From the NCBI GenBank assembly GCA_017640785.1, contig JAEPPZ010000012.1:1-64000 (forward strand): DNA of 64,000 nucleotides, given 5' to 3'. The notes under the pieces were generated by a model. The model saw only the letters and a list, made by a program, of their open reading frames with translations. It was not told the origin of the DNA and searched no databases. This DNA is from Balneola sp. GTDB lineage: Bacteria; Bacteroidota; Rhodothermia; Balneolales; Balneolaceae. Both the position numbers and the translations under genes were made by a program. Of this stretch, positions 1 through 64,000 are shown piece after piece (the stretch's first letter is position 1; the number at the start of each line of letters is the position of its first letter).

Positions 1-9
1 GAGCTTGTA

Positions 10-230
10 AACTGCACAACATCCCTCTGATCTCACACAAGTGTTCGATCGGTCTCCCTTCGAAGGGAGATTTAGAACCTTTGCATCAATTACCTGCCCC
101 ACCCTTGTTCTCTTCCTAACATTAGGTAGGGAGACTCTTAAACCAGCTAAGAAATTATTATCAAAGCCCCATCCCAAAAACCCTTTGTGTTCTCTGTGGT
201 TAAAACAATTCCCAGCCATTGCTAACCCTC
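10..230 (+). repeat. Dispersed ~210 bp intergenic repeat, copy 1 (inverted relative to copy at 18.3-18.5 kb)
   Basis: The stretch from the ACAACATCCC near position 18 through the GTGTTCTCTGTGGTTAA near 190-207 reappears, reverse-complemented and by eye about 85% identical, at roughly 18311-18520. Both copies contain the self-complementary CTCCCTTCGAAGGGAG and the GTGTTCGATCGG block. No convincing gene is present: a 73-codon open frame here has no recognisable features. The downstream part to 288 ends in ATT-rich filler next to the argH stop. Confidence 0.75.
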
Positions 231-288
231 CATTGTTCCCTCAGGATGACTTTTTTAAATAAACACTACCTTCAATATTGAACATTCA

Positions 289-1587
289 TTATTCGATATT
301 CAACACCTTCTCCATCCTCTCCTGAATCTCCTCTAACATCAAATTTCCGATACTACCTTCGTGCGTGTGATTCAGTTCTTTTGGAGGCACAAAACTTCCG
401 TCTTCGATCTGTTTTGCCACTTGCTGATAGGCTTCCCGAAAAGGAATTCCTTTTACCACTAATTCATTAACAGCCTCTACAGAAAAGATGAGTTTATATT
501 TCGGATCATCCAGAATGTCCTTAACCGGTTCAATTTTTGACACAGAATAAGAAGCGATTTTCAGACAGCTTTTCATTTCTTTGATGGCCGGGAATAACAA
601 TTCCTTCAACAGCTGAAAATCTCTGTGATACCCGGAAGTGAGATTACTTAAAGTCATCATGATCTGATTCGGAAGCGCCATCAATACATTGGTTTTAGCA
701 CGAAGCAATTCAAATACATCCGGATTTTTCTTGTGGGGCATAATGCTGGAACCCGTTGTAAGCTCATCAGGTAATTTCAAGAATTGAAAATTTTGACTGT
801 TGTACAGACACACATCAGCAGCTAGTTTATTCAAGGATGAAGCCAGGTTTGCTAACGCTGAAGCGACCACTTGTTCTGTTTTTCCCCTTCCCATTTGAGC
901 ATACACTGAATTATAGACCATACTTTCAAATCCAAGTAAGTCAGAAGTCATTCGTCGGTTAAGCGGAAAACTAGAACCATAACCCGCTGCTGATCCCAAC
1001 GGATTTCTGTTCACAACTTTATACGCGCCATTCAATATCTCCACATCATCAACTAAACTCTCTGCGTAAGCGGAAAACCACAATCCGAAACTACTCGGCA
1101 TTGCCGCCTGAGTATGAGTATATCCCGGCATGAATACATCTTTGTGCGTGCCTGCCTGATCGATAAGTGCAGAAAACAGGTCATTGGTAAGCGATTCTAT
1201 TTCCTCTAATTGTTCTCTCAGAAATAAGCGAATATCTACTAACACCTGATCATTTCTGGATCGACCGGAATGAATTTTCTTACCTACATCACCCAGTTCT
1301 TTGGTCAACATCAATTCGATCTGGGAATGTACATCCTCCACACCGTCTTCGATCTGAAACTTTCCTTTTGCAATGATCTGCTCCTGAATATTCTCCAGTT
1401 CTCTGATCAGAATCTCTAACTCAGATTTCTCCAATAAACCTACGGATTCCAGCATAGTGATATGGGCAATGGTTCCGCGCACATCATGTTTCGCAAGTTC
1501 AAGATCCAGTTCACGATCTTTCCCAACCGTAAACTCTTCAATGAATTGATCCGTTTTAATTCCCTTTTCCCAAAGTTTTTTTGCCAT
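289..1587 (-). CDS. argH: Argininosuccinate lyase
   Basis: Cleaves argininosuccinate to arginine and fumarate, the last step of arginine synthesis, in the cytoplasm. The 432-residue product has the fumarase/aspartase superfamily signature GSSIMPHKKNPD around residue 280, which carries the flexible catalytic loop, and the N-terminal GRSRNDQV block around residue 108 that binds substrate. Length is slightly below the usual 450-470. It is the last gene of the minus-strand arginine operon, 76 bp after argE. That gap holds a small CCCCTctcaaaAGGGG hairpin, so downstream expression could be tuned at the RNA level (inference). No frameshift or missing motif seen. Confidence 0.96.
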   Translation of the reverse strand: MAKKLWEKGIKTDQFIEEFTVGKDRELDLELAKHDVRGTIAHITMLESVGLLEKSELEILIRELENIQEQIIAKGKFQIEDGVEDVHSQIELMLTKELGDVGKKIHSGRSRNDQVLVDIRLFLREQLEEIESLTNDLFSALIDQAGTHKDVFMPGYTHTQAAMPSSFGLWFSAYAESLVDDVEILNGAYKVVNRNPLGSAAGYGSSFPLNRRMTSDLLGFESMVYNSVYAQMGRGKTEQVVASALANLASSLNKLAADVCLYNSQNFQFLKLPDELTTGSSIMPHKKNPDVFELLRAKTNVLMALPNQIMMTLSNLTSGYHRDFQLLKELLFPAIKEMKSCLKIASYSVSKIEPVKDILDDPKYKLIFSVEAVNELVVKGIPFREAYQQVAKQIEDGSFVPPKELNHTHEGSIGNLMLEEIQERMEKVLNIE

Positions 1588-1663
1588 AATAACTTCCTTT
1601 ATTCTGAGCGTGTCTATTTACACACACCCCTGAATCCCCTCTCAAAAGGGGACTTTTCCTTTC

Positions 1664-2725
1664 CTATAATTTCAGTTTATTTAATAACTCAATATACGTT
1701 TCGATTCCTTCTTCGATTTCGCTCAGATAAATATATTCATCGGCAGTATGTGAGCGATGTGTGTCTCCCGGTCCCATTTTAATACACGGAAACGGCATGT
1801 GAACCTGATCCGACATAGTTTGTGAACCATAGGTTTTTATTCCAAGCTCTTTGCCTTTCATAACCACAACATGATTCTCAGAAATACCGGATGCGTTTAG
1901 GTTCAGCGATCTTGGATTTACTTCACAATTCACATGTTCCTTAATAAGTTCTACAACTTCTCTGTTAGTGTAATGCTCATTCGGGCGGACATCAACAACG
2001 AACTTACATTCATCGGGCACTACATTGTGCTGAGATCCGGCTGAGATCTGCGTCACTGTCATATTTACTTTCCCGAGCACTTCCGATTTCTTTTCAAATT
2101 GATAATTCCTGAACCACTCGATATCATTCATCGCTTTATAAAGAGCGTTTTCTCCTTCACTTCTTGCCGCATGTCCGCTTTTCCCGTGAGCAATACAATC
2201 CAGAACAATCAACCCTCGCTCAGCAATCGCCATGTCCATGGATGTCGGTTCCCCCACCACTCCAAGATCGATCTTACCCAATTCTTCTAACACAATAGGA
2301 ACACCTTGTTTGCCGGAAGTTTCCTCTTCAGCAGAGGCCAGAAAAACCAGGTTGTAGTTTTGATCAGTACCTGCCAAATGAATAAAAGTATGCAACAAAC
2401 TAACCAATGGACCGCCGGCATCATTACTTCCCAATCCGATCAATTTTCCGTCTTCAACAGTTGGGCTAAAAGGATCGTAACTCCACTTGGAAGAAGCCTT
2501 CACTGTATCGTGATGAGAATTCAGAAGAATCGTTGGCTTTGTTTCATCTATTTCTCTTGCCCACGCCCAAACGTTGTTCTTCTTTCTCTCAGCATTAAAA
2601 CCTTGCGCCTTCAAATACTCTTCGATCACATCCGCAGTTTTATCCTCCTCCCCACTGTAGGACTGAATAGAAATGAGTTGCTTTAGTAATTCTATGGCGT
2701 TTTCGAACAATTCATCTTTCTTCAC
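1664..2725 (-). CDS. argE: M20 family N-acyl-citrulline/ornithine deacylase (ArgE-like)
   Basis: A 353-residue M20 zinc metallopeptidase. Visible metal-site motifs are LNSHHDTV (His, about residue 71), GLGSNDAGGP (bridging Asp), SAEEETSG (catalytic Glu pair), VGEPTS and the late HTADEY histidine. In pathways that carbamoylate an acylated ornithine, this enzyme removes the acyl group from N-acylcitrulline instead of N-acylornithine. The neighbouring argF' and the absence of an ordinary argF support that role here. The acyl group (acetyl or succinyl) cannot be read from this sequence alone. It lies between argB (166 bp upstream, with a repeat in the gap) and argH in the operon. Confidence 0.88.
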   Translation of the reverse strand: MKKDELFENAIELLKQLISIQSYSGEEDKTADVIEEYLKAQGFNAERKKNNVWAWAREIDETKPTILLNSHHDTVKASSKWSYDPFSPTVEDGKLIGLGSNDAGGPLVSLLHTFIHLAGTDQNYNLVFLASAEEETSGKQGVPIVLEELGKIDLGVVGEPTSMDMAIAERGLIVLDCIAHGKSGHAARSEGENALYKAMNDIEWFRNYQFEKKSEVLGKVNMTVTQISAGSQHNVVPDECKFVVDVRPNEHYTNREVVELIKEHVNCEVNPRSLNLNASGISENHVVVMKGKELGIKTYGSQTMSDQVHMPFPCIKMGPGDTHRSHTADEYIYLSEIEEGIETYIELLNKLKL

Positions 2726-2764
2726 ATTGACCTCCCCTGACTTATAATCAAATTTACAATTCCC

Positions 2765-2880
2765 GGGTAGTTCCTCCCCTCCTCCAACAGGAGGGGAAAA
2801 CTCATTTTCAAATAACCAAATCTGCTTAAAGAGTCCTTCTCCTTGGACAAGGAGAAGACAGAAGAGGTCGAAACTATATA
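2765..2880. repeat. Dispersed double-hairpin repeat inside the arginine operon
   Basis: Two consecutive palindromes fill the argB-argE gap: CCCCTCCTccaacAGGAGGGG near 2776-2798 and CCTTCTCCTTggacAAGGAGAAG near 2840-2865. A similar arrangement (a CCCCTCC hairpin, a spacer, then a CTCCTCC hairpin ending in GACAGAGGAGGTC) occurs at about 9210-9305. It looks like a mobile intergenic repeat. Within an operon such hairpins can act as RNA processing or stability elements (inference). Confidence 0.65.
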
Positions 2881-2891
2881 GATTAGCATTT

Positions 2892-3653
2892 TCATTTCAC
2901 CAACCTCGTTCCTTTTTCTTCATCTTTAAACACATCAAATCCAACAATTCTGACTTTTTTAGCTCCTGCATTCAGTGCTTTAAAACCCAGCTCCAGTTTC
3001 GGAATCATTCCTTCTTTTATGATACCATTTCCCTCCAGATGACGATATAACAATAAATTCATTTCGGTGATCAATTTCTCGCCATTCATAACGCCTTCAA
3101 GGTCAAAACACAGATCCATTGCAACATCTTCATGCTCTGCCAATCCTGAAGCAATAAAGCCCGCGATATTATCTGCGTTTGTATTCAATAGCTGTCCATT
3201 GCCGTCGTGTGTCAGTGGTGCGATTACAGGTGTAACCCCTTCGTTCAATAAGCTGTTTAGAACCGTAGCATCTACCTGTTCGATATCCCCCACAAAACCA
3301 AAATCTATAGGTTCCGGATCTCTTTTTTTCGATTGGATCAGGTTCATATCAGCACCGGAAAGACCAATTGCGTTACAACCCAACGCCTGAAGTTTTGCCA
3401 CTATCTTTTTATTCACCAATCCGCCGTAAACCATGGTCACCACATCGATCATATCGGAATCGGTTATTCTTCTGCCATTGATCATTTTGGATTTCAGTCC
3501 CAGCTTTTCTGCTACATCAGAAGCTATTTTCCCGCCTCCATGAACCAGAATTTTCTTGTCTTCAATTTGAGCAAAATCCTGTAGAAACTGATCCAACTTT
3601 GCTTCGTCATCAATGACTTTACCACCGATCTTTATGACTTTTATTTCACTCAT
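2892..3653 (-). CDS. argB: N-acylglutamate kinase (acetylglutamate kinase family)
   Basis: Phosphorylates the gamma-carboxylate of N-acylglutamate using ATP. The 253-residue product begins IKVIKIGGKVIDD, the amino-acid kinase lysine/glycine loop, followed by ILVHGGGK at about residue 35 for the phosphate-binding glycines, and has a C-terminal GMIPKLELGFKAL segment that positions nucleotide. This is the short, arginine-insensitive form without the N-terminal helix of feedback-inhibited ArgB; control is therefore likely elsewhere (inference). It overlaps argF' by 8 bp, indicating translational coupling. In the succinylated Bacteroidota pathway the same family acts on N-succinylglutamate. Confidence 0.93.
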   Translation of the reverse strand: MSEIKVIKIGGKVIDDEAKLDQFLQDFAQIEDKKILVHGGGKIASDVAEKLGLKSKMINGRRITDSDMIDVVTMVYGGLVNKKIVAKLQALGCNAIGLSGADMNLIQSKKRDPEPIDFGFVGDIEQVDATVLNSLLNEGVTPVIAPLTHDGNGQLLNTNADNIAGFIASGLAEHEDVAMDLCFDLEGVMNGEKLITEMNLLLYRHLEGNGIIKEGMIPKLELGFKALNAGAKKVRIVGFDVFKDEEKGTRLVK

Positions 3654-4593
3654 TTTTCAGAATTTTATTGAATATAGTTTGAGCGGAAACAATTCTGTTG
3701 GTTGCCTCTTCGATCACCAGTGAATTCGCGCTGTCAATTACGACATCGCTCACAACCACATTTCTTCGAACAGGTAAACAGTGCATGAATTTAGCGTCGT
3801 TCGTAAGTTCCATTTTAGCCTCATCAACCATCCAGTTTTTATCTTCAGAAAGTATTTTTCCGTACTCCGAATAACTACTCCAGTTTTTTGCATAGATGAA
3901 ATCAGCCCCTTCAAATGCTTTTTTCTGATCGTATTCGATATGTGCGTTCACTGAAAATTCAGGAGCTAATTCGTAGCCTTCTGGATGAGTGATTGTAAGA
4001 TCATACTCCGCTTTTTGAGTCCACAAAGAAAACGAATTCGCCACTGCCTGAGGAAGTGCTCTCGGATGAGGCACCCAGGTCAATACTACTTTTGGTTTAT
4101 CTATCTTCTTATGAGTTTCAATAGTGATCAGATCTGCAAAAGCCTGCAAAGGATGTCTGGTAGAAGACTCCAGATTTACCACCGGCACCGGACAATGTTT
4201 AATAAACTGACTCAAAACCTGTTCTGAATAATCAGCTTCGCGATCTTCCAATTTTGCAAAAGCACGGATCGCCACCAGATCAAAGTAAGAACCGATCACT
4301 TGTGCTGCTTCTTTGACGTGCTCCGCTTTGTTTCCATTCATGACAGCTCCGTCAGCGAACTCCAGTTGCCAACCGCCTGCTCCTACATCAAAAACAGTTA
4401 CATCCACACCCAGATTCTGAGCCGCTCTTTGGGAACTCAACCTGGTTCGCAAACTTGGATTTAGAAACAACAAGCAGATCGACTTATTTCGGATGCTTCC
4501 CTTCTCTTTAAATGGGTTTTTCTTTACTTCCAATCCTTCTTGGATCAGACTTTTCAGATCGTCTACATCATCAATTGAGAAAAACTGTTTCAT
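3646..4593 (-). CDS. argF': N-acyl-L-ornithine transcarbamylase (succinyl-type favoured)
   Basis: A 315-residue aspartate/ornithine carbamoyltransferase homologue. The carbamoyl-phosphate loop appears as NPSLRTR at residues 45-51 (usual STRTR replaced, as in AOTCase/SOTCase enzymes). The late HCLPVRR block near residue 275 is the acyl-ornithine form of the usual HCLP motif. As I recall the Bacteroides SOTCase and Xanthomonas AOTCase work, the residue at SOTCase position 90 decides acyl specificity: Pro gives succinyl and Glu acetyl preference. Here it is Ala90 in NGNKAEHV. Small residues at that site were reported to favour succinylornithine, so N-succinylornithine carbamoyltransferase is my preferred call. 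Overlaps argD by 4 bp and argB by 8 bp. Confidence 0.92.
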   Translation of the reverse strand: MKQFFSIDDVDDLKSLIQEGLEVKKNPFKEKGSIRNKSICLLFLNPSLRTRLSSQRAAQNLGVDVTVFDVGAGGWQLEFADGAVMNGNKAEHVKEAAQVIGSYFDLVAIRAFAKLEDREADYSEQVLSQFIKHCPVPVVNLESSTRHPLQAFADLITIETHKKIDKPKVVLTWVPHPRALPQAVANSFSLWTQKAEYDLTITHPEGYELAPEFSVNAHIEYDQKKAFEGADFIYAKNWSSYSEYGKILSEDKNWMVDEAKMELTNDAKFMHCLPVRRNVVVSDVVIDSANSLVIEEATNRIVSAQTIFNKILKNE

Positions 4594-5717
4594 GATAATT
4601 CTTCCTTTATAGCTTTTAAAAAATCCGTTGTTTCTCTTTTTCCAATTCCCAAAGAAGGCAACAATCGTAATGTATTTTTATCGGATGAGGAGCCCGTAAA
4701 AATGTAATGTTTATATAATAATGTCTTTCTCATTTCTGCGATCTCAAATTCGAATTCCACTCCTATCATTAACCCTGCACCACGAACTTCTTTTACCTTC
4801 GGAAGCTTCTTCAATTCTTCCTTCAGGTATTCACCCATTTCTTCTGCGTGCTTGATCAGGTTTTCCATTTCCATCACTTCCAGCACCGCCAGAGAAGCTG
4901 CACAGGCCAAATGATTTCCGCCGAATGTTGTTCCCAGCATCCCGAATGAAGCCTCGAACTTTGGAGACGTGATAATTCCTCCAATAGGAAACCCGTTGCC
5001 CATTCCTTTTGCCATGCTGATAATATCAGGCTCAACTCCTGAATGTTGATGAGCAAAGAACTTACCCGTTCTTCCAAACCCCGATTGTATCTCATCCAGA
5101 ATGAGAACCGTATTTGTTTGATCGCAAAACGTTCTGATATGCTTCAAGAACTCCGGTGACGGTGCATGAATGCCACTGATCCCTTGAATACCTTCGATCA
5201 AAACCGCACATACCTCTTCTTGTTTTAAGGCTTCTTCAACACCTTCAAAATCTTCCAGTTTTAGTCGGACTATTTCTGCTCCTTCATTCACAGGAAACAA
5301 GATCTTCGGATTGTCAGTAGCAGCAACAGCAAGCGAAGTTCTACCATGAAATCCTTTTTCGAAAACCAGAATTTTCTTTCTTCCATTGTGTGCAGATGCC
5401 ATTTTCAGTGCATTCTCGTTGGCTTCTGCCCCTGAATTGCACAGAAATAAATTCCAGTCTGTGTATCCCGAAAGTTCTCCAAGTTTCTCTGATAATTCTT
5501 TCTGAACTCCGATGGGAACAGAATTTGAATAAAAACCGATCTTGTTTATTTGCTCAGTGATGCGCTTCACATAATGCGGATGTGAATGTCCGATAGAAAT
5601 GACGGCATGACCACCATACATGTCTAAATATTTGGTTCCGTCTTCCGTGTAAACATAATTCCCTTTAGCTTTCACGGGCTCCACATCAAACAAGGGATAA
5701 ACAGGTAATAAATCCAT
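4590..5717 (-). CDS. argD: N-acylornithine aminotransferase
   Basis: A class III PLP aminotransferase of 375 residues that converts N-acylglutamate semialdehyde to N-acylornithine with glutamate as donor. Visible features are GGHAVISIGHSHP (around residue 35), LILDEIQSGFGRTGKF with the PLP-contacting Asp (around 205), and SMAKGMGNGFPIGG carrying the Schiff-base lysine (around 235). A little shorter than the usual 390-400, with a compact C-terminus. Its start overlaps the argC stop by one base and its stop overlaps the argF' start by four, so translation is tightly coupled. A broader succinyl/acetyl range is common in this family. Confidence 0.94.
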   Translation of the reverse strand: MDLLPVYPLFDVEPVKAKGNYVYTEDGTKYLDMYGGHAVISIGHSHPHYVKRITEQINKIGFYSNSVPIGVQKELSEKLGELSGYTDWNLFLCNSGAEANENALKMASAHNGRKKILVFEKGFHGRTSLAVAATDNPKILFPVNEGAEIVRLKLEDFEGVEEALKQEEVCAVLIEGIQGISGIHAPSPEFLKHIRTFCDQTNTVLILDEIQSGFGRTGKFFAHQHSGVEPDIISMAKGMGNGFPIGGIITSPKFEASFGMLGTTFGGNHLACAASLAVLEVMEMENLIKHAEEMGEYLKEELKKLPKVKEVRGAGLMIGVEFEFEIAEMRKTLLYKHYIFTGSSSDKNTLRLLPSLGIGKRETTDFLKAIKEELS

Positions 5718-6682
5718 CAGAATGCGCTCCCTTTCAATTTCAATCCGGTGGTTTCTTTCAGACCAAACATCAGATTCATATTCTGAACTGCTTGCCCTGA
5801 GGCGCCTTTTACTAAGTTGTCTATAACTCCGGTTATAAGTAATTGATCTCCCTCTTTCTGAAGATGAAGAACTCCTTTGTTAGAATTCACAACTTGTTTT
5901 ACATCTACAGCTTTTTCTGAAATATGAACAAAAGGATGACCGCTGTAATAATCTTTGAATAATTCACCGGCTTCTTCCAGAGACAGCTCTGTTTTCAGAT
6001 AACAAGCTGCTAATATTCCTCTGGTAAAAGCCCCGCGAAAAGGAACAAAATTAATAGTGCTATCAAAATCATTTTTAAGCTGGGTTACACTTTGTGTGAT
6101 CTCGCCCAGATGCTGATGCGTAAATGCTTTATAGACCGAGGCATTGTTACTTCTCCAACTAAAATGGGTAGTTGATGTTGGGTTTTGCCCGGCTCCGGTA
6201 CTGCCCGTCATCGCTGACACATGAACATCATTGTTCAACAAATTCGCTGAAGCCAGAGGTAACAGGCACAACTGTATACATGTTGCAAAGCACCCCGGAT
6301 TAGCTACTTTTTCTACTTTTTTGATCAGATCTCTGTTCAACTCAGGCAAGCCATAGATAAATTCATTTCCTTCGGATTTCAAACGAAAATCTGAACTCAG
6401 GTCAATGATCTTTGCCTTTTCAGGAATTACTCCGGACTCTATAATCCCTTTTGATTTCCCATGACCTGAGCAAAGAAAAACAACTTCCACTTCCTGATCT
6501 AACTGCTCATCAAATACCAGATCGATCTCACCGATCAGGTCAGGATGTGCCTCATGGATTTTTTGTCCCGAGTGACTTTTACTGACAACAGAAGTCAATT
6601 CCACTTTAGAATGATTGATCAAAATTCTGATCAACTCACCGGCTGTATATCCTGCCCCACCAATTATTCCAACTTTAATCAT
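5717..6682 (-). CDS. argC: N-acyl-gamma-glutamyl-phosphate reductase
   Basis: NADPH-dependent reduction of N-acylglutamyl phosphate to the semialdehyde. The 321-residue product starts with the Rossmann nucleotide loop VGIIGGAGYTAGELIRIL. The catalytic cysteine lies in VANPGCFATC around residue 130, a pattern specific to ArgC, and a catalytic His is likely within the HQHLGEI segment near 190. Shorter than the 345-residue E. coli-type protein, as is common in this phylum. It overlaps argG by 8 bp upstream and argD by 1 bp downstream. Confidence 0.95.
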   Translation of the reverse strand: MIKVGIIGGAGYTAGELIRILINHSKVELTSVVSKSHSGQKIHEAHPDLIGEIDLVFDEQLDQEVEVVFLCSGHGKSKGIIESGVIPEKAKIIDLSSDFRLKSEGNEFIYGLPELNRDLIKKVEKVANPGCFATCIQLCLLPLASANLLNNDVHVSAMTGSTGAGQNPTSTTHFSWRSNNASVYKAFTHQHLGEITQSVTQLKNDFDSTINFVPFRGAFTRGILAACYLKTELSLEEAGELFKDYYSGHPFVHISEKAVDVKQVVNSNKGVLHLQKEGDQLLITGVIDNLVKGASGQAVQNMNLMFGLKETTGLKLKGSAF

Positions 6683-7871
6683 TGTTCTGTACCGATTGTT
6701 GAATGAGCGTTGCGTTTGCCAAGATCTTCGTAAAGCCTTTTACATCTTCGCCACTCCAGCCTTGATTCATCTCTCCATACTGACCATGTTTTGATTGCAT
6801 CAGATCAAATTCAGATTCAATACCGATCAGTTCGAATTGCTTAGGTTCTAATTTCACAAACACCTTTCCGGTCACTTTTTGCTGAGTATTTTCCAGAAAA
6901 GCTTCGATATCTCTCATCACCGGATCCAGAAATTGTCCTTCGTGCATCAACATTCCGTACCACTCGCCCAACTGATCTTTCCAGTACAACTGCCATTTTC
7001 CCAACACATGTTTTTCCAGTAACTGATGCGCTTTGATCAATATCATGGGAGCAGCCGCTTCAAATCCAACTCTGCCTTTTATTCCGATGATGGTATCACC
7101 TACATGAATGTCTCTGCCAATTCCATATGGTTGCGCAATTTCCTGAAGTTTTTTGATCGCCTGAACAGAAGTTAACTTCTCACCGTTAATGGACGTTGGT
7201 TCTCCATGTTCGAACCCGATTTCTACGATTAACCCGTCTCTATTAACTATTTTTGTTGGCCACGCTTCTTCCGGTAGTGTTTGATGAGAAGTGAGTGTTT
7301 CAGCACCACCCACACTTGTCCCCCACAATCCTTTGTTGATGGAATATTTCGCTTTCGCCCATTCTTTTTCCACTCCATGACTTTTCAGAAACTCCACCTC
7401 TTCTTCGCGACTCAGTTTCATGTCTCTGATGGGTGTGATGATCTCCATCTCCGGAGCAAGCACATTAAAGATCAGATCGAAACGAACCTGATCATTACCC
7501 GCTCCCGTGCTTCCGTGTGCGATGGCATCAGCGCCGATCTTCTTGGCATATTCTGCTATTGCCACAGCTTGAAATACACGCTCGGCACTTACTGAAAGCG
7601 GATACGTATGGTTTTTTAACACATTCCCGAATAACAGATATTTAATTCCTTTCTGATAGAATTCCTGCTCAACATCAATGCAGACGTGATCTTCTATACC
7701 AAGATCAGCAGCTTTCTGTGCCAGTTCTTTTTGTTCTGCTTCATCAAAGCCGCCGGTGTTTACAGCCGCGGTAAACACTTCGTATCCCTTTTCTTTTGCC
7801 AGATGAATAGCGCAATAACTGGTGTCTAAACCACCACTAAATGCTAATACTACTTTTTTATTTTTCTTCAT
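6675..7871 (-). CDS. argG: Argininosuccinate synthase
   Basis: ATP-dependent condensation of citrulline and aspartate. The 398-residue protein opens with the PP-loop VLAFSGGLDTSYCAIHL, the N-type ATP pyrophosphatase signature. AHGSTGAGNDQVRFD around residue 117 is the citrulline/aspartate-binding block. It follows the GNAT gene by 97 bp; that gap contains a long variant of the GTCATCCTGAAC palindromic repeat. The early position of argG, before the acyl-pathway genes, matches the arrangement I know from Bacteroidota arginine clusters. Confidence 0.95.
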   Translation of the reverse strand: MKKNKKVVLAFSGGLDTSYCAIHLAKEKGYEVFTAAVNTGGFDEAEQKELAQKAADLGIEDHVCIDVEQEFYQKGIKYLLFGNVLKNHTYPLSVSAERVFQAVAIAEYAKKIGADAIAHGSTGAGNDQVRFDLIFNVLAPEMEIITPIRDMKLSREEEVEFLKSHGVEKEWAKAKYSINKGLWGTSVGGAETLTSHQTLPEEAWPTKIVNRDGLIVEIGFEHGEPTSINGEKLTSVQAIKKLQEIAQPYGIGRDIHVGDTIIGIKGRVGFEAAAPMILIKAHQLLEKHVLGKWQLYWKDQLGEWYGMLMHEGQFLDPVMRDIEAFLENTQQKVTGKVFVKLEPKQFELIGIESEFDLMQSKHGQYGEMNQGWSGEDVKGFTKILANATLIQQSVQNND

Positions 7872-7894
7872 GATTATTTCCTTTTACTTGAAAG

Positions 7895-7945
7895 GTCATC
7901 CTGAACCACGTGCTGAACTTGATTCAGTATTGTTTCAGGATCTTC
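7895..7945. repeat. GTCATCCTGAAC...GTTTCAGGATC palindromic repeat, long variant
   Basis: The two arms GTCATCCTGAAC (7895) and TTTCAGGATC (about 7933) are those of the repeat at 13788, 58597 and 58978, but here they are separated by an extra segment containing CACGTG and a second TGAACTTGATTCAG. It lies in the gap between the GNAT gene and argG, where it could form an intra-operon mRNA hairpin. Confidence 0.7.
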
Positions 7946-7968
7946 CTCCCTGCTTAGTAGCTATAAAT

Positions 7969-8610
7969 TTAAAAGACCTTCAACGGTTTAATGAGTTTCT
8001 GAACGGAAGCGGTTTTCATCTGCACCCACCGGTAAAACTTTCTGATGTTTGCTTCGCGTTCTTCTTTTGGTTTGTTATTCGGATGCTGAGGATCGTACAA
8101 CATTCCTGTGCATAAACAATTCTTGCGATTATTCCTAGAAAGTATGTCGTAATTCGGACAGCTTTGACAACCTCTCCAAAACGTTTCATCCTGAGTGAGT
8201 TCTGAAAATGTTACCGGCTTATAACCAAGATCCGAATTGATCTTCATAACCGGCAAGCTGGTCGTGATCCCGAATAACTTCGCAGTTGGGTATTTCTTCT
8301 TTGACAACTCAAATGCTTTTCCTTTGATCTTTTTTGCCAATCCAAGCCCTCTGTAATCCGGATGAACGATCAGTCCCGAATTCGCCACATACTTTTTACT
8401 TTCCCATATCTCGATGTAGCAAAACCCGACCAGTTTATCCCCATCTAAGGCTATAACCGCATTTTGGTTTTCAAATTTAGTTTTGATGTAATTGGGATCA
8501 CGTTTTGCAATACCTGTTCCGCGCTGTTGAGCTGCTTTTTCAATAAGTGCACAGATCTCTTCCGCATAAACTGCGTGCTTGGATGAACCGAAATAGATAG
8601 AAACCGACAT
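7969..8610 (-). CDS. GNAT acyltransferase, probable N-acylglutamate synthase
   Basis: A 213-residue GCN5-related acyltransferase. The acyl-CoA pyrophosphate-binding motif A is visible as VHPDYRGLGLAKKIK near residue 82-96 (R-G-x-G-x-A pattern). After the GNAT core there is a Cys-rich tail with CQSCPNY and NCLCTGM near residues 147-170, unusual for a plain GNAT and suggestive of a structural metal site. As first gene of an otherwise complete acylated arginine pathway with no argA/argJ, it is the natural candidate for making N-acetyl- or N-succinylglutamate. I recall that a GNAT protein at this position in Bacteroides was assigned by genetics to N-succinylglutamate synthesis. The function is context-based; the GNAT fold is clear. 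Confidence 0.82.
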   Translation of the reverse strand: MSVSIYFGSSKHAVYAEEICALIEKAAQQRGTGIAKRDPNYIKTKFENQNAVIALDGDKLVGFCYIEIWESKKYVANSGLIVHPDYRGLGLAKKIKGKAFELSKKKYPTAKLFGITTSLPVMKINSDLGYKPVTFSELTQDETFWRGCQSCPNYDILSRNNRKNCLCTGMLYDPQHPNNKPKEEREANIRKFYRWVQMKTASVQKLIKPLKVF

Positions 8611-8677
8611 GTGAGTAAAAGATGGAAATCCCGAAGGAAAAATTAGAATTGAACTGCTTTTATTAATTTAGATGAGA

Positions 8678-8705
8678 TGGTAATCGTAGAAAACACGACA
8701 TACCA
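8678..8705 (-). promoter_or_regulatory. Hairpin between arginine leader frame and operon start
   Basis: On the minus strand TGGTA-TG-TCGT, loop GTTTTCT, ACGA-T-TACCA forms a nine-pair stem with a small internal loop. It begins seven bases after the stop codon of the Arg-rich leader frame and ends 67 bases before the GNAT start. No U-run follows, so it is not a classical intrinsic terminator. A ribosome at the leader's last Arg codons or stop would cover its 5' arm, which fits a translation-sensing switch (inference). Confidence 0.5.
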
Positions 8706-8712
8706 CTATGCG

Positions 8713-8778
8713 TTACCGCCGCCGCGGAATGCGCCGTACAGATCGTCTGTCAATTCTATGTGCAAGAGATTTTTGCAT
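8713..8778 (-). CDS. Putative arginine leader peptide (21 aa) of the arg operon
   Basis: An ATG-started 21-codon frame ends 102 bp upstream of the first arginine-operon gene on the same strand. It begins MQKSLAHRID. Residues 8, 11, 12, 15, 16, 19, 20 and 21 are all Arg, so eight of the last fourteen codons are Arg and the peptide ends Arg-Arg-Arg-stop. Codons used are AGA, AGA, CGA, CGG, CGC, CGG, CGG, CGG; the CGG/CGC run is GC-rich in an AT-rich genome and is probably slow to translate. A hairpin follows directly. This is the architecture of an amino-acid-sensing leader. No Shine-Dalgarno site is visible, which is normal for this phylum. A mirrored plus-strand frame (8708-8800) also has many Arg codons, because CGG/CCG runs are near-symmetric, but it points away from the operon. 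Confidence 0.6.
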   Translation of the reverse strand: MQKSLAHRIDRRSVRRIPRRR

Positions 8779-8909
8779 GGCTTGTAAAATGGGGAATTGA
8801 ATCTTTTAAAACAAGGGATGATTTAACTTTTAATTTTAGATTATGTCATTTCTGTAGATGTCACTTAATTCGTTGACGCTTTAATAGAGATAATTATGGA
8901 AAAACTCGC

Positions 8910-9066
8910 CCTAAGTATTTAAGACGGAATAGAGAACATGATCCGAATGCGTCTGCGAAGCAGGAATAATCCTTTCTGGTGAGAAGCGTAGTAATTTCCT
9001 CAGAATGAACGAAGACCTTTAGGATTATTCAGCGTAGGATCAGTGAACCCGTCTTAAATACTTCGG
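8910..9066. repeat. ~155 bp imperfect palindrome (MITE-like or structured RNA)
   Basis: The ends AAGTATTTAAGACGG (about 8912) and CCGTCTTAAATACTT (about 9048) are perfect inverted complements. Inside them GATCC pairs with GGATC, and GAATAATCCT with AGGATTATTC. The unit folds into one long interrupted hairpin and has no coding capacity. It lies upstream of the arg leader and downstream of the ECF sigma gene. The size and closed ends suggest a miniature inverted-repeat element; a structured RNA is the alternative. Confidence 0.65.
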
Positions 9067-9072
9067 CTTGAT

Positions 9073-9108
9073 CTTTTGTCCCGTTCGAACGGGATATCAA
9101 GACAAAAG
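9073..9108. repeat. Short perfect palindromic repeat
   Basis: CTTTTGTC and GACAAAAG bracket the self-complementary core CCCGTTCGAACGGG. Similar CTTTTGTC/GACAAAAG blocks with AAGTAGGTAGCCTTG-like tails are common filler in Bacteroidota genomes as I recall. No gene assigned. Confidence 0.6.
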
Positions 9109-9209
9109 TAGGTAGCCTTGTGCTAAGCTATGCCTTTTTATCTGGTCTCGATGCTATGCGTTGGAAACGGACCTCCCCGGCTACGAAACAGATTCTTTGG
9201 TTCTGAGTA

Positions 9210-9305
9210 GTTCGCCCCTCCTTGGATAAGGAGGGGAATTCCCGAGTTGATTCTAATTCTTATCAACGAGTCCTCCTCCTGTTGTAGGAGGAGACAGAGG
9301 AGGTC
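9210..9305. repeat. Dispersed double-hairpin repeat, second copy
   Basis: CCCCTCCTTggatAAGGAGGGG followed by TCCTCCTCCTgttgtAGGAGGAG and GACAGAGGAGGTC. Organisation and several blocks match the element between argB and argE at 2765-2880. Confidence 0.65.
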
Positions 9306-9634
9306 TTTACTTAAGGATTGTGAGTACATTTACTTGCTATGTGTACTTTTGTGCCGCTACTGAACTCCCTCAGCACAGGCTCCAGTACCAAAAGCTCACG
9401 ACAAGAATTATTGGCGCGAACTCCATTACATGGACTAATCATTACAAAAGGTCTACCTGTGTACGATGCATATTCAAGAATCAGCCAGAGTGTAATGATT
9501 GCTCCTTCGGAGCCGTCGACTTCATTGCGTTCTTGGCTCGCCAATAATTCTAAAGGTCGGTGAAGTTGGAGGTTTTTTCTGAAAACGTCAGGACGTTTAA
9601 GCAGAATAATTTTTGTAAGCGAATTAGCAGACAC
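9306..9634. other. Unassigned stretch downstream of the sigma factor gene
   Basis: About 330 bases that stay open in two plus-strand frames and one minus-strand frame. The minus frame begins GTG directly after the sigma factor stop codon and encodes 107 residues to 9311. I recognise no domain: no FecR anti-sigma tryptophan motif, membrane segment or zinc-binding pattern. Base composition is less AT-rich than the flanks. It may be a decayed gene or a short orphan protein co-transcribed with the sigma factor. Confidence 0.3.
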
Positions 9635-10225
9635 CTACAAACGGTACTGTTTTAATGATTCGCGCATATCTTTTAGTGCAAGTCCCATATGATTTTCAAC
9701 TGTTTTTACAGATACATCTAATACCTGAGCGGCTTCCTTATAAGTAAATTCCTGAATAAAGCAGAGCCGAAAAACTTCTTGTCTCTTTTCTGGCATTGCT
9801 GAAATAGCTTTCTCAATTGCGCTATTAAGCTCAGCTCTTTTGTTATCCTCATCTTCAGGTTCTTCATAAGATGTATTCTCCTCCGGATCAGCTTCTTCAT
9901 CGAATTTGGAATGATCTCTGAAAAGATTCAGCATCCTAGTATATCCGATCTTGAACAAAAATGCCCGAAGAGACTTTGTTTCGTCTATTTCGTCGCGTTT
10001 TTCCCAAATCATTACAAAAGCTTGCTGAACCAGATCTTTGGCAGCTTCTTTGGCGGTTCCTCTCTTCATTAAATAATTAAGAAGAAATGCATTATAGCGG
10101 TCAAAAAACTTTTTAAATGCCTCGTGATTTCCGTTCTTTATCTTTATGGCAAGTTCCGGGTCGGTTAATTCTTCAGAATCAACTGAGGCCAACAATAAAA
10201 TAAGTTGTAATAAGAGCGAGTTCAT
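9635..10225 (-). CDS. ECF-family RNA polymerase sigma factor
   Basis: A 196-residue sigma-70 family protein with region 2 at about residues 30-95 (AFKKFFDRYNAFLLNYL and RAFLFKIGYTRMLNLFRDH) and region 4 at about 135-190 (AISAMPEKRQEVF, then the helix-turn-helix YKEAAQVLDVSVKTVENHM). An acidic linker rich in Glu and Asp lies between. The type resembles Bacteroidota RpoE/FecI-like factors. No recognisable anti-sigma gene follows; only the unassigned frame described at 9306-9634. It diverges from the M23 peptidase gene with under 30 bp between start codons, too little for two independent promoters unless they overlap coding sequence or the true sigma start is further in. Confidence 0.92.
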   Translation of the reverse strand: MNSLLLQLILLLASVDSEELTDPELAIKIKNGNHEAFKKFFDRYNAFLLNYLMKRGTAKEAAKDLVQQAFVMIWEKRDEIDETKSLRAFLFKIGYTRMLNLFRDHSKFDEEADPEENTSYEEPEDEDNKRAELNSAIEKAISAMPEKRQEVFRLCFIQEFTYKEAAQVLDVSVKTVENHMGLALKDMRESLKQYRL

Positions 10226-10254
10226 ATCAGAGAATATAATTCCAAGTTGTGTTA

Positions 10255-11103
10255 ATGAACAAAGAAAGATTTCAGAATATTAAAAGTATTAGATTGGTCG
10301 CGATTGCGCTGTCAGTAATTCTTATTGTAAGTGGATTCAAGGTAATTCAGGACAACTCTGTAACTATAGAAAAAAGAGAAATAAAAAATGGAGTTGCCTT
10401 GTATGCATCGAATAGTAATTACTATCCTGTAACCATAGAGCTAGATGCCGACCTGACAAATATGACTTCATCAGAAAGTAACCCACTTATTACAGTCCTT
10501 AATGGGAGGTCTAAAGGAAAAATTGCTGAAATGAAGGTTAAAGACCCAAAATCATCCTGGGGATTGAAATACAGCTCGATATTTTATCAGGGTAGTATTT
10601 TTGCAAAACATAATGACAAAGTTGGTTATAGACTTCCCTTTAAAATTGGAGAACAGCACCGTTTAGATCAGGGATACAACGGAAAATTTTCTCATAGTGG
10701 AGAAAGCCGATATTCTTTGGATTTCAATATGAAAGAAGGAACGGAAGTGTATTCTTCAAGAGCAGGGATTGTTGTGGAAACAGAGGAAAGTTATTCTAAA
10801 GGTGGAAGTGATAAATCATTTTTAGACAAAGCTAATTATGTAACTATTTTACATGATGACGGTACTTTTGCTCAATATTCGCATCTAAGACAGAACGGCG
10901 TTTCTGTAAGAATAGGACAGAGAGTTAAAGCTGGAGAAAGAATCGGTTATTCCGGCGCTACAGGTTATGTAACGGGACCGCATCTGCATTTCACGGTTTT
11001 AAAAGCAAAAAAGGGCGGAGGATTTATTTCAATACCGGTCAAGTTTGCCACCAAAGATGGGATCATTACTTTAAAAGAAAAAGAAACCTATACAGCGTAC
11101 TAG
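10255..11103 (+). CDS. M23 (LytM-type) peptidoglycan endopeptidase, exported
   Basis: About 282 residues. An N-terminal hydrophobic segment (LVAIALSVILIVSGF) acts as signal anchor. The C-terminal half is an M23 zinc peptidase: the H-x8-D element of HSGESRYSLDF supplies two zinc ligands, HLRQNG a further His, and GPHLHF the H-x-H motif that completes the site. It is expected to cut peptide cross-links in the periplasm, and all catalytic residues are present, so it should be active. A GTG six bases upstream gives a slightly longer frame; the ATG at 10255 (MNKERFQNI) is preferred. The divergent ECF sigma gene is a possible envelope-stress link (inference). Confidence 0.88.
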   Translation: MNKERFQNIKSIRLVAIALSVILIVSGFKVIQDNSVTIEKREIKNGVALYASNSNYYPVTIELDADLTNMTSSESNPLITVLNGRSKGKIAEMKVKDPKSSWGLKYSSIFYQGSIFAKHNDKVGYRLPFKIGEQHRLDQGYNGKFSHSGESRYSLDFNMKEGTEVYSSRAGIVVETEESYSKGGSDKSFLDKANYVTILHDDGTFAQYSHLRQNGVSVRIGQRVKAGERIGYSGATGYVTGPHLHFTVLKAKKGGGFISIPVKFATKDGIITLKEKETYTAY

Positions 11104-11126
11104 CGAAGCTAAATTTCAATCTTAAG

Positions 11127-11203
11127 TTGGTTATTGGTTATTGGTTATTGGTTATTGATTATTGGTTATTGAATGTTGGGTGTTGGATATTGAATGTTGA
11201 TTA
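11127..11203. repeat. Heptamer tandem repeat (TTGGTTA-type), 11 units
   Basis: Eleven consecutive 7-bp units begin TTG: four TTGGTTA, then TTGATTA, TTGGTTA, TTGAATG, TTGGGTG, TTGGATA, TTGAATG, TTGATTA. The last unit contributes the stop codon (TAA on the minus strand) of the SPFH gene ending at 11201. It lies between the convergent M23 and SPFH genes. The pure units at the left end suggest slippage-prone expansion. Confidence 0.85.
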
Positions 11204-12139
11204 TTCCTTTTTCTTCTCATTAAACTCATCCAAAGACAACCCTTTCATAACCGCATCATAGCTTGAAATATCTTTTGGTAGAATGATGTCGTTTTTATCC
11301 TGTCCTAAACCTTCCAGTGTATTCAGGTATTTCTCAGAAAGACGAAGTTTCATGGCTTCAGCTCCCATAGGCTGAGATAAGGCATGAGCAATCTTCTCAA
11401 TGGAAATGGCTGTCGCTTCTGCAATAGATTCGATCTCATTAGCCAAACCTTCCGCTTCGTTGATCTGTCGCTGCATTTCTGCTTCAGAAATATTCACCAT
11501 TTCCGCTTTAATACCTTCAGCATCATTTACTTTAGAGCCTTGAACCCCTTCAGATTTTGCGATCACCGCACGACGATCACGCTCTGCAGTCATTTGTCGC
11601 TCCATTGCATTTTGTACTGTTCTTGGAGTAAGAATATTTTTGATCTCGTAGCGATGAACTTTAATTCCCCACGGTATCTCTATCTCGCTAAGTACTTTAA
11701 CCACTTCTTTACTCATGAACGCACGTTCTTCAAAAGTTTGATCCAGATCCATGAGTCCGATAACAGATCGGGTGGTAGTCTGTGCTAACTGAATAGCAGC
11801 ATAGCGATAATCCGTAACTCCATAGCTTGCATTTACCGGATCCATAACGCTTAAATAGATCACGCCGTCGACCTCAACCTTTACATTGTCTTTGGTGAAG
11901 CATTCTTGAGGTTCAACTTCGATCGTTTCTTCACGGAGGTCTTGCTTGTAGACAACTTTATCAATAAACGGTACCAACGCATGAAATCCGGGCCCAAGTG
12001 TTTTGTGATAATTACCTAATCGCTCAACAATAAATGAATACTGGTTAGGAACCAATCTTAATGATTTGATCACTTTAAAGATCACAAAAAAAGTAATGAG
12101 CCCTACTAAAATCTTACTTACTAGTTCTACAATTTCCAT
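11201..12139 (-). CDS. SPFH/Band 7 membrane protein (stomatin-like), second paralogue
   Basis: A 312-residue protein with one N-terminal membrane segment (ILVGLITFFVIFKVI), an SPFH domain at about residues 30-190 (VPNQYSFIVERLGNY, GPGFHALVPFIDKV, DGVIYLSVMDP) and a charged, Ala/Glu-rich coiled coil to about 260. It belongs to the paraslipin/QmcA type, which forms oligomeric cages organising membrane microdomains and membrane proteases. It follows the first SPFH gene with two bases between, and that one follows NfeD, the standard partner. Its stop codon lies inside the heptamer repeat array. The two SPFH copies probably form a hetero-oligomer (inference). Confidence 0.9.
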   Translation of the reverse strand: MEIVELVSKILVGLITFFVIFKVIKSLRLVPNQYSFIVERLGNYHKTLGPGFHALVPFIDKVVYKQDLREETIEVEPQECFTKDNVKVEVDGVIYLSVMDPVNASYGVTDYRYAAIQLAQTTTRSVIGLMDLDQTFEERAFMSKEVVKVLSEIEIPWGIKVHRYEIKNILTPRTVQNAMERQMTAERDRRAVIAKSEGVQGSKVNDAEGIKAEMVNISEAEMQRQINEAEGLANEIESIAEATAISIEKIAHALSQPMGAEAMKLRLSEKYLNTLEGLGQDKNDIILPKDISSYDAVMKGLSLDEFNEKKKE

Positions 12140-12141
12140 AA

Positions 12142-13077
12142 TCAGTTTTCTCCTTTAATTTCTTTACTCTTCGTATGGTCGCTCACCTTACTTACACCTT
12201 CGAAAAAGGTTTTCAAATTAGCTGTTTCTGTTGGAAGCACAGAAACGTTTGAATTTTTAAGTATAGACCCGAATTTTTCTATGTATTGTTCCACCAGTTT
12301 GGTACGAACAGCAAGCTCTCCACCCGGTTTTTGCATAGCTTCAGCAATTCGTTGAATTCCATTTGCCGTGGCATTGGCTATCAATTCAATTTCTTTGGCT
12401 TTACCTTTCGCTTCATTGATTCTGCGTTGACGAGCACCTTCGGAAACCAAGATCTGACTTCGTTGTTCACCTTCAGATTCATTGATCCTTGCCTGACGAA
12501 AACCTTCGGAATGAGTGATCTCTGCTCGTTTTTCACGTTCTGCTTCCATCTGCTTTTCCATGGTGTCCACGATTTCATTGGAAGGTCGGATATTCTTGAT
12601 CTCGTACCGAAGTACTTTAATTCCCCAAGGTCCGGCCGCTTTGTCAATTTCCCGAACGATGTTTTCATTCATGGCTTCACGCTCAGAAAACGTATCATCC
12701 AATGTGATCTTACCAACTTCAGATCGCATGGTAGTTTGAGCAAGATTAATAGCCGCCGCCTGATAGTTATTGATTCCATAACTGGCTTTGTGGGCATCCA
12801 TCACTTTAATGTATACTAATCCATCAACAGCCACTTCAATATTGTCTTTGGTGATACAAGTTTGGCTTGGAACATCCAGAACCTGCTCACGCATTTCGCG
12901 TCTGTAAGCCGGGCGATCCACAAACGGAACCAGAAAATGAAATCCCGGTTTTAAGTTCTTTTTGAATTTACCAAGTCGTTCCTGTATTACTTCTTCTCTC
13001 ATTTCCACGATGATAAATAGTCGGGTGAGTATGAAGTAGAGAACGAGTAAAGTGATAAGAACACTGGTCCAAAACAT
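12142..13077 (-). CDS. SPFH/Band 7 membrane protein (stomatin-like), first paralogue
   Basis: 311 residues, clearly homologous to its downstream neighbour: membrane segment SVLITLLVLYFILTRLFII, then MREEVIQERLGKF and GFHFLVPFVDRP, a conserved DNIEVAVDGLVYIKVMD core, and a long Arg/Glu/Ala coiled-coil repeat (SEGFRQARINESEGE, SEGARQRRINEAKGK). The coiled coil carries more SEG/QAR repeats than the paralogue. Tandem SPFH pairs next to NfeD are a known architecture, analogous to HflK/HflC. It lies 8 bp after the NfeD gene. Confidence 0.9.
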   Translation of the reverse strand: MFWTSVLITLLVLYFILTRLFIIVEMREEVIQERLGKFKKNLKPGFHFLVPFVDRPAYRREMREQVLDVPSQTCITKDNIEVAVDGLVYIKVMDAHKASYGINNYQAAAINLAQTTMRSEVGKITLDDTFSEREAMNENIVREIDKAAGPWGIKVLRYEIKNIRPSNEIVDTMEKQMEAEREKRAEITHSEGFRQARINESEGEQRSQILVSEGARQRRINEAKGKAKEIELIANATANGIQRIAEAMQKPGGELAVRTKLVEQYIEKFGSILKNSNVSVLPTETANLKTFFEGVSKVSDHTKSKEIKGEN

Positions 13078-13085
13078 GATAGCCT

Positions 13086-13580
13086 TTAATTTTTGTGTTT
13101 AAGTTTTTCTGAAGTTGGTTCCTGAATCTGATCCACGGGTTCTACGATCCAGGTGGTATTGTCTCGATACTTGATCTTAACTTTTGTGCCTGCTGGAACT
13201 TCTCCCTCCAAAGTTCTAGCCTGCCAAGAAATTCCCTGAAAACGAATTCTGCCTTCATCGTTATGTTCATTCAGCGGTTCAACGACTTCTACAATCTGAT
13301 CCATGGCTTCGTAATCTTCATCCGCAAATTTATAAGAGGTTTCTCCCTTCAAATATTTCCTAATAAAAGGCATTGCCAGAATAGAAATTCCGGCGGAAGT
13401 AAATATCCATGCCATAGTTGCAGTAATCGGGTCGTCCAGAAAACCGAGGAAACGAGCAAGAGCAATAAGAAGTCCGCTGGATCCTAAGATCAATGCCATA
13501 CCGCTCGGTATCACAAATTCGAGCAACATCAGGATGACTCCACCAATTAAAAATATCCAGGTAAGTAGTTCACTGTCCAT
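13086..13580 (-). CDS. Short NfeD-family membrane protein
   Basis: About 164 residues from the ATG at 13580 (MDSELLTWIF); an upstream in-frame start would add 13 residues without family character. Membrane segments occupy roughly residues 5-25, 30-50 and 58-80 (LIGGVILMLLEFVIPSGM, LILGSSGLLIALARFLGF, IFTSAGISILAMPFI). The C-terminal half is the OB-fold: GRIRFQGISWQAR, GTKVKIKYRDNT. This short form lacks the serine-protease domain of long NfeD and is thought to assist SPFH proteins. First gene of the NfeD-SPFH-SPFH operon. Confidence 0.88.
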   Translation of the reverse strand: MDSELLTWIFLIGGVILMLLEFVIPSGMALILGSSGLLIALARFLGFLDDPITATMAWIFTSAGISILAMPFIRKYLKGETSYKFADEDYEAMDQIVEVVEPLNEHNDEGRIRFQGISWQARTLEGEVPAGTKVKIKYRDNTTWIVEPVDQIQEPTSEKLKHKN

Positions 13581-13684
13581 AGCTTTGTGATGAATTTTAC
13601 TGTCTTTAGTAGATACCAAATTGCGAGATAAAAATCTTGTTTACTTGGCACTAATTTTGCATTTATTTGGGAGTAAATACAATT

Positions 13685-13925
13685 AAGTCATTCAGAGCGG
13701 TAGCGATGAATCTGCACAATTATTTATATGCTGGGAATAGTTGTGCAGATCCTTCTCCCGAATAATCGGGATCAGGATGACAGGTGGGTCATCCTGAACT
13801 TGTTTCAGGATCTTTGTGAAGATCATGATCTGGTCATCAGTAAAGTCCTTATCAGAGTATTAAAATTGAAATAGATTGAAAGCCATTTCGTAAGATTCCG
13901 AAACGAGTTCGGAATGACGATTGTT
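13685..13925. repeat. Cluster of palindromic intergenic repeats
   Basis: The 357 bp between NfeD and the ABC transporter hold no gene but several hairpins: ATCTGCACAATT with AATAGTTGTGCAGAT (about 13710-13750), TCCCGaataatCGGGA (about 13757), the GTCATCCTGAACTTGTTTCAGGATC unit (13788-13812), and TTCCGAAACGAGTTCGGAA (about 13896-13915). Together they resemble a nest of REP-like elements. Confidence 0.7.
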
Positions 13926-13937
13926 TAAAAGCAGAAC

Positions 13938-15731
13938 ATGCCCGATAAAAAAGAAGAACAAAAGAAAAATCACTCCATTGCTTCCTTAAAGGATACGCTG
14001 ATCAAGATATTTGCGCTTAGTAAACCGTACAGAGGAAGGTTCTACTTTGCAACGGTTGTTGTTCTGCTGGCATCGGGTATCTGGCTCACAATTCCGCTGG
14101 GTCTAAGAGAACTACTGGATGCGGTCTTCGAAAAAGGAGATGGGAGTTTACTCAACTTACTCGCCATTGGCTTGATAGGGCTTTTTGTACTTCAATCACT
14201 GTTCAGTTTTACCGGAAACTATTTTCTGGAATGGGTTGGGGAAAGAGTGGTCACTGATCTCCGGAAAAAAGTATATGAACATCTTCACCGATTGGGATTC
14301 AAGTTCTTTGCGGAGAGACGTTTAGGTGAGATCACTTCACGGCTTACAAACGACGTTGGTTCCATCAGAACAGCGTTGACGGATTCATTACCACAACTAT
14401 TAACGATCTCTTTTTCGCTGATCGGTTCCGTTTCGTTGATGGTAGCATTGAACTGGAGACTGAGTGCGGTGATCTTCGTAACTGTTCCGTTTGTAACGGT
14501 TGCCACTCGTTATTTCGGGCAGAAGATCAGAAAACTGTCACGAGGAATTCAGGATGAACTGGCAGATTCCACTGCTGTAGCTGAAGATGCGCTTGGAGCT
14601 GTTCGTTTGGTGAAAGCTTTCGTTCGGGAAACCTATGAAGTAACCCGATACTCTGACTCTATTGAGAAATTGTTCGGAACCGTCCGAAAGAAAGTGGTGC
14701 TGACTCAATTGTTCTGGAGCGGAGTGGGAATCATGTTCATGGGCACACTAGTGGTTATTTTCTGGTATGGAGGAAAAGAAGTTCTTGAAGGTCGACTAAG
14801 TGCCGGAGATCTGGTGGCGTTCATCATTTATGCGCTGAATATTTCCAGGTCCATCAGCCAGACTTCCAGATTATATACGGCAGTAAATACTGCAGCCGGA
14901 GCTTCAGAACGCATTTTTGAGTTGTTGGATGAAATCCCGGAGATAGATGACAAACCGGATGCAATTAAAGTAACCGATGTGGAAGGTGAATTAGAATTCA
15001 GTGAAGTTGGTTTCCGGTATGAAGAAGAGCGTCCGGTTTTAAAGAATATCAGCTTTAAAGCAAAAGCAGGAGAGACCATCGCATTGGTTGGACCGAGTGG
15101 AGCGGGAAAGACGACGTTGTTGAATCTGATCCCAAGATTTTATGATGTTGAGAAGGGAGTAATAAAACTGGATGGAACTCCGATCAGTGACCTGAAAGTA
15201 AAATCATTTCGGGAGCATATATCCATTGTGCCGCAGGAAGTTCACTTGTTCAGTACCACCATAAAAGACAATTTGAAGTACGGAAAACTGGATGCTACGG
15301 ATGAAGAGATCATTCAGGCTGCTGAAGATGCCAATGCCCATGATTTTATTATCGAACATCCGGATGGATATGATTCACTGATCGGTGAAAAAGGAGTGAA
15401 GCTAAGCGGTGGACAACGACAGCGAATGGCAATTGCCCGTGCAATTTTAAAAAACCCCGAAATTCTATTATTAGATGAAGCGACTTCTTCACTAGATTCC
15501 GAATCGGAAGCACAAGTTCAGGAAGCCTTAAACCGATTGATGAAAGGCAGAACCACTTTTGTGATTGCTCACCGATTGTCCACCATCCAAAATGCAGACC
15601 GAATTCTGGTACTGGATAAAGGCGAAATCGTAGAAGAAGGAACGCATACCGAGCTACTGGCCAAAGGCGGTTTATACAGCCATTTGTATGAATTGCAGTT
15701 CAGAGATTTGGCCGGTGAGACTTTGAGTTGA
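13938..15731 (+). CDS. ABC exporter, fused membrane and ATPase domains (MsbA-like)
   Basis: A 597-residue half-transporter. Residues about 30-320 form a six-helix exporter domain (FYFATVVVLLASGIWLTI, IGLIGLFVLQSLFSF, VIFVTVPFVTVATRYF, FMGTLVVIFWYGGK). The ATPase has Walker A GPSGAGKTT (near 393), signature LSGGQRQR (near 495), Walker B ILLLDEATSSLDSE (near 515) and the switch His in VIAHRLSTI. It should homodimerise. The type groups with MsbA/lipid or drug exporters; the substrate cannot be read here. It stands alone behind a repeat cluster. The following 97 bp hold another palindrome (TTCCGAACgtcccGTTCGGAA) and a GAAGCTCTGC-containing repeat. Confidence 0.93.
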   Translation: MPDKKEEQKKNHSIASLKDTLIKIFALSKPYRGRFYFATVVVLLASGIWLTIPLGLRELLDAVFEKGDGSLLNLLAIGLIGLFVLQSLFSFTGNYFLEWVGERVVTDLRKKVYEHLHRLGFKFFAERRLGEITSRLTNDVGSIRTALTDSLPQLLTISFSLIGSVSLMVALNWRLSAVIFVTVPFVTVATRYFGQKIRKLSRGIQDELADSTAVAEDALGAVRLVKAFVRETYEVTRYSDSIEKLFGTVRKKVVLTQLFWSGVGIMFMGTLVVIFWYGGKEVLEGRLSAGDLVAFIIYALNISRSISQTSRLYTAVNTAAGASERIFELLDEIPEIDDKPDAIKVTDVEGELEFSEVGFRYEEERPVLKNISFKAKAGETIALVGPSGAGKTTLLNLIPRFYDVEKGVIKLDGTPISDLKVKSFREHISIVPQEVHLFSTTIKDNLKYGKLDATDEEIIQAAEDANAHDFIIEHPDGYDSLIGEKGVKLSGGQRQRMAIARAILKNPEILLLDEATSSLDSESEAQVQEALNRLMKGRTTFVIAHRLSTIQNADRILVLDKGEIVEEGTHTELLAKGGLYSHLYELQFRDLAGETLS

Positions 15732-15828
15732 GAAGTACCGGGATTAGTTCAAGCGTCTGATTTAGTTCTCGTTCCGAACGTCCCGTTCGGAATGCAATGT
15801 TGAAGCTCTGCTTGGGAATGAGGTTAAA

Positions 15829-16071
15829 TCAGTATTGGATATATTCAATAACTAGTATTAAACCTACAAATAAACCTAACCCAATTAAAACCCAGCATAA
15901 AATAGATACCAGATTTATTAAAAAATAACTGGTTGGCCAAACTCCATCAGGTTTCTGGGGAAGCCGGTTTTTAGTAATTTCTAATCCTTTACGTAGTAAA
16001 AAGCCAATTAAAGAAGCAGATACACTTACTAGAAGACCAATCACTAAGCTGCCATTAAAAAGTTCAAGCAT
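15829..16071 (-). CDS. Small membrane protein, unknown function
   Basis: An 80-residue protein with two long hydrophobic stretches: LVIGLLVSVSASLIGFLL near the start and YFLINLVSILCWVLIGLGLFVGLILVIEY near the end, separated by a basic loop (RKGLEITKNRLPQKPD). No family recognised. It lies alone between repeats. The two-helix pattern and clean composition support a real gene, but no homology was tested. Confidence 0.55.
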   Translation of the reverse strand: MLELFNGSLVIGLLVSVSASLIGFLLRKGLEITKNRLPQKPDGVWPTSYFLINLVSILCWVLIGLGLFVGLILVIEYIQY

Positions 16072-16139
16072 GACTATTCACATTTTGTAAATAAGGGACT
16101 ATTTTTTAATCGAAGTAACTGAATATTTTTATTGGGTAC

Positions 16140-16270
16140 AAGTGCGAACCCATCCCTGTCCCTTCCCTTAGTCAAGGGAAGGGGACGTTGTAATTAATAT
16201 CTGAGTGGATTTAAGGAGTCTCTCTCCCTGATGTTAGGGAGGGAACAAGGGTGGGTCAGAGAATTGGCAG
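16140..16270. repeat. Dispersed intergenic repeat (pair with 18140-18300)
   Basis: The block CGAACCCATCCCTG, a CTTCCCTTagtcAAGGGAAG hairpin, TTGTAATTAATATCTGAGT, and GGAGTCTCTCTCCCTGATGTTAGGGAGGGA recurs in the same order at about 18150-18300. It lies downstream of the cysM stop codon. Confidence 0.75.
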
Positions 16271-16344
16271 AGAAGAGTTAAATATCCCACAAAGGAGGAA
16301 TTTCTCTTTTTTCACAAACTGGAATTGCAGAAAAACTCCTCTAT

Positions 16345-17226
16345 TTAATCTTCAAAAAGATCGCTGCTCAGATAACGATCACCACGGTCACAAATAATAG
16401 AAACTATCACGCCTTCTTTTATTTCAGAAGCTACTTTAAGAGCTGCCGTCATGGCTCCCCCGCTACTCATACCAGCTAAAATCCCTTCTTCTTTCGCCAA
16501 TCTGCGAGTCATAACTTTTGCTTCATCAGCACTGACATCAATGATGCGGTCAACCCGTTCAGGCTCATAGATCTTTGGCAAAAACTCAGGGGACCATCTC
16601 CTGATTCCGGGGATTCTGGAACCGTCGGTAGGCTGAGTTCCTACAATCTGTATATCAGGGTTTTGTTCTTTCAGATACCTTGAAACACCCATGATTGTTC
16701 CTGTTGTTCCCATAGCGGATACAAAATGTGTTATCTTTTGCTGTGTATCCTTCCATATCTCAGGTCCCGTGGTTTTATAATGCATCTTATAATTATCAGG
16801 ATTGGCAAACTGATTCAAAATATGAAAATCGCCGTTCTCTGCCATTTCATCTGCGAGTTGTCGAGAGTATTCGATGGTTTTTTCAGCTGGTGTCAAAATT
16901 ACTTCCGCACCATATGCCCTCATGGTTTTGATTCTTTCCGGAGTAGCGCCATCCGGCATGATCAAGGTCATATGAACACCAAGAGCCTGAGCGATCATGG
17001 CTAAGGCAATTCCTGTATTTCCACTGGTGGCTTCAATCAGTTTGTCGCCTACAGCAATCTCTTTTCGTTCAAGAGCACTTTTGATCATATTTAAAGCCGG
17101 TCGATCTTTTACACTTCCTCCCGGGTTTTGTCCCTCCAATTTCCCATAAATCGTTACAGAATTGTTGGGATTAAGAGTATTTATTTTTACCAGGGGAGTG
17201 TTTCCAACTAATTGTTCAATAGTCAT
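16345..17226 (-). CDS. cysM: Cysteine synthase B (O-acetylserine sulfhydrylase)
   Basis: A 293-residue fold-type II PLP enzyme that makes cysteine from O-acetylserine and sulfide. The Schiff-base lysine lies in GSVKDRPALNMI (about residue 40), where the PGGSVKDRPA wording is the CysM rather than CysK form. SGNTGIALAMIA (about 70) is the substrate-binding loop and GTTGTIMGVSRYL (about 173) holds the PLP phosphate. The protein ends SSDLFED and lacks the CysE-binding features I would expect of CysK. It follows the serine acetyltransferase gene by 56 bp on the same strand, so the two form a compact cysteine operon. Confidence 0.94.
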   Translation of the reverse strand: MTIEQLVGNTPLVKINTLNPNNSVTIYGKLEGQNPGGSVKDRPALNMIKSALERKEIAVGDKLIEATSGNTGIALAMIAQALGVHMTLIMPDGATPERIKTMRAYGAEVILTPAEKTIEYSRQLADEMAENGDFHILNQFANPDNYKMHYKTTGPEIWKDTQQKITHFVSAMGTTGTIMGVSRYLKEQNPDIQIVGTQPTDGSRIPGIRRWSPEFLPKIYEPERVDRIIDVSADEAKVMTRRLAKEEGILAGMSSGGAMTAALKVASEIKEGVIVSIICDRGDRYLSSDLFED

Positions 17227-17282
17227 TTTATGCTTGTTTTGAAAATATGAGTATCCACTTATTTGTTGCTTTCAGAAACTGT

Positions 17283-18062
17283 TTAGGTCTTGTAATTTAT
17301 CTTACTTCCGGGAGCTACACTTTCGGTGATCCAAACGTTACCCCCGATAATACTCTTCTCCCCAATAATGGTTTTGCCTCCAAGGATGGTGGCTCCTGAG
17401 TAAATTATTACATGATCTTCAATAGTAGGGTGGCGTTTGGTTTTTGCATCTTCCTTTTTCACACTTAAAGCTCCGAGCGTAACTCCTTGATAGATTTTAA
17501 CATGATTTCCGATTACAGTGGTCTCACCGATTACAATTCCGGTTCCGTGGTCAATACAAAAATAATTACCAATAGTTGCACCCGGGTGAATATCAATTCC
17601 GGTTACACTGTGTGCATGTTCGGTAAACATACGAGGAATGATATCTACACCCAGTTTAGTTAAGACGTGAGCTATACGATATGCAGCAATTGCATAAAAA
17701 CCGGGATATGATCGCACAACTTCTTCAGTACTTATAGCAGCAGGATCACCTTCGTAGATCGCGTTTATATCTTGTTTGAGCTTTTGGTAAACGGCAGGAA
17801 TAGCATCAAAAAAAGCTTTATTTACTTTCTGAGCATCAATATCTGAATGTCTAAGTTGGACATAAAGTATTTTGTATAATTCCTCCCTCAATTTTAATAC
17901 ATGAAGATTAAACTGATCTAGTGAATCATAAGACCGGGTTGCATACTCAGGAAATAATGTTCCCATTAAGTCCTTATAAAAGGAACTCACTTCCTCTTTG
18001 GATGGACATTCCACACAGTCATTATGTGAGTTGAAAATCTGTTCTGTAAATGAATCTTCCAT
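17283..18062 (-). CDS. cysE: Serine O-acetyltransferase (CysE/EpsC type)
   Basis: Makes O-acetylserine from serine and acetyl-CoA. The 259-residue product has an N-terminal helical domain (about 1-120) and a left-handed beta-helix of hexapeptide repeats from about 150 (GIDIHPGATIGNYFCIDHG, GIVIGETTVIGNHVKIYQG, VTLGALS, DHVIIYSGATILGG). The DHGTGIVIGE block contains the catalytic His. The N-terminal extension with NSHNDCVECPSKEE carries two cysteines and is longer than in E. coli CysE, typical of the EpsC subgroup. It heads the cysE-cysM operon; no riboswitch or leader frame was seen upstream. Confidence 0.93.
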   Translation of the reverse strand: MEDSFTEQIFNSHNDCVECPSKEEVSSFYKDLMGTLFPEYATRSYDSLDQFNLHVLKLREELYKILYVQLRHSDIDAQKVNKAFFDAIPAVYQKLKQDINAIYEGDPAAISTEEVVRSYPGFYAIAAYRIAHVLTKLGVDIIPRMFTEHAHSVTGIDIHPGATIGNYFCIDHGTGIVIGETTVIGNHVKIYQGVTLGALSVKKEDAKTKRHPTIEDHVIIYSGATILGGKTIIGEKSIIGGNVWITESVAPGSKINYKT

Positions 18063-18139
18063 AAATGGTAATTAATTTAATATTAGAACCCTTTCAACAG
18101 AAGAATGATTCAAATATGAATTATTTCAGGAAGTAGTTT

Positions 18140-18300
18140 GAGATAAAAGTCGAACCCATCCCTGCCTGCGGGCCGTACTGTCCTACGGCAGGCAGGCCTG
18201 TCCCTTCCCTTTAAAAAGGGAAGGAGATACTGTAATTAATATCTGAGTAGATTTATGGAGTCTCTCTATCTGATGTTAGTGAGAGAGCAAGTGTGGGTCA
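18140..18300. repeat. Dispersed intergenic repeat (pair with 16140-16270), with nested palindrome
   Basis: It shares the CGAACCCATCCCTG start, the CTTCCCTTTaaaAAGGGAAG hairpin and the ATTAATATCTGAGTAGATTTA block with the 16.1-kb copy. The CCTGCCTGCGGGC...GGCAGGCAGG segment is an extra nested palindrome absent from the other copy, so it may be a later insertion. Confidence 0.75.
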
Positions 18301-18304
18301 GAAA

Positions 18305-18530
18305 AGGTTTGGAATTGTGTTAACCACAGAGAACACAGAGGGTTTTGGAATGAGACTTTGATAATAATATCTAAATTAGTTTAAGTCTCTTTCTCCCTTA
18401 TGTTAGAGAAAGAACAAGAGTAGGGCAGAAAATTGATGCAAAGATTCTAAAATCTCCCTTCGAAGGGAGACCGATCGAACACTTGTGTGAGATCAGAGGG
18501 ATGTTGTGCGGTTTCTGAACTGGAAAACTG
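18305..18530 (-). repeat. Dispersed ~210 bp intergenic repeat, copy 2 (inverted copy of 10-230)
   Basis: Reverse complement of the repeat at the window start, including the GTTCGATCGGTCTCCCTTCGAAGGGAG core and the TTTGTGTTCTCTGTGGTTAA edge (here CTGTGTTCTCTGTGGTTAA). The remaining bases to 18627 contain a GAAGCTCTGCCTCG motif related to the repeat near 15800. No gene was found between cysE and the esterase gene. Confidence 0.75.
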
Positions 18531-18627
18531 TACAACATCTATTTCTCATTTGGGATGTCTTGTTCGGAACCTGGTTTTGAAGCTCTGCCTCGTATGTTCA
18601 AATTGCTATATGCATACGAATACACTT

Positions 18628-19671
18628 TCAATTCAAAGCGTACAAATATTTTGCTGCTGCTTTACTCATGCGTTTATAATCATGGCCGGTATCAGGGATT
18701 ATAATTAATTCCCAATTAAAATCTGTTTTCAGACTATCAGCATATAACTTGAATTTATTGTAAAAATACTTTCCTCGGGCTAATCTGTGGGTTCCTTGTC
18801 TGTCTGTTTCAGGTGATCGAACTAAATGGCCTCTGGTTTCATTTTCATTGTCTGTTTCTCCGAGAAACACTTTAAGGTTAGCTTTGAATGCCTTTACTAA
18901 TTGTTCATCTGTTGTTGTAATTCCATTTAAACCATATGGAAATTTATCATCGGTGGAAGGAGTGGTATACCAACCCGAATTTGATGCGAGTATTCTGTTC
19001 GCATTATTGTCCGGATTAAAAAGTGTCATGCGATGTAAGATTTGTCCACCTGCCGAATGTCCGAACATATCATAGGTTTCTGTGTCTAATTGCAGTTCAT
19101 TTTTAACCTTGGAAAAGATTCTATCGAAGTCATCCCAGATCCATACTTCAGGATCATTATTTATCTCATAACTTAAAATGGCGGTACGTTCGTCATTTAT
19201 TTCTACTTCCGAAATCATTCCTCCAAGATTATAGCTCCAAAACTCAGGGTAATATTTTTCCGGATAATGAAGAGACAAAATTAATATTCCATACTCTTCG
19301 GATGCTTCAACCCAGGCATCCCTGTACTCGTGGCCGTTTCGTCCCGCTCCCGGTATTACCATCATTACCGGGGATTGCTCGCTGAAATTCTTCGGTTTAT
19401 GGTAGAAAACTGTAATCATCTTATCATTGAGTGAATTCCCACCATCTACAATAAAGTTGCCCGATCCGGTATAAAGGTCAATTTTATTGATATCAGAGGA
19501 ATCTCTCTTTTGTATCAAGTTCATCCCGCATACCGGGCATTCACCATCATGGTCAAATGTCAAAGTATCATGCACCGGACAAGGTGGGCATACAAAAGTA
19601 TTTTTGGTTATTTGAGAAACAGCAAGTAGGGGAGTTAACAAGAAAAGGACAGAGACTGCAATTAAACGCAT
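18628..19671 (-). CDS. Exported esterase-like alpha/beta hydrolase with N-terminal heavy-metal-binding domain
   Basis: A 347-residue protein with a signal peptide (MRLIAVSVLFLLTPLLAVSQ). Residues about 25-55 carry a Cys-rich unit, FVCPPCPVHDTLTFDHDGE then CPVCGMNL, matching the heavy-metal-binding domain of copper/zinc efflux proteins (CPxH...CPxCGM). The rest is an alpha/beta hydrolase resembling secreted esterase or polyhydroxyalkanoate-depolymerase-like enzymes: VMMVIPGAGRNGHEYRDAW near 100, FGHSAGGQI near 206 with the nucleophile Ser, and a late IIPDTGHDYKR with the catalytic His. The fusion is unusual. Substrate unknown. It stands alone, between a repeat-filled gap and the repeat-protein operon. 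Confidence 0.78.
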   Translation of the reverse strand: MRLIAVSVLFLLTPLLAVSQITKNTFVCPPCPVHDTLTFDHDGECPVCGMNLIQKRDSSDINKIDLYTGSGNFIVDGGNSLNDKMITVFYHKPKNFSEQSPVMMVIPGAGRNGHEYRDAWVEASEEYGILILSLHYPEKYYPEFWSYNLGGMISEVEINDERTAILSYEINNDPEVWIWDDFDRIFSKVKNELQLDTETYDMFGHSAGGQILHRMTLFNPDNNANRILASNSGWYTTPSTDDKFPYGLNGITTTDEQLVKAFKANLKVFLGETDNENETRGHLVRSPETDRQGTHRLARGKYFYNKFKLYADSLKTDFNWELIIIPDTGHDYKRMSKAAAKYLYALN

Positions 19672-19781
19672 CGTTATTTATTAAATTCAAATGTGACAAT
19701 AGAAATACAGACGATCTAAACTCTCTTTTGTTACGGCTTTATTGGTTTGAATATAATGATGGGCGTAAATAAGAGACGGTC

Positions 19782-20855
19782 TTAATTCCCATCTCCATAA
19801 GCACGAATCACATCGGTATAACTCATATCAACGAGGAGGCTTCTGCTGTCCAGTTCCTGAATAAAACTTACGGGTACATCGGAGTTGTACAAACCGATGA
19901 TTCCTGAATAAGAAAAGATATTCAGGAAACCGGCTTCTTTTAATTGAATAATGTAATCCGTAGTAACGCCCGAGCTTTGAAGCCCGATTATGGCAGAGTA
20001 AGAAAAATCGTTCAGCAAATCTGCTGCATTTAATCTGTCCAGATACTCAACCGTAACACCACCATTGTACAAGCCTATCAAACCGGAGTAAGAAAATTCG
20101 TCCAGATAACCGCCGGCCTCCATTCGGGCAAGAAACTCATTGGGAACGCCACCATTATACAATCCGATAACTCCTGAGTAGGAGAAGTCATCTAAATAAC
20201 CACCAACATTAAGTTGATCCAGATAAGAAGTGGGAACACCTCCGTTGTAGAGACCAATGATTCCCGAATAAGAAAAATCATCCAAATATCCTGCCTCGTT
20301 CATCATCGTTAAATATTCCATCGGAACTCCACCGTTATACAATCCAATAATTCCGGAGTAAGAAAAATCATCCAGAAAACCGGCTTGATTCATCTGTTCT
20401 AAATAAGAAAGGGGAACACCGCTATCGTACAGCGCCCGTATTCCGGTAGGATTGATTTGATTCGTATATCCGGCTTCATTGGCAGCTTGTAAATAATCTA
20501 GATATACGCTAGTGACTCCTTCGGTTGTTGAAATTCTAGGAGGCAGTGGTGCAGCAGGAGGTAATGGAGCTTGTACTACATTTTGTCCCTGAGAAACAGT
20601 TGTTTGGTTGCCGTTATCAAAGTTAAAAAAGGAAATCGGACTGCTTGTTAAGAACCATACAGCCGGTATTACAGCAAACAGTAATAAGGCAATGATATTT
20701 CTTTTAGTGGATGTTGGTGGTTCAACATATTCCTGATCAAATGTTTCTGCATCGATGGCATTGGCTTGTTCGTCTATATAAGAATCCAAATCAAAGTCGG
20801 GATCATCCTGATTGCCACGTAATTCATTTTTAAATCTTTGTGAACTCATAATCAC
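19782..20855 (-). CDS. Membrane-anchored 30-residue-repeat protein, third of three paralogues
   Basis: Up to 357 residues. The N-terminus has the shared DDPDFDLDSYIDEQANA motif, then one membrane helix (NIIALLLFAVIPAVWFL, about 53-70), a Pro-rich linker and about eight 30-residue repeats of the form FSYSGIIGLYNGGVPxxYLxxxNxAGYLDD. The order acidic N-terminus, helix, then repeats predicts a cytoplasmic N-terminus and periplasmic repeats. The repeats resemble those I remember beside M56/BlaR1-type peptidases (L..dLi.L..hGV.peYi.eL...GY), so a protein-binding surface is plausible. The start overlaps the upstream stop by 4 bp; a second ATG at 20849 is equally possible. Confidence 0.8.
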   Translation of the reverse strand: MIMSSQRFKNELRGNQDDPDFDLDSYIDEQANAIDAETFDQEYVEPPTSTKRNIIALLLFAVIPAVWFLTSSPISFFNFDNGNQTTVSQGQNVVQAPLPPAAPLPPRISTTEGVTSVYLDYLQAANEAGYTNQINPTGIRALYDSGVPLSYLEQMNQAGFLDDFSYSGIIGLYNGGVPMEYLTMMNEAGYLDDFSYSGIIGLYNGGVPTSYLDQLNVGGYLDDFSYSGVIGLYNGGVPNEFLARMEAGGYLDEFSYSGLIGLYNGGVTVEYLDRLNAADLLNDFSYSAIIGLQSSGVTTDYIIQLKEAGFLNIFSYSGIIGLYNSDVPVSFIQELDSRSLLVDMSYTDVIRAYGDGN

Positions 20856-21775
20856 TGGCCTTCTAATTCATATGCTGTTACTACTGATTCTGATGACATA
20901 TCATCTAATAAACCTTTGTCATCAAGTATTTTAAGAAAGCTTGCAGGTACCTGATTTTTATGGAGTCTTACAATAGACGTGCTGCCAAAATTATCTAGGT
21001 ATCCAGCTTCTGCTAATTCTGAAATGTATTCTCTCGGTACATTATTTTGATATAACCTGGAAATGGATGTACTACCGAAGTCTTCTAAAATTCCGGCTTC
21101 TTTAAATCCTATGATATAATCGAATGGTATTTGGTTTTGATATAATCTGGAGATAGATGTACTTCCAAAATTTTCCAACAGACCTGCATCAGCAAGATTT
21201 TGTATATATTCAAATGGAACCTGATTTTGGTACAATCTTGAGATAGATGTGCTTCCGAAATTATTTAGAACTTCTGCTTTTCCAAATTGATCGATGTATT
21301 CAACAGGAACATTGTTTTGGTATAGTCTGGTTGAAGCGCTTCCTCCAAAATAATCTAAATATCCATATTCTTTTAGCTGTGCCAGATACTCCGTATAGCT
21401 CATCCCAAGATCAGCAATACCATTACCTGTTTCAAAATTAAAATTGAAGTCCTGACGAGGGATGGGAGCAGCAGGTGCTGTAATTACCCTTACATCAGGT
21501 TCAGGTCTCTCTACTACAATGGTCTGGCCTGCCTGAGAGGAAGTAAAGTTTGAGTCATCAGAGAAAATCGAAAATGGGTCGCTTAAAAAGAACCAAACTG
21601 CCGGAATTAAAATAACCGAAAGGGCCAACAGATTTCTTTTTGTTGTTGGATGCGAATCGAATTCTTGTTCAAAATTCTGATCACCGGCGTTTGCTTGCTC
21701 ATCTATATACGCATCCAGATCAAAATCCGGATCGGAATTATTATTTAGGTCATTCCTAAATCTTTGATTACTCAT
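20852..21775 (-). CDS. Membrane-anchored 30-residue-repeat protein, second of three paralogues
   Basis: About 307 residues from the ATG at 21775 (MSNQRFRNDL). A longer frame reaches 21817 but would overlap the upstream gene and break the family-conserved N-terminus. It has the DPDFDLDAYIDEQANA motif, a helix (LLALSVILIPAVWFFLSD), a linker, and about six repeats of the form FGSTSISRLYQNQVPxEYIxxLAxAGxLxN. The FGSTSISRLYQNQ wording is nearly invariant within this protein but differs from the FSYSGIIGLYNGG of its neighbour, so repeats have been homogenised separately in each gene. Eight bases separate its start from the upstream stop. Confidence 0.82.
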   Translation of the reverse strand: MSNQRFRNDLNNNSDPDFDLDAYIDEQANAGDQNFEQEFDSHPTTKRNLLALSVILIPAVWFFLSDPFSIFSDDSNFTSSQAGQTIVVERPEPDVRVITAPAAPIPRQDFNFNFETGNGIADLGMSYTEYLAQLKEYGYLDYFGGSASTRLYQNNVPVEYIDQFGKAEVLNNFGSTSISRLYQNQVPFEYIQNLADAGLLENFGSTSISRLYQNQIPFDYIIGFKEAGILEDFGSTSISRLYQNNVPREYISELAEAGYLDNFGSTSIVRLHKNQVPASFLKILDDKGLLDDMSSESVVTAYELEGQ

Positions 21776-21782
21776 AATAGTC

Positions 21783-22637
21783 CTAGTTATTTTCGTCTTT
21801 ATACATTTCCACAACATCTACAAAGCTCAGATCTTCATACAGTCCTTTTGCTTTCAGGTCGTTCAGGAATTCCGTTGTTACTCCGGCTTTGTAATACTCT
21901 GTGATATGCACAAAACTCAGATCATCAAGATATCCGGCCTGATCTAGTGTTCTTAGATAATCCATAGTTACATTGTTTGTGTAGAACTCGCTTATTCCGA
22001 TAAAATTAACTTTATCTAAAAAGCCTGCCTCTTCAAATTCAGAAATATAGCTTAGAGGGATATCGTTGTTATAGAATTCAGAAATAGCTACAAAGTTTAA
22101 CTCATCCAAAAAACCTGCATTGTCTACTTCCTGAATATAGGTAACAGGGACACCTGCTGAATGAAGTTGACGAGCCTGAAAAGCGCTTAGCTTATCGTCT
22201 TCCAGCAATCCGAGTTCTTTTAATTCCATTAAATAATCAGTAACTGATGGGAGTTCTGCATTTGCTGAAGCTCTAGCTAATTCGCGCTCAATGGCTCGTT
22301 CAACATCTCGTGCTTCAGGGATAGTGATTTCGGGAATTCTGATCTCAGGTATGTCAATTACAATTTGATTTCCGGCCTGACCTGTTGCTACTACTGTTGC
22401 TTCATCACTTCCAAAAATACTAGCATATGCTTGTTTTGGGCTCCAATCGTGATACCAAAGGAATGCAGTGAATACGAGAGCCAGACCAAGGCCTGCATTT
22501 TTTAAGAAAGAAGTTTCGTGCTCGTCTTCAACTTGTGGAGTGGCTTCAGCAGTTTTATGAGCTTGTTCATCGAGATAGGAATCTAAGTCGAAATCGTCGT
22601 TGTTATTGGATCTTTTAAATCTGTCCTTTTGTGTCAT
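21783..22637 (-). CDS. Membrane-anchored 30-residue-repeat protein, first of three paralogues
   Basis: 284 residues with NDDFDLDSYLDEQAHK near residue 12, a helix (AGLGLALVFTAFLWYHD, about 50-66), a linker with repeated IPEIRIPEITIPE, and about five degenerate 30-residue repeats (LNFVAISEFYNNDIPLSYI, VNFIGISEFYTNNVTMDYL). These repeats are the most diverged of the three genes, so this copy may be the ancestral form. The three genes form one minus-strand operon; the upstream gap to the divergent DUF2911 gene is 111 bp and probably holds the promoters. Function unknown. Confidence 0.82.
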   Translation of the reverse strand: MTQKDRFKRSNNNDDFDLDSYLDEQAHKTAEATPQVEDEHETSFLKNAGLGLALVFTAFLWYHDWSPKQAYASIFGSDEATVVATGQAGNQIVIDIPEIRIPEITIPEARDVERAIERELARASANAELPSVTDYLMELKELGLLEDDKLSAFQARQLHSAGVPVTYIQEVDNAGFLDELNFVAISEFYNNDIPLSYISEFEEAGFLDKVNFIGISEFYTNNVTMDYLRTLDQAGYLDDLSFVHITEYYKAGVTTEFLNDLKAKGLYEDLSFVDVVEMYKDENN

Positions 22638-22748
22638 GGTGGTGCAATTTTTTCACTAAGACGAAAAAGGCGCTTCCATTGTTTCAAATCAGAAATATTC
22701 TCTTAAAGTTTGTTAGATTAGACAAAACCATAAATTAATTCCTTTAAA

Positions 22749-23702
22749 ATGAAAAGAAGTATAGTTGGAGCAGTATTTTTAATGATGTGTTTTGTATCAA
22801 CGGAGGTGTTGGCTCAGCTACCGGTGTCGCTGACTCTTCCGCAGGCAAGTCCAAAGGAAACACGAAGTATTACCATAGGATTTACAACCATCAGTTTTGA
22901 ATATAACTCCGTAGGAATTAAAGGACGGGAAATTTGGGGCGGACTTGTTCCTTATGATGAAGTGTGGAGAACAGGCGCAAATAAGAATACTCTTTTCACT
23001 GTAACCGATGATGTGCTTATCAATGGACAGCAGCTGAAAGCGGGTTCTTATGGAATGCATACTATTCCCGGAGAAGATGAATGGGTGATCATTTTTTCAC
23101 ACTTCAGTGAAGCCTGGGGAAGTTATTTTTATGATGAAAGTGAAGATGCACTTCGGATTACAGTAACTCCGGAAGAAATGGACAGTAAATACGAATGGAT
23201 GAAGTTTTCATTTAGCGATTATACGGACACTTCCGTGGATATTTCGTTGAAATGGGCTCATTTGAAAGTTCCTTTTAAAGTTGAGATACCAATGGAAACT
23301 ACTTTTGCTCATATTGAAAATCAGTTTAGAACACTTCCGGCATTTACGTGGCAGGGTTGGGTTCAGGGAGCAACATACCTGCAAAATAATGATTACAAAC
23401 TGGATGTAGCATTACAATGGGCAACAAGAGCTTTACAAATTGACCGAAGTGTTCAAACACTAGGCTTACATGCAAAATTACTAGTGTTAAATGGTAAAAA
23501 AGAAGAAGGTCTAAAAGAAGCTGCTGAGATGAGAAATGAGTGGTCAGATGATTGGAGGTCACACTATTCAGCGGCAGAGGTTTATGAAGAAGCCCAAGAA
23601 CTTAAAAAGGCTGAAGAAGCCTACAAACAAGCAAAAGAGCTGGCATCTGATGATAGAACCAAACAAGTTATGCAAAACCGGATTGATGCAATCAATCAAT
23701 GA
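22749..23702 (+). CDS. Exported DUF2911 protein with C-terminal TPR-like tail
   Basis: 317 residues. Signal peptide to about VLAQ (residue 23), then a DUF2911 domain, about 25-180: ASPKETRSITIGFTTISFEYNSV, GREIWGGLVPYDEVWRTGANK, INGQQLKAGSYGMHTIPGED. The C-terminal third has helices resembling tetratricopeptide repeats (LDVALQWATRALQIDRSVQT, HYSAAEVYEEAQELKKAEEAYKQA). DUF2911 has no established function known to me; it is frequent in Bacteroidota secretomes. It is monocistronic and divergent from the 30-residue-repeat operon. Confidence 0.88.
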   Translation: MKRSIVGAVFLMMCFVSTEVLAQLPVSLTLPQASPKETRSITIGFTTISFEYNSVGIKGREIWGGLVPYDEVWRTGANKNTLFTVTDDVLINGQQLKAGSYGMHTIPGEDEWVIIFSHFSEAWGSYFYDESEDALRITVTPEEMDSKYEWMKFSFSDYTDTSVDISLKWAHLKVPFKVEIPMETTFAHIENQFRTLPAFTWQGWVQGATYLQNNDYKLDVALQWATRALQIDRSVQTLGLHAKLLVLNGKKEEGLKEAAEMRNEWSDDWRSHYSAAEVYEEAQELKKAEEAYKQAKELASDDRTKQVMQNRIDAINQ

Positions 23703-23723
23703 TCAATATTGAATAACCAATGT

Positions 23724-23759
23724 CCAATTTCCAAGTCTCTTAACTAACTTGGAAATTGG
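23724..23759. terminator. Hairpin between convergent genes, possible bidirectional terminator
   Basis: A perfect 13-bp inverted repeat CCAATTTCCAAGT / ACTTGGAAATTGG with a 10-base loop, 22 bp after the DUF2911 stop and 31 bp before the stop of the convergent VWA gene. No clear T-run follows on either strand, so termination is only inferred. Confidence 0.5.
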
Positions 23760-23789
23760 TTGTTGTCAAATGGTTATTGGATATTGAGA

Positions 23790-25679
23790 CTAATTTTTCG
23801 CTTCACCTTTATAAAGTAGCTCAGCAAGCTCCACGATCTTGATAAACTCAGCTCGATATCCGTTTTCATCAACACCTTTTGATTCTTTGGCTAATTGTTG
23901 AACCATTTCGAAAGAACTGTTTCCTTTGAATTTTGAATCTCGAAGTAACATACCGAAGGAAGCTACCGATGATGCAAACTTGAGATTTTCTGATAATTCA
24001 GACCTATCTGATCTTTTTATTATCTGGGAAAGAAGTTGGCTTTTTTCACCATCAGGTTGTTTGTATCGGAGTTTTACAGTCATTAATTCATCATCAAAAC
24101 CATTTACAGGTGTAGTTGGTGTTTGATACTTAAGTTGGTCGATATCACTTAAAGATGAATCTATATCCACTCCGTGTGGGACCACTTCATACAACGCGGT
24201 TACGGTATGTCCTGATCCAAGTTCTCCGGCATCTTTTTTGTCATTGTTGAAGTCTTCATCAGCTAGCAAACGGTTTTCATAGCCTATCAATCGGTATGCT
24301 TTTACGTTCTGTGGATTGAACTCAACCTGAATTTTCACATCTTTTGCAATAGTGTGAAGGGTTCCTCCCATTTCAGAAACAAGCACTTTTTTGGCTTCTA
24401 ATAAATTATCGATGTAGTAATAATTTCCGTTTCCGTTATTGGCGATCTGCTCCATTTTAGAATCTTTCAGATTTCCGGAACCGAATCCCAATACAGATAG
24501 AAAAATGCCTTCATCTCTTTTTTCTTCAATTAGGTCCACAAGTGCACTGTTACTGGAAACACCCACATTGAAATCACCATCAGTAGCAAGTATGACTCTG
24601 TTGTTTCCATCTTTTCTGAAATGTTCTTTAGCAACTTGGTAAGCTTGCTTTATTCCCGCAGCCCCGGCTGTGGAACCTCCGGCATTTAGTTTATTTAGCG
24701 CTTCCAGAATAGTTTCTTTATCGGCTCCTGAAGTTGGAGGCAGAACCAATCCTGAACTCCCAGCATACACAACAATAGATACATAATCATCTTCTCTAAG
24801 TTGATTGGTAAGTAGTTTAAATCCCTTTTTAAGAAGAGGAAGTTTATCATGAGAATTCATGGAGCCGGAAACATCCAGTAAAAAAACCAAGTTACTTGGC
24901 GGAAGATTATCTGCTTCAACTTTTTCTCCCTGAATACCGATTTGAACCAGCTGATGATCCGGATTCCAGGGAGCTTTTCCAACCTCTGTATTCACAGAAA
25001 AAGGATGTTCTCCTACAGGATGTTCGTAATCATAATTAAAGTAGTTAATGAGTTCTTCTATACGAACCGCATCTTTTACAGGCAAGTGTCCGTCCATGAT
25101 CATTCGACGAACATTAGAATAAGAAGCCCATTCCACATCAATAGAAAAAGTGGAAAGCGGAGTTTTAGATGCCCATTTGAAGGTGTTTTCTGAAATCTCG
25201 GCATATTCTTCAGAATTTGGGTAGCTGTAAAAACCGGATGGAGAAGATGAGGTCATACTTAAAGTCGATGATCCTCTGAGCTGAAGTTGAAATTCAGCTT
25301 GTTTTGATATTACAACCTGATCATTTCCTACCACAACTTCCTCTAAAGTGGTACTTTCAGGATCTAATGAAATAACAAGATTACTTAGCCCCGTTTTTGG
25401 AACTGTTATTTCCGAAGAGTACTTCTTAAAACCAATATATAGAACCTCAATTAAATAAGTGCCCGGTTCAGTATAAAATTCAAAGTTTCCATTCACATCT
25501 GAAGTTTCACCAATGGATGCGGCTTTAATCTGGATGGTTGCCCCAACTAATGGTTGCTGAGTATCTGCATCAATGACAGTTCCCTGAACTTTAACTTTGT
25601 CGTGTACAAATACTGGATTTGGAATATCAATTACTTCCGGAAGGATGAGAAGCAACAGGCTTGCAATGAGTGTCTTCAT
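23790..25679 (-). CDS. Exported VWA-domain protein with carboxypeptidase-like N-terminal domain (YfbK type)
   Basis: 629 residues. Signal sequence, then a CarboxypepD_reg-like beta-sandwich (about 30-110, VKVQGTVIDADTQQPLVGATIQIK), a YfbK-type N-terminal domain with ENTFKWASKTPLSTFSID, and a von Willebrand A domain with the MIDAS motif VFLLDVSGSM (about 265-275) plus the later ATDGDFNVG. The C-terminal DUF3520-like region spans about 450-620. It should bind a divalent ion and protein ligands at the envelope. It resembles proteins widespread in Bacteroidota; no partner gene is adjacent. Confidence 0.88.
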   Translation of the reverse strand: MKTLIASLLLLILPEVIDIPNPVFVHDKVKVQGTVIDADTQQPLVGATIQIKAASIGETSDVNGNFEFYTEPGTYLIEVLYIGFKKYSSEITVPKTGLSNLVISLDPESTTLEEVVVGNDQVVISKQAEFQLQLRGSSTLSMTSSSPSGFYSYPNSEEYAEISENTFKWASKTPLSTFSIDVEWASYSNVRRMIMDGHLPVKDAVRIEELINYFNYDYEHPVGEHPFSVNTEVGKAPWNPDHQLVQIGIQGEKVEADNLPPSNLVFLLDVSGSMNSHDKLPLLKKGFKLLTNQLREDDYVSIVVYAGSSGLVLPPTSGADKETILEALNKLNAGGSTAGAAGIKQAYQVAKEHFRKDGNNRVILATDGDFNVGVSSNSALVDLIEEKRDEGIFLSVLGFGSGNLKDSKMEQIANNGNGNYYYIDNLLEAKKVLVSEMGGTLHTIAKDVKIQVEFNPQNVKAYRLIGYENRLLADEDFNNDKKDAGELGSGHTVTALYEVVPHGVDIDSSLSDIDQLKYQTPTTPVNGFDDELMTVKLRYKQPDGEKSQLLSQIIKRSDRSELSENLKFASSVASFGMLLRDSKFKGNSSFEMVQQLAKESKGVDENGYRAEFIKIVELAELLYKGEAKN

Positions 25680-25846
25680 AACGGTTCCCTAAATTTAGTG
25701 AAGATTGTGATTCAACCTAACCGATTGTAAACCGATGTTAAATCACATAAGGATGTTATAAAGACGAGGAAGTAGAGAAGAAGGTTGAACCTGTAAGCTA
25801 CGGACTTTGGAAACTGTAATTTGTGACTTGGAATTTGCTATTTAAC

Positions 25847-26803
25847 CTACCACGGTAGGTTGTCTAAATCTACATTCCCACCGGTAATGATAATCCCAAT
25901 TTTTTTACCAGCAAATCTCTCCTGATTATTGAACAAAGCTGCAACCGGAACGGCACAAGATGGTTCTATGATCATATTCATTCGTTCCCAGATAAACCGC
26001 ATAGCTGAAATGATAGATTCTTCATCAACGGTAAGAATATCATCTACATGTTTTTTGATGATCTGAAAAGGGAGTTCTCCAAGGGAGGTTCGGAGTCCAT
26101 CCGCGATAGTATTGGTGCTGTAAGCCGGAATTAGTTTTCCTGCCTTGAATGAACGATAGGCGTCATCAGCCTCTACAGGTTCTGTGCCAATTACCTCAAT
26201 ATCGGGATTTATGGATTTTACTGCCAATGCTGTTCCACTCAATAAACCGCCGCCACCAATAGGGGTCATTACAATATCCAGAAAAGGACATTCTTCTAAC
26301 AATTCAACAGCAGCAGTACCTTGGCCGGCTACAATTCTGGAGTCGTTGTAAGGATGAATGATCGTTGCTCCGGTTCTTTTAACAACTTCGGCTAATGTTC
26401 CTTCTCGGGCATCCAAACTTGCCTCACAAAACGTAACTTCTGCGCCATAGTTTTTAACTGCTTCTACTTTTACTTTTGGAGCATTCTCCGGCATAACCAC
26501 GTAAGCTTTTATTCCACGGATTCGAGCGGCCAAAGCAAGAGCCTGTGCATGATTACCCGAGGAGTGAGTGGCTACTCCAAGTCCGGCTTCTTCATCCGAT
26601 AGAGTTAAAACCGCATTACATGCTCCTCGGAATTTGAAAGCTCCAACTTTTTGAAAATTTTCACATTTAAAGAAAACAGCAGCATTTGAACGGGTATTCA
26701 CCTTTGCGCTGGTAAGTACAGGAGTTCGATGAGCGTACGGATCAATTATCCGATGAGCAGCTTTAATGTCAGAAATTGTAGGAATAGAAAGTGTGTCGAT
26801 CAT
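25847..26803 (-). CDS. Threonine/serine dehydratase, PLP-dependent (no ACT domain)
   Basis: A 318-residue fold-type II PLP enzyme. The catalytic lysine lies in KVGAFKFRGACNAV (about residue 57), the substrate loop is SSGNHAQALALAARI (about 81), and the PLP phosphate loop GGGGLLSGTALAV near 188. Without the C-terminal regulatory ACT domain it matches catabolic threonine ammonia-lyase or serine racemase-like proteins, and the two cannot be separated by eye. It is alone and not next to ilv genes. The 167-bp upstream gap to the VWA gene holds only AT-rich filler. Confidence 0.88.
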   Translation of the reverse strand: MIDTLSIPTISDIKAAHRIIDPYAHRTPVLTSAKVNTRSNAAVFFKCENFQKVGAFKFRGACNAVLTLSDEEAGLGVATHSSGNHAQALALAARIRGIKAYVVMPENAPKVKVEAVKNYGAEVTFCEASLDAREGTLAEVVKRTGATIIHPYNDSRIVAGQGTAAVELLEECPFLDIVMTPIGGGGLLSGTALAVKSINPDIEVIGTEPVEADDAYRSFKAGKLIPAYSTNTIADGLRTSLGELPFQIIKKHVDDILTVDEESIISAMRFIWERMNMIIEPSCAVPVAALFNNQERFAGKKIGIIITGGNVDLDNLPW

Positions 26804-26900
26804 TGATTATCAAATAGTTTAGCCAAAATAAGGAGAATAGGGGATTATGTCTTGGTAATTGTCTAATTAATAAAATAACTAAGAAATTCGGAGTTACTAC

Positions 26901-29138
26901 TTGTATAGATTTGTTCTTTTAGGCTTTTTCTTATTCTTATCTGCTAAAAATATGTACGGACAAGAGACTATTAAATTAGTTCGGACAACTTCTCCGATCA
27001 TAATAGATGGCATTCCAAATGAAGCTGCTTGGGCAGAAGTTGAACCTTTTCCAATGGTACAATATGAACCCGTTTTTAAAGGTGCATTAAGTGAAAAAAC
27101 AGATATCAGGGTTACTTATGACGATGAGTATTTGTACGTAGCTGCAAAGATGTTCACTGAAGATCCATCTACTATAGCTGCAAATAGTTTATACAGAGAC
27201 AGCTATAGCGGGGATGATGTTTTTGCAATTATTTTGGACCCATTCAATGACGATCAAAACGCACTTAGGTTTTTTACTACTCCGGCCGGTGTACGGTTTG
27301 ATCAATCAATTTCAAATGATGCAAATTCTGTGGCGGGATCAAATGCTGTAAATGGAAGCTGGAACACATTTTGGGATGCATCAAGTACCATTCATGAAGA
27401 CGGATGGTATTCAGAAATGAGAATTCCTTTTTCAAGTATTGGATTTCAAAGTAGTGATGGAATTGCAGAAATGGGCTTGATCGTCTACCGATGGCTTACA
27501 CACCATAATGAAAGGCATATCTATCCTGCTATCCCACCACTGTGGGAAGATGGAAACATAAAGCCTTCTCAAGCTCAGGATGTAATCATAACCGGAGCAG
27601 ATTCAAAAAAACCGGTCTATTTCACCCCGTATGTTTTAGGAGGCTTAACCAGATTAAATGAACTTGGTAGTGATTCGCTTAATTATTTCTATGATGATGA
27701 AGTCAAAGCTGAACTCGGTTTTGATCTAAAATACAATATTACCTCAAACCTCACTTTAGATGTAACAGTAAACACTGATTTCGCACAGGTAGAAGCTGAT
27801 GATCAGCAACTTAATTTGACTCGTTTTTCACTCAGTTTCCCTGAAAAGCGACAGTTCTTTCAACAAAGATCTGGATTGTTCGATTTTAATTTTGGGAATA
27901 CTAGAGTGTTTTACAGCCGAAGAATTGGTTTAGATGGGAGCGGAAATCAGGTAAGGATATTGGGAGGAGCACGGCTTACTGGAAAAATTAATGATCTGGA
28001 CGTTGGATTTATTAATCTGCAAACCGGACAAAGCGATGAAATCGATTCCGAGAACTTTAATGTATTGAGAGTGAAGAAAAATGTATTAAATACTTCTTCG
28101 TATGTGGGAGGTATTTTCACCAGTCGTTTAGGTGTGAATGGGAGTTCCAATATTGCAATGGGATTAGATGGTGATTTCAATATTTTCGGAGACGATTTTA
28201 TAGAAGTAAGAGTAAGTCAGACCATAGATAATTCTGTGAGTGAAGAGAATCGTTTTGATTTTGAAGACAATAGTATTTTCAGAATAACCTGGCAAAGAAG
28301 AGCGTCTATTGGATGGTTTTACAGGTTTTTTGTTAACAGAACAGGTGCTGAATTTAATCCGGGTATTGGTTTTTTCCGGACAGTAAATACATCAGACTAT
28401 TTTTATCGTTTAGGATATGGATGGTTAGGAGAGGAAGAGTCTATTTACAGACAGCACTCAGTTAATATCGGGAGTTATAATATCTTTCAAAATGACACTT
28501 ATGACTTGAGAAGCCGTTTTATTTCATTAGAATGGAATACCGATTTCAAGACGTTAGGATCAGCTGAAGCTCAGATAAGATATAATCAGGAGCACTTACT
28601 TCCGAACGAGGATTTCAATCTAGCAGGTAAGATCTACATACCGGTTGATGATTATGATTTCTTTGAAGGTAATTTTTCTTACAGATCGCCCAATAGCAAA
28701 AAACTCAGAATAAACACTACTTTTGAATATGGTAAATTATTTGATGGAAGAAGAGTTCAATTGGAAATTGAACCGGAGTTAGTTGCAAATATTCATTGGG
28801 AAATTGGCGGGAGTTATCAGATAACTGATTTAGATTTTCCACAAACTCAGGGAAGAGACAAAGAAAAGTTTACTGCTCATCTTGGACAGATAAGAGCTCA
28901 ATACGCTTTAAATAAAAAACTTTCCACCAGTGCTTTTATTCAATATAGTAATATCGAAGAGTTAGCCGGAGTAAATTTCAGATTCAGATATAACTTCAGT
29001 GAAGGAAGAGATCTATGGTTTGTTATAAATGAGCAATCTTATACTGAGAAAGATCAAAGAAATTTGGGATTACCAAGATTACCTACCTTACAAAGTGGTT
29101 CTATTTTGATAAAATACAATCACACTTTCATATACTGA
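26901..29138 (+). CDS. Exported CBM9/DUF5916 outer-membrane barrel protein
   Basis: 745 residues. The signal peptide YRFVLLGFFLFLSAKNMYGQ is preserved only if translation begins at the TTG at 26901; the next ATG lies beyond its hydrophobic core, so a TTG start is preferred. Residues about 25-220 match the family-9 carbohydrate-binding module fold (SPIIIDGIPNEAAWAEV, DIRVTYDDEYLYVAAKM). The remainder, DUF5916, is a series of amphipathic strands ending NHTFIY, consistent with an outer-membrane beta-barrel. Exact role unknown. It lies on the plus strand just ahead of the M14 peptidase gene (85-bp gap), and the two may be co-expressed. Confidence 0.88.
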   Translation: MYRFVLLGFFLFLSAKNMYGQETIKLVRTTSPIIIDGIPNEAAWAEVEPFPMVQYEPVFKGALSEKTDIRVTYDDEYLYVAAKMFTEDPSTIAANSLYRDSYSGDDVFAIILDPFNDDQNALRFFTTPAGVRFDQSISNDANSVAGSNAVNGSWNTFWDASSTIHEDGWYSEMRIPFSSIGFQSSDGIAEMGLIVYRWLTHHNERHIYPAIPPLWEDGNIKPSQAQDVIITGADSKKPVYFTPYVLGGLTRLNELGSDSLNYFYDDEVKAELGFDLKYNITSNLTLDVTVNTDFAQVEADDQQLNLTRFSLSFPEKRQFFQQRSGLFDFNFGNTRVFYSRRIGLDGSGNQVRILGGARLTGKINDLDVGFINLQTGQSDEIDSENFNVLRVKKNVLNTSSYVGGIFTSRLGVNGSSNIAMGLDGDFNIFGDDFIEVRVSQTIDNSVSEENRFDFEDNSIFRITWQRRASIGWFYRFFVNRTGAEFNPGIGFFRTVNTSDYFYRLGYGWLGEEESIYRQHSVNIGSYNIFQNDTYDLRSRFISLEWNTDFKTLGSAEAQIRYNQEHLLPNEDFNLAGKIYIPVDDYDFFEGNFSYRSPNSKKLRINTTFEYGKLFDGRRVQLEIEPELVANIHWEIGGSYQITDLDFPQTQGRDKEKFTAHLGQIRAQYALNKKLSTSAFIQYSNIEELAGVNFRFRYNFSEGRDLWFVINEQSYTEKDQRNLGLPRLPTLQSGSILIKYNHTFIY

Positions 29139-29223
29139 TCACCCACCAATCAGTAGAAAATTATTTAACCCCATTTTACCACAATTTTTGTTAGTCTGAT
29201 CACAACAAAAAATTAACTACGCT

Positions 29224-31821
29224 ATGAAAAAAATTACGCTACTACTGATAACTGTATTTATTTCAATTTCTGCATCAGCTCAACTTCAGGAAGCGGTGGA
29301 AAGATTTCAGTTCGATCCCTCTGTCAGCTATGATAATTCTATTCCTTCGCCGACAGAATATTTAGGCTATGAGCTAGGTACTCAATATACTTTCCACCAT
29401 CAGGTAATGGGTTATTTCGAGAAATTGGCAGAACTTTCAGATAAGATCAGTTTTCACGAGTATGCTCGCACTTATGAAAACCGTTCAGTTAATTATGCTA
29501 TTATCACTTCCACTGAAAATCATAGCAATCTAAATGAAATAAGAGCTCAGAATTTAAAAATTGCAAATACTCCGGGTTCAGTTTCAGTAAATGAAGAACC
29601 GGTGGTAGTTTGGATGAGCTATAATGTACACGGGAATGAGCCTTCCAGTAGCGAAGCCGCAATGCAAACCGCATATCGATTAGTGGCTTCTACAGATTCA
29701 GAAACACAAAACTGGTTAGACAATGCTGTAGTTATTATAGATCCAATGATCAATCCTGATGGACGCGATCGGTATGTGTATTGGTATAAATCCAGTCAGG
29801 CAAATGTATTGAACGTGAACGCTGAAGATTTAGAGCACGATGAAATTTGGCCGGGAGGAAGAACAAATCACTATTGGTTTGATCTGAACAGAGACTGGAC
29901 TTGGTTGGTGCATCCTGAATCAGCCGGTAGAATAAATGTATATCAACAATGGATGCCTCAGGTTCATATTGATTTTCATGAGCAGGGTTTTAACAACAAC
30001 TATTTTACGATGCCGGGAACTACTCCACGAAACCATGAACTGCCGGCAGATTATGAGAAATGGGCAGATGCATTTGGTCGCGGAGCTATAGAAGAATTTG
30101 ATAAAGCCCAAGTAAATTTCGAAACCAGAGAACGGTTCGATTTCTTTTATCCGGGTTACGGATCTTCTTATCCAAGTATTATGGGTGGAATCGGAATGTT
30201 GGCGGAGCAGGGCGGTCACAGCAGGGGTGGACGTGCAGTAGAAACTAATGATGGATATGTGCTTACACTTCGCCAAAGAGTTTTCGATCACTATAAAAAT
30301 GGCGTTTCCATTGTTAAGACTTCCGTTGAAAACAGAAAAGCTCTTGTAGAATACTTTCAGGATGCCCGATCTCAAAACACTCAAAAAGGAAATACAAAAG
30401 CCTATATCCTACCAAACAATTCCAACGATTATACCTACGATGTTGTGAATTTAATGCTGAAACAAGGCGTGCAGGTTGAACAGGCAAACGATGATTTCAA
30501 TATCAAAAACGCTTTCAGTTACTGGGATGGGAACGCTTCATCAAGGTCGTTCAAAGCGGGAGATTTTATTATTAAAACGGATCAACCGGCGCATCTTTTC
30601 ATAAATACAATTATGAGAAGACAATTGGAGATCAAAGATTCGGTTATGTACGATATGAGTACATGGTCGGCACCATTGGCTTATAATCTGGATGCAGCCT
30701 GGACTACATCGAATATCAGAGTAAACACTACTCAAATCGACGAGGAAGTAGTTCATCCGAATGGAATTACAAACGGAAATGCTCAGTATGCTTATGTGAT
30801 TGACTGGAATCAAAGAAATGCACCAAAAGCGTTAGCTCAACTGTGGAAGCATGGTTATAAAGTGCGTTCTTCTGAAAAAGGATTTGGCAAGGATGGAACT
30901 GAGTATTCAAGAGGAAGTTTGGTTGTGCTCCTGGGAAGAAACCTCCATAAAGGAGATGCTATTCATCAGGATATGAAAACCATTGCTGATTATGCAGATG
31001 TGAAAGTTTCCGGTTTCAACACAGGTAGAATGGATTCCGGTAGCGATCTGGGATCTCCGAGCATGAGACCAATAGAAAAGCCCAGAGTTGGTTTGATGAT
31101 TGATTCAGGATTTAGTTCATATACTGCAGGACAGATATGGTTTCTTTTTGATCAATGGACCGAATTTGGTATCGACAGAATACGATCAGGTAGTTTTGGC
31201 GGACTAGATCTGAACGATTATGACGTTCTCATTTTGCCCGGAGGATATGGGTTAAATGGTACCTTTAATGAAAACTCCCGAGAGCGATTAAAGGATTGGG
31301 TCCGTGACGGTGGAACATTGGTTGCAACTGAAGGAGCTACAAGCTGGTTGACAAAAGAGGAATCAGGAATTACATCTGCTGAATTATTTGAAGGAGAAGA
31401 GGACGAAGATGAAGATAAAATAGATCCGGCATCTTACACCAGATATAAAGATCAGGAAGATTCCAGCGGATTGAGAAGAATTCCGGGTTCTGCATTTAAG
31501 GCTATGATCGACAATTCACATCCATTGGCTTTTGGAATGAAGGATAAATTATATTCTTTGAAATTCAGTACTAATGCGTTAAAGCCTGATCCCGATTTCA
31601 GTACAGTTGGCTATTATGTGAAAGATGCAGATGAAGTTCTTGCTTCGGGTTATGCATCTATGGAAAACAAAGAAAAAGCAGCCGGCAAAACTTTTGCTGC
31701 TGTTCAGGAAATGGGAAGTGGAAATGTTGTTTTCTTAATGGATAACACTCAATACAGAATGTTTTGGGTTGGCCCTGCAAGAATGATGCAGAATGCTGTT
31801 ATGCTTGTTCCGGGATTTTGA
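29224..31821 (+). CDS. Secreted M14 zinc carboxypeptidase-like protein
   Basis: 865 residues with signal peptide (MKKITLLLITVFISISASAQ). The M14 metallopeptidase domain spans about 50-370: NVHGNEPSSSE gives the H-x-x-E zinc ligands, VHIDFHEQG the third His, and MLAEQGG a plausible catalytic Glu. A C-terminal domain from about 600 with YDVLILPGGYG and SGNVVFL resembles the glutamine-amidotransferase-like beta/alpha fold often fused to these peptidases, without an obvious catalytic Cys. It is expected to work in the periplasm or outside the cell on peptides. A clear terminator follows. Confidence 0.9.
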   Translation: MKKITLLLITVFISISASAQLQEAVERFQFDPSVSYDNSIPSPTEYLGYELGTQYTFHHQVMGYFEKLAELSDKISFHEYARTYENRSVNYAIITSTENHSNLNEIRAQNLKIANTPGSVSVNEEPVVVWMSYNVHGNEPSSSEAAMQTAYRLVASTDSETQNWLDNAVVIIDPMINPDGRDRYVYWYKSSQANVLNVNAEDLEHDEIWPGGRTNHYWFDLNRDWTWLVHPESAGRINVYQQWMPQVHIDFHEQGFNNNYFTMPGTTPRNHELPADYEKWADAFGRGAIEEFDKAQVNFETRERFDFFYPGYGSSYPSIMGGIGMLAEQGGHSRGGRAVETNDGYVLTLRQRVFDHYKNGVSIVKTSVENRKALVEYFQDARSQNTQKGNTKAYILPNNSNDYTYDVVNLMLKQGVQVEQANDDFNIKNAFSYWDGNASSRSFKAGDFIIKTDQPAHLFINTIMRRQLEIKDSVMYDMSTWSAPLAYNLDAAWTTSNIRVNTTQIDEEVVHPNGITNGNAQYAYVIDWNQRNAPKALAQLWKHGYKVRSSEKGFGKDGTEYSRGSLVVLLGRNLHKGDAIHQDMKTIADYADVKVSGFNTGRMDSGSDLGSPSMRPIEKPRVGLMIDSGFSSYTAGQIWFLFDQWTEFGIDRIRSGSFGGLDLNDYDVLILPGGYGLNGTFNENSRERLKDWVRDGGTLVATEGATSWLTKEESGITSAELFEGEEDEDEDKIDPASYTRYKDQEDSSGLRRIPGSAFKAMIDNSHPLAFGMKDKLYSLKFSTNALKPDPDFSTVGYYVKDADEVLASGYASMENKEKAAGKTFAAVQEMGSGNVVFLMDNTQYRMFWVGPARMMQNAVMLVPGF

Positions 31822-31844
31822 TGTACGAGGCAACTTACTTTAAT

Positions 31845-31878
31845 AACCATCTGACGGATATTTCGTCTGATGGTTTTT
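31845..31878 (+). terminator. Intrinsic terminator after the M14 peptidase gene
   Basis: AACCATCTGACG, loop GATATTT, CGTCTGATGGTT (one mismatch) followed by TTT. It lies 24 bp past the stop codon on the plus strand. Confidence 0.85.
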
Positions 31879-31885
31879 GAATTTC

Positions 31886-32030
31886 GGTCAGACCGACTTG
31901 AAGCCGTCAGACCGAGCTTGTTTCAGAAACTTATAGAATGACTTTTAATGATGTTTACACCAACTCTTCCAGAGTTAAAACTAGATTCGAAAATGAAATG
32001 ATAAATATTAAACTCTGGAAGAGTTAACTT
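31886..32030. repeat. Short repeats between M14 peptidase and msrA
   Basis: GTCAGACCGA occurs twice within 31888-31920. Downstream, AACTCTTCCAGAGTT (31962-31976) and its complement AACTCTGGAAGAGTT (32012-32026) bracket 35 bases and can form a stem. No gene is present. Confidence 0.65.
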
Positions 32031-32048
32031 CTATATCAGCAAATGCCC

Positions 32049-32543
32049 CTAAAAGTAACTTTCTTCAAACCGTTCGAAGTGGCAGGTATATCCATTGGGA
32101 TGTTTAACTAAATAATCCTGATGTTCAGGTTCAGCCGGCCAAAAAGTAGTATATGGCTCTAAAGTAGTAACTACTTCACTATCCCATCTGTTGGATTCAT
32201 TCACGACCTGAATAACTTCTTCAGCTATTTCTTTTTCCTCTTCATTTTGAAAAAAGATGGCAGAGCGATAACTGCTACCACGATCATTCCCTTGTTGATC
32301 GACCGTAGTTGGGTTATGCATTCTGTAGAAGTAATCCAGTAACTCTTTAAAAGAAGTCTCGCTTGGGTCGTAAGTAATTTCTATACCTTCTGCATGACCG
32401 GGGTGATTTCTGTAAGTGGGGTTTTCATTTTCTCCGCCGATATAACCAACTTCAGTATCTTTTACTCCCGGACGAACTCTGAACAAGTCTTCCATTCCCC
32501 AAAAACAACCGCCGGCTATATAGGCTTTTTTTAAATTTTCCAT
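32049..32543 (-). CDS. msrA: Peptide methionine (S)-S-oxide reductase
   Basis: A 164-residue MsrA. The catalytic motif GGCFWGMEDLFR (residues 12-23) carries the nucleophilic Cys, followed by GYIGGENENPTY, where MsrA usually has GY.GG...NPTY, and HAEGIEITYDP (about 50). No resolving cysteine is visible near the C-terminus, so recycling may use another partner (inference). It repairs oxidised methionine. Monocistronic on the minus strand. Confidence 0.96.
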   Translation of the reverse strand: MENLKKAYIAGGCFWGMEDLFRVRPGVKDTEVGYIGGENENPTYRNHPGHAEGIEITYDPSETSFKELLDYFYRMHNPTTVDQQGNDRGSSYRSAIFFQNEEEKEIAEEVIQVVNESNRWDSEVVTTLEPYTTFWPAEPEHQDYLVKHPNGYTCHFERFEESYF

Positions 32544-32707
32544 CGCAGTTTCTTTCTATTAGTCTAATGTGATTTGTATTTCTTCAGGTTTGATTAACAG
32601 ATATGATAGCAGAAAAGTTGCTTTGGATAAAGTTTAATCATGGTCATCCTTGTAGATGTTAGATAATTTTTGACAAACATCTTTTTTACTCATAAATCTC
32701 AATTAAG

Positions 32708-32731
32708 GTCATTCCTGCGAAGGCAGGAATC
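32708..32731. repeat. GTCATTCCTGCGAAGGCAGGAATC palindromic repeat
   Basis: A 24-bp unit whose arms ATTCCTGC and GCAGGAAT surround GAAG. It is a widely distributed bacterial intergenic palindrome as I recall. It lies just upstream of the GIY-YIG gene, within a longer open frame that is not thought to be translated. Confidence 0.75.
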
Positions 32732-32813
32732 TGGATTCAGATTAAAACCAATAAGTTCTTTCTGTAGAAAATATTTTTGTAAGGAATTCATTCCAAAGTG
32801 GTCTTACTCAAAT

Positions 32814-33122
32814 ATGAAAGAAGGCTTTGTATATATCTTATCGAATTCCAAAAGAACAGTATTATACACCGGGGTATCGGGTGATCTACTGAGTAGAACA
32901 TTTATTCACAAAAAGAATGAAGGATCCATCTTTTCATCAAAATATAGGACACATTTTCTGATGTATTATGAGATTCACCAAAATATGTACGAAGCGATTA
33001 AAAGAGAGAAACAAATCAAAAAGTGGAAAAGAGAATGGAAAATGAATTTAATTCGATCAGTTAATCCTGATTTGAATGATTTATGGGACGAAATTCTACC
33101 AGAAGGAAGATTTTATTTTTAA
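32814..33122 (+). CDS. Stand-alone GIY-YIG nuclease-domain protein
   Basis: About 102 residues from the ATG at 32814 (MKEGFVYILSNSKRTVLYTGVSGDL). Upstream in-frame codons run through a palindromic repeat and are unlikely to be translated. YVYIL-like FVYILSN then LYTGVSGD form the GIY-YIG motif; the helix IKREKQIKKWKREWKMNLI is the family's hallmark basic segment, and VNPDLNDLWDE closes the domain. It belongs to the small UPF0213/YhbQ-like group. A paralogue lies at 58652-58942. Biological role unclear; excision-repair or mobile-element functions have been suggested for the family. Confidence 0.88.
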   Translation: MKEGFVYILSNSKRTVLYTGVSGDLLSRTFIHKKNEGSIFSSKYRTHFLMYYEIHQNMYEAIKREKQIKKWKREWKMNLIRSVNPDLNDLWDEILPEGRFYF

Positions 33123-33246
33123 TTGGGTAAAACAGAGAGGGAATTAACCTTAAAGAAAACATTGAGTCAGACAGCTCAATCCAGATCTCGGGCATTCGCC
33201 GCGAGATGACCTGTTGCTTACAAAAACTTGTACTAGATCACCAATT

Positions 33247-34557
33247 TCAAACAACCGAAATTCTAACTTTCTTCGTCTTAAGCTTTTTATTGTCGATGAG
33301 TTTGAGAACCTGTTCCACTTTATCAGCTTTAACCGCTGCAAATGCAGATTCCTGTTTTAGTTCAATATCACCTAATTCGCCTTTTTTGAGTTTTCCTTCT
33401 TTAAAGAAAAAACCGGCGATATCTCCTTTGGAAATTTTGTCTCTACGTCCGCCCGAGATATAAAGCGTTTTCCATTCTGTCTTAGTTGGTGGATTTGAAA
33501 TCGATAACTCTTCAACTCCATCCGGTTGAATAAAGTCAGGAAGATCTTCACCACTCCATTTTAAAACATAGGCAACGCCATCACTATGCATCCGAGCAGT
33601 TCTACCATTTCTGTGAGTGAATTCCTCAGCCTTAAGCGGGAGATGGTAATGAACGATGAAGTCCATTTCAGGAACATCAATTCCCCGAGCGGCCAGATCT
33701 GTAGCGATCAATAAACGATGTGTTCCATTTCTGAATTTGATCAATGCATTTTCGCGATCATTTTGTTCAAGCCCGCCATAAAAACAACCATGCGGGATTT
33801 TATGGTGATTTAAGAAATCGCTTACTCTTTGGATCGAATCCTTAAAATTACAGAAAACAAGTCCCCGTTTGTCTCCAAGCTGATTCAGCAAAGCAACCAA
33901 TGTATCCAGTTTATCCTTTTCGGGAGAGATTACCGTTTTTATAACAAGATCAGGTTTATCTATATCAAGAAAATTGACAACCTCTTCATCTTTCAACCCA
34001 ACAAAATTCGGGATTTCAATGCCTTTGGTTGCAGAGGTAAGGATGTTCTTTTTCACGTTTGGTAAGGCATCAATGATCTCAGTCATATCAGCTTCAAAAC
34101 CGATCTCTAACGACTTATCGAACTCATCCAGTACCAATGACTTGATATCTATTACTTCAAAAGTCTCACGCCGTAAATGATCTGCGATTCTTCCGGGAGT
34201 TCCGATCAAAATAGCAGGAGGGGTATCCAGTTCGGATCTGTCTTTGGAAAAAGATTGTCCACCATAAAAGGCATTGATCTTAAAACCGGTTCCCATTTCG
34301 CGAGCGACTTGTTCGATCTGAATAGCAAGTTCTCTGGAAGGAACCAGGATCAGGGCTTGAATCTGCTCACATTCCGGATCTAATTCTTCAATGATCGGCA
34401 ATAAGAACGCGAGTGTTTTACCCGTTCCCGTGGGGGAGAGCAGAACTACATTAGCATTTGTATGGATGGCGAACTTCGCTGTCTTCTGCATTTCATTGAG
34501 CTCTTTAATGCTCAGTTTATCCAGAATAGCGCGTTGATTTTTTATAGAAGATGACAT
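33247..34557 (-). CDS. dbpA: DEAD-box RNA helicase with DbpA-type RNA-binding C-terminus
   Basis: 436 residues. Motif I SPTGTGKT (about 40), motif Ia PSRELAIQ, motif II as DEFD rather than DEAD (VLDEFDKSLE, about 142), motif III SAT (ILTSATKG), and motifs IV-VI ending YHLPLKAEEFTHRNGRTAR. The C-terminal 75 residues (TLYISGGRRDKISKGDIAGF onward) match the DbpA/CsdA RNA-binding fold that targets 23S rRNA. It probably acts in large-subunit assembly. The DEFD variant should keep ATPase activity because the two Asp and the Glu remain. A gap filled with repeats follows upstream. Confidence 0.9.
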   Translation of the reverse strand: MSSSIKNQRAILDKLSIKELNEMQKTAKFAIHTNANVVLLSPTGTGKTLAFLLPIIEELDPECEQIQALILVPSRELAIQIEQVAREMGTGFKINAFYGGQSFSKDRSELDTPPAILIGTPGRIADHLRRETFEVIDIKSLVLDEFDKSLEIGFEADMTEIIDALPNVKKNILTSATKGIEIPNFVGLKDEEVVNFLDIDKPDLVIKTVISPEKDKLDTLVALLNQLGDKRGLVFCNFKDSIQRVSDFLNHHKIPHGCFYGGLEQNDRENALIKFRNGTHRLLIATDLAARGIDVPEMDFIVHYHLPLKAEEFTHRNGRTARMHSDGVAYVLKWSGEDLPDFIQPDGVEELSISNPPTKTEWKTLYISGGRRDKISKGDIAGFFFKEGKLKKGELGDIELKQESAFAAVKADKVEQVLKLIDNKKLKTKKVRISVV

Positions 34558-34616
34558 GCCTGTAAACTACGGTTTTTAGGGACGAGAAATAGAATTTTAA
34601 ATCAGATCTATGATTC

Positions 34617-34823
34617 TTAGGATGTAATCCGATTAAGGGATGACACGAATCCACGGCTTGTCACTTCGAGCGGTAGCGAGAAGTCTAGTAATCCTTGAAC
34701 TACCATCAAAATCTTTAGATGTCTCGCAGTAGCTCGACATGACACAAAATAGAAAATCCGTGTTAATCCAAACATCCGTTTAATCTGTGGTTCAGACAGT
34801 TTTTGGTGGAAGAAGCGGAGCAT
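34617..34823 (-). repeat. Mosaic intergenic repeat carrying a DUF6090 start fragment
   Basis: On the minus strand a fragment ATGCTCCGCTTCTTCCAC (encodes MLRFFHQKL) is followed by an AACCACAGATTAAACGGAT-like block, then TGTCATGTCGAGCTACTGCG, then AGACTTCTCGCTACCGCTCG. The same order of blocks, again behind an MLRFF start, occurs at about 36006-36220. The repeat therefore appears to sit directly after truncated DUF6090 gene starts. Confidence 0.65.
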
Positions 34824-34842
34824 AGGTTTCGAATCGCAGATT

Positions 34843-35256
34843 TTAAGGATTAGAGGATTTCACGGATTTATCTTGAGACAAAACCAAGCGCTTAAAAGTC
34901 ATGCTCTTTGAACCAAAATTAATAAGTAAGCCAACTTCTAATTTATAGGCCTTTAAATAATTTAAAGCTTGAGCAATGTGTACATCTTCCAGTTCAATTA
35001 CAGCTTTAATCTCCACTAGTACTTTGTTTTCAACTACAAAATCAGCTCTTCTTGTTCCAATTGGTTTTGGCAGATCTTTATAGTAGATCTGCTGTTCAAT
35101 TTCTCGTTGAAAACTTAACCCGGCTTTTTGAAACTCATGAGACAATGCTCTTTGATAAATTACTTCTTGAAAACCATTCCCTAAGAATGAGTGGACATCA
35201 AAAGATGCAGCTAAAATTTTCTTTGTTATATCTTGATATTTCATATCCGTACTCAT
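34843..35256 (-). CDS. GxxExxY protein (PDDEXK nuclease-like)
   Basis: 137 residues. The naming motif appears as GFQEVIY around residue 28-34. RRADFVVENKVLVEIKAV around 68-85 supplies D...E-x-K of a PD-(D/E)xK nuclease fold, and the C-terminal half includes AQALNYLKAYKLEVGLLINFG, the family's second hallmark. Function unknown; frequently found beside repeats in Bacteroidota and Proteobacteria. Here it sits between a mosaic repeat and a DUF6090 gene, eight bp from the latter, on the same strand. Confidence 0.85.
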   Translation of the reverse strand: MSTDMKYQDITKKILAASFDVHSFLGNGFQEVIYQRALSHEFQKAGLSFQREIEQQIYYKDLPKPIGTRRADFVVENKVLVEIKAVIELEDVHIAQALNYLKAYKLEVGLLINFGSKSMTFKRLVLSQDKSVKSSNP

Positions 35257-35264
35257 TCGAAAAT

Positions 35265-36005
35265 CTAATTATTCAGAAGTTCCAAAAGATCTTCTGATTC
35301 TGATTTTAGTTCTTCTGTGATTTTTATTGCTACTTCATTCACGGTTTTCATCATATTCAGGAAAGTGTAAAACTTTCTACGTGCTTGCACCCAGTTTACA
35401 TTATTCCATATATCATTTTCAACATCGGCGTTTATTTCAATTTTAAATTCGTGGAAGTAAAATGGAACCTCACTTATAAAATCTTCACTTAAATTATATT
35501 TCAGCTGAAGATTGTCGGTTATCATAAAATGATAAACTTTTTGAAGAGAATTCAGGTCCAGTAATCTAAATTGGATGATCTCATCCAACAGGTCAACTCT
35601 GCCGGTATTTTGAAGAGTCAGAAATGTATTGTTGTTCAGATTAGCAGTCTCAAAAGTCTGAATAATATCAAGATTAGCTTTGATGAGGTCATTAAAATCG
35701 GAGTTAGAAAAAGAAGGGTTGGATAGAATTTCTTCCAGACTGTCGATTTGAGATAACTGAAAGGACAGGTCATCTATCTGGAACTCAAAATTCTCAATAT
35801 CCAATATGAGATCTTCTTTTAAAGCAGTTAAGTAGGATTCTGCAAGTTCAGCTTTTTTTCTTTCCTCGTTCCAGTTATTTACCTGAAGAGCGAGTAAGAT
35901 CCCGATCATTACCAAAGCAATTTCACCTAAAGCATATAGGAGGTATTTTCGAACGTTATTCTGTTCCATAAATTTTTGTCGTATTTGTCTAAAGAATCTC
36001 AGCAT
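35265..36005 (-). CDS. DUF6090 membrane protein
   Basis: About 246 residues from the ATG at 36005 (MLRFFRQIRQKF). An upstream frame reaches 36134 but runs through a repeat and is rejected. It has the family N-terminus: basic helix RQIRQKFMEQNNVRKY, then the membrane segment LLYALGEIALVMIGILLALQVNNWNEER (about residues 20-45), then a long polar domain with coiled-coil character. Function unknown. The short N-terminus and single helix predict an extracytoplasmic C-terminal domain. Paralogues at 36217-37293 and 38101-38895 share the N-terminal 50 residues but diverge beyond. Confidence 0.85.
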   Translation of the reverse strand: MLRFFRQIRQKFMEQNNVRKYLLYALGEIALVMIGILLALQVNNWNEERKKAELAESYLTALKEDLILDIENFEFQIDDLSFQLSQIDSLEEILSNPSFSNSDFNDLIKANLDIIQTFETANLNNNTFLTLQNTGRVDLLDEIIQFRLLDLNSLQKVYHFMITDNLQLKYNLSEDFISEVPFYFHEFKIEINADVENDIWNNVNWVQARRKFYTFLNMMKTVNEVAIKITEELKSESEDLLELLNN

Positions 36006-36220
36006 AGGAATCGCGGATTTGTAGGATATGGGGATAATGCGGAGTCGTGGGTTGTCACTTCGAGCGAAAGGGAGAAGTCTAAAGATCCTTGAATTACCAT
36101 AAAAATCTTTAGATGTCTCGCAGTAGCTCGACATGACAAATAAGAGAAAATCTGTGATAATACAAGCATTTGTGTAATCAGCGGTTCAAGCATTATGTGT
36201 CTAAAAAAGCGCAGCATCAT
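36006..36220 (-). repeat. Mosaic repeat between two DUF6090 starts
   Basis: On the minus strand an ATG overlapping the stop of the 358-aa gene (TGATG) opens MLRFFRHI, then the frame is lost in the CGCTGATTACACAAATGC / TGTCATGTCGAGC / AGACATCTAAAGAT / CGCTCGAAGTGACA repeat, after which ATGCTGAGATTCTTTAGACA begins the intact DUF6090 gene at 36005. Near-identical ATGCTG..TT..TTTAGACA sequences thus flank the repeat, as if it had been inserted into, or duplicated with, a DUF6090 start. Confidence 0.6.
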
Positions 36221-37293
36221 GGATCAATCACCACAAAATTATTCCAGCTAGTTACATATTGCCGTTCGCAGGTGTTATTTCCAACTTGTAAATAAGGAGT
36301 TTTATGACTGGTGAATCTTTCGGAAAAATCACCAGGTTGAACGGTTGAATAATACCGTTGATCTTCGGAATTAGAATTTCGGACAAACAAATCCACGGGC
36401 TCAGTCGTGTTATTATATATTAAGTTCCAGTAAAAAAAAGTATGAATAGGATTCTCAATAAATTGGGAATCGCACGGGACTTCTTCAGATCGTATCAGAC
36501 CGGCAGATTCTAGCTGTGGAATCAGTTCTTCAAAATCCTTGCCCTCGACCTGAATTTGAAATTCCAGCCAAAAGTACATCTGATATTTATGGTATATATC
36601 ATATTGATTTAAAAATAGACTTAAAAGATCGTTGTATTGAATTAAGCGATTTCGAAAATAGGTGTCGTTATGAAAGAAATGAATTCGTTGTTCATTACTT
36701 GAACTATCAAACTTATTTAACCACTTCTGATCACTTAAATATTTTAAAATCTCTTGCTGTAATTCATTTAATGCAAAAGAATAATCTCCCATCGACTGAT
36801 AGGATGCATCTAATCTACGTATGAAATTTAGTGCTCGGCCATACTGTTCGGGATAATTCCGTTCATTTTCTAAAATGATTTTAATGTTTTCGTTATACAA
36901 GTACCCTAGTCCAAAAACACCTCTTAGCATCGGAGTATTTACAAGATTTCTTCTGAACGAAGATTCTATATATGGTTTATCGTGTAGAAATTGATCCAGA
37001 CCATCATTTAAAATGCTACTGTGCAGACTATCCAAAAACCCAAAAGGAGTAATATAATACTCATCAAATCCGGCAGTGTTAATTTCCGTTCTTTCTATGG
37101 TGTTTTCCAGATCTGAAAGCATTTTTATCGCTTCTTGCTCTTGTTTTCGTAGTTCATTCCAGTTGTTGATTTGCAAAGCTATTAATATCCCGATCACTAC
37201 CAGAAATATTTCACCTAATGCATACCAAATGTATTTACGGATATTCCCGTTTTCGAGGAGCTTTTGACGGATTTGGCGGAAGAAGCGTAGCAT
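36217..37293 (-). CDS. DUF6090 membrane protein, long version
   Basis: 358 residues with the family N-terminus MLRFFRQIRQKLLENGNIRK, then WYALGEIFLVVIGILIALQINNWNE (about 25-48). The C-terminal 300 residues differ from the other copies and end with a region (SEVPCDSQFIENPIHTFFYWN, then VDLFVRNSN...) that could be a separate beta-rich domain. Two cysteines in the tail (PCDS and TCERQY) could form a disulfide outside the membrane. It is followed by an overlapping truncated DUF6090 start at 36220 (TGATG), so adjacent family members were once translationally coupled. Confidence 0.82.
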   Translation of the reverse strand: MLRFFRQIRQKLLENGNIRKYIWYALGEIFLVVIGILIALQINNWNELRKQEQEAIKMLSDLENTIERTEINTAGFDEYYITPFGFLDSLHSSILNDGLDQFLHDKPYIESSFRRNLVNTPMLRGVFGLGYLYNENIKIILENERNYPEQYGRALNFIRRLDASYQSMGDYSFALNELQQEILKYLSDQKWLNKFDSSSNEQRIHFFHNDTYFRNRLIQYNDLLSLFLNQYDIYHKYQMYFWLEFQIQVEGKDFEELIPQLESAGLIRSEEVPCDSQFIENPIHTFFYWNLIYNNTTEPVDLFVRNSNSEDQRYYSTVQPGDFSERFTSHKTPYLQVGNNTCERQYVTSWNNFVVIDP

Positions 37294-37340
37294 TACATTT
37301 TAAATAACGTAGTTTGTGATCGGTAGCAAGCAACAAATTC

Positions 37341-37974
37341 GTCCCGTAGGGACTTTATATTGGTAGAAATAACATTCATAAAAACAACAATGTGCCATAG
37401 GTACATCCAGTGACAGTATGAGTATCCGTTTATCATTCGATGGCTTTAAATATATATTGTTCATCAAATTCTATATCATGAGCTTTCAACAATTCGAGAT
37501 ATTCTTCTCTGAATGACTTTACCCTATGATGCTCTTCTTGCTTTTGGATATATCGAATTACCCTTGGAAGTTGATCTTTTGAAAATGAGAAAGCACCATA
37601 TCCTTCTTGCCAGCTAAACCTAACCTTGCTTAATCTATTCGTGTTGATCCATTTTGAAGAATCTTGCTTTACCTGCTTCATCAAATCTGATAACGATTGA
37701 ACCGGTCGCATTCCAAACAGCATATGAACATGATCGGGCATTCCATTTATCTGTATCATTTTATGCCCGTTTGCTTGCACAATTCCTGTAATGTATTTGT
37801 AAAGATCGGTTTTCCAGTCATTACCAATCAGGCATTCACGATTGCGGACTGCAAAAACAGCTTGAATATGGATTTGGGTGTAGGTATTTGCCATCATTCA
37901 ATTATAGGTTGTACCTAACGGCACAAGGTTCGTGGGTACATTCAAGTCTACCAATGTTATGTCCCTAACGGGAC
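37341..37974 (-). mobile_element. IS200-like element with single Y1 transposase
   Basis: The element carries one transposase gene (37433-37897) between inverted end structures. Outer blocks GTCCCGTAGGGAC (37341-37353) and GTCCCTAACGGGAC (37961-37974) are small hairpins, each joined to a TGGTAGA/TCTACCA block. Inner blocks GTGCCATAGGTAC (37392) and GTACCTAACGGCAC (37911) form a second pair. These ends fit single-strand hairpin recognition by IS200/IS605-type enzymes. It interrupts a DUF6090 gene, whose 5' fragment lies at 37998-38101. A decayed relative lies at 52907-53137. Confidence 0.8.
37433..37897 (-). CDS. tnpA: IS200/IS605-like Y1 transposase
   Basis: 154 residues; a second ATG follows the first directly. 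The HUH metal motif is HVHMLF (about 57-62) in NGMPDHVHMLFGM. The catalytic tyrosine is probably in VIRYIQKQEEHH (about 115-126), and QEGYGAFSFSK is the conserved aromatic segment of the family. Length is typical of TnpA_IS200 proteins (about 140-155). Both catalytic motifs are intact, so it may be active. It cuts and joins single-stranded DNA at hairpin ends; REP-associated tyrosine transposases are close relatives. Confidence 0.9.
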   Translation of the reverse strand: MMANTYTQIHIQAVFAVRNRECLIGNDWKTDLYKYITGIVQANGHKMIQINGMPDHVHMLFGMRPVQSLSDLMKQVKQDSSKWINTNRLSKVRFSWQEGYGAFSFSKDQLPRVIRYIQKQEEHHRVKSFREEYLELLKAHDIEFDEQYIFKAIE

Positions 37975-37997
37975 TGATTTCATCTACCATAAAATGA

Positions 37998-38101
37998 AAT
38001 TCACCCAAAGCATACCAAATGTATTTGCGGATATTCCCGTTTTCGAGGAGCTTTTGACGGATTTGGCGTATTTGGCGTATTTGTCGAATGAATCTCAGCA
38101 T
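37998..38101 (-). pseudogene. Truncated DUF6090 gene interrupted by IS200-like element
   Basis: Starts ATG at 38101, overlapping the stop codon of the upstream DUF6090 gene (TAATG). It encodes MLRF, an expanded RQIRQIRQIRQ repeat, and KLLENGNIRKYIWYALGE, then loses homology at the element boundary, where ATTTCAT/ATGAAAT inverted bases and the GTCCCTAACGGGAC hairpin begin. The DNA is nearly identical to the start of the 358-aa copy, differing by one expanded Ile-Arg-Gln segment. The remainder of the gene is missing. Confidence 0.8.
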
Positions 38102-38895
38102 TAGTTATCCTTCTCCAAAGATTTGTTAATTTCATTTACAATTAGTTCAGATAGTTTGAACTGTTCTCTTAATGGCTCAAATCCTCCACGAATAGCTGAC
38201 ATAAAAAAACCTAGTTCTCCCATCAATTCTTCATTGTTGGTCAACTTGTTCAATATTTCACCGGCTTTTTCTTCTGTAATAACCGGATCACATTTGTGCA
38301 ATACTTGTATGTCACCAACGGTCTCATGACATTCATCCCACATGTAATCCAAAATAGAGAAGGGTATCTGCATTCGGGCCATTTTGCGGTATGGCGGGTT
38401 GATACCAATAGTACTCTGGTATCTGGACGTTCCTCCGCCGTAGTAATACCCCAGCCGATCTCTTAAGACAGAGTTATTAAGTATAGACAACTCACCGGCA
38501 CTTTTTAATTCTTCATAGGTTGCACTTTCGATAATAATGGGCCAGATTTGACTGGCATGGAAGGCATCTACCAGTAATTCCCAATTTGTGTATTTACGAT
38601 CATTTATACCATCTGAATAGTCTAATACTTTTATCCCACTCTCGAGAACCAGATCATAAAATTCAATATTTGATTTATAAAACTCTATATCTGTATTTAA
38701 ATCTCTTAGCAAAAGATTCAGATATACTTGTTCTCTGTTTTTCTTTAATCTCTCTTCATTCCAGTTATTAACCTGAAGCGCCAACAAAATTCCGATCATC
38801 ACTAGAGCAATTTCTCCAATAGCATATAATAGATATTTGCTGAACTTGCTTTCAGAAAGGAGAGCCTGACGTACCCGTCGAAAAAACTTAAACAT
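38101..38895 (-). CDS. DUF6090 membrane protein, first of the cluster
   Basis: 264 residues. N-terminus MFKFFRRVRQALLSESKFSKY then LLYAIGEIALVMIGILLALQVNNWNEERLKK, then a mostly helical domain with CHETVGDIQVLHKCD (about 182-196) holding two cysteines. The membrane segment is nearly identical to the 35265-36005 copy, while the rest is distinct. It ends in TAATG, coupling it to the next, truncated family member. Function unknown. Confidence 0.83.
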   Translation of the reverse strand: MFKFFRRVRQALLSESKFSKYLLYAIGEIALVMIGILLALQVNNWNEERLKKNREQVYLNLLLRDLNTDIEFYKSNIEFYDLVLESGIKVLDYSDGINDRKYTNWELLVDAFHASQIWPIIIESATYEELKSAGELSILNNSVLRDRLGYYYGGGTSRYQSTIGINPPYRKMARMQIPFSILDYMWDECHETVGDIQVLHKCDPVITEEKAGEILNKLTNNEELMGELGFFMSAIRGGFEPLREQFKLSELIVNEINKSLEKDN

Positions 38896-38980
38896 ATCCC
38901 AAAACCCCCGTAGTTATTAACAGAGGAAATTGGTTAAAACAGAGGTTATTTCAAAATTCTAAAAATAACTCTGTATTAGT

Positions 38981-39523
38981 TTACTCGTGCTTACTTTTCA
39001 GTTCATCCAAACGTTTTTTGTTCTTTCGCTTTTGGAGATAGGGGACGAAGAACATATAGATTCCGGTTATCCAGAGAATGGTTACAATAATACCAGAAGG
39101 CAGGAAGATCCAAAGTTTGGCTGAATCGTGGAACCAGGAACCATCATGTAGGGTTTCAATGATTCCTGAACGGCGAAATTCTACTTGGAGTACATCACCT
39201 GTTTTGGTGTCGATCTGAATTTCCCAGTTGTTGACTCCGCGTACTTTTACTACTCCTTTATCCGGGCGTACATCCAAGCGATCTATATCTGACCATTTTT
39301 TGATTCCTGCTTTATCAACATTTGCTGATATTGCTAGAATTTCGTCAAAAGTAATTTCAAGATCTGTAGACACACCTTCCTGAGTTGGAGGTTGGATCCA
39401 GGCAAACTCCTTTTTAACCTGGAGAAAAAGTCCTGTAATTAATACGATCAAAAAAGGGAGAGCTATAATAATAGCTCCCCATCTGTGAATTTTGCGGTTA
39501 TCCCGCCGTGCGTGCCAACTCAT
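38981..39523 (-). CDS. PepSY-associated two-helix membrane protein
   Basis: 180 residues. N-terminal helix WGAIIIALPFLIVLITGLFLQ preceded by KIHRW, the basic-His start typical of PepSY-TM proteins; PepSY-like domain about 50-125 (VDKAGIKKWSDIDRLDVRPDKG, WEIQIDTKTGDVLQVEFRR); C-terminal helix IFLPSGIIVTILWITGIYMFF after LHDGSWFHD. This is the short form, related to the iron- or flavin-reductase-type PepSY-TM family, lacking further helices. It may couple to the periplasmic amidohydrolase or barrel protein next door, but no direct partner is recognisable. Confidence 0.82.
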   Translation of the reverse strand: MSWHARRDNRKIHRWGAIIIALPFLIVLITGLFLQVKKEFAWIQPPTQEGVSTDLEITFDEILAISANVDKAGIKKWSDIDRLDVRPDKGVVKVRGVNNWEIQIDTKTGDVLQVEFRRSGIIETLHDGSWFHDSAKLWIFLPSGIIVTILWITGIYMFFVPYLQKRKNKKRLDELKSKHE

Positions 39524-39547
39524 TAAATATATTTTGGCTTTATCTGT

Positions 39548-40012
39548 TTAAAAGAAATAACGTAATCCCATCGAACTGCTGAGAAAGAATGCGGAACTTG
39601 TCTCAACATTGACTGTTGGAGCAATATCCATATAAAGTTCAACAGGCTGGTCTTGCAATGAATATTCCATTCCCAAAGGTATCCTGAAACCAATTCCGGT
39701 ATCAGAATTTTCTGAAAAGAGGAAGTTTACACCTACACCGTAATAGGGCCTCAATACTCCTGATTCAACATTAAAGGAATCACTATTTCCATTCAGTATA
39801 AGATTGGCTTGTAGATTTATAATGTTATTAAACTCATTAAAATTAAATCCTAAAACACCGGTTATCGCAGCAGTTTCTGAAATAGTTGCCTTGGCAGTAA
39901 TTCCTGTAGGTGAAAACAGCTGAGCTCCAACTGCAATCCCTTCATTTTGTGCTTTTACTGACGAGGTTGCGATTACTAAGGTTACTAATGTGAGTAATGT
40001 TTTAATTTTCAT
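39548..40012 (-). CDS. Small exported beta-barrel-like protein
   Basis: 154 residues with signal peptide (MKIKTLLTLVTLVIATSSVKAQ). Alternating strands (GIAVGAQLFSPTGITAKATI, GVLRPYYGVGVNFLF, TGIGFRIPLGMEYSL, SSSMGLRYFF) and the terminal aromatic residue suggest a small outer-membrane beta-barrel, without a clear family. It lies 17 bp after the amidohydrolase and 24 bp before the PepSY gene, so the three are probably co-transcribed. Confidence 0.7.
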   Translation of the reverse strand: MKIKTLLTLVTLVIATSSVKAQNEGIAVGAQLFSPTGITAKATISETAAITGVLGFNFNEFNNIINLQANLILNGNSDSFNVESGVLRPYYGVGVNFLFSENSDTGIGFRIPLGMEYSLQDQPVELYMDIAPTVNVETSSAFFLSSSMGLRYFF

Positions 40013-40029
40013 GGCTAAGTAGTTTTAAA

Positions 40030-41613
40030 TTAATATTTAAATCCCGGTTGAGTGATTTCGAAGCTTTCTTTGGCTTTTGCTTCATCAACCATATTTTCTA
40101 CGTCTTTTAATAACTGCTTGGCATCGTATACAATTCCATCTTTTATAGTGTAAACAACTCCACCATGGCGTTTAACATTGTTCTCATTGTCAACCAAAAT
40201 GGCACCTGTTCCATACAACACTTTAAGATTTGCCATGGGGTTTGCATCAACAATCAACATATCTGCAAGTTTGCCTACCTCAATTGTCCCAAGTTCGTCA
40301 TCCATTCCTAACACTTCAGCTGCTTTAAGCGAAGCTGACTGAAATATTTCTAAAGGATGAAATCCGGCTTCTCTCATCATTTCCATTTCCTGAATATAGC
40401 CGAATCCATATAGTTTGTAGATATATCCAGCATCAGAGCCCAAAGTTACTCTTCCACCTCGATTTTTATACTCGTTCACAAACTCCATCCATAAACGGAA
40501 GTTGTTTTTCCATTCCACTTCCTGTTCCGTTCCCCAATCTAACCAGTAAGAACCGTGCGAGATTCTGCTTGGCTCATAAAATCTCCAAAGTGAGGGTAAG
40601 GTATATTTTTCATGCCATTCAGCTCGCCGTTGGGCCATCAGATCCCGACTGGCTTCATAAATAGTCATGGTAGGATTAAGGGTAAAATCCAGTTCTAATA
40701 ATTCGTTCATAACCTCATTCCACTTATCAGAATATGGCTCCGCTGCTTGTTTCCAGAGTTTTCCTGCTTCCTCAAAGCGGTGTTGTTCGTTGTTATAATT
40801 ATAATCTAAAGGATAATCCTGAATGATACGATCTTCAAATAGAGCTTCAGGTAAACCATACCAGTGCGTCATACTTGTCAGTCCCAGACGGGCAGATGTA
40901 AGAACATTGTTATAAACCACTCTGGTTTGTGCATGATGAGTCATTGTTTCAAGACCAAGTTTATTGGCTTCATCAATAGCAGCTGCATACACTTTCGGGG
41001 ATGCACCAAAAAATTTGATTCCATCAGCTCCTGCTTTATGGATCATTTGAACCCAATCACGTGCCTGCTTTTCATTGATGATCTGTTCTGAAGCTCCTTG
41101 TCCAAACGAAATATAAGCTGAGATTCTGGGAGCTGTGATTTCATTCTTTTCGCTTCTGGCTTTGTGACGAAGTGTCCAGTCCATTCCATTTCCCGAACCC
41201 GGTTCGCGGATGGTTGTGATTCCGTGTGCCATCCAAAGCTTATATACATATTCCGGAGTAGTTCCCTGAGCGCCACCGCCGGTATGAGCATGCATATCAA
41301 TGAATCCGGGGAGTAAGTACATTCCTTCTGCATCAATGACCTTGTCATTAGCTCCTGCTTTAGGACGCCTGTTTTCATTGATAGGAAGTCCGGGATATCC
41401 AACGGTTTGTATACGCGCAATTCGATTTCCTTCAATTACGATATCAACAGGTCCTATAGCGGGGGAGCCGGTACCGTCGATCATATTAACTCCTCTGATG
41501 ATCAAGCGATCATAAGGACCTTCTCCATCTGTACGGTCAGGAGCGTCGCTCATTTGTGCAAACAAAGGAGAGGTTAAAAGTACAAGCAGGATCAGCTGAA
41601 ATATTTTTTTCAT
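40030..41613 (-). CDS. Exported amidohydrolase
   Basis: 527 residues with signal peptide (MKKIFQLILLVLLTSPLFAQ). It belongs to the metal-dependent amidohydrolase superfamily: GFIDMHAHTGG (about 104) gives the H-x-H metal motif, GADGIKFFG the likely bridging-Lys region, MTHHAQTR and MTHWYG later His ligands, and TLGSDAGY the Asp. Its closest recalled relatives are exported imidazolonepropionase- or prolidase-like proteins. No conserved substrate marker was seen, so the substrate is unknown. First gene of a small minus-strand operon with 39548-40012. Confidence 0.9.
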   Translation of the reverse strand: MKKIFQLILLVLLTSPLFAQMSDAPDRTDGEGPYDRLIIRGVNMIDGTGSPAIGPVDIVIEGNRIARIQTVGYPGLPINENRRPKAGANDKVIDAEGMYLLPGFIDMHAHTGGGAQGTTPEYVYKLWMAHGITTIREPGSGNGMDWTLRHKARSEKNEITAPRISAYISFGQGASEQIINEKQARDWVQMIHKAGADGIKFFGASPKVYAAAIDEANKLGLETMTHHAQTRVVYNNVLTSARLGLTSMTHWYGLPEALFEDRIIQDYPLDYNYNNEQHRFEEAGKLWKQAAEPYSDKWNEVMNELLELDFTLNPTMTIYEASRDLMAQRRAEWHEKYTLPSLWRFYEPSRISHGSYWLDWGTEQEVEWKNNFRLWMEFVNEYKNRGGRVTLGSDAGYIYKLYGFGYIQEMEMMREAGFHPLEIFQSASLKAAEVLGMDDELGTIEVGKLADMLIVDANPMANLKVLYGTGAILVDNENNVKRHGGVVYTIKDGIVYDAKQLLKDVENMVDEAKAKESFEITQPGFKY

Positions 41614-41708
41614 TTCGGAAAAGTTAGTTATTGAAACTTAGATCTGAATTGAAGCAGAATTCGATTACAAATCTAAGTAAAAGGTATGTTAGTGATAGTA
41701 AAAGTTAG

Positions 41709-42167
41709 TTACAGAAGTAAAGCGCCTTCATGTTTAAGCAACCATTCTTTTCGCTCCATACCTCCTGCATAACCAACCAGCTTATTATCAGAACCAATAA
41801 CACGATGGCATGGAATTACCACTGCAATAGGATTTTTTCCATTTGCTGAACCAACTGCTTGTGAAAAATTCTTATCGCCAAGGTAGGAGGCTATTTTCCC
41901 GTACGAAGTAGTTGTTCCGTGAGGTATATTATTTAACTGCGACCAGACTTTTTGCTCAAAATCGGTTCCTTCCGGCAGCAGAGTAAGATCAAACCGATCT
42001 CTTTTATTTTCAAAGTATTCTTTAAGCTGTGTTTTAGCCGATTCGGTATGAATGTCAGGATCTTCGGGACCGTCAAAATCCATAAACTTGATACCTGTAA
42101 TTCCACTTCCGTTAGAAAGTATTCTGAGATAACCGATTGGAGTTTCCAGATAGCTTACAAAGGTCAT
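41709..42167 (-). CDS. ogt: Methylated-DNA-protein-cysteine methyltransferase
   Basis: 152 residues. The alkyl-acceptor motif VIPCHRVIG (about 117-126) contains the suicide cysteine, and the Asn-hinge/helix region KNPIAVV precedes it. YAGGMERKEWLLKHEG is the typical C-terminus of Ogt/MGMT proteins. N-terminal domain short, as in Ogt. It removes O6-alkyl groups from guanine. It is three bases downstream of the LEA-type gene on the same strand. Confidence 0.95.
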   Translation of the reverse strand: MTFVSYLETPIGYLRILSNGSGITGIKFMDFDGPEDPDIHTESAKTQLKEYFENKRDRFDLTLLPEGTDFEQKVWSQLNNIPHGTTTSYGKIASYLGDKNFSQAVGSANGKNPIAVVIPCHRVIGSDNKLVGYAGGMERKEWLLKHEGALLL

Positions 42168-42170
42168 TAT

Positions 42171-43031
42171 TTAATTATTAAAAATGTTGACGGTTCCTGA
42201 GCGATCAAAATTATAAGGGGTAGTTTTAAAAAATGGAAGCGTTGATTCTACATCCGAGTTACCGGAAATCGTATATTCCAGAGGCTGATCTCCTGTTATA
42301 AGATTATAAGCACTTTTACCCAATTGTATAAAGTTTAAAGAAACAGGAATTGAAATAGTACCCGATTCTTTTTCCTCGATCTTGATGGGATCTAAAGATT
42401 TTCCTGAGATCGATTCAAGTCCATTTAAAGATATAGTATAGTCAGTGTCTTGTAATGAAATTCCAAAAGCATTTGGGTTATCAATGTTGAGGATCAATTC
42501 AAGATCAGCTTTAGTAAAAGATAAATTCTTAACAGACAATCTGGATAGGGATACTTTTGGAGTTTTAATTACCGGAATTACTCCGGTTTTTTCCAAAGGT
42601 ATTTCAGTAAAACCCAGAATAGGTAAGTCAACTCCTATCACAGATTTTAACTCATATTTCGTTTCATCCTGATTTCGGATATCTGAAAAGGTTTTGAATA
42701 GTTCATCATATGTAAAGCGTACCGGAATTTGCACAATGCTTTTATTGTTGGATAAAATTTCTGTGCTTAAAGCTTGGTCTCCACTTACAAAAGTTCTATC
42801 GGAAATCAGGAAATCATAATTATATGATGTAAGATTTATGGCAACTGCATTGGGATTATCAACCTCTATATCGAAAGTAAGCTCAAGATCACTTAATGAA
42901 GCATCAGAAATGTTGACATCATTTACTGAAAGATCAGGTTTTTGTATGGACGCCAAATCTTTTAGTGCAGAGCAATTGATATTAAATGTGGCGTATAATG
43001 TAATTAAAAGGAGGTATTTAAAGAATCTCAT
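42171..43031 (-). CDS. Exported LEA type 2 (WHy-domain) protein
   Basis: 286 residues with an N-terminal hydrophobic segment (FFKYLLLITLYATFNINC), a probable signal with a cysteine at about 20 that may be lipidated. Two WHy/LEA14-like beta-sandwich domains follow, each with the hallmark Asp-Asn-Pro: LTFDIEVDNPNAVAINL (about 51) and LELILNIDNPNAFGISL (about 177). Related proteins are found with desiccation and stress functions; molecular role unclear. It precedes ogt, whose start codon lies three bases downstream. Confidence 0.85.
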   Translation of the reverse strand: MRFFKYLLLITLYATFNINCSALKDLASIQKPDLSVNDVNISDASLSDLELTFDIEVDNPNAVAINLTSYNYDFLISDRTFVSGDQALSTEILSNNKSIVQIPVRFTYDELFKTFSDIRNQDETKYELKSVIGVDLPILGFTEIPLEKTGVIPVIKTPKVSLSRLSVKNLSFTKADLELILNIDNPNAFGISLQDTDYTISLNGLESISGKSLDPIKIEEKESGTISIPVSLNFIQLGKSAYNLITGDQPLEYTISGNSDVESTLPFFKTTPYNFDRSGTVNIFNN

Positions 43032-43184
43032 ATGTTCAAATTACAGCGATTTAATAAGGAAAAAAATTTTTCAAAAAAATTGTAACAAAGTGTGACCGAG
43101 TCTCTCTTGTACTCGCTTAAGGGGAACAGATAATGCGATGAAGACGCTAATCTATTTTTCAAACCCTTTTTTGAAACCTAAAAC

Positions 43185-43217
43185 AAAGCCTCAATCTTGA
43201 AAAATTGAGGCTTTTTA
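43185..43217 (-). terminator. Intrinsic terminator downstream of the TonB receptor gene
   Basis: An 11-bp stem AAAGCCTCAAT / ATTGAGGCTTT with loop CTTGAAAA, two bases past the receptor stop codon. The minus strand continues GTTTTAGG and the plus strand TTATTT, so it may serve both directions. The gap between here and 43031 also holds a CGAGTctctcttgtACTCG hairpin on the plus strand, which could be a small RNA (speculative). Confidence 0.8.
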
Positions 43218-43218
43218 T

Positions 43219-45489
43219 TTAAAAATATATTCTGTACAGAATCGTAATGTTTCTGCCGGGTTCGGGTCTCAGATCTTTAATTCTGGAAAGATGGTTATAG
43301 TATTCCTCGTTCAGAAGATTGTTCACATTTAAAGAAAGAGTGTGAAGAAGCTTCTTAGTGTTGAATCTGTATTGAGCAAATAAGTCTGTTAAAAAATAAG
43401 AGTCTGTAGGATTTTCAAATTCACCGGTTCGGTCCTGTTTTGCTGCATATTTGAATCGAGTACCAATTTCAAATCCATCTTTGGAATACTTAACAGAAGC
43501 TTTTGCTTTGAATGGAGGTATTTGTGGTAACGGCCTTGTTCCTTTATTACCCCCATTTTCATCTGTAGTGTCTTGTTGGCCAATTGTATAACTAACAGAA
43601 AAATCTGTTACTAATGTTTTTGAAAGTTGAACTTCAGCCGAGGTTTCAAATCCATAGAGTTCTGCTGAAGTTCCAATGAATTGGTAGTTCAATAAATCAG
43701 CACGTTGAATATTTGCCTGTCCCGTATTCCGTGCATATAAATAGTTATCAAATCCATTATGAAAAACAGCAGCATTTGCATTTACTATGCGGTTCTGATA
43801 GCCAATAAATATTTCTTTAGCCCAGGCGCGCTCGGGGTCGAGATCAGGGTTTCCTATTTCAAATGAGTAGGAAGCTAAATGAGGACCCTCGGAGTATAAT
43901 TCTTCCAAAGAAGGAGCCCTGAAAGATCTCAGAATAGTAGATCCTACAGAAAATCCTTTTCCCAAGTCATAAATAGCTGAAACAGATCCTGAAAGAGCTG
44001 AAAAGTCACGGTCCTTATAAAAAGTAGAATCGATGGAACCGTTACGGGCACCAATCCCATAAAATAATCCCCTTTCCTCGGTTGTAGCCAATGAGTAGTC
44101 AAAACGGGCTCCGGCTTCCAGATGAAGTGGTCCTAGATCCGATTCTTCAATTATGTATGCGCCAATTTTAAAATTATTTGAAGGCGGTGTGCCTGCTCCA
44201 TCAACTACATAATCTTCAATTTCTGAGGAGAAACCGAAAGAGCCGTTATTTAATAATCCGAATTTATTATGCTTCGCTCTGATATTAATATTGGTTGTAA
44301 GCAGATCAAACTCTGTTCCGATAACAGGATTGCCATTACTGCTTTTCCCTTCGATTTCTTTGTGATTATAGTCTTTAAATGATGCATCAATTTCAATTAC
44401 TTTAAAAAAGCCGTTTTTGATAAGTATTTCTGAACGGGCATCGTATTGATATTTTCTTAATTCAATATCTACTCCATCAGGATGGCCATTTGGGTCAGGT
44501 GGTATTCCATAATTACTAAAATAAATACTTGTTGAGGCTCCTGCATATCCCCAGGGACGAATCCAACTAACCCCAATGGCATCGTTGGTAGTTTCATAAA
44601 AAGTATTTCTGATCTCACCTCTGGGTGTGTCAGTATTCAATCCATATCTACCGTTGATATCAGCTTGAACGGCGAAAGATTTAACCGGGAATGAAATATT
44701 AATTGCTGATGATAAACCTGAATTAACCTTTTGACCATTTAATGATAGAGTACCGGTAAGCTGAGATGGAAGTGTAGTTTGAACTTGATTCTTCACTACA
44801 TTAATAACGCCGCCAATTGCGTTAGAACCATAAGCTAATGCAGCAGGTCCACGGGCAATTTCGATTTCGGTAGCAGAAACCGGATCTATAGTAACGGAAT
44901 GATCAGAAGACTGAGCAGATACGTCACCGGAACTGATGCCATCTTGTAAGATCATGACTCTTTCATCACCTAAGCCCCGAATAACAGGTCTTCCGGGTGC
45001 GGCTCCATTCGATCTTTGATCGAAACCCGGTAAGCTGGTAAGCGTTTCAGATAAAGTAGATCCTAAATTTCGTCTTAAATCAGAACCAAATATCTTTTTT
45101 GAAGCATGCTCTAATCCCGAACCGGTTAAGTCTTCGGATTCTCCCAGAACTTCAATAGCTTCAGAGCTAAGTACTGATACATTTAGTTTTATATCGAGTT
45201 CAAGATTATTACTACTTATCTCAATTTTTTGAGATTGAGTTCTGTATCCAATTCTGTGAGCTGTTAAAGTATAGGTTCCGGAAGGAATGTTCTTTATTTC
45301 AAACTCACCATCAACTGTTGAAACAGCAGTTCTGTTTAGTTCTTCCAGGTGAATGTATGCGAAAGGAATAGACTCATTGGTCTCTTTATCGAAAATATTT
45401 CCTGATATTGAATAAGATGAACTCTGTCCCATAGATGATCCGGAGATCATCATTAGGAACAAAGCTGTTAATATCGAAAAGTATTTCAT
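43219..45489 (-). CDS. TonB-dependent outer-membrane receptor
   Basis: 756 residues. Signal peptide (MKYFSILTALFLMMISGSSM), CarboxypepD_reg-like domain (about 25-110: YSISGNIFDKETNESIPFAYI), plug domain (about 130-240: LTSLPGFDQRSN, RPVIRGLGDERVMILQDG, ARGPAALAYGSNAIGGVI) and a beta-barrel ending NITILYRIYF with terminal aromatic. Substrate not determined from the barrel. The two upstream genes encode a lipoprotein and a small exported protein with His and Cys residues, hinting at metal uptake (inference). Shares a minus-strand operon with them; the lipoprotein stop and receptor start are adjacent. Confidence 0.93.
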   Translation of the reverse strand: MKYFSILTALFLMMISGSSMGQSSSYSISGNIFDKETNESIPFAYIHLEELNRTAVSTVDGEFEIKNIPSGTYTLTAHRIGYRTQSQKIEISSNNLELDIKLNVSVLSSEAIEVLGESEDLTGSGLEHASKKIFGSDLRRNLGSTLSETLTSLPGFDQRSNGAAPGRPVIRGLGDERVMILQDGISSGDVSAQSSDHSVTIDPVSATEIEIARGPAALAYGSNAIGGVINVVKNQVQTTLPSQLTGTLSLNGQKVNSGLSSAINISFPVKSFAVQADINGRYGLNTDTPRGEIRNTFYETTNDAIGVSWIRPWGYAGASTSIYFSNYGIPPDPNGHPDGVDIELRKYQYDARSEILIKNGFFKVIEIDASFKDYNHKEIEGKSSNGNPVIGTEFDLLTTNINIRAKHNKFGLLNNGSFGFSSEIEDYVVDGAGTPPSNNFKIGAYIIEESDLGPLHLEAGARFDYSLATTEERGLFYGIGARNGSIDSTFYKDRDFSALSGSVSAIYDLGKGFSVGSTILRSFRAPSLEELYSEGPHLASYSFEIGNPDLDPERAWAKEIFIGYQNRIVNANAAVFHNGFDNYLYARNTGQANIQRADLLNYQFIGTSAELYGFETSAEVQLSKTLVTDFSVSYTIGQQDTTDENGGNKGTRPLPQIPPFKAKASVKYSKDGFEIGTRFKYAAKQDRTGEFENPTDSYFLTDLFAQYRFNTKKLLHTLSLNVNNLLNEEYYNHLSRIKDLRPEPGRNITILYRIYF

Positions 45490-45966
45490 CTAGTTAGAAG
45501 AAGTAGTTACCGAGATTGGAAGATCTACAGTAACGAATTCCGCGGCACCTTGATGATTCATTGTAAGTTTGAAAGTAGATGAACCTTCGGCAGTTCCGGT
45601 TACATCAAAACTGAAAGGGGTAGAATCAGAGTTAATATTCCCAAAAACTGCAATGTTATCGGCTCCTGAAAATGTAATTGAATGTTCATCAGGCTCCGGT
45701 GTAAACTCATCTAGGTCTTCATCCAGGAAAACTACTGTAAACGAATTTGTACTTCCATTGGCAACAGATAAACTACCTGTAGTAGTACTATTTGATGGAT
45801 GTGCAATATATTCCAGCACACCTTGACCATTTGATTTGATTCTAATTCCGACGGGCTCTTGCTCGTGATCGTCAGATCCGGTTGAGTTACTGCAAGCTGC
45901 GAACAGGCCTGTTATTAATAGTAGGTATAAAGCGGTTTTAGCCGCATGAGTAAATGAATTTTTCAT
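45490..45966 (-). CDS. Lipoprotein partner of the TonB receptor
   Basis: 158 residues with signal peptide and lipobox LFAACSNS at about residue 22-25. The mature part begins with a Ser/Asp/His-rich stretch (CSNSTGSDDHEQEP) and continues with beta-rich sequence, with no recognised domain. The stop codon abuts the receptor start codon, so co-translation is expected. It may present a ligand to the receptor (inference). Confidence 0.72.
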   Translation of the reverse strand: MKNSFTHAAKTALYLLLITGLFAACSNSTGSDDHEQEPVGIRIKSNGQGVLEYIAHPSNSTTTGSLSVANGSTNSFTVVFLDEDLDEFTPEPDEHSITFSGADNIAVFGNINSDSTPFSFDVTGTAEGSSTFKLTMNHQGAAEFVTVDLPISVTTSSN

Positions 45967-46028
45967 GGCTTAAATAAAGTTTGATTATAAAATGTAATTA
46001 AGAATGCCTTAAAGGCAGTGAATGGGTC

Positions 46029-46337
46029 TTAAGCCATGAAAGGAGGTGAGCGTCCGGATTTTGAAGCGATGAAATTGTTTATCTCTTCTTCTGAATTATA
46101 CAGAATGATTTGATCTTCAGAAGATAGAAGTACCTCAAAAGTGAAAGGGGTAGAAAAATCATCGTCCGTGACAAGTGTGGAAATGGGACAAAAATCTTCA
46201 GTTTGAACAAGGTGAGCTTCTTCTGAATGGTCTAAGCATTCCAATCCCTCACTGTGGTAATGTACCAACGAGGTAACCAAACCCAGTACAGCAAAAACTG
46301 CTACAGGTATGAAATAAAAAGACCGTTTGTTAATCAT
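46029..46337 (-). CDS. Small exported or anchored protein with His/Cys residues
   Basis: About 102 residues from the ATG at 46337 (MINKRSFYFIP). A hydrophobic helix (IPVAVFAVLGLVTSLV) is followed by HYHSEGLECLDHSEEAH and later EDFCPIS, giving four His and two Cys in about 30 residues. This pattern resembles small metal-binding proteins that precede TonB receptors in Bacteroidota. The family is not identified. It begins the receptor operon; the next gene starts 62 bp on. Confidence 0.6.
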   Translation of the reverse strand: MINKRSFYFIPVAVFAVLGLVTSLVHYHSEGLECLDHSEEAHLVQTEDFCPISTLVTDDDFSTPFTFEVLLSSEDQIILYNSEEEINNFIASKSGRSPPFMA

Positions 46338-46452
46338 AAAGCAAATGTTCAATACTGAGTTATAATTTACAGTTTCGTGAAGTATAATTCTATGTGAATG
46401 GTATCTTTATTGTACATTATTACAACTTGATACATAACTAACGCGGTTAAAT

Positions 46453-48273
46453 ATGGCAGAGTTTCTTGAAATGGCTAAAGATTGGTTTCTTAGCCTTGGC
46501 GAAGAATATGGAGTTAATCCTTTGATTTTCGGGTCTATATACGTTGGTGCGATTCCTTTTTTTACTCTTTCTTTGGGCTGGCTGGTTAAGAACTATCGTA
46601 AAGGAAAAAATATTGCAATTCCTGCTCTTAGTACCACATTCTTTTTTATATCCGCTTATTTATATCTGATAGTTGCTGGAAAGAATGTTCCTTGGTGGGT
46701 GTATGGCGTTGTGGTACTTCTTGTAGCCGGAGGTGCTTATTCTACAGTCAAAAAGATAAGAAGCAGAGTTAGTGACAGTGAAAGCGAAGGAACAGGAAGC
46801 TTTGAATTTGACAGCGTAGTAATTGGAGGAGGAGCGGCAGGGCTGACTGCATCCGGTATTTGCGCAAACTTCGGAGCTAAAACCATGATGATTGAAAGGC
46901 ACAAGTTGGGTGGAGATTGTACATGGACAGGTTGTGTGCCTAGTAAAGTCCTTTTGAAGGCAGGTAAAGTAGCTCAACAAGTCAGAGATGCGGGTAAATA
47001 CGGATTGATTGATTGTGATCCAAAAATCGATTTCAAAAAAATAATTAAACATGTAGATGATGTTCGGAAAGAAGTATATGAAGATGCAGACCGTCCGGAA
47101 ATATTTGAAGAAATGGGGATTGAGGTTGTTGAGGGTGAAGCAAGCTTTTTAAATGCCCATACAATAGAAATTAAATTACCCGGTGGAGAAAAAAGAAAAG
47201 TGACCTCAAGGTTTTTCTTTATTGCCGCAGGAGGAAGTGCTTTTGTTCCGCCGATCGAAGGAATTGACACTGTAGATTATTTAACCAATGACAGTTTGTT
47301 TGAGATCAAAGATCTGCCAGAGGAATTACTGATTATTGGCGGTGGACCTATTGGAACGGAGATGAGTCAGGCGTTCGCAAATCTCGGGAGTAAAGTGACT
47401 GTTATAGATATGGCAGAGGGAATAATGATGAATGATGATCCCGAACTGACGGATATTTTGTTTGAGGAACTAAAAAGGCAAGGAGTAAACTACCAATTGG
47501 GAGCTTCTGTAAAATCTGTATCTCAGACTGATGGGAAAGTTTCTGTGAATATAGAAATCGACGGCAAAGAGAAAACAATTACCGGAGACAAATTGTTAAT
47601 GGCTACCGGACGTAAACCAAATCTGGATGGATTAGGCTTGGACGAGGCCGGCGTTGAGTACACTAAAAAAGGGATTAAAATTAACAACTCATGCCGAACG
47701 AATAAGAAAAATATTTATGCCATTGGTGATATAGCAAGTAAATATCAGTTTACACACATGAGTGAACATATGGCGAAAATAGCTACTTCCAGAGCGATGC
47801 TTAAAATCCCAATGAAAATGGATCTGAAGCATATTACCTGGGCAACTTTCACTTCACCGGAAGTAGCGCATGTTGGAGCTACAGAGAAAGAACTCAATGA
47901 AAAAGGAGAGAAGTTTGAAGTGTATCGTTTTCCATATTCGAAGATAGACAGAGCTGTAACAGAAGGAGAAAGTGTGGGAATGATCAAGATCTTTGCTAAG
48001 AAGTTTTCCGGAAAAATCTTGGGTGCATCGGTAGTTGGAGCTCATGCAGGTGAATTTATTTCAGAATATGCTGTTGCAATGAAAAACGGGGTTTCACTCA
48101 GAAATATAGCTGACACTATTCATCCTTATCCGAGTTGGGGTTTGGGAGCCAGACGTGCTGCGGATCAGTGGTATATCAGAAACCAAAACGCCGGAACCGT
48201 AAAGTGGTTCAAGCGCATATTTGGCTATAAAGGAGAAATTCCGGATTACAGTGACCCTGACAGAGTAGTTTAG
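46453..48273 (+). CDS. Membrane-anchored flavin disulfide reductase (mercuric reductase-like)
   Basis: 606 residues. Residues 1-115 form an added membrane domain with three predicted helices (LIFGSIYVGAIPFFTLSLGWLV, ALSTTFFFISAYLYLIV, VYGVVVLLVAGGAYS). The rest is a class-I pyridine nucleotide-disulfide oxidoreductase: FAD loop VVIGGGAAGLTASG (about 123), redox pair GGDCTWTGCVPSK (about 154-166), NADPH loop LLIIGGGPIGTEMSQAF (about 293), and the dimerisation domain with IHPYPS (about 558). No terminal Cys pair or HMA domain is seen, so mercury itself is not supported. Substrate unknown. It diverges from the TonB operon with about 115 bp between start codons. Confidence 0.9.
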   Translation: MAEFLEMAKDWFLSLGEEYGVNPLIFGSIYVGAIPFFTLSLGWLVKNYRKGKNIAIPALSTTFFFISAYLYLIVAGKNVPWWVYGVVVLLVAGGAYSTVKKIRSRVSDSESEGTGSFEFDSVVIGGGAAGLTASGICANFGAKTMMIERHKLGGDCTWTGCVPSKVLLKAGKVAQQVRDAGKYGLIDCDPKIDFKKIIKHVDDVRKEVYEDADRPEIFEEMGIEVVEGEASFLNAHTIEIKLPGGEKRKVTSRFFFIAAGGSAFVPPIEGIDTVDYLTNDSLFEIKDLPEELLIIGGGPIGTEMSQAFANLGSKVTVIDMAEGIMMNDDPELTDILFEELKRQGVNYQLGASVKSVSQTDGKVSVNIEIDGKEKTITGDKLLMATGRKPNLDGLGLDEAGVEYTKKGIKINNSCRTNKKNIYAIGDIASKYQFTHMSEHMAKIATSRAMLKIPMKMDLKHITWATFTSPEVAHVGATEKELNEKGEKFEVYRFPYSKIDRAVTEGESVGMIKIFAKKFSGKILGASVVGAHAGEFISEYAVAMKNGVSLRNIADTIHPYPSWGLGARRAADQWYIRNQNAGTVKWFKRIFGYKGEIPDYSDPDRVV

Positions 48274-48284
48274 AGAAACTCACC

Positions 48285-49619
48285 TTAATTAAATGATGTT
48301 GAGTTAGATTGTGAAACTACTTGGCTATCTCCGATTATAATGTGATGTTCGCCATGATAACCAATATCCATGCCCTCTAACTCAAGTTTTTCTTCAATTC
48401 TTCCACCACTAGTGATCAATGAACTTATCTTCCAGGTTACATAGGTTGCTGTGCCTGAATAGGCAATAGTGATAAGAACAGCCTTGGCTTGAACTAATAA
48501 TTGACCGGGATTTCCATATAGTAAACCGGCGCCATTATTAATTTCGGGATTAGCAAATATTCCTGTAGCCAAGGCCCCGAAAATTCCAACCAATCCATGA
48601 ATACCAAATGCATCTAAGGTATCATCATGGTTCATCAATGATTTTAGGTGAACAACGCCCCAATACCCTACTATTCCGGATAATAAACCAATAGCCAGAG
48701 CACCTGTCACGTCTACATAACCAGATGCTGGTGTAATACCAACCAATCCGGATATTGCACCCGAAGCCATTCCAATCAAAGTGGGCTTTTTTACAATAAA
48801 CCATTCAATAGTTAACCAGATCAAAGCGCCGGCACAAGCAGCAATATTTGTTACCAAAAGGGCATTTGCAGCAATACCATCGGCCGCTAACTGGCTTCCG
48901 CCATTAAACCCAAACCATCCAAACCAAAGCAGAGCCGATCCCAGGATCATAAACTTGATCGAAGAAGGTTTTCGAACTTCTTCAAGACTGTGTTCTTTTC
49001 TTTTTCCAACCAGATATGACAATACTAATCCAGCAACTCCGGCATTTACATGAATTACTGTGCCACCAGCAAAATCCATTTCTCCTGATTCGCTCAAAAA
49101 TCCTCTACCCCAAACCCAGTGTGCAATAGGGGCATAAACAATGATAACCCAAAGAATTGAAAATATCCCCCAAGTTGAAAATCGAACCCTTTCAATAATA
49201 GATCCACTCACGATTGCAACAGCGATGGCTGCAAAAGTTCCTTGGAACACCACAAAAAGTATGGTTGGAATAGATCCACTTATATCACTAACGGTGATTC
49301 CTTGAAGCAGGAAATTATCAAAACCTCCTATAAATGCATTTCCTTCAGAAAAAGCCAAGGAATAACCAATAATTACCCAAACAAGTGTGCCGGTACAAAA
49401 AGCCATATAGCTCATGCCTATTGTGTTGAGAACATGCTTGTTCTGTGTAAGTCCTCCGTAAAATAAAGCCAACCCGGCAGGAGTCATGAGCATGACTAAA
49501 GCTGTAGCCATCAGTACCCAGGCTGTATCACCGGCATTGATGGTTGGTAACTCACCCTGAGAAAATAATGAATTGGAAGAAATAAAAATAAGGATCGTAG
49601 TTGCGTAAAGGCGCTTCAT
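48285..49619 (-). CDS. amt: Ammonium transporter
   Basis: 444 residues of the Amt/Rh family. Signal sequence (MKRLYATTILIFISS) then about eleven membrane helices. The pore His pair would be in FGIHGLVGIFGAL and GTVIHVNAGVAGLVLSY; LMTPAGLALFYGGL and AADGIAANALLVTN are typical segments. There is no adjacent PII (glnK) gene, unlike most amt loci, so its PII regulator must lie elsewhere. The gene is monocistronic, with a possible hairpin in its leader. Confidence 0.95.
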   Translation of the reverse strand: MKRLYATTILIFISSNSLFSQGELPTINAGDTAWVLMATALVMLMTPAGLALFYGGLTQNKHVLNTIGMSYMAFCTGTLVWVIIGYSLAFSEGNAFIGGFDNFLLQGITVSDISGSIPTILFVVFQGTFAAIAVAIVSGSIIERVRFSTWGIFSILWVIIVYAPIAHWVWGRGFLSESGEMDFAGGTVIHVNAGVAGLVLSYLVGKRKEHSLEEVRKPSSIKFMILGSALLWFGWFGFNGGSQLAADGIAANALLVTNIAACAGALIWLTIEWFIVKKPTLIGMASGAISGLVGITPASGYVDVTGALAIGLLSGIVGYWGVVHLKSLMNHDDTLDAFGIHGLVGIFGALATGIFANPEINNGAGLLYGNPGQLLVQAKAVLITIAYSGTATYVTWKISSLITSGGRIEEKLELEGMDIGYHGEHHIIIGDSQVVSQSNSTSFN

Positions 49620-49630
49620 ATCTGAGAATT

Positions 49631-49660
49631 AATTCAGTTATATATTTTAATTACTGAATT
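49631..49660 (-). promoter_or_regulatory. Inverted repeat in the amt leader
   Basis: AATTCAGT (49631-49638) and ACTGAATT (49653-49660) form an 8-bp perfect inverted repeat 12 bp upstream of the amt start. It could be a dimeric regulator site or a transcript hairpin; which one cannot be told here. The remaining gap to 49880 is AT-rich with no gene. Confidence 0.4.
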
Positions 49661-49880
49661 ATAATTAATCACAAACCTAAAATCATTATGAATAATACAT
49701 ATTTTACTAAATAAAATTAGGTTTTAATATGAAAGCGCTTTTCTAATTTATTCTCAAAGTATTTAAGGCGTTAATTTTCGAATAAAGTTAATGAGCTGGT
49801 AAAAAAGGGATAAGTTTTTTCAAAAAAATAAGATCGCTCTCATGCAAATTTGAGAGTAGAGGGCTGGTAATCTGATGGGT

Positions 49881-51431
49881 TTATTCCAGGATCTCGTTGA
49901 TCAGTTTAAGATCTGAAAGTAGGGTAGGATCTGAAGAATTGTATTTCAAGCCGTCTAAAATAAGATTCTTAGCTTTTTGATAATTGGATCTTCGTACTTG
50001 TTGCATTGCAAGTTCATGAAATACGGTGGCAGAAAATGACTTCAAATAAATGTTATCGGGTTGTATGGAATATGCCAGTTCCAGCTCAGGGACAAGTTTA
50101 CTCTCGTTTTCAATTACCTTAGGAATCGATACCAAGGCATCTAAAATAATTTGAACACGTGCCTCTTTTATAATAGGATAACCAGCAGGATAATTTGCTG
50201 CCAGCTCATCTATAGTAGATCGAGCTGTCTCAAAAAGTCCAATTTGAGAAAGCTTTGTTGCATGATTACTGGTAACCGATATATAATATGTTGTCAATCG
50301 ACTGTTATCCGGAGAAAGTGTCAACGCCTTTTCAATGTTTCTTTTTGCTTCCAGCGTTTCTCCTTTAAGGGAAGAATTTTGAGCAAATACGGTGTACATG
50401 TACACGTAATACTCATTTAATTTAGATCTTATAAAGGTATCAGATATCACATTCGTCTCTACATTCTGTAAGAGCTCGTTTACTAAATCGAAATTTTCCT
50501 CAAACTTTAAAAGGTCTTCAATAAGTTCTCCCAAATGATTTACAAGGGAGTAAGTAAGTGTAGAATCATTTTTTGTGGATTCCAGAAGTTTTGAGATTAA
50601 AAGGTATTTCTTATCTGCTTCAAGAGTGAAGTTTAACTGTGAAATGGTAACTATGTATTTAAAAGCTTCTGAGAACGTATCATTGGGATACAGCTTAATT
50701 GCTTTATTCATTTGATCGTAGGCTTCTTCATAATTTTCTCCGGAAGCTTTGATCAATGCATCGTTATGATATTGAATAGCCAGTAATTGCTTCTTTGAAA
50801 TCGGAATGGTCTTAGCTACATATTCCTGATAGAGTTGTTCAGCTCCTTTTTCGGCTAACTCATCTCTGGATATTAACTTATTGTCTACCAAGGTTTGAAG
50901 AAGTGATTCCATATTAGAACTAAAATCGAACCCATCTTTAGGAGCGGTTAATTCCACAATAACCTCTTCATTACGATGACGAATAGATGCGTACACGTGA
51001 GCCGGAGTTTCATAAATTTGAAATGGGATCCCAAATTCTTCTGCCATACTTACAAAAAAAGAAGTAGCTGTAACGCAATTGTAAGTCCAACGCTCAGAAA
51101 GGTCAGATACTAAAGCATTTAGCTCATATTGCAGAAAAACTTCATCATGTAAATACTTAAAAATAGTTTCGGCTTTCTTTTTGTCGGAATCTCTGTCTCT
51201 GATCTTTGATCTGAGAGTTGCTAAATGGGTAGAGTAAAAGCTTTCTCCTGAACTGATTTCAGACGTTGCTAAAAACTGTTTGAAAGAAGGGAGATCTTTC
51301 AGACTTGAGTTTTCAAAATCTGTAACGAAAGACCTTTCTGAGTCAGAAATAAAATTTATTTGACCTTGGGCTGAAACAGCAGTGGTACAAAAGAAGAGCA
51401 ATACCAATAAAAGAAGCCCCAAGTTCTTCAT
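49881..51431 (-). CDS. Exported transglutaminase-like/TPR protein
   Basis: 516 residues with signal peptide (MKNLGLLLLVLLFFCTTAVSAQ). Residues about 85-190 resemble a transglutaminase-like cysteine fold: WTYNCVTATSFFVSMAEEFG with the Cys and ETPAHVYASIRH with the His. From about 215 the protein is helical with TPR units (YHNDALIKASGENYEEAYDQ, AKRNIEKALTLSPDNSRL, AMQQVRRSNYQKAKNLI). Proteins of this build are often called SirB1-like; whether the Cys-His pair is active is unknown. It is 9 bp after the PolB-like exonuclease gene and probably co-transcribed. Confidence 0.8.
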   Translation of the reverse strand: MKNLGLLLLVLLFFCTTAVSAQGQINFISDSERSFVTDFENSSLKDLPSFKQFLATSEISSGESFYSTHLATLRSKIRDRDSDKKKAETIFKYLHDEVFLQYELNALVSDLSERWTYNCVTATSFFVSMAEEFGIPFQIYETPAHVYASIRHRNEEVIVELTAPKDGFDFSSNMESLLQTLVDNKLISRDELAEKGAEQLYQEYVAKTIPISKKQLLAIQYHNDALIKASGENYEEAYDQMNKAIKLYPNDTFSEAFKYIVTISQLNFTLEADKKYLLISKLLESTKNDSTLTYSLVNHLGELIEDLLKFEENFDLVNELLQNVETNVISDTFIRSKLNEYYVYMYTVFAQNSSLKGETLEAKRNIEKALTLSPDNSRLTTYYISVTSNHATKLSQIGLFETARSTIDELAANYPAGYPIIKEARVQIILDALVSIPKVIENESKLVPELELAYSIQPDNIYLKSFSATVFHELAMQQVRRSNYQKAKNLILDGLKYNSSDPTLLSDLKLINEILE

Positions 51432-51440
51432 AAAACCTGA

Positions 51441-52148
51441 TTATTTGCTTTGAATTTCATCCAGTTTACTTAACGCTCTTTCCTTCAGGTTATTGAACTG
51501 ATCCTGTGGAATATGTCCGGTTGAATATTGGTGATATAACCAAACGATATAGGTCGCCATCACATCTTCATAACAATAATGTTCAATCAGTTCTAACTCC
51601 TTCCGTTCAAACATTGCAAGCACCTGATTTCCTTCTCCGGTTTGCTTAAAAGGAATACCGATCAACTGACCAAGATGCTTTAGCTTCGGCCAGGAACTTG
51701 CACCATAATTACTGAATTCATCCACCAGATCTATGTTATGCTTGCTGTACCGATAGCGGATATCGTAATCGTTGAGACGAACAGGCATTTGAAGCCCGTG
51801 TTTCATTGCTCTGTAAATCAGAACCGGAATATCAAAGCCTTTTCCATTGTGATGAATGAGTCCAAAGTCTTTGAATGTTCCAATGGCATCAAAGATCTGT
51901 TGCAGACCTTCTTTTTCATCTTCTCCATTCCAGGAAACTTTCTGTTTGGGCTGACCTGTATTTTCGATCCATAAACCTACCCAGGAAACCATGCGATGAT
52001 ACATAGGAGGGAGGAAACCCGATTTATTTCTGGCCAGTTCTTCGGAAGCTATTTCCAGAAGTGTTTCCTGATCTGAATCCTGATCATTCAGTACAGTTCT
52101 TATAAAACTGAAATCCGGAATGGTTTCTATATCAAAAATAAAATACAT
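51441..52148 (-). CDS. PolB-like 3'-5' exonuclease
   Basis: 235 residues of the DEDD exonuclease group: DIETIPD (residues 5-11) is Exo I, GFDIPVLIYRAM (about 104) fits Exo II, and EHYCYEDVMATYIVWLY (about 192-208) fits Exo III with its Asp. It matches the predicted 3'-5' exonuclease related to the PolB editing domain (DNA_pol_B_exo2). Likely nucleic-acid proofreading or processing; precise role unknown. Confidence 0.88.
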   Translation of the reverse strand: MYFIFDIETIPDFSFIRTVLNDQDSDQETLLEIASEELARNKSGFLPPMYHRMVSWVGLWIENTGQPKQKVSWNGEDEKEGLQQIFDAIGTFKDFGLIHHNGKGFDIPVLIYRAMKHGLQMPVRLNDYDIRYRYSKHNIDLVDEFSNYGASSWPKLKHLGQLIGIPFKQTGEGNQVLAMFERKELELIEHYCYEDVMATYIVWLYHQYSTGHIPQDQFNNLKERALSKLDEIQSK

Positions 52149-52281
52149 CGCTTAAAGTCTTTTAAACGAGTATAGCTAATGGAAGGGAAAATTGCTTGAG
52201 GGATTTTGATCAACAGCGTTTCTTATTGAATTCAAAAGCAATCAATATACTTTCATACAAAGAGTAGGCTTTACTAGGATT

Positions 52282-52659
52282 CTAAATTCTGACTATATAA
52301 GAAGTGATCGATCTTACTTTAGCGCCTTTTGCACTTGTAAATTCATAGAAATCCGAAAAGGCATATTCCTGCCCATTCTCCATTTTAATAATCCCGTTTG
52401 CTGCTCCTTCCTTACCATGAGTTAAGATCCGATCAAGTATTAATTCCGATACTTTTTCTGACTTTAAAGTTTCTAATTTCCTGATGAATTGTTCTTTTCC
52501 TGAAATCTTTTGGTCACCCATGATATTCCACTCAATATCATCTGAAACGATTTCTGTGAGGAAGTTACTGTTATCTTTTGCAAAAGCAATATTCAGTTGT
52601 TTCAGTAATTCTTTTTTTGGTGCATTTCCACAATCAGGCTTAACAGTGATCTTTGTCAT
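52282..52659 (-). CDS. NTF2-like (SnoaL-type) protein
   Basis: 125 residues. The NTF2-like fold is suggested by LLKQLNIAFAKDNSNFLTEIVSDDIEWNIMG (helix then strand), KISGKEQFIRKL, and a C-terminal beta run FSDFYEFTSAKGAKVRSITSYIVRI. Proteins of this type are small polyketide-cyclase-like or stress-related enzymes or binding proteins with varied substrates. No catalytic residue can be named. Monocistronic. Confidence 0.78.
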   Translation of the reverse strand: MTKITVKPDCGNAPKKELLKQLNIAFAKDNSNFLTEIVSDDIEWNIMGDQKISGKEQFIRKLETLKSEKVSELILDRILTHGKEGAANGIIKMENGQEYAFSDFYEFTSAKGAKVRSITSYIVRI

Positions 52660-52906
52660 TTAATTGGTTTTAGTTTTTCGTTAAAATCAGAAAATAATTC
52701 CTAGTAACTGTAAACAACGAAAAAAGGTGACCGCTAACGAGTAGGCAACAACCACTTTCTAAGTGTCAAATTGATATTTATATCTGGTATACTACAACAT
52801 AGTAAAAAGCAGGTATTTGGCAAAGAGATCAGTCCGGGACAAATATATCTGTCGTTCCGATTAGAATTTTTAAGTTCCGTATTGACTAAACACCGGAAGA
52901 ATTTAA

Positions 52907-53137
52907 ATGTCCCGTAGGGACTATATACTGGTAGAAATAGAAACAGCCCCAGACATCAGGTGCCTTTAGGTACCATATATAGTTATTCAATGGGTTTAAA
53001 GATATATTTTTTATCGTAATCCACATCAAATTTATCCAGAAACTCAAGATATTCTTCCTGAAAAGTTTTGTTATTGTGATGTAGTTCCTGGTTTTGAGTG
53101 TATTTGATAAGTTGAGGAAGTTGAGATCTTGAAGGGG
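52907..53137 (-). pseudogene. Decayed IS200-like element, transposase C-terminal fragment
   Basis: Minus-strand translation of 52983-53136 gives RSQLPQLIKYTQNQELHH and EEYLEFLDKFDV, ending YIFKPIE-stop. This matches the last 48 residues of the 37433-37897 transposase, whose DQLPRVIRYIQKQEEHH and ...YIFKAIE correspond. The flank keeps the GTCCCGTAGGGAC / ACTGGTAGAAATAG end (about 52909-52938) and a GTGCCTTTAGGTAC inner block (52960). The N-terminal HUH half is absent; the fragment stops abruptly near 53137. Confidence 0.85.
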
Positions 53138-53160
53138 TAGGAGTCCTGTTTATAAAGGAG

Positions 53161-53409
53161 CTATTGTAATTTCCTTTTTTCCAATTCTGCTTTCAGTGCT
53201 TCATATTTCTTAGGCTTCTTCAGGAACACATAGATTAGAAATAGTGGAAGTAAGGTGATAAATCCCCAGGCGTTTGCAGCAAGACTGTAAATGATTATCC
53301 CAGCTAAAAACCCAATAAAAAAAGCATCTATAATGGGTGATGGCTTATTACTTTTTGCTGCTTCCAGCAATTCTGTGTCGGTTAATTGTGATAGTTCTTC
53401 AATATTCAT
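53161..53409 (-). CDS. Small two-helix membrane protein
   Basis: 82 residues: an acidic N-terminus (MNIEELSQLTDTELLEAAKSNK), two hydrophobic segments (AFFIGFLAGIIIYSLAANAWGF and LLPLFLIYVFLKK), then a short basic coil (ALKAELEKRKLQ). The TELLEAAK N-terminus followed by SPIIDAFFIGF resembles a small membrane protein family common in Bacteroidota; no function known. Its stop lies next to the truncated IS200-like fragment, whose insertion or deletion may have reached this intergenic edge. 37 bp after the next gene. Confidence 0.72.
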   Translation of the reverse strand: MNIEELSQLTDTELLEAAKSNKPSPIIDAFFIGFLAGIIIYSLAANAWGFITLLPLFLIYVFLKKPKKYEALKAELEKRKLQ

Positions 53410-53446
53410 TCGCTGTTAAATTCTTAATGATTTTCCTTTTTGAATC

Positions 53447-53968
53447 TTAATTTAAATCATTAATTGTTTTCTTACCTGCTAATTCTAGTTGTTCACTGTA
53501 AACATCGATCCTGGCTTTGGCTGTGCCGTCAATCAAAAGAATAACCACCAACATGGCAATGGTTGTGATGGCGCTTGCACGCCAAACCGGTTTGTCTATA
53601 AAAACGATCAGCAACGCAGCAACCACAATAATGAATGGAATTGCTTTGAAAACGATGGTTTGATATTCCTTTAACGTACTTTCAACACGTGCGATCTCAG
53701 ATTCTACAAAAGCTGTAGCGTCATTATTATAAGCCGTTTCAAATTGTGTGATTCTTGATTTATTGGTGAAAAATAAACCAAGACCAATAATCAATAGTAA
53801 TGATCCGGCAACTAAGGTGGGAATGATATACGCTTTTGCCATATCAGTTTTAGCGAGCTGCCAAAATCCTATGCTTGCCAATACAAATATTACTCCGAAA
53901 ACTATGAAAAATGATGTTGAAAAAACTTCGGCTTTTGCCCAGTCTATTGCTGTTTTTAGTATATCCAT
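53447..53968 (-). CDS. Multi-helix membrane protein, unknown function
   Basis: 173 residues with four predicted helices: FSTSFFIVFGVIFVLASIGFW, IIPTLVAGSLLLIIGLGLFF, AIPFIIVVAALLIVF and ASAITTIAMLVVILLI. The central loop is acidic. No family recognised. It follows the AraC-type regulator by 4 bp on the same strand and is therefore in that operon. Confidence 0.72.
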   Translation of the reverse strand: MDILKTAIDWAKAEVFSTSFFIVFGVIFVLASIGFWQLAKTDMAKAYIIPTLVAGSLLLIIGLGLFFTNKSRITQFETAYNNDATAFVESEIARVESTLKEYQTIVFKAIPFIIVVAALLIVFIDKPVWRASAITTIAMLVVILLIDGTAKARIDVYSEQLELAGKKTINDLN

Positions 53969-53972
53969 GATC

Positions 53973-54884
53973 TTAATTTAAAGTATATTTTTCTCTGTAT
54001 GCTGATGGGCTGATGCCTTCTTTCTTTTTAAATAACCGCGAAAAATAGGGCGGGTATTCAAAGCCTAGTTCATAAGCCACTTCAGAGATCGTTTTATTTG
54101 GGTTCAACAGAATATTCTTAGCCTCATCGATCAAATACAATTGCAGATGTTCGGTTGAAGTTTTTCCTGTTTCTTTTTTGAGAGTATCGCTTAAGTAGCG
54201 CTGTGAAACCGACAGCTGTTCTGCAATCTCTTCAATACCGGGAATTCCTTTTTCTTCCAACTGCCCAGATTCAAAATATGCTGATAAATGCTTATTAAAC
54301 TGCTCCAAAAGATCATTCGACAATTCTTTTCGGTTTAAAAACTGCCGTTCGTAAAAGCGATTGGCGTATTTCAACAGCGTGCTTAGTTGCGAAATGATGA
54401 TATCTTTGCTGAACTCATCCTGATTGTTCTGATATTCTATATCAATATTTTCTACAATTGATTCGATCTGTTTCTCTTCTTTGGGAGAGAGGTGCAGGGC
54501 CTCATTAGCTGAATAAGAAAAGAAGCCAAATTTCTTGATCTGATTTGCCAATTCCGTCCCTTCCAAAAAATCTTCATGGAAATTGATTGAAAAGCCTTTT
54601 TGGTCATAAACTACACTTTCATCCCATTGCAGTATTTGCCTTGGTGCGATAAAAATCAATGCGCCATTCGTAAAGTCATACTTTGTTCGTCCATAGTTTA
54701 AGTCTCCTTTTACAATCTTCTTCAGGCTAATGGAATAGCAATCATTAGTGATAGGAGGTGAGCTCTCTTTCGGGCACGGTAAGAAACCATCTCCAATAGC
54801 AGAAAATACACTCAACATCGGATGCTCCGGACCCGGAAGTTCTAGATAATCTAAGTAAGCCGATAATGTTTTAAAGTGCTGCAT
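53973..54884 (-). CDS. AraC-family transcriptional regulator
   Basis: 303 residues. The C-terminal 100 residues form the double helix-turn-helix: IEEIAEQLSVSQRYLSDTL (about 215) and ISEVAYELGFEYPPYFSRLFKK (about 268), the second with the family's G-F-.-.-P-.-Y-F-x-R-x-F-K-K signature. The N-terminal 170 residues are a cupin-like sensor domain (IFIAPRQILQWDESVVY). It follows the SDR gene by nine bp and probably controls it or the membrane genes beyond; a 25-bp dyad upstream of the SDR gene is a candidate site. Confidence 0.92.
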   Translation of the reverse strand: MQHFKTLSAYLDYLELPGPEHPMLSVFSAIGDGFLPCPKESSPPITNDCYSISLKKIVKGDLNYGRTKYDFTNGALIFIAPRQILQWDESVVYDQKGFSINFHEDFLEGTELANQIKKFGFFSYSANEALHLSPKEEKQIESIVENIDIEYQNNQDEFSKDIIISQLSTLLKYANRFYERQFLNRKELSNDLLEQFNKHLSAYFESGQLEEKGIPGIEEIAEQLSVSQRYLSDTLKKETGKTSTEHLQLYLIDEAKNILLNPNKTISEVAYELGFEYPPYFSRLFKKKEGISPSAYREKYTLN

Positions 54885-54893
54885 ATCGCTAAT

Positions 54894-55844
54894 TTAAAAG
54901 TTCCATTTTAAATTCGTTGCTTTTTCTGATACTTCCCACAACTTTTCTGCAACAACTTTGTCTTTGGCATGTGCTTCCAGTTTATGAGCTCCAACAGGTC
55001 CTTTAAAGTTTTTAAATCCTGTAGGACCATAGAATTCTTTTTGATCCAAGTCTTTTTCAGTAGCACACATTAACATTGGGTATGCACCTTTTTCAGCTGA
55101 TTGTGTCAATGGTGAAAATTTCATCAGGTTAAAGATCATGCGCATCATAAAACTACCACTGGTATCGATCAGTGAGGTTCTGGATGAACCGGGGTGACAA
55201 GCATATACTTTAACATAAGTGTTGCCTGCTTTTTCCAATTTATCCTGTAATTCATAAACCGACATGATCTGTGCTAATTTGCTCTGGCTGTAAGCATCAT
55301 TTGGAGTATAATCTTTATTCCAGTTCATATCGTCAAATTTGATGGTTTTCAGTCCCATATTATAGCCCATACTGCCCACAGTTACGATACGTCCTTTGGA
55401 TTCTTCAACCAGTGGAAAGAGCAGACCTTGTAGAGTGAAATGACCATAGTGGTTTACACCGAGCTGGCTTTCAAATCCATCAACAGTTAGTTTCTGATTG
55501 GGAACCTGAGCAATAGCAGCGTTACAAATCAATGCGTTGATTTGCGTAACTTTTTCAAGTACTTCGTGTGCAGCTTTTCGTACAGATTCCTGTTCTGCCA
55601 GATCCATTTGGATAAATGAGACATCAATATGGTTGCCCAGCTCTTTCTTAAAAGTGGCAATAACATTTTCTGATTTTTTGGGATTGCGGTTCAACATCAC
55701 CACTTTCGCTCCCTTAGACAGAAGTATCCTTGCAGCTTCAAATCCTGTCCCGCTTGTAGTACCCGTTATAACGAATGTTTTACCTTTAAGAGATCCGATT
55801 CGATTGGGAGTCCAGCCTTGTTTACCAAATTGATTTGTCTTCAT
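54894..55844 (-). CDS. Short-chain dehydrogenase/reductase
   Basis: About 316 residues from the ATG at 55844 (MKTNQFGKQGW); an upstream frame adds nine unlikely residues. The Rossmann nucleotide motif is TGTTSGTGFEAARIL (T-G-x3-G-x-G, about residue 28-42), NAAIA (about 107) the NAG-like motif, and YSQSK the catalytic Tyr-x3-Lys (about 187), with Ser upstream in VGSMGYN. It resembles retinol- or oxidoreductase-type SDRs with a longer C-terminus (KFSPLTQSAEKGAYPML). Substrate unknown. First gene of the AraC-containing operon. Confidence 0.9.
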   Translation of the reverse strand: MKTNQFGKQGWTPNRIGSLKGKTFVITGTTSGTGFEAARILLSKGAKVVMLNRNPKKSENVIATFKKELGNHIDVSFIQMDLAEQESVRKAAHEVLEKVTQINALICNAAIAQVPNQKLTVDGFESQLGVNHYGHFTLQGLLFPLVEESKGRIVTVGSMGYNMGLKTIKFDDMNWNKDYTPNDAYSQSKLAQIMSVYELQDKLEKAGNTYVKVYACHPGSSRTSLIDTSGSFMMRMIFNLMKFSPLTQSAEKGAYPMLMCATEKDLDQKEFYGPTGFKNFKGPVGAHKLEAHAKDKVVAEKLWEVSEKATNLKWNF

Positions 55845-55904
55845 CTTTGTTTTGTTTGTTTTAAAGAACAAGACTAAGATCGACAGACAACTACTTTAAA
55901 GCCT

Positions 55905-55929
55905 TATACACATTTTCGTATTGTGTATA
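55905..55929. promoter_or_regulatory. Candidate operator upstream of the SDR-AraC operon
   Basis: TATACACA (55905-55912) and TGTGTATA (55922-55929) are perfect 8-bp inverted arms around nine bases. The dyad lies about 60 bp upstream of the SDR start and between that gene and the cupin gene, which is transcribed in the same direction. An AraC-type protein encoded in the operon would more usually bind direct repeats, so another regulator is possible. Confidence 0.45.
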
Positions 55930-55985
55930 CTTTTTGGTTCGGTCTAATAAAATTGCTGATCCGGTAAATTATGTTTGATCCAATT

Positions 55986-56420
55986 TTACTCTTCGTAAAT
56001 GTCGAATTTGGCTGAAAACGATTTCATTAATTCAGGGTTAGAAAAATCATCCCGGGTCATTGTAGAAAGTTGTTCGAGGAAAACATCAAACTGACCATTT
56101 TTGAATATGGTGAGCATTTTTCCACCCTCGCTGCATTTAGCCTCGTGCCATACATTAGGATCAACTGTGATGGTATCACCGGGTTTCAGCAGAATTGTTT
56201 CATCATCGAAAATCAATTCCATTTCACCTTCAAGCATGTAAAACATTTCTGTCATGATCTTGTGATGGTGTCTTTTTAAATGGAATCCGGGTTTAAGAGT
56301 GTCTTCAATAAGGCACAATTCTCCATTAGTGTCTTTAGAGGAAACTTTGATAAAACAGTGATCTTGAGAATAATCGTAATTTTCTCCCTGTCCACTTGGT
56401 ATATAGTGTTTTGACTCCAT
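55986..56420 (-). CDS. Cupin domain protein
   Basis: 144 residues. A single cupin barrel with LKPGFHLKRHHHKIMTEMFYMLEGEMEL (about 43-70), which supplies the first cupin motif G(X)5HXH...E...G, and PGDTITVDPNVWHEAKC (about 81-97), the second motif with the final His. The HHH sequence gives likely metal ligands. Cytoplasmic; no signal peptide. Substrate unknown. Confidence 0.88.
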   Translation of the reverse strand: MESKHYIPSGQGENYDYSQDHCFIKVSSKDTNGELCLIEDTLKPGFHLKRHHHKIMTEMFYMLEGEMELIFDDETILLKPGDTITVDPNVWHEAKCSEGGKMLTIFKNGQFDVFLEQLSTMTRDDFSNPELMKSFSAKFDIYEE

Positions 56421-56487
56421 AGTTAGACTAGTTTAAATGATTGAAATGTTTAGCGGTTACATATAGTTAGTAGTTTGTGTATTTCAA

Positions 56488-56943
56488 TTACTTTCCATCT
56501 TTAAGCAATGTCATTAGTCCGAAAGCTCTACGAGTATGAAATTCACTTGATTTTTTTCCATACCTGACCCTTATTACTTGATAGTTTCCCGCAATCACTA
56601 ACTGATTGTCTGAATTATCTAATTCTTTATTTAGTTTCTTAATCAATTCATCCTTCGAAAAAGTAACGGACGTATTGGAATTAGTATTGGTCATATCGTT
56701 TATCTGAGTCAAAATCTTATAGCCATTTTCTGTCTTTTCAATCGACGAATTCATTTGATAGATTCCGTTATGCCTATTCACTATTTCAACATCGATTGAA
56801 TCAGAAAAACCATCTTCTATTATATTTAATAGTAATTTAATTGGTTCTGCTGCTGTTTTTGAATAATCAGTTTGTGCTATTAGCCCTGATTGCCAGAAAA
56901 TAGTCAAAAGTAGAACTGGTAATGTTTTTAATACGCTTCTCAT
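56488..56943 (-). CDS. Exported protein of unknown function
   Basis: About 151 residues from the ATG at 56943 (MRSVLKTLPVLLLTIFWQSGL), which gives a clean signal peptide ending near LIAQ; an upstream frame reaching 56982 would add residues before it. The mature part is polar with alternating hydrophobics (GNYQVIRVRYGKKSSEFHTRR) and no recognised domain. Monocistronic on the minus strand, divergent from the dCTP deaminase gene. Confidence 0.7.
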   Translation of the reverse strand: MRSVLKTLPVLLLTIFWQSGLIAQTDYSKTAAEPIKLLLNIIEDGFSDSIDVEIVNRHNGIYQMNSSIEKTENGYKILTQINDMTNTNSNTSVTFSKDELIKKLNKELDNSDNQLVIAGNYQVIRVRYGKKSSEFHTRRAFGLMTLLKDGK

Positions 56944-57135
56944 AATAACTGCTAACAACACAGTAAAGTGAACTCTATTCACTTTATCTGTATTTCAGGT
57001 TTAAGCTTTATTCTGATCAGTTTAAACAATTTTCGTTAATTAGTGAAAATTCCTGTCAAAGACTTAAACATATAATTCCAGTTTGCCTAAAGTATCAGCC
57101 TTATTATCTTACAGGAAATTGTAACAGCACAGGCA

Positions 57136-58341
57136 ATGTCAAACAGCTCCAAAGAAGTACACTTACATACCAAAGGAATTCTACCGGTTCAAAAGTTAAA
57201 GATCCTTCGTGATCTTGAAATTCTTGACTCACATCCGGATTACCCGATCAACGACAATCAGTTTCAGCCTAACTCTTTAGATCTTCGTCTGGGCGAAGTA
57301 GCTTATCGGGTGAGATGCAGTTTTCTCCCCGAGAACGAAACGGTAGAACAAAAGATCGAGAAACTGGAGCAATATTCATTTTCTATCAAAGACGGAGCGG
57401 TGCTGGAAGAAAATTGTGTGTACATCATTCCGTTGCTGGAACGATTGAATCTCCCGAAATCTCATTATTCCACTCAAAATGGAGTTTCTGATAATTCAGA
57501 AGAAGTAAAGCTATTTTCACCGGAAAATTTATCCGCTAAAGCGAACCCGAAAAGTTCTACCGGAAGACTGGATGTATTTACCAGAGTGATCACTGACTAT
57601 TCGCACCGATTCGAAGAAATTGCTCCGGGCTATCAGGGTCAATTATATCTGGAAGTAGTTCCGAAATCGTTTTCCATAAAAGTGAGAACAGGTCAGCGTT
57701 TAAATCAGTTGAGAGTTCGCCATGGATTTGAAATCGTGCCGGATCAGGATCTATTGAGAATTCATGCTTCTGATCCATTGCTTTTTGATGAAAACATCAA
57801 GCCGGTAAGTATGCAGCAGATCAAAGTGAACAAAGGATTGTTCATGAGTGTGCAATTGAAAGGAAAGAAAGGGGAGATCATCGGCTATAAAGCCAAGAAA
57901 CATAACAATTATATCGATCTGGAAAATATCGGTCACTATGATGTAGATGAATTCTGGGAGCCGATCTATGCTACTTCTGAATCGACTTTTATTCTGGAGC
58001 CGGAAGCATTTTATATTTTCGCATCCAAAGAACGTATTCGGGTTCCTGCGAAATTAGCTTGTGAAATGATGGCTTATGATACTGGGTCAGGTGAACTTCG
58101 AACACATTACGCAGGATTTTTTGATTCCGGATTTGGCGGTTCCGTGGACGACAAAGGAGCCAGAGCTGTTCTGGAAGTTCGTTCTCACGATGTGCCGTTT
58201 ATGATCGAAGATGGTCAGACGTTATTCAGCATGCAGTTTGAGCCGAATACAGAACTTCCCGAGTTCATTTACGGTGAAGAAATTGACAGTAATTATCAGG
58301 GACAAGGCTTAAAACTTGGTAAGCATTTTAAACAAGTATGA
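57136..58341 (+). CDS. dcd: 2'-Deoxycytidine 5'-triphosphate deaminase (two-domain Dcd family)
   Basis: 401 residues, the long fused form built from two dUTPase/Dcd-like units, as in alpha-proteobacteria. The N-terminal half has DNQFQPNSLDLRLGEVAYRV (about 40) and the C-terminal half ELRTHYAGFFDSGFGGSVDDK (about 318) followed by ARAVLEVRSHDVPFMIEDGQT. The second segment contains the SG.GG.D.G-type substrate loop. It converts dCTP to dUTP, feeding dTMP synthesis. Its stop codon overlaps the ferredoxin-like gene by 4 bp. Upstream 57000-57135 holds AT-rich sequence, probably the promoter. Confidence 0.9.
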   Translation: MSNSSKEVHLHTKGILPVQKLKILRDLEILDSHPDYPINDNQFQPNSLDLRLGEVAYRVRCSFLPENETVEQKIEKLEQYSFSIKDGAVLEENCVYIIPLLERLNLPKSHYSTQNGVSDNSEEVKLFSPENLSAKANPKSSTGRLDVFTRVITDYSHRFEEIAPGYQGQLYLEVVPKSFSIKVRTGQRLNQLRVRHGFEIVPDQDLLRIHASDPLLFDENIKPVSMQQIKVNKGLFMSVQLKGKKGEIIGYKAKKHNNYIDLENIGHYDVDEFWEPIYATSESTFILEPEAFYIFASKERIRVPAKLACEMMAYDTGSGELRTHYAGFFDSGFGGSVDDKGARAVLEVRSHDVPFMIEDGQTLFSMQFEPNTELPEFIYGEEIDSNYQGQGLKLGKHFKQV

Positions 58342-58556
58342 GTGATTTCTTAGTAAATCGATGTATTTGTCATGAGCACAGTTTTGAAGAGATCAAAGAA
58401 TACGCCAAAGAGAAAGGTTACACAGATCTAGAAGATCTTCAGATCGATAATTATTGCAGCAATGGTTGCCGAATTTGTGCTCCCTATGTGGAGATGGTTC
58501 TGGAAACGGGAGAGACCGCTTTTGAACCCGGCGCTTATTATAAAAGGAAGAAATAG
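58338..58556 (+). CDS. Small BFD/[2Fe-2S] ferredoxin-like protein
   Basis: 72 residues. The first Cys pair is RCICH (about 8-12) and the second NYCSNGCRICAPY (about 38-50), a C-x-C...C-x3-C-x2-C layout like bacterioferritin-associated ferredoxin domains. It overlaps dcd by 4 bases (ATGA), so translation is coupled. The partner enzyme is not evident. Iron-sulfur role is inferred from the cysteine layout. Confidence 0.75.
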   Translation: MSDFLVNRCICHEHSFEEIKEYAKEKGYTDLEDLQIDNYCSNGCRICAPYVEMVLETGETAFEPGAYYKRKK

Positions 58557-58596
58557 ATTTTAAGTGCTTGGATACATTTGCCTCTACAGACAGGGG

Positions 58597-58620
58597 CATC
58601 CTGAACTTGTTTCAGGATCT
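58597..58620. repeat. CATCCTGAACTTGTTTCAGGATCT palindromic repeat
   Basis: Arms ATCCTGAA and TTCAGGAT around CTTGT; same unit as at 13788-13812. It lies 31 bp beyond the stop of the GIY-YIG gene, in opposite orientation to the copy on the other side. Confidence 0.85.
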
Positions 58621-58651
58621 TATGGAACGGCTTGATTTTTCGATACACCGA

Positions 58652-58942
58652 TTAATGTATTAACGTCTCGTACCAATCTTCTAATTTCGGATTGTATTGC
58701 CTTACAAGATTCCATTTCCATGAGCTATGCCAATTTTTTAACTGTTTTTCTCTGGCGATAGCATCTGAGATATTATCATATTCTTCGGCATATATAAGAA
58801 TAGTAAGTTTATACTTTGAGGTAAATAGTGAACCTTTTCCAAGCTTATGTTTCCAAACCCTAGAACTAATATCATTGGTTACTCCAATATAAATAGTAGA
58901 TCTTCGAAAATTAGTAAGAAAATAAACATAGCCTTTGCACAT
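58652..58942 (-). CDS. Stand-alone GIY-YIG nuclease-domain protein
   Basis: 96 residues. KGYVYFLTNFRRSTIYIGVTND gives the GIY-YIG pattern (YVYFL...IYIGVTN), followed by the metal-site region and the hallmark basic helix REKQLKNWHSSWKWNLV; VRQYNPKLEDWYETL closes it. It is a paralogue of 32814-33122 (about half identical by eye). It is flanked at 58597 and 58978 by inverted copies of the same 24-bp palindrome, each within about 35 bp of the gene ends, a configuration that looks like a small mobile unit (inference). Confidence 0.88.
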   Translation of the reverse strand: MCKGYVYFLTNFRRSTIYIGVTNDISSRVWKHKLGKGSLFTSKYKLTILIYAEEYDNISDAIAREKQLKNWHSSWKWNLVRQYNPKLEDWYETLIH

Positions 58943-58977
58943 GATAGTAAGACAGATTCAAGACCTATTCCTTACAA

Positions 58978-59003
58978 AGATCCTGAAACAAGTTCAGGAT
59001 GAC
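58978..59003. repeat. Palindromic repeat, inverted copy flanking the GIY-YIG gene
   Basis: AGATCCTGAAACAAGTTCAGGATGAC, the reverse complement of the 58597 unit, lies 36 bp upstream of the GIY-YIG start. The following sequence to 59169 is AT-rich and holds nothing recognised; a minus-strand 82-codon frame there overlaps rsmE and looks like a shadow. Confidence 0.85.
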
Positions 59004-59169
59004 CCATAAGGTGATTTTGAATAGCGAATTAACAAATACAATCCCAAAGCAATCTTATTTATTCCCGCAGATTACTTCGCAACTATTATGTTGTTTATAT
59101 ATTCATTATTCTTTTTTGCTTGCAAATGTGAATAGGAAAATTGAATGTAGTAGTACAGGATAGAAAACC

Positions 59170-59871
59170 ATGAATTTCTTTTATGCTCCACCGGAAAACT
59201 GGAAAGATGATCGAAGCGAAGTTGAGATAACAGATCAGGAAGCCATTCATATTTCGAAAGTGTTGCGAAATAGGATTGGAGATCAGGTTTTTGTGGTAGA
59301 TGGGATTGGTAATCGATCAAAATGTGAGATTATAGAGATATCGAAAAAGTCTGTTCGGCTCAAAGTTCTGGAAACTATTTCTCAAGAGGAGTCAACTACG
59401 AAAAAAGTCATGGCATTCGGGGCGATCAAAAAGAGAGATCGATTGGAATTCGCCATTGAAAAAGCAGTTGAACTGGATGCTTGGGAAATTTGTGTGTTCG
59501 ATGCGGATCATTCAGAAAGATCCAGATTGAATGAAGATAGATTGCAAACTCAGATCGTAAGTGCATTCAAGCAAAGTGGCAGATTTTATCTTCCTAAATT
59601 AGTGATCAAAAGATCGTTGGATGAAATTTTAGAACAGTACAAAGAACACTCAATCCAGATGGCTTATCTAGGAGAGGAAGAAGCCGGTACTCCTAATCAG
59701 CTAACCGATTCTGAGAATTTACTACTGGTTGGGCCCGAAGGCGGTTTTTCAAAAAGAGAAGCAGATCTTGCTAAAAGTAAAGGAGCACATTTTATCACTT
59801 TGGGAAAAAATCGCTTAAGAGCAGAAACAGCTGTAGTGGCTTTTCTTTCTCAATTCCTTTTTTCTAAATGA
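59170..59871 (+). CDS. rsmE: 16S rRNA (uracil(1498)-N(3))-methyltransferase
   Basis: 233 residues. N-terminal PUA-like domain (about 1-75, HISKVLRNRIGDQVFVVDG) and a C-terminal SPOUT methyltransferase with the trefoil-knot signatures LLVGPEGGFSKREAD (about 184-198) and ITLGKNRLRAETAV (about 208-222), diagnostic of RsmE. It methylates U1498 in the ribosomal decoding region. Its last 8 bp overlap the convergent gene at 59864. Confidence 0.95.
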   Translation: MNFFYAPPENWKDDRSEVEITDQEAIHISKVLRNRIGDQVFVVDGIGNRSKCEIIEISKKSVRLKVLETISQEESTTKKVMAFGAIKKRDRLEFAIEKAVELDAWEICVFDADHSERSRLNEDRLQTQIVSAFKQSGRFYLPKLVIKRSLDEILEQYKEHSIQMAYLGEEEAGTPNQLTDSENLLLVGPEGGFSKREADLAKSKGAHFITLGKNRLRAETAVVAFLSQFLFSK

Positions 59872-60253
59872 AAGGCTGAACATCCGGTTCAATGAATAAT
59901 TCCCGGGTATTTTCAGCAGCGATAATATCATAGCTGTAATGAGAATTGATCAAAGTTTTCAGATCAGAAAGTAGTTGTGGATTTTTTTTGATGAATTCCT
60001 CGAAGCTACTCTCATCTTTCATAAAATGGTTTACAGCATAAACAGAAGCAGTAGTAATAGTCTCGTTGAATTTTTGATCATCTCCATGAAAGAAAGCAAA
60101 TGCTGATATTTGTGAGCAACAATTCTTAATAGCAGCTTCTAATCCATTTAAATTGATTTGAAGCCATGCTAACCTGATATGCGCTTTATGAGTAAACAGC
60201 TCAGGATGTAATGAGAGATTCCTAAATTGGGTTAGAAAAGTTGAATCAGTCAT
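59864..60253 (-). CDS. Conserved-looking helical protein, unknown function
   Basis: 129 residues, mostly helical, with histidines in FTHKAHIRLAW (about 20) and NHFMKDESSF. I do not recognise the family. It is convergent with rsmE and shares its last 8 bp with it. Codon use and length look genic. Confidence 0.65.
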   Translation of the reverse strand: MTDSTFLTQFRNLSLHPELFTHKAHIRLAWLQINLNGLEAAIKNCCSQISAFAFFHGDDQKFNETITTASVYAVNHFMKDESSFEEFIKKNPQLLSDLKTLINSHYSYDIIAAENTRELFIEPDVQPFI

Positions 60254-60294
60254 TGGTTCAGGATAAGTACTTCGAAAGAAACAAGATATTCGGG

Positions 60295-60786
60295 TTATTT
60301 CGTTTTCGTAATTGTACTCTCATTTACTGTAACACCCACTACCTGGTAGCCATTTATCACATCTAAAAATTGATCTTCTCCCTTTACCCTGGCAGATTCA
60401 ATAGCATGTAATTTAGTGTCACAGTCAGTGATTACTGTTGAAAATCGCATATCTATAAAAACTCTTTGAGAGTCATTCAAGACAAGCTCATATCTGGGAC
60501 TATCCACAGTATCTATGCCTTCTTCAAAAAGAGCAACTAAATATTTATAAACCGGATCTTCTGTGAAAACAGATCCTACAGAACGACCGTCAAGCAACAG
60601 ATTTATTTGCTGGGCATTATAAGTTTGATTCTGGATTAAGTTGTTTTCTTCGTCATCAAGTAACTCGATAAATGAAATCTCAACGTTGTTATCGAATGCA
60701 AGGCACTCATCGGTCTCTGGAAAACAGGAAGAGAAAATAAATAAAAAAGAAACTAAAGGTAGAAGTCTTACAAGTCTTTGAAGCAT
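60295..60786 (-). CDS. Exported lipoprotein, unknown function
   Basis: 163 residues with signal peptide (LVRLLPLVSFLFIFSSC) and lipobox FIFSSC at about residue 22. The mature part has a possible disulfide (DECLAFD and ITDCDTK) but no recognised domain. It is 41 bp upstream of the 129-residue gene on the same strand. Confidence 0.7.
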   Translation of the reverse strand: MLQRLVRLLPLVSFLFIFSSCFPETDECLAFDNNVEISFIELLDDEENNLIQNQTYNAQQINLLLDGRSVGSVFTEDPVYKYLVALFEEGIDTVDSPRYELVLNDSQRVFIDMRFSTVITDCDTKLHAIESARVKGEDQFLDVINGYQVVGVTVNESTITKTK

Positions 60787-60931
60787 TATTTGGGTTTTTT
60801 TATAACTGTTACTTTAGAAGGTATAAGTTTAAAGACGACTTATTTTACATTCTTAAAACTTAAGCTTTATTTGTTTAAAATATCAGAACTAGTTCTGATA
60901 AAATTTATTTTGTACGAATATTGAAATTCGA

Positions 60932-60967
60932 AATAAAAAAAGCCCTGTCTCTATAGAAACAGGGCTT
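60932..60967 (-). terminator. Intrinsic terminator after the Na/Pi cotransporter gene
   Basis: On the minus strand AAGCCCTGTTTC / GAGACAGGGCTT-type stem with loop TATA, followed by TTTTTTATTT. It ends 20 bp past the stop codon. Perfect stem except for one mismatch pair. Confidence 0.92.
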
Positions 60968-60986
60968 AGAATTATTTCAAATTTTC

Positions 60987-62696
60987 TTACTTATCTTCAG
61001 GATCTTTATCTTTTTGTCCTGTTACAGCTTCACTTACATTGATGATGTGATCACCAATTTTTTCGCAAGCAAAGAACAGATCTTTATATACTGAATCGCT
61101 GTTGATGTTATACATCTTAGTTTCGATTCTCTTAGTATGCTTCTTCTGAAGAGTTTTCTTTTGCTTGTTGATCCTGTTTTCTTGTTCATAAGCAGGTTCA
61201 ATAGCAACATTTTCGTAGTCTTCATTGAGGTTGGCGACCATTATCTCAAAAGCCTTATCGATCTCATCCAAAATGCTGAGTACTCCGGCTTTTTGTTCAC
61301 TGTTAAAGATAATATCACCTTCAAAGAATTTCTCAAGATCTCTGGACATCTGGAAAAAGATATCACCAATGGTTTCCAGATTATTGGAAATATTCAATAA
61401 GTGAGAAACTTTTCTGGTAGATTCATCACTTAAAGAGCCTTCAGATACTTTCATTAAGTAGGAAGCTAATTCATCATCAATACGATCGGTAATCTCTTCA
61501 TACTTTTTGATCTTTTTGAGCAACTTCTTTTGACGCTTAGGCTTCTCTGTTTCAATAAGTTCTCTCAGGAACTCTGACATGCGGCTTGTGATCTCACCAA
61601 ATTTAGCAGTTTCTTTAGTTGCTTCTTCTAAAGAAAGTTCTGCTGTTTGCATCATTCCTGTACCAATATATTCCAAATGGAATTCTTCATCATCTTCACC
61701 TTTGGAAGGAATCATTTTGATCACAGTATTAGCTATAAATCCTACAAAACCGATGAGAATTAAGGTATTCATAATGTTGAAGACCGTATGGAAAATAGAA
61801 AGGGCAATTGGTATAGACTCTGAATCATTGAAAGGTGATGCTCCATAATTTGAAGTCATGTAACTGTCAATAAAATCAAGCATGAATGGCATCAATAAGA
61901 TGACCCAAATTACACCAAATATGTTGAAAATAAAGTGCGCTGCTGCTGCTCGTTTGGCGTGTATGTTTGCCACTAATGCCGCAAGATTAGCAGTAATGGT
62001 TGTACCAATGTTTTCGCCCAGAACCATGGCGGCTGCCAGATCAAAGGGAATCCAGCCATTATTTGCCATAACCAGAGTTAAAGCCATTGCTGCACTTGAA
62101 GATTGTACAGTAACAGTTAGAATGGTTCCAATACCAACAAATAATAAGGTAGATAGAAATCCGAGATCAGTGTACTGAGCAAGAAACTCAAGAATTTCCG
62201 GATTTGCTTTAAGATCAGGTACGGATTCTTTCAGGTAAGACAGTCCAATGAATAACAGAGCGAAACCAATTAATACTTCTGCCCAGGATTTGGTTTTACT
62301 TTTGCTCATAAAAAGGAGAGGGAATCCAATTGCAATTATCGGAAGAGCATAGTTGGCAATTTTAACTTTAAAGCCAATGATGGAGATCAACCATGCCGTA
62401 ATAGTGGTACCAATGTTAGCACCCATTATCACACCAATAGATTCAACCAGCGCAAGCAAACCTGCATTAACGAAACTAACTACCAATACTGTTGTTGCAG
62501 AAGAGGATTGAACCAAGGCGGTTAATGCAAAACCGGTTAGAACACCCTTAAATCTGTTGGATGTCATTGAACGAAGGATTTGCCGCATTTTTGTACCGGC
62601 AACTTTTTGAATTCCTTCGCTCATCACTTTCATTCCATAAATGAAAAAGCCAAGAGAACCCATCAGATTTAGAAACCCGAGAAAACCAAATTCCAT
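60987..62696 (-). CDS. Na/Pi cotransporter with C-terminal PhoU domain
   Basis: 569 residues. The membrane part has two inverted repeats of the NptA/PNaS family, with paired TTV/TTI-rich QSSSA segments: ALVQSSSATTVLVVSFVNAG (about 60) and VTVQSSSAAMALTLVMANNG (about 193), plus GANIGTTITAWLI and GENIGTTITANLA. The last 180 residues (from about 365) are PhoU-like helices, e.g. HLLNISNNLETIGDIFFQM. This form takes up or exports phosphate with sodium; PhoU domains couple it to phosphate signalling. It diverges from a phosphate-selective porin over a region with a Pho-box-like repeat. Confidence 0.92.
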   Translation of the reverse strand: MEFGFLGFLNLMGSLGFFIYGMKVMSEGIQKVAGTKMRQILRSMTSNRFKGVLTGFALTALVQSSSATTVLVVSFVNAGLLALVESIGVIMGANIGTTITAWLISIIGFKVKIANYALPIIAIGFPLLFMSKSKTKSWAEVLIGFALLFIGLSYLKESVPDLKANPEILEFLAQYTDLGFLSTLLFVGIGTILTVTVQSSSAAMALTLVMANNGWIPFDLAAAMVLGENIGTTITANLAALVANIHAKRAAAAHFIFNIFGVIWVILLMPFMLDFIDSYMTSNYGASPFNDSESIPIALSIFHTVFNIMNTLILIGFVGFIANTVIKMIPSKGEDDEEFHLEYIGTGMMQTAELSLEEATKETAKFGEITSRMSEFLRELIETEKPKRQKKLLKKIKKYEEITDRIDDELASYLMKVSEGSLSDESTRKVSHLLNISNNLETIGDIFFQMSRDLEKFFEGDIIFNSEQKAGVLSILDEIDKAFEIMVANLNEDYENVAIEPAYEQENRINKQKKTLQKKHTKRIETKMYNINSDSVYKDLFFACEKIGDHIINVSEAVTGQKDKDPEDK

Positions 62697-62752
62697 AGTT
62701 ATTTAATATGGTTAAAATTGAGCACCAAGTTAATCATTATAACCGAGGTTTT

Positions 62753-62807
62753 ATGTTACCTCAATGTTAACTGTATATTAATTTATGGTAACGTGCTTTT
62801 AACTGTG
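62753..62807. promoter_or_regulatory. Candidate Pho box: five 11-bp direct repeats
   Basis: Consecutive 11-bp units in the shared promoter of the porin and the Na/Pi transporter: ATGTTACCTCA, ATGTTAACTGT, ATATTAATTTA, TGGTAACGTGC, TTTTAACTGTG. A TTAAC-like core recurs at the same place in each. Eleven-base direct repeats are how PhoB/PhoP regulators bind. The flanking genes are both phosphate-related. Confidence 0.55.
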
Positions 62808-62862
62808 CATGCTTAATGGGTACCTTCGGTCGAATATTTTTACAATCACTTTAAATACTCAG

Positions 62863-64000
62863 ATGAAATTTTTTACTAAACTCCTGTTCTTATTGCTTGC
62901 TGTAATAGCAATTCCTCAAAATAGTAATTCGCAAAATTTAGAGGTTAAAACTCTTGGAAAAGGGATAGTATTTACACCGGATGATAATTCCTACAGTGTA
63001 AAGCTTGGAATGAGATTCCAAAGTTTATATTTGGGAGATTGGAATCTGGAAGATGATGTATATTTTGATGAGGCGTTAGTACGCCGAGCCCGGCTAAAAC
63101 TGGATGGACATATTTACTCCGAAAAATTTACATACAAGGTTCAGCTGGGTTTTAGTAACAGGGATACCAGGAATTCAAGTTCAGGCGGGATTCTCCAAAA
63201 CAGTGGTACTTCAAATATAGTGTTGGATGGGGTTATCAAATACAATCCGGTTTCAGATTTTAAAATCTGGTTTGGGCAAACTGTTCTTCCGGGAAACAGA
63301 GAGCGTTTGATCTCGTCACAAAAAGTTCAGTTTGTGGACAGAAGTTTATTGAACTCAAGCTTCAATTTAGACAGAGATGTTGGAGTTCAAGTCAGGAATA
63401 CTTCAATGCTGGGTGAGATGGTAGTTCGACAAATGGGAGCCATTTCAATCGGTGAGGGTAGAGACATCACTACAAAAAATCCAGGTGGATACAGTTATAC
63501 CGGTCGAGTTGAGTTTTTGCCATTCGGAAATTTTTCAGACAAAGGGGATTACTCGGGTCCCGACCTTGCAAAAGAAGATGAGTTAAAATTATCTGTTGGT
63601 TTAGCTTACGACTTTAATGACGGAGCAGTAAGAAGCAGAGGGCATACCGGAGGGTTTGTTTACACCAGTGGAGGAGACTTAGTGAAAAATGATCTGCACA
63701 CATTTCTAGCAGATGCTATGCTGAAATATCAGGGATTGTCTGTACACGGAGAATTTGCTAACAGAGATGCCGATAATGATAACGGTTTTGGAACCGGAAC
63801 TGCGTACATGGGATCGTTAGGTTACGTTTTTGGTAAAGATTTTGGAATTTCGGGGCGATACGCAACGCTTTCTAAAAGCGGAAATTTTTCTTCGTTGACG
63901 GAACATTCAGAATATACCTTGGCAGTTTCTAAATATTTATCAGGACATAATTTAAAATTTCAGGCAAGTGCGGGTTTATTGGATTATGTCTCCAGAGATG
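62863..64000 (+). CDS. Phosphate-selective porin O/P-like protein (partial, 3' end outside window)
   Basis: At least 379 residues. Signal peptide (MKFFTKLLFLLLAVIAIPQNS), then a porin barrel with VKLGMRFQSLYLGDWN, the family block RRARLKLDGHIYSEKFTYKVQ and KYNPVSDFKIWFGQTVLPGNRERLISSQKVQFVDRS-type strands, as in Porin_O_P. It should let phosphate or related anions cross the outer membrane. The stop codon is beyond the window edge. Divergent from the Na/Pi cotransporter with the Pho-box-like repeats between. Confidence 0.88.
   Translation, partial: MKFFTKLLFLLLAVIAIPQNSNSQNLEVKTLGKGIVFTPDDNSYSVKLGMRFQSLYLGDWNLEDDVYFDEALVRRARLKLDGHIYSEKFTYKVQLGFSNRDTRNSSSGGILQNSGTSNIVLDGVIKYNPVSDFKIWFGQTVLPGNRERLISSQKVQFVDRSLLNSSFNLDRDVGVQVRNTSMLGEMVVRQMGAISIGEGRDITTKNPGGYSYTGRVEFLPFGNFSDKGDYSGPDLAKEDELKLSVGLAYDFNDGAVRSRGHTGGFVYTSGGDLVKNDLHTFLADAMLKYQGLSVHGEFANRDADNDNGFGTGTAYMGSLGYVFGKDFGISGRYATLSKSGNFSSLTEHSEYTLAVSKYLSGHNLKFQASAGLLDYVSRD

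Follow-up and report, generated by a model that had tools for sequence, protein, structure and literature searches.

A 21-codon frame that lies directly before the arginine biosynthesis genes of a Balneola sp., and in which eight codons specify arginine, is very probably a cis-acting, ribosome-mediated arginine sensor (an attenuator) of the arginine operon. Judged by comparison of related genomes, selection is visible on the leader frame, on its CGG codons and on the RNA helices around it. The evidence includes the conservation and codon choice of the frame, the spacing of the promoter from its start codon, and a long-range RNA helix, P1, that starts inside the ORF and covaries.

Results

The leader frame and the arginine genes

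The window, i.e., the whole stretch of 64,000 nucleotides that was analysed, contains the following features, all on the minus strand:

8812-8814, minus strand: -33 element of the Bacteroidota type (TTG), at -36 to -34 relative to the first base of the leader ATG
8784-8791, minus strand: weak -7 box, here CATTTTAC; a TAnnTTT-like box at -12 to -5 in most relatives
8713-8778, minus strand: leader ORF encoding MQKSLAHRIDRRSVRRIPRRR*, 21 codons, eight of them for Arg
8750-8758, minus strand: 5' arm of helix P1, UAGAAUUGA, in leader codons 7-10 (covariation)
8716-8724, minus strand: CGG CGG CGG, the terminal Arg run before the TAA (8715-8713)
8678-8705, minus strand: hairpin P2, starting 7 nt past the leader stop (predicted fold; its 6-pair core covaries)
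8644-8652, minus strand: 3' arm of helix P1, UCAAUUCUA (covariation, swap test)
8629-8638, minus strand: small hairpin P3, UCC-UUCG-GGA, before the GNAT start (predicted fold)
8611-8655, minus strand: C-rich, G-poor segment before the GNAT ATG, a possible Rho or S1 loading region by its composition
7969-8610, minus strand: GNAT acetyltransferase, first structural gene (PF00583)
6675-7871, minus strand: argG (PF00764, PF20979)
289-6682, minus strand: argC to argH (Pfam domains; names given from domain and order)

After the leader, the genes follow on the same strand in the order GNAT, argG, argC, argD, OTC (argF), argB, M20-family deacylase (argE) and argH. Because of its place before these genes, the leader frame appears to head one arginine-pathway operon of eight genes, which look like a single operon by their order and spacing. 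The GNAT protein may serve as the pathway's N-acetylglutamate synthase. Its C-terminal part contains Cys, and it scores under all listed NCBIfam cut-offs.

The leader reads ATG CAA AAA TCT CTT GCA CAT AGA ATT GAC AGA CGA TCT GTA CGG CGC ATT CCG CGG CGG CGG TAA. Its Arg codons are, from 5' to 3', AGA, AGA, CGA, CGG, CGC and CGG CGG CGG, all eight within the last 14 codons, and its stop lies 102 nt from the GNAT start. The sequence from 8778 to 8713 thus agrees with the original prediction, made from this DNA alone, of a 21-codon frame that ends in Arg-Arg-Arg-stop upstream of the arginine operon. It is the only one among the 463 ATG ORFs of 14-45 codons on both strands of the window to have at least six Arg in its last 14 codons. 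The CGG and CGC codons, which had been described as standing out here, are indeed infrequent in the 51 ORFs of the window (2.9 and 3.7 per 1000), and CGG is its rarest Arg codon (51 of 680, 7.5%). The plus strand of the leader stretch has an Arg-containing open frame too (8708-8800). The leader peptide belongs to no known family in NCBIfam or Pfam, and when the leader region was compared at the DNA level with the own genome, the locus itself and six other matches were returned, which correspond to a repeat upstream of the leader (query positions 1-72) and not to the leader. The repeat lies at window 8829-8900, and the six matches are partial copies of it, ~39-65 bp long and with 75-85% identity.

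The tRNA-Arg anticodons seen in this genome are TCT, ACG and TCG (30 of the 34 tRNA matches were examined). As no CCG anticodon was seen among those 30, CGG is probably read by tRNA-Arg(UCG). A rho gene is present in the genome. ArgR (PF01316) was found in none of 38 genomes, the own genome included, in a search in which control rings were found in 9 of 14.

Conservation and codon choice in the Balneolaceae

Strong GNAT matches (E 1.4e-65 or better) were obtained in 42 of the 92 genomes of the family; two further genomes, G108 and G082, gave broken or weak matches. The same 42 genomes hold argG, so that genomes without this GNAT are also without this argG, assemblies permitting. The original prediction proposed looking for a conserved short Arg-rich frame upstream of the GNAT-argG pair in relatives, and reading of the upstream regions revealed an Arg-rich ATG frame in 40 of the 42 Balneolaceae loci. 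Thirty loci (L005-L023 and L029-L039) have a leader like that of the window, which we refer to as the main type (for example MQSTLAHRIDTRTPLRIPRRR, MQIKSRNRISTSFLRRIPRRR and MLISKVYRPIPIPGNPVRPIFRRRR), ten have a longer and divergent one (for example MKANGTHINTFSDSKTVAGISTFRFRVRRRALRAQQ), and two (L026, L027) have none. The leader of L036, which scored below the cut-off of the script and was identified by eye, is counted among the 40.

Codons and lengths were compared, and the swap test described below was performed, in 26 of the 30 main-type loci (L006, L008, L009 and L036 were excluded; the near-identical L029 and L035 were both kept). The leaders are 21 (16 loci), 25 (five), 23 (two), 22 (two) or 20 (one) codons long. 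The distance between the ATG and the motif CGGCRG(T/C)A, which is found in 25 of the 26 leaders, is 54, 57, 60, 63 or 69, all multiples of three. CGG makes up 103 of the 157 leader Arg codons (66%), versus 26 of 373 (7%) in the GNAT and argG genes at these loci, argG being parsed in 14 of the 26 loci only (Fisher p 2e-44). The last codon is CGG in 22 of the 26 leaders, the penultimate one in 24, and the third last codon is CGG or CGA in 25. In these leaders the Arg codon run adjoins the stop codon, as it does in leaderless short-ORF attenuators, and the peptide end, RIPRRR or similar, is kept while the middle of the peptide varies. This conservation of the frame argues that the leader ORF is translated. 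It should be noted that part of the CGG conservation could stem from RNA pairing instead of decoding.

Promoter and predicted transcript start

The TTG at -36 to -34 from the A of the leader ATG is well kept in the 26 loci (T in 21, T in 25 and G in 20), and so is the TAnnTTT-like box (T at -12 in 21, at -8 in 25 and at -7 in 22). In Flavobacterium psychrophilum, the box of the main sigma factor, TAnnTTTG, occupies positions -12 to -5 relative to the transcription start, and 5.5% of the examined mRNAs are leaderless, according to the cited parts of that study (PMC9723704). Since the spacing of the TAnnTTT-like box from the leader ATG matches that of the F. psychrophilum box from the transcription start, it suggests that the message starts at or within 1-2 bases of the leader AUG, i.e., that it is leaderless, the -7 box of the Balneola locus itself being weak. 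The start predicted from this consensus thus lies at about the leader AUG and not downstream of 8713, the placement that the original prediction had named as speaking against it.

RNA structure of the leader region

The hairpin noted in the original prediction, seven bases after the leader stop, corresponds to P2. P1, P3, the promoter position and the plus-strand frame were not part of that prediction. The long-range helix P1, starting inside the ORF, is the more telling structure. Its arms change in concert across genera (UAGAAUUGA/UCAAUUCUA, UAGUAUUGA/UCAAUACUG, UAGGAUC/GAUCCUA and UAACAUUGU/ACAAUGUUA). Covariation was measured in an alignment of 20 of the 30 main-type loci, from which the near-duplicates L006, L008, L009 and L035 were excluded, as were the loci of the g5 type (L020, L023 and L036-L039), in which P1 is shifted and weaker. 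In the 20 loci, P1 and the P2 core are paired in 88% of cells, versus 26-44% after a shift of one side by 1-3 columns, and 53 cells are changed on both sides, versus 17.8 in shuffles; these figures lean towards P1 because its arms were used to fix the ends of the alignment. The P1 column pair 9-128 is AU in ten loci, GC in seven, UA in two and CG in one, with no mismatch, and of the two outer-loop pairs, 13-124 is unpaired in 9 of the 20 loci and 14-123 in 8. For P2, changes on both sides were found in all six counted pairs.

The swap test is independent of where the alignment ends were set. In the 26 loci, the duplex between the leader and its native downstream region has a mean energy of -10.8 kcal/mol, versus -8.1 kcal/mol with foreign partners, and none of 20000 permutations, in which relatedness among the loci was left in, was as good as the native pairing. 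A covariance model of the region matched 22 of 296 genomes of the phylum under the stricter filters, with one match each; all 22 are Balneolaceae, and all matches lie directly before a GNAT match. No Rfam match was found in window positions 8500-9700 or in 20 loci that were scanned.

Helices that overlap the ORF are present, and as P1 starts in codons 7-10, the position of a ribosome could alter it. Equilibrium folding gave P1 a pairing probability of 0.31 for the own sequence and a mean of 0.56 over the 26 loci, and a modelled ribosome at the RRR codons hardly shifted this mean (0.56 to 0.54). According to these models, P1 would be covered only by an early stall or by a queue of ribosomes. 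In eight loci (L013, L019, L029-L032, L034 and L035), an ACCGC just before the P1 3' arm can pair with GCGGU, which belongs to the last Arg codon and the stop; in this part of the loci, the pairing would make the Arg codons themselves part of the folded structure. A predicted hairpin of different sequence is found near the position of P3 in many, not all, relatives.

A search for intrinsic terminators (a G+C-rich hairpin plus a U-run) gave no terminator-like site in 8400-8900, which bears out the earlier statement that no U-run follows the hairpin. P1 was considered as an intrinsic terminator and rejected for lack of a U-run after its 3' arm in most Balneolaceae loci; the bases after the P1 3' arm are U-rich in several loci of a Flavobacteriaceae-like family, where the helix may play such a role. 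The 45 nt before the GNAT of the window contain 11 C and 4 G. The mean composition of this segment over the 26 loci is 27% C and 6.6% G, versus 16.5% C and 15.1% G upstream of 50 window ORFs. Four other groups also have more C than G before GNAT, the weakest bias being that of the group f27, which we take for Flavobacteriaceae.

The same leader might have a translational output, stalled ribosomes freeing the initiation region of GNAT, a reading that we consider rather unlikely. It would have a precedent in the mycobacterial Cys leaders, reported as translational attenuators in the cited parts of PMC9031893 and PMC13236596, and in five of the ten divergent loci (L024, L042, L043, L044 and L046) the leader sequence GUACGGC, which includes an Arg codon, can pair with a GCCGUAC directly before the GNAT ATG. 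This pairing is invariant and hence without covariation; it is possibly a translational version of the switch in these five loci. In the main type, on the other hand, the GNAT start is mostly open in three modelled states (mean accessibilities 0.71, 0.71 and 0.74), and a ribosome at the RRR codons left it unchanged (0.71 to 0.71). In 45 further loci of four groups, which include four of the five GUACGGC loci, a modelled stall raised the accessibility by more than 0.15 in one locus only. Masking of the GNAT start is thus unsupported for the main type by equilibrium folding with and without a ribosome.

Arginine leaders in other Bacteroidota

Of the 296 sampled genomes, 124 have a GNAT match (E 1e-20 or better); 97 of these lie outside the Balneolaceae, and the upstream regions of 64 of the 97 were surveyed for frames. 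On the sense strand, 17 of the 64 loci have an ATG frame whose last ten codons include four or more for Arg, compared with 1 for the antisense strand and 1.0 after dinucleotide shuffling, while the other 47 loci have no frame that reaches this cut. With at least three Arg, the numbers are 27 sense, 5 antisense and 4.7 in shuffles. Lys, Leu and Ser gave no comparable sense-strand excess in the 64 loci; Ile and Phe are somewhat commoner on the sense strand at the cut of at least three (8 versus 3 and 9 versus 5), the shuffled controls being limited to R, K, L, S and H. Examples of such Arg frames are MLTQLTNIVRRDRRRVRRTK of Neolewinella agarilytica and MLQVPPRIRLLRRRI of a Lewinella. Arg-rich leaders of mostly other sequence thus recur before GNAT in other Bacteroidota, in some lineages and not in every one: no such Arg frame was found in Flavobacterium ammonificans (L239), and in eight loci of Marinifilum and Labilibaculum with argG beside GNAT, no ATG frame has more than two Arg in its last ten codons. 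No GNAT was found in the viral contigs searched.

In 95 longer loci from outside the family (60 short loci were left out), argG adjoins GNAT in 79; in nine of Dyadobacter it lies ~1 kb further on the same strand, and seven loci have no argG nearby (L051, L200, L202, L203, L212, L213 and L234). None of these seven has an ATG frame with at least three Arg in its last ten codons. Arg frames were read in a set of 80 loci, one of which was too short upstream.

In f27, three loci (L064, L068 and L069) have two Arg frames in tandem, and in six chosen loci the native pairing between leader and downstream region ranks second of 720 permutations, from which it follows that a P1-like plan may span classes. 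The RNA model R1 gave only weak matches to Flavobacteriaceae-like loci (18.8 and 18.5 bits, E 0.12 and 0.13). A conserved element was observed in 11 of the 24 loci of this Flavobacteriaceae-like family (L064, L057, L059, L066-L069, L071, L078, L079 and L085); it follows an Arg-containing frame and lies 64-118 nt upstream of where the GNAT match begins. It mostly reads CGTCGCCC-GTAA-GGG or similar, followed by a hairpin such as GGAAC-TTAGGTGAGTCC-GGTTC; of the 13 genomes searched, these 11 contain it, each in a single copy, and no Rfam match was found in the eight of the 11 loci that were scanned.

The Dyadobacter leaders (L218-L228, L231-L233, L235-L237, L240-L243, L246-L250, L252-L255, L260 and L261) form a case of their own. 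All 32 contain HTTPFRFRS, and 30 of them conform to MNxNGxxTVLHTTPFRFRS, with 2-3 Arg in the last ten codons. Such a near-invariant peptide, poor in Arg, would suit an arrest peptide, which raises the question of whether the nascent peptide, by binding arginine or by stalling at termination, could be the sensor instead of charged tRNA. The RIPRRR-like end of the Balneolaceae leaders, kept despite a variable middle, would fit this as well, but the body of the peptide varies widely in this family, the choice of CGG stands out, and several other groups share nothing but Arg runs, so that we regard a peptide sensor as improbable.

An arginine-binding riboswitch or some other structured RNA, with an ORF that is incidental to it, is more improbable still. 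Strong covariation and conserved unpaired stretches would be expected features of such an RNA and are seen here, but the lengths that keep the frame, the CGG bias and the spacing of the promoter near the ATG all favour translation, other lineages keep Arg frames with different RNA, and no Rfam family matches. That the frame is a functionless accident of a GC-rich patch can be dismissed: although the patch is open in other frames as well (the second sense frame in 17 of 26 loci, and the antisense frames in 9, 20 and 7), chance is contradicted by the comparative evidence, chiefly codon choice and covariation, and by conservation in nearly all of the 42 loci.

Discussion

A proposed mechanism

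The layout of a ribosome-mediated arginine sensor, which the original prediction recognised, has gained in substance through the conserved frame, the CGG bias and the covarying helices, all of them comparative observations. We propose that transcription would start at about the AUG and that the leader ORF would be translated from this leaderless 5' end, as the position of the promoter suggests. The ribosome would cross the cluster of Arg codons that ends at the stop, most of which are, across the family, the rare CGG, and its speed over them would be a measure of charged tRNA-Arg. With charged tRNA-Arg plentiful, the ribosome would pass and leave, and codons 7-10 would then, on the timing that we suppose, pair with the RNA ~30-65 nt before GNAT to form P1. 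The closed P1 would enclose a domain with hairpin P2, and in some relatives the last Arg codon and the stop would also pair with ACCGC. The C-rich, G-poor RNA beyond would be free of ribosomes, and the operon would be attenuated.

A shortage of arginine would make ribosomes stall or form a queue at the Arg codons; P1 would then be kept open, and the operon would be expressed. About one ribosome would fit between the P1 arm and the final Arg run, and our guess is that a queue of two would hold P1 open.

The attenuation step itself may be due to Rho, a tentative assignment that is suggested by the composition of the segment before GNAT and the presence of a rho gene. Termination of the Rho type is favoured here because no intrinsic terminator was found and folding gave no masking of the start codon; mRNA decay or altered loading of ribosomes are the alternatives.

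Relation to known systems

Attenuators of the trp, his and leu type precede an operon of the matching pathway and combine RNA helices with a leader peptide in which the regulatory amino acid occurs in runs. The Balneola leader resembles them in its amino-acid codon runs, its helices and its matching operon. It differs from them in that no U-run terminator hairpin was found, in its predicted leaderless start, and in the amino acid, arginine. To our knowledge, arginine is absent from the usual list of amino acids with leader-peptide control of bacterial biosynthetic operons.

Among the systems found in the literature, the leaderless polycysteine short ORFs of mycobacteria share several of its features (Canestrari et al. 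2020, via the parts cited of PMC9031893 and PMC13236596): a short leader at the 5' end of the transcript (predicted in our case), a run of codons for the end product near the stop, a place before the matching biosynthetic genes, and no obvious terminator. They concern cysteine and not arginine, belong to another phylum and have no known homology to the Balneola leader, and conserved hairpins are absent from the cys leaders of Mycobacterium as far as the cited parts go, whereas a covarying long-range helix that starts inside the ORF is present here. An earlier related prediction, also on leaders of cys operons, suggested Rho sites (PMC1262725, in part); the word 'arginine' occurs twice in that paper, outside the parts cited here, and is absent from PMC2965389.

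The leader orf34 of Salmonella speF likewise contains Arg codons, by which it senses arginine, and its outputs comprise Rho, RNA structure and decay, with no intrinsic terminator reported in the cited parts of PMC6386406. As described there, it differs in that it controls an ornithine decarboxylase, that its translation is needed to block Rho, and that its peptide has a conserved domain (PF10940); a resemblance in sequence to the Balneola leader was not noticed. In Staphylococcus aureus, the leader ORF rbfL senses arginine limitation by rare Arg codons, but it has eight codons and a GUG start with a Shine-Dalgarno sequence, overlaps the Shine-Dalgarno sequence of its target, and represses a biofilm regulator under limitation, a sign opposite to that proposed for the Balneola leader (PMC13009471, in the parts cited). 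None of these nearest systems, i.e., the polycysteine ORFs, orf34 and rbfL, controls an arginine biosynthesis operon according to the parts of the sources cited. In F. psychrophilum, of the same phylum in the wide sense, clues for leader-peptide attenuation were described upstream of amino-acid biosynthesis operons, and flavobacteria are reported to initiate translation without Shine-Dalgarno pairing; the parts cited of that paper do not name the amino acids and describe no arginine leader (PMC9723704).

A search of the open-access literature, which does not include preprints, yielded no arginine leader of a bacterial arginine operon, in line with the earlier remark that none of such a kind was known in this phylum. 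The Balneola leader would thus act like an amino-acid attenuator, yet without a classical terminator and with a predicted leaderless message, and the arginine operon would be a new target among the systems found.

Implications

It is a serious possibility, which we put forward with some reserve, that the Bacteroidota have a widespread class of arginine-leader attenuators before GNAT and argG that work without an intrinsic terminator and that replace ArgR at least in the sampled Balneolaceae and their relatives, with GNAT in the same regulatory unit. In its best-documented form, this class would have no 5' UTR and an ORF whose 5' half pairs past its own stop. The different leaders (RIPRRR in Balneolaceae, the tandem frames of f27, LLRRRI in Lewinella and FRFRS in Dyadobacter) would descend with rapid turnover or have originated repeatedly.

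Since ArgR was not found in the 38 genomes, the leader would, if true, answer how the arginine pathway is controlled there. It would also provide a compact test system for ribosome-coupled control, with a predicted leaderless message and no intrinsic terminator, in a group reported, for flavobacteria, to initiate translation without Shine-Dalgarno pairing. The same comparative recipe, in which the first gene of an operon, a short frame before it, codon bias and covariation are considered together, could reveal leaders for further amino acids in this phylum.
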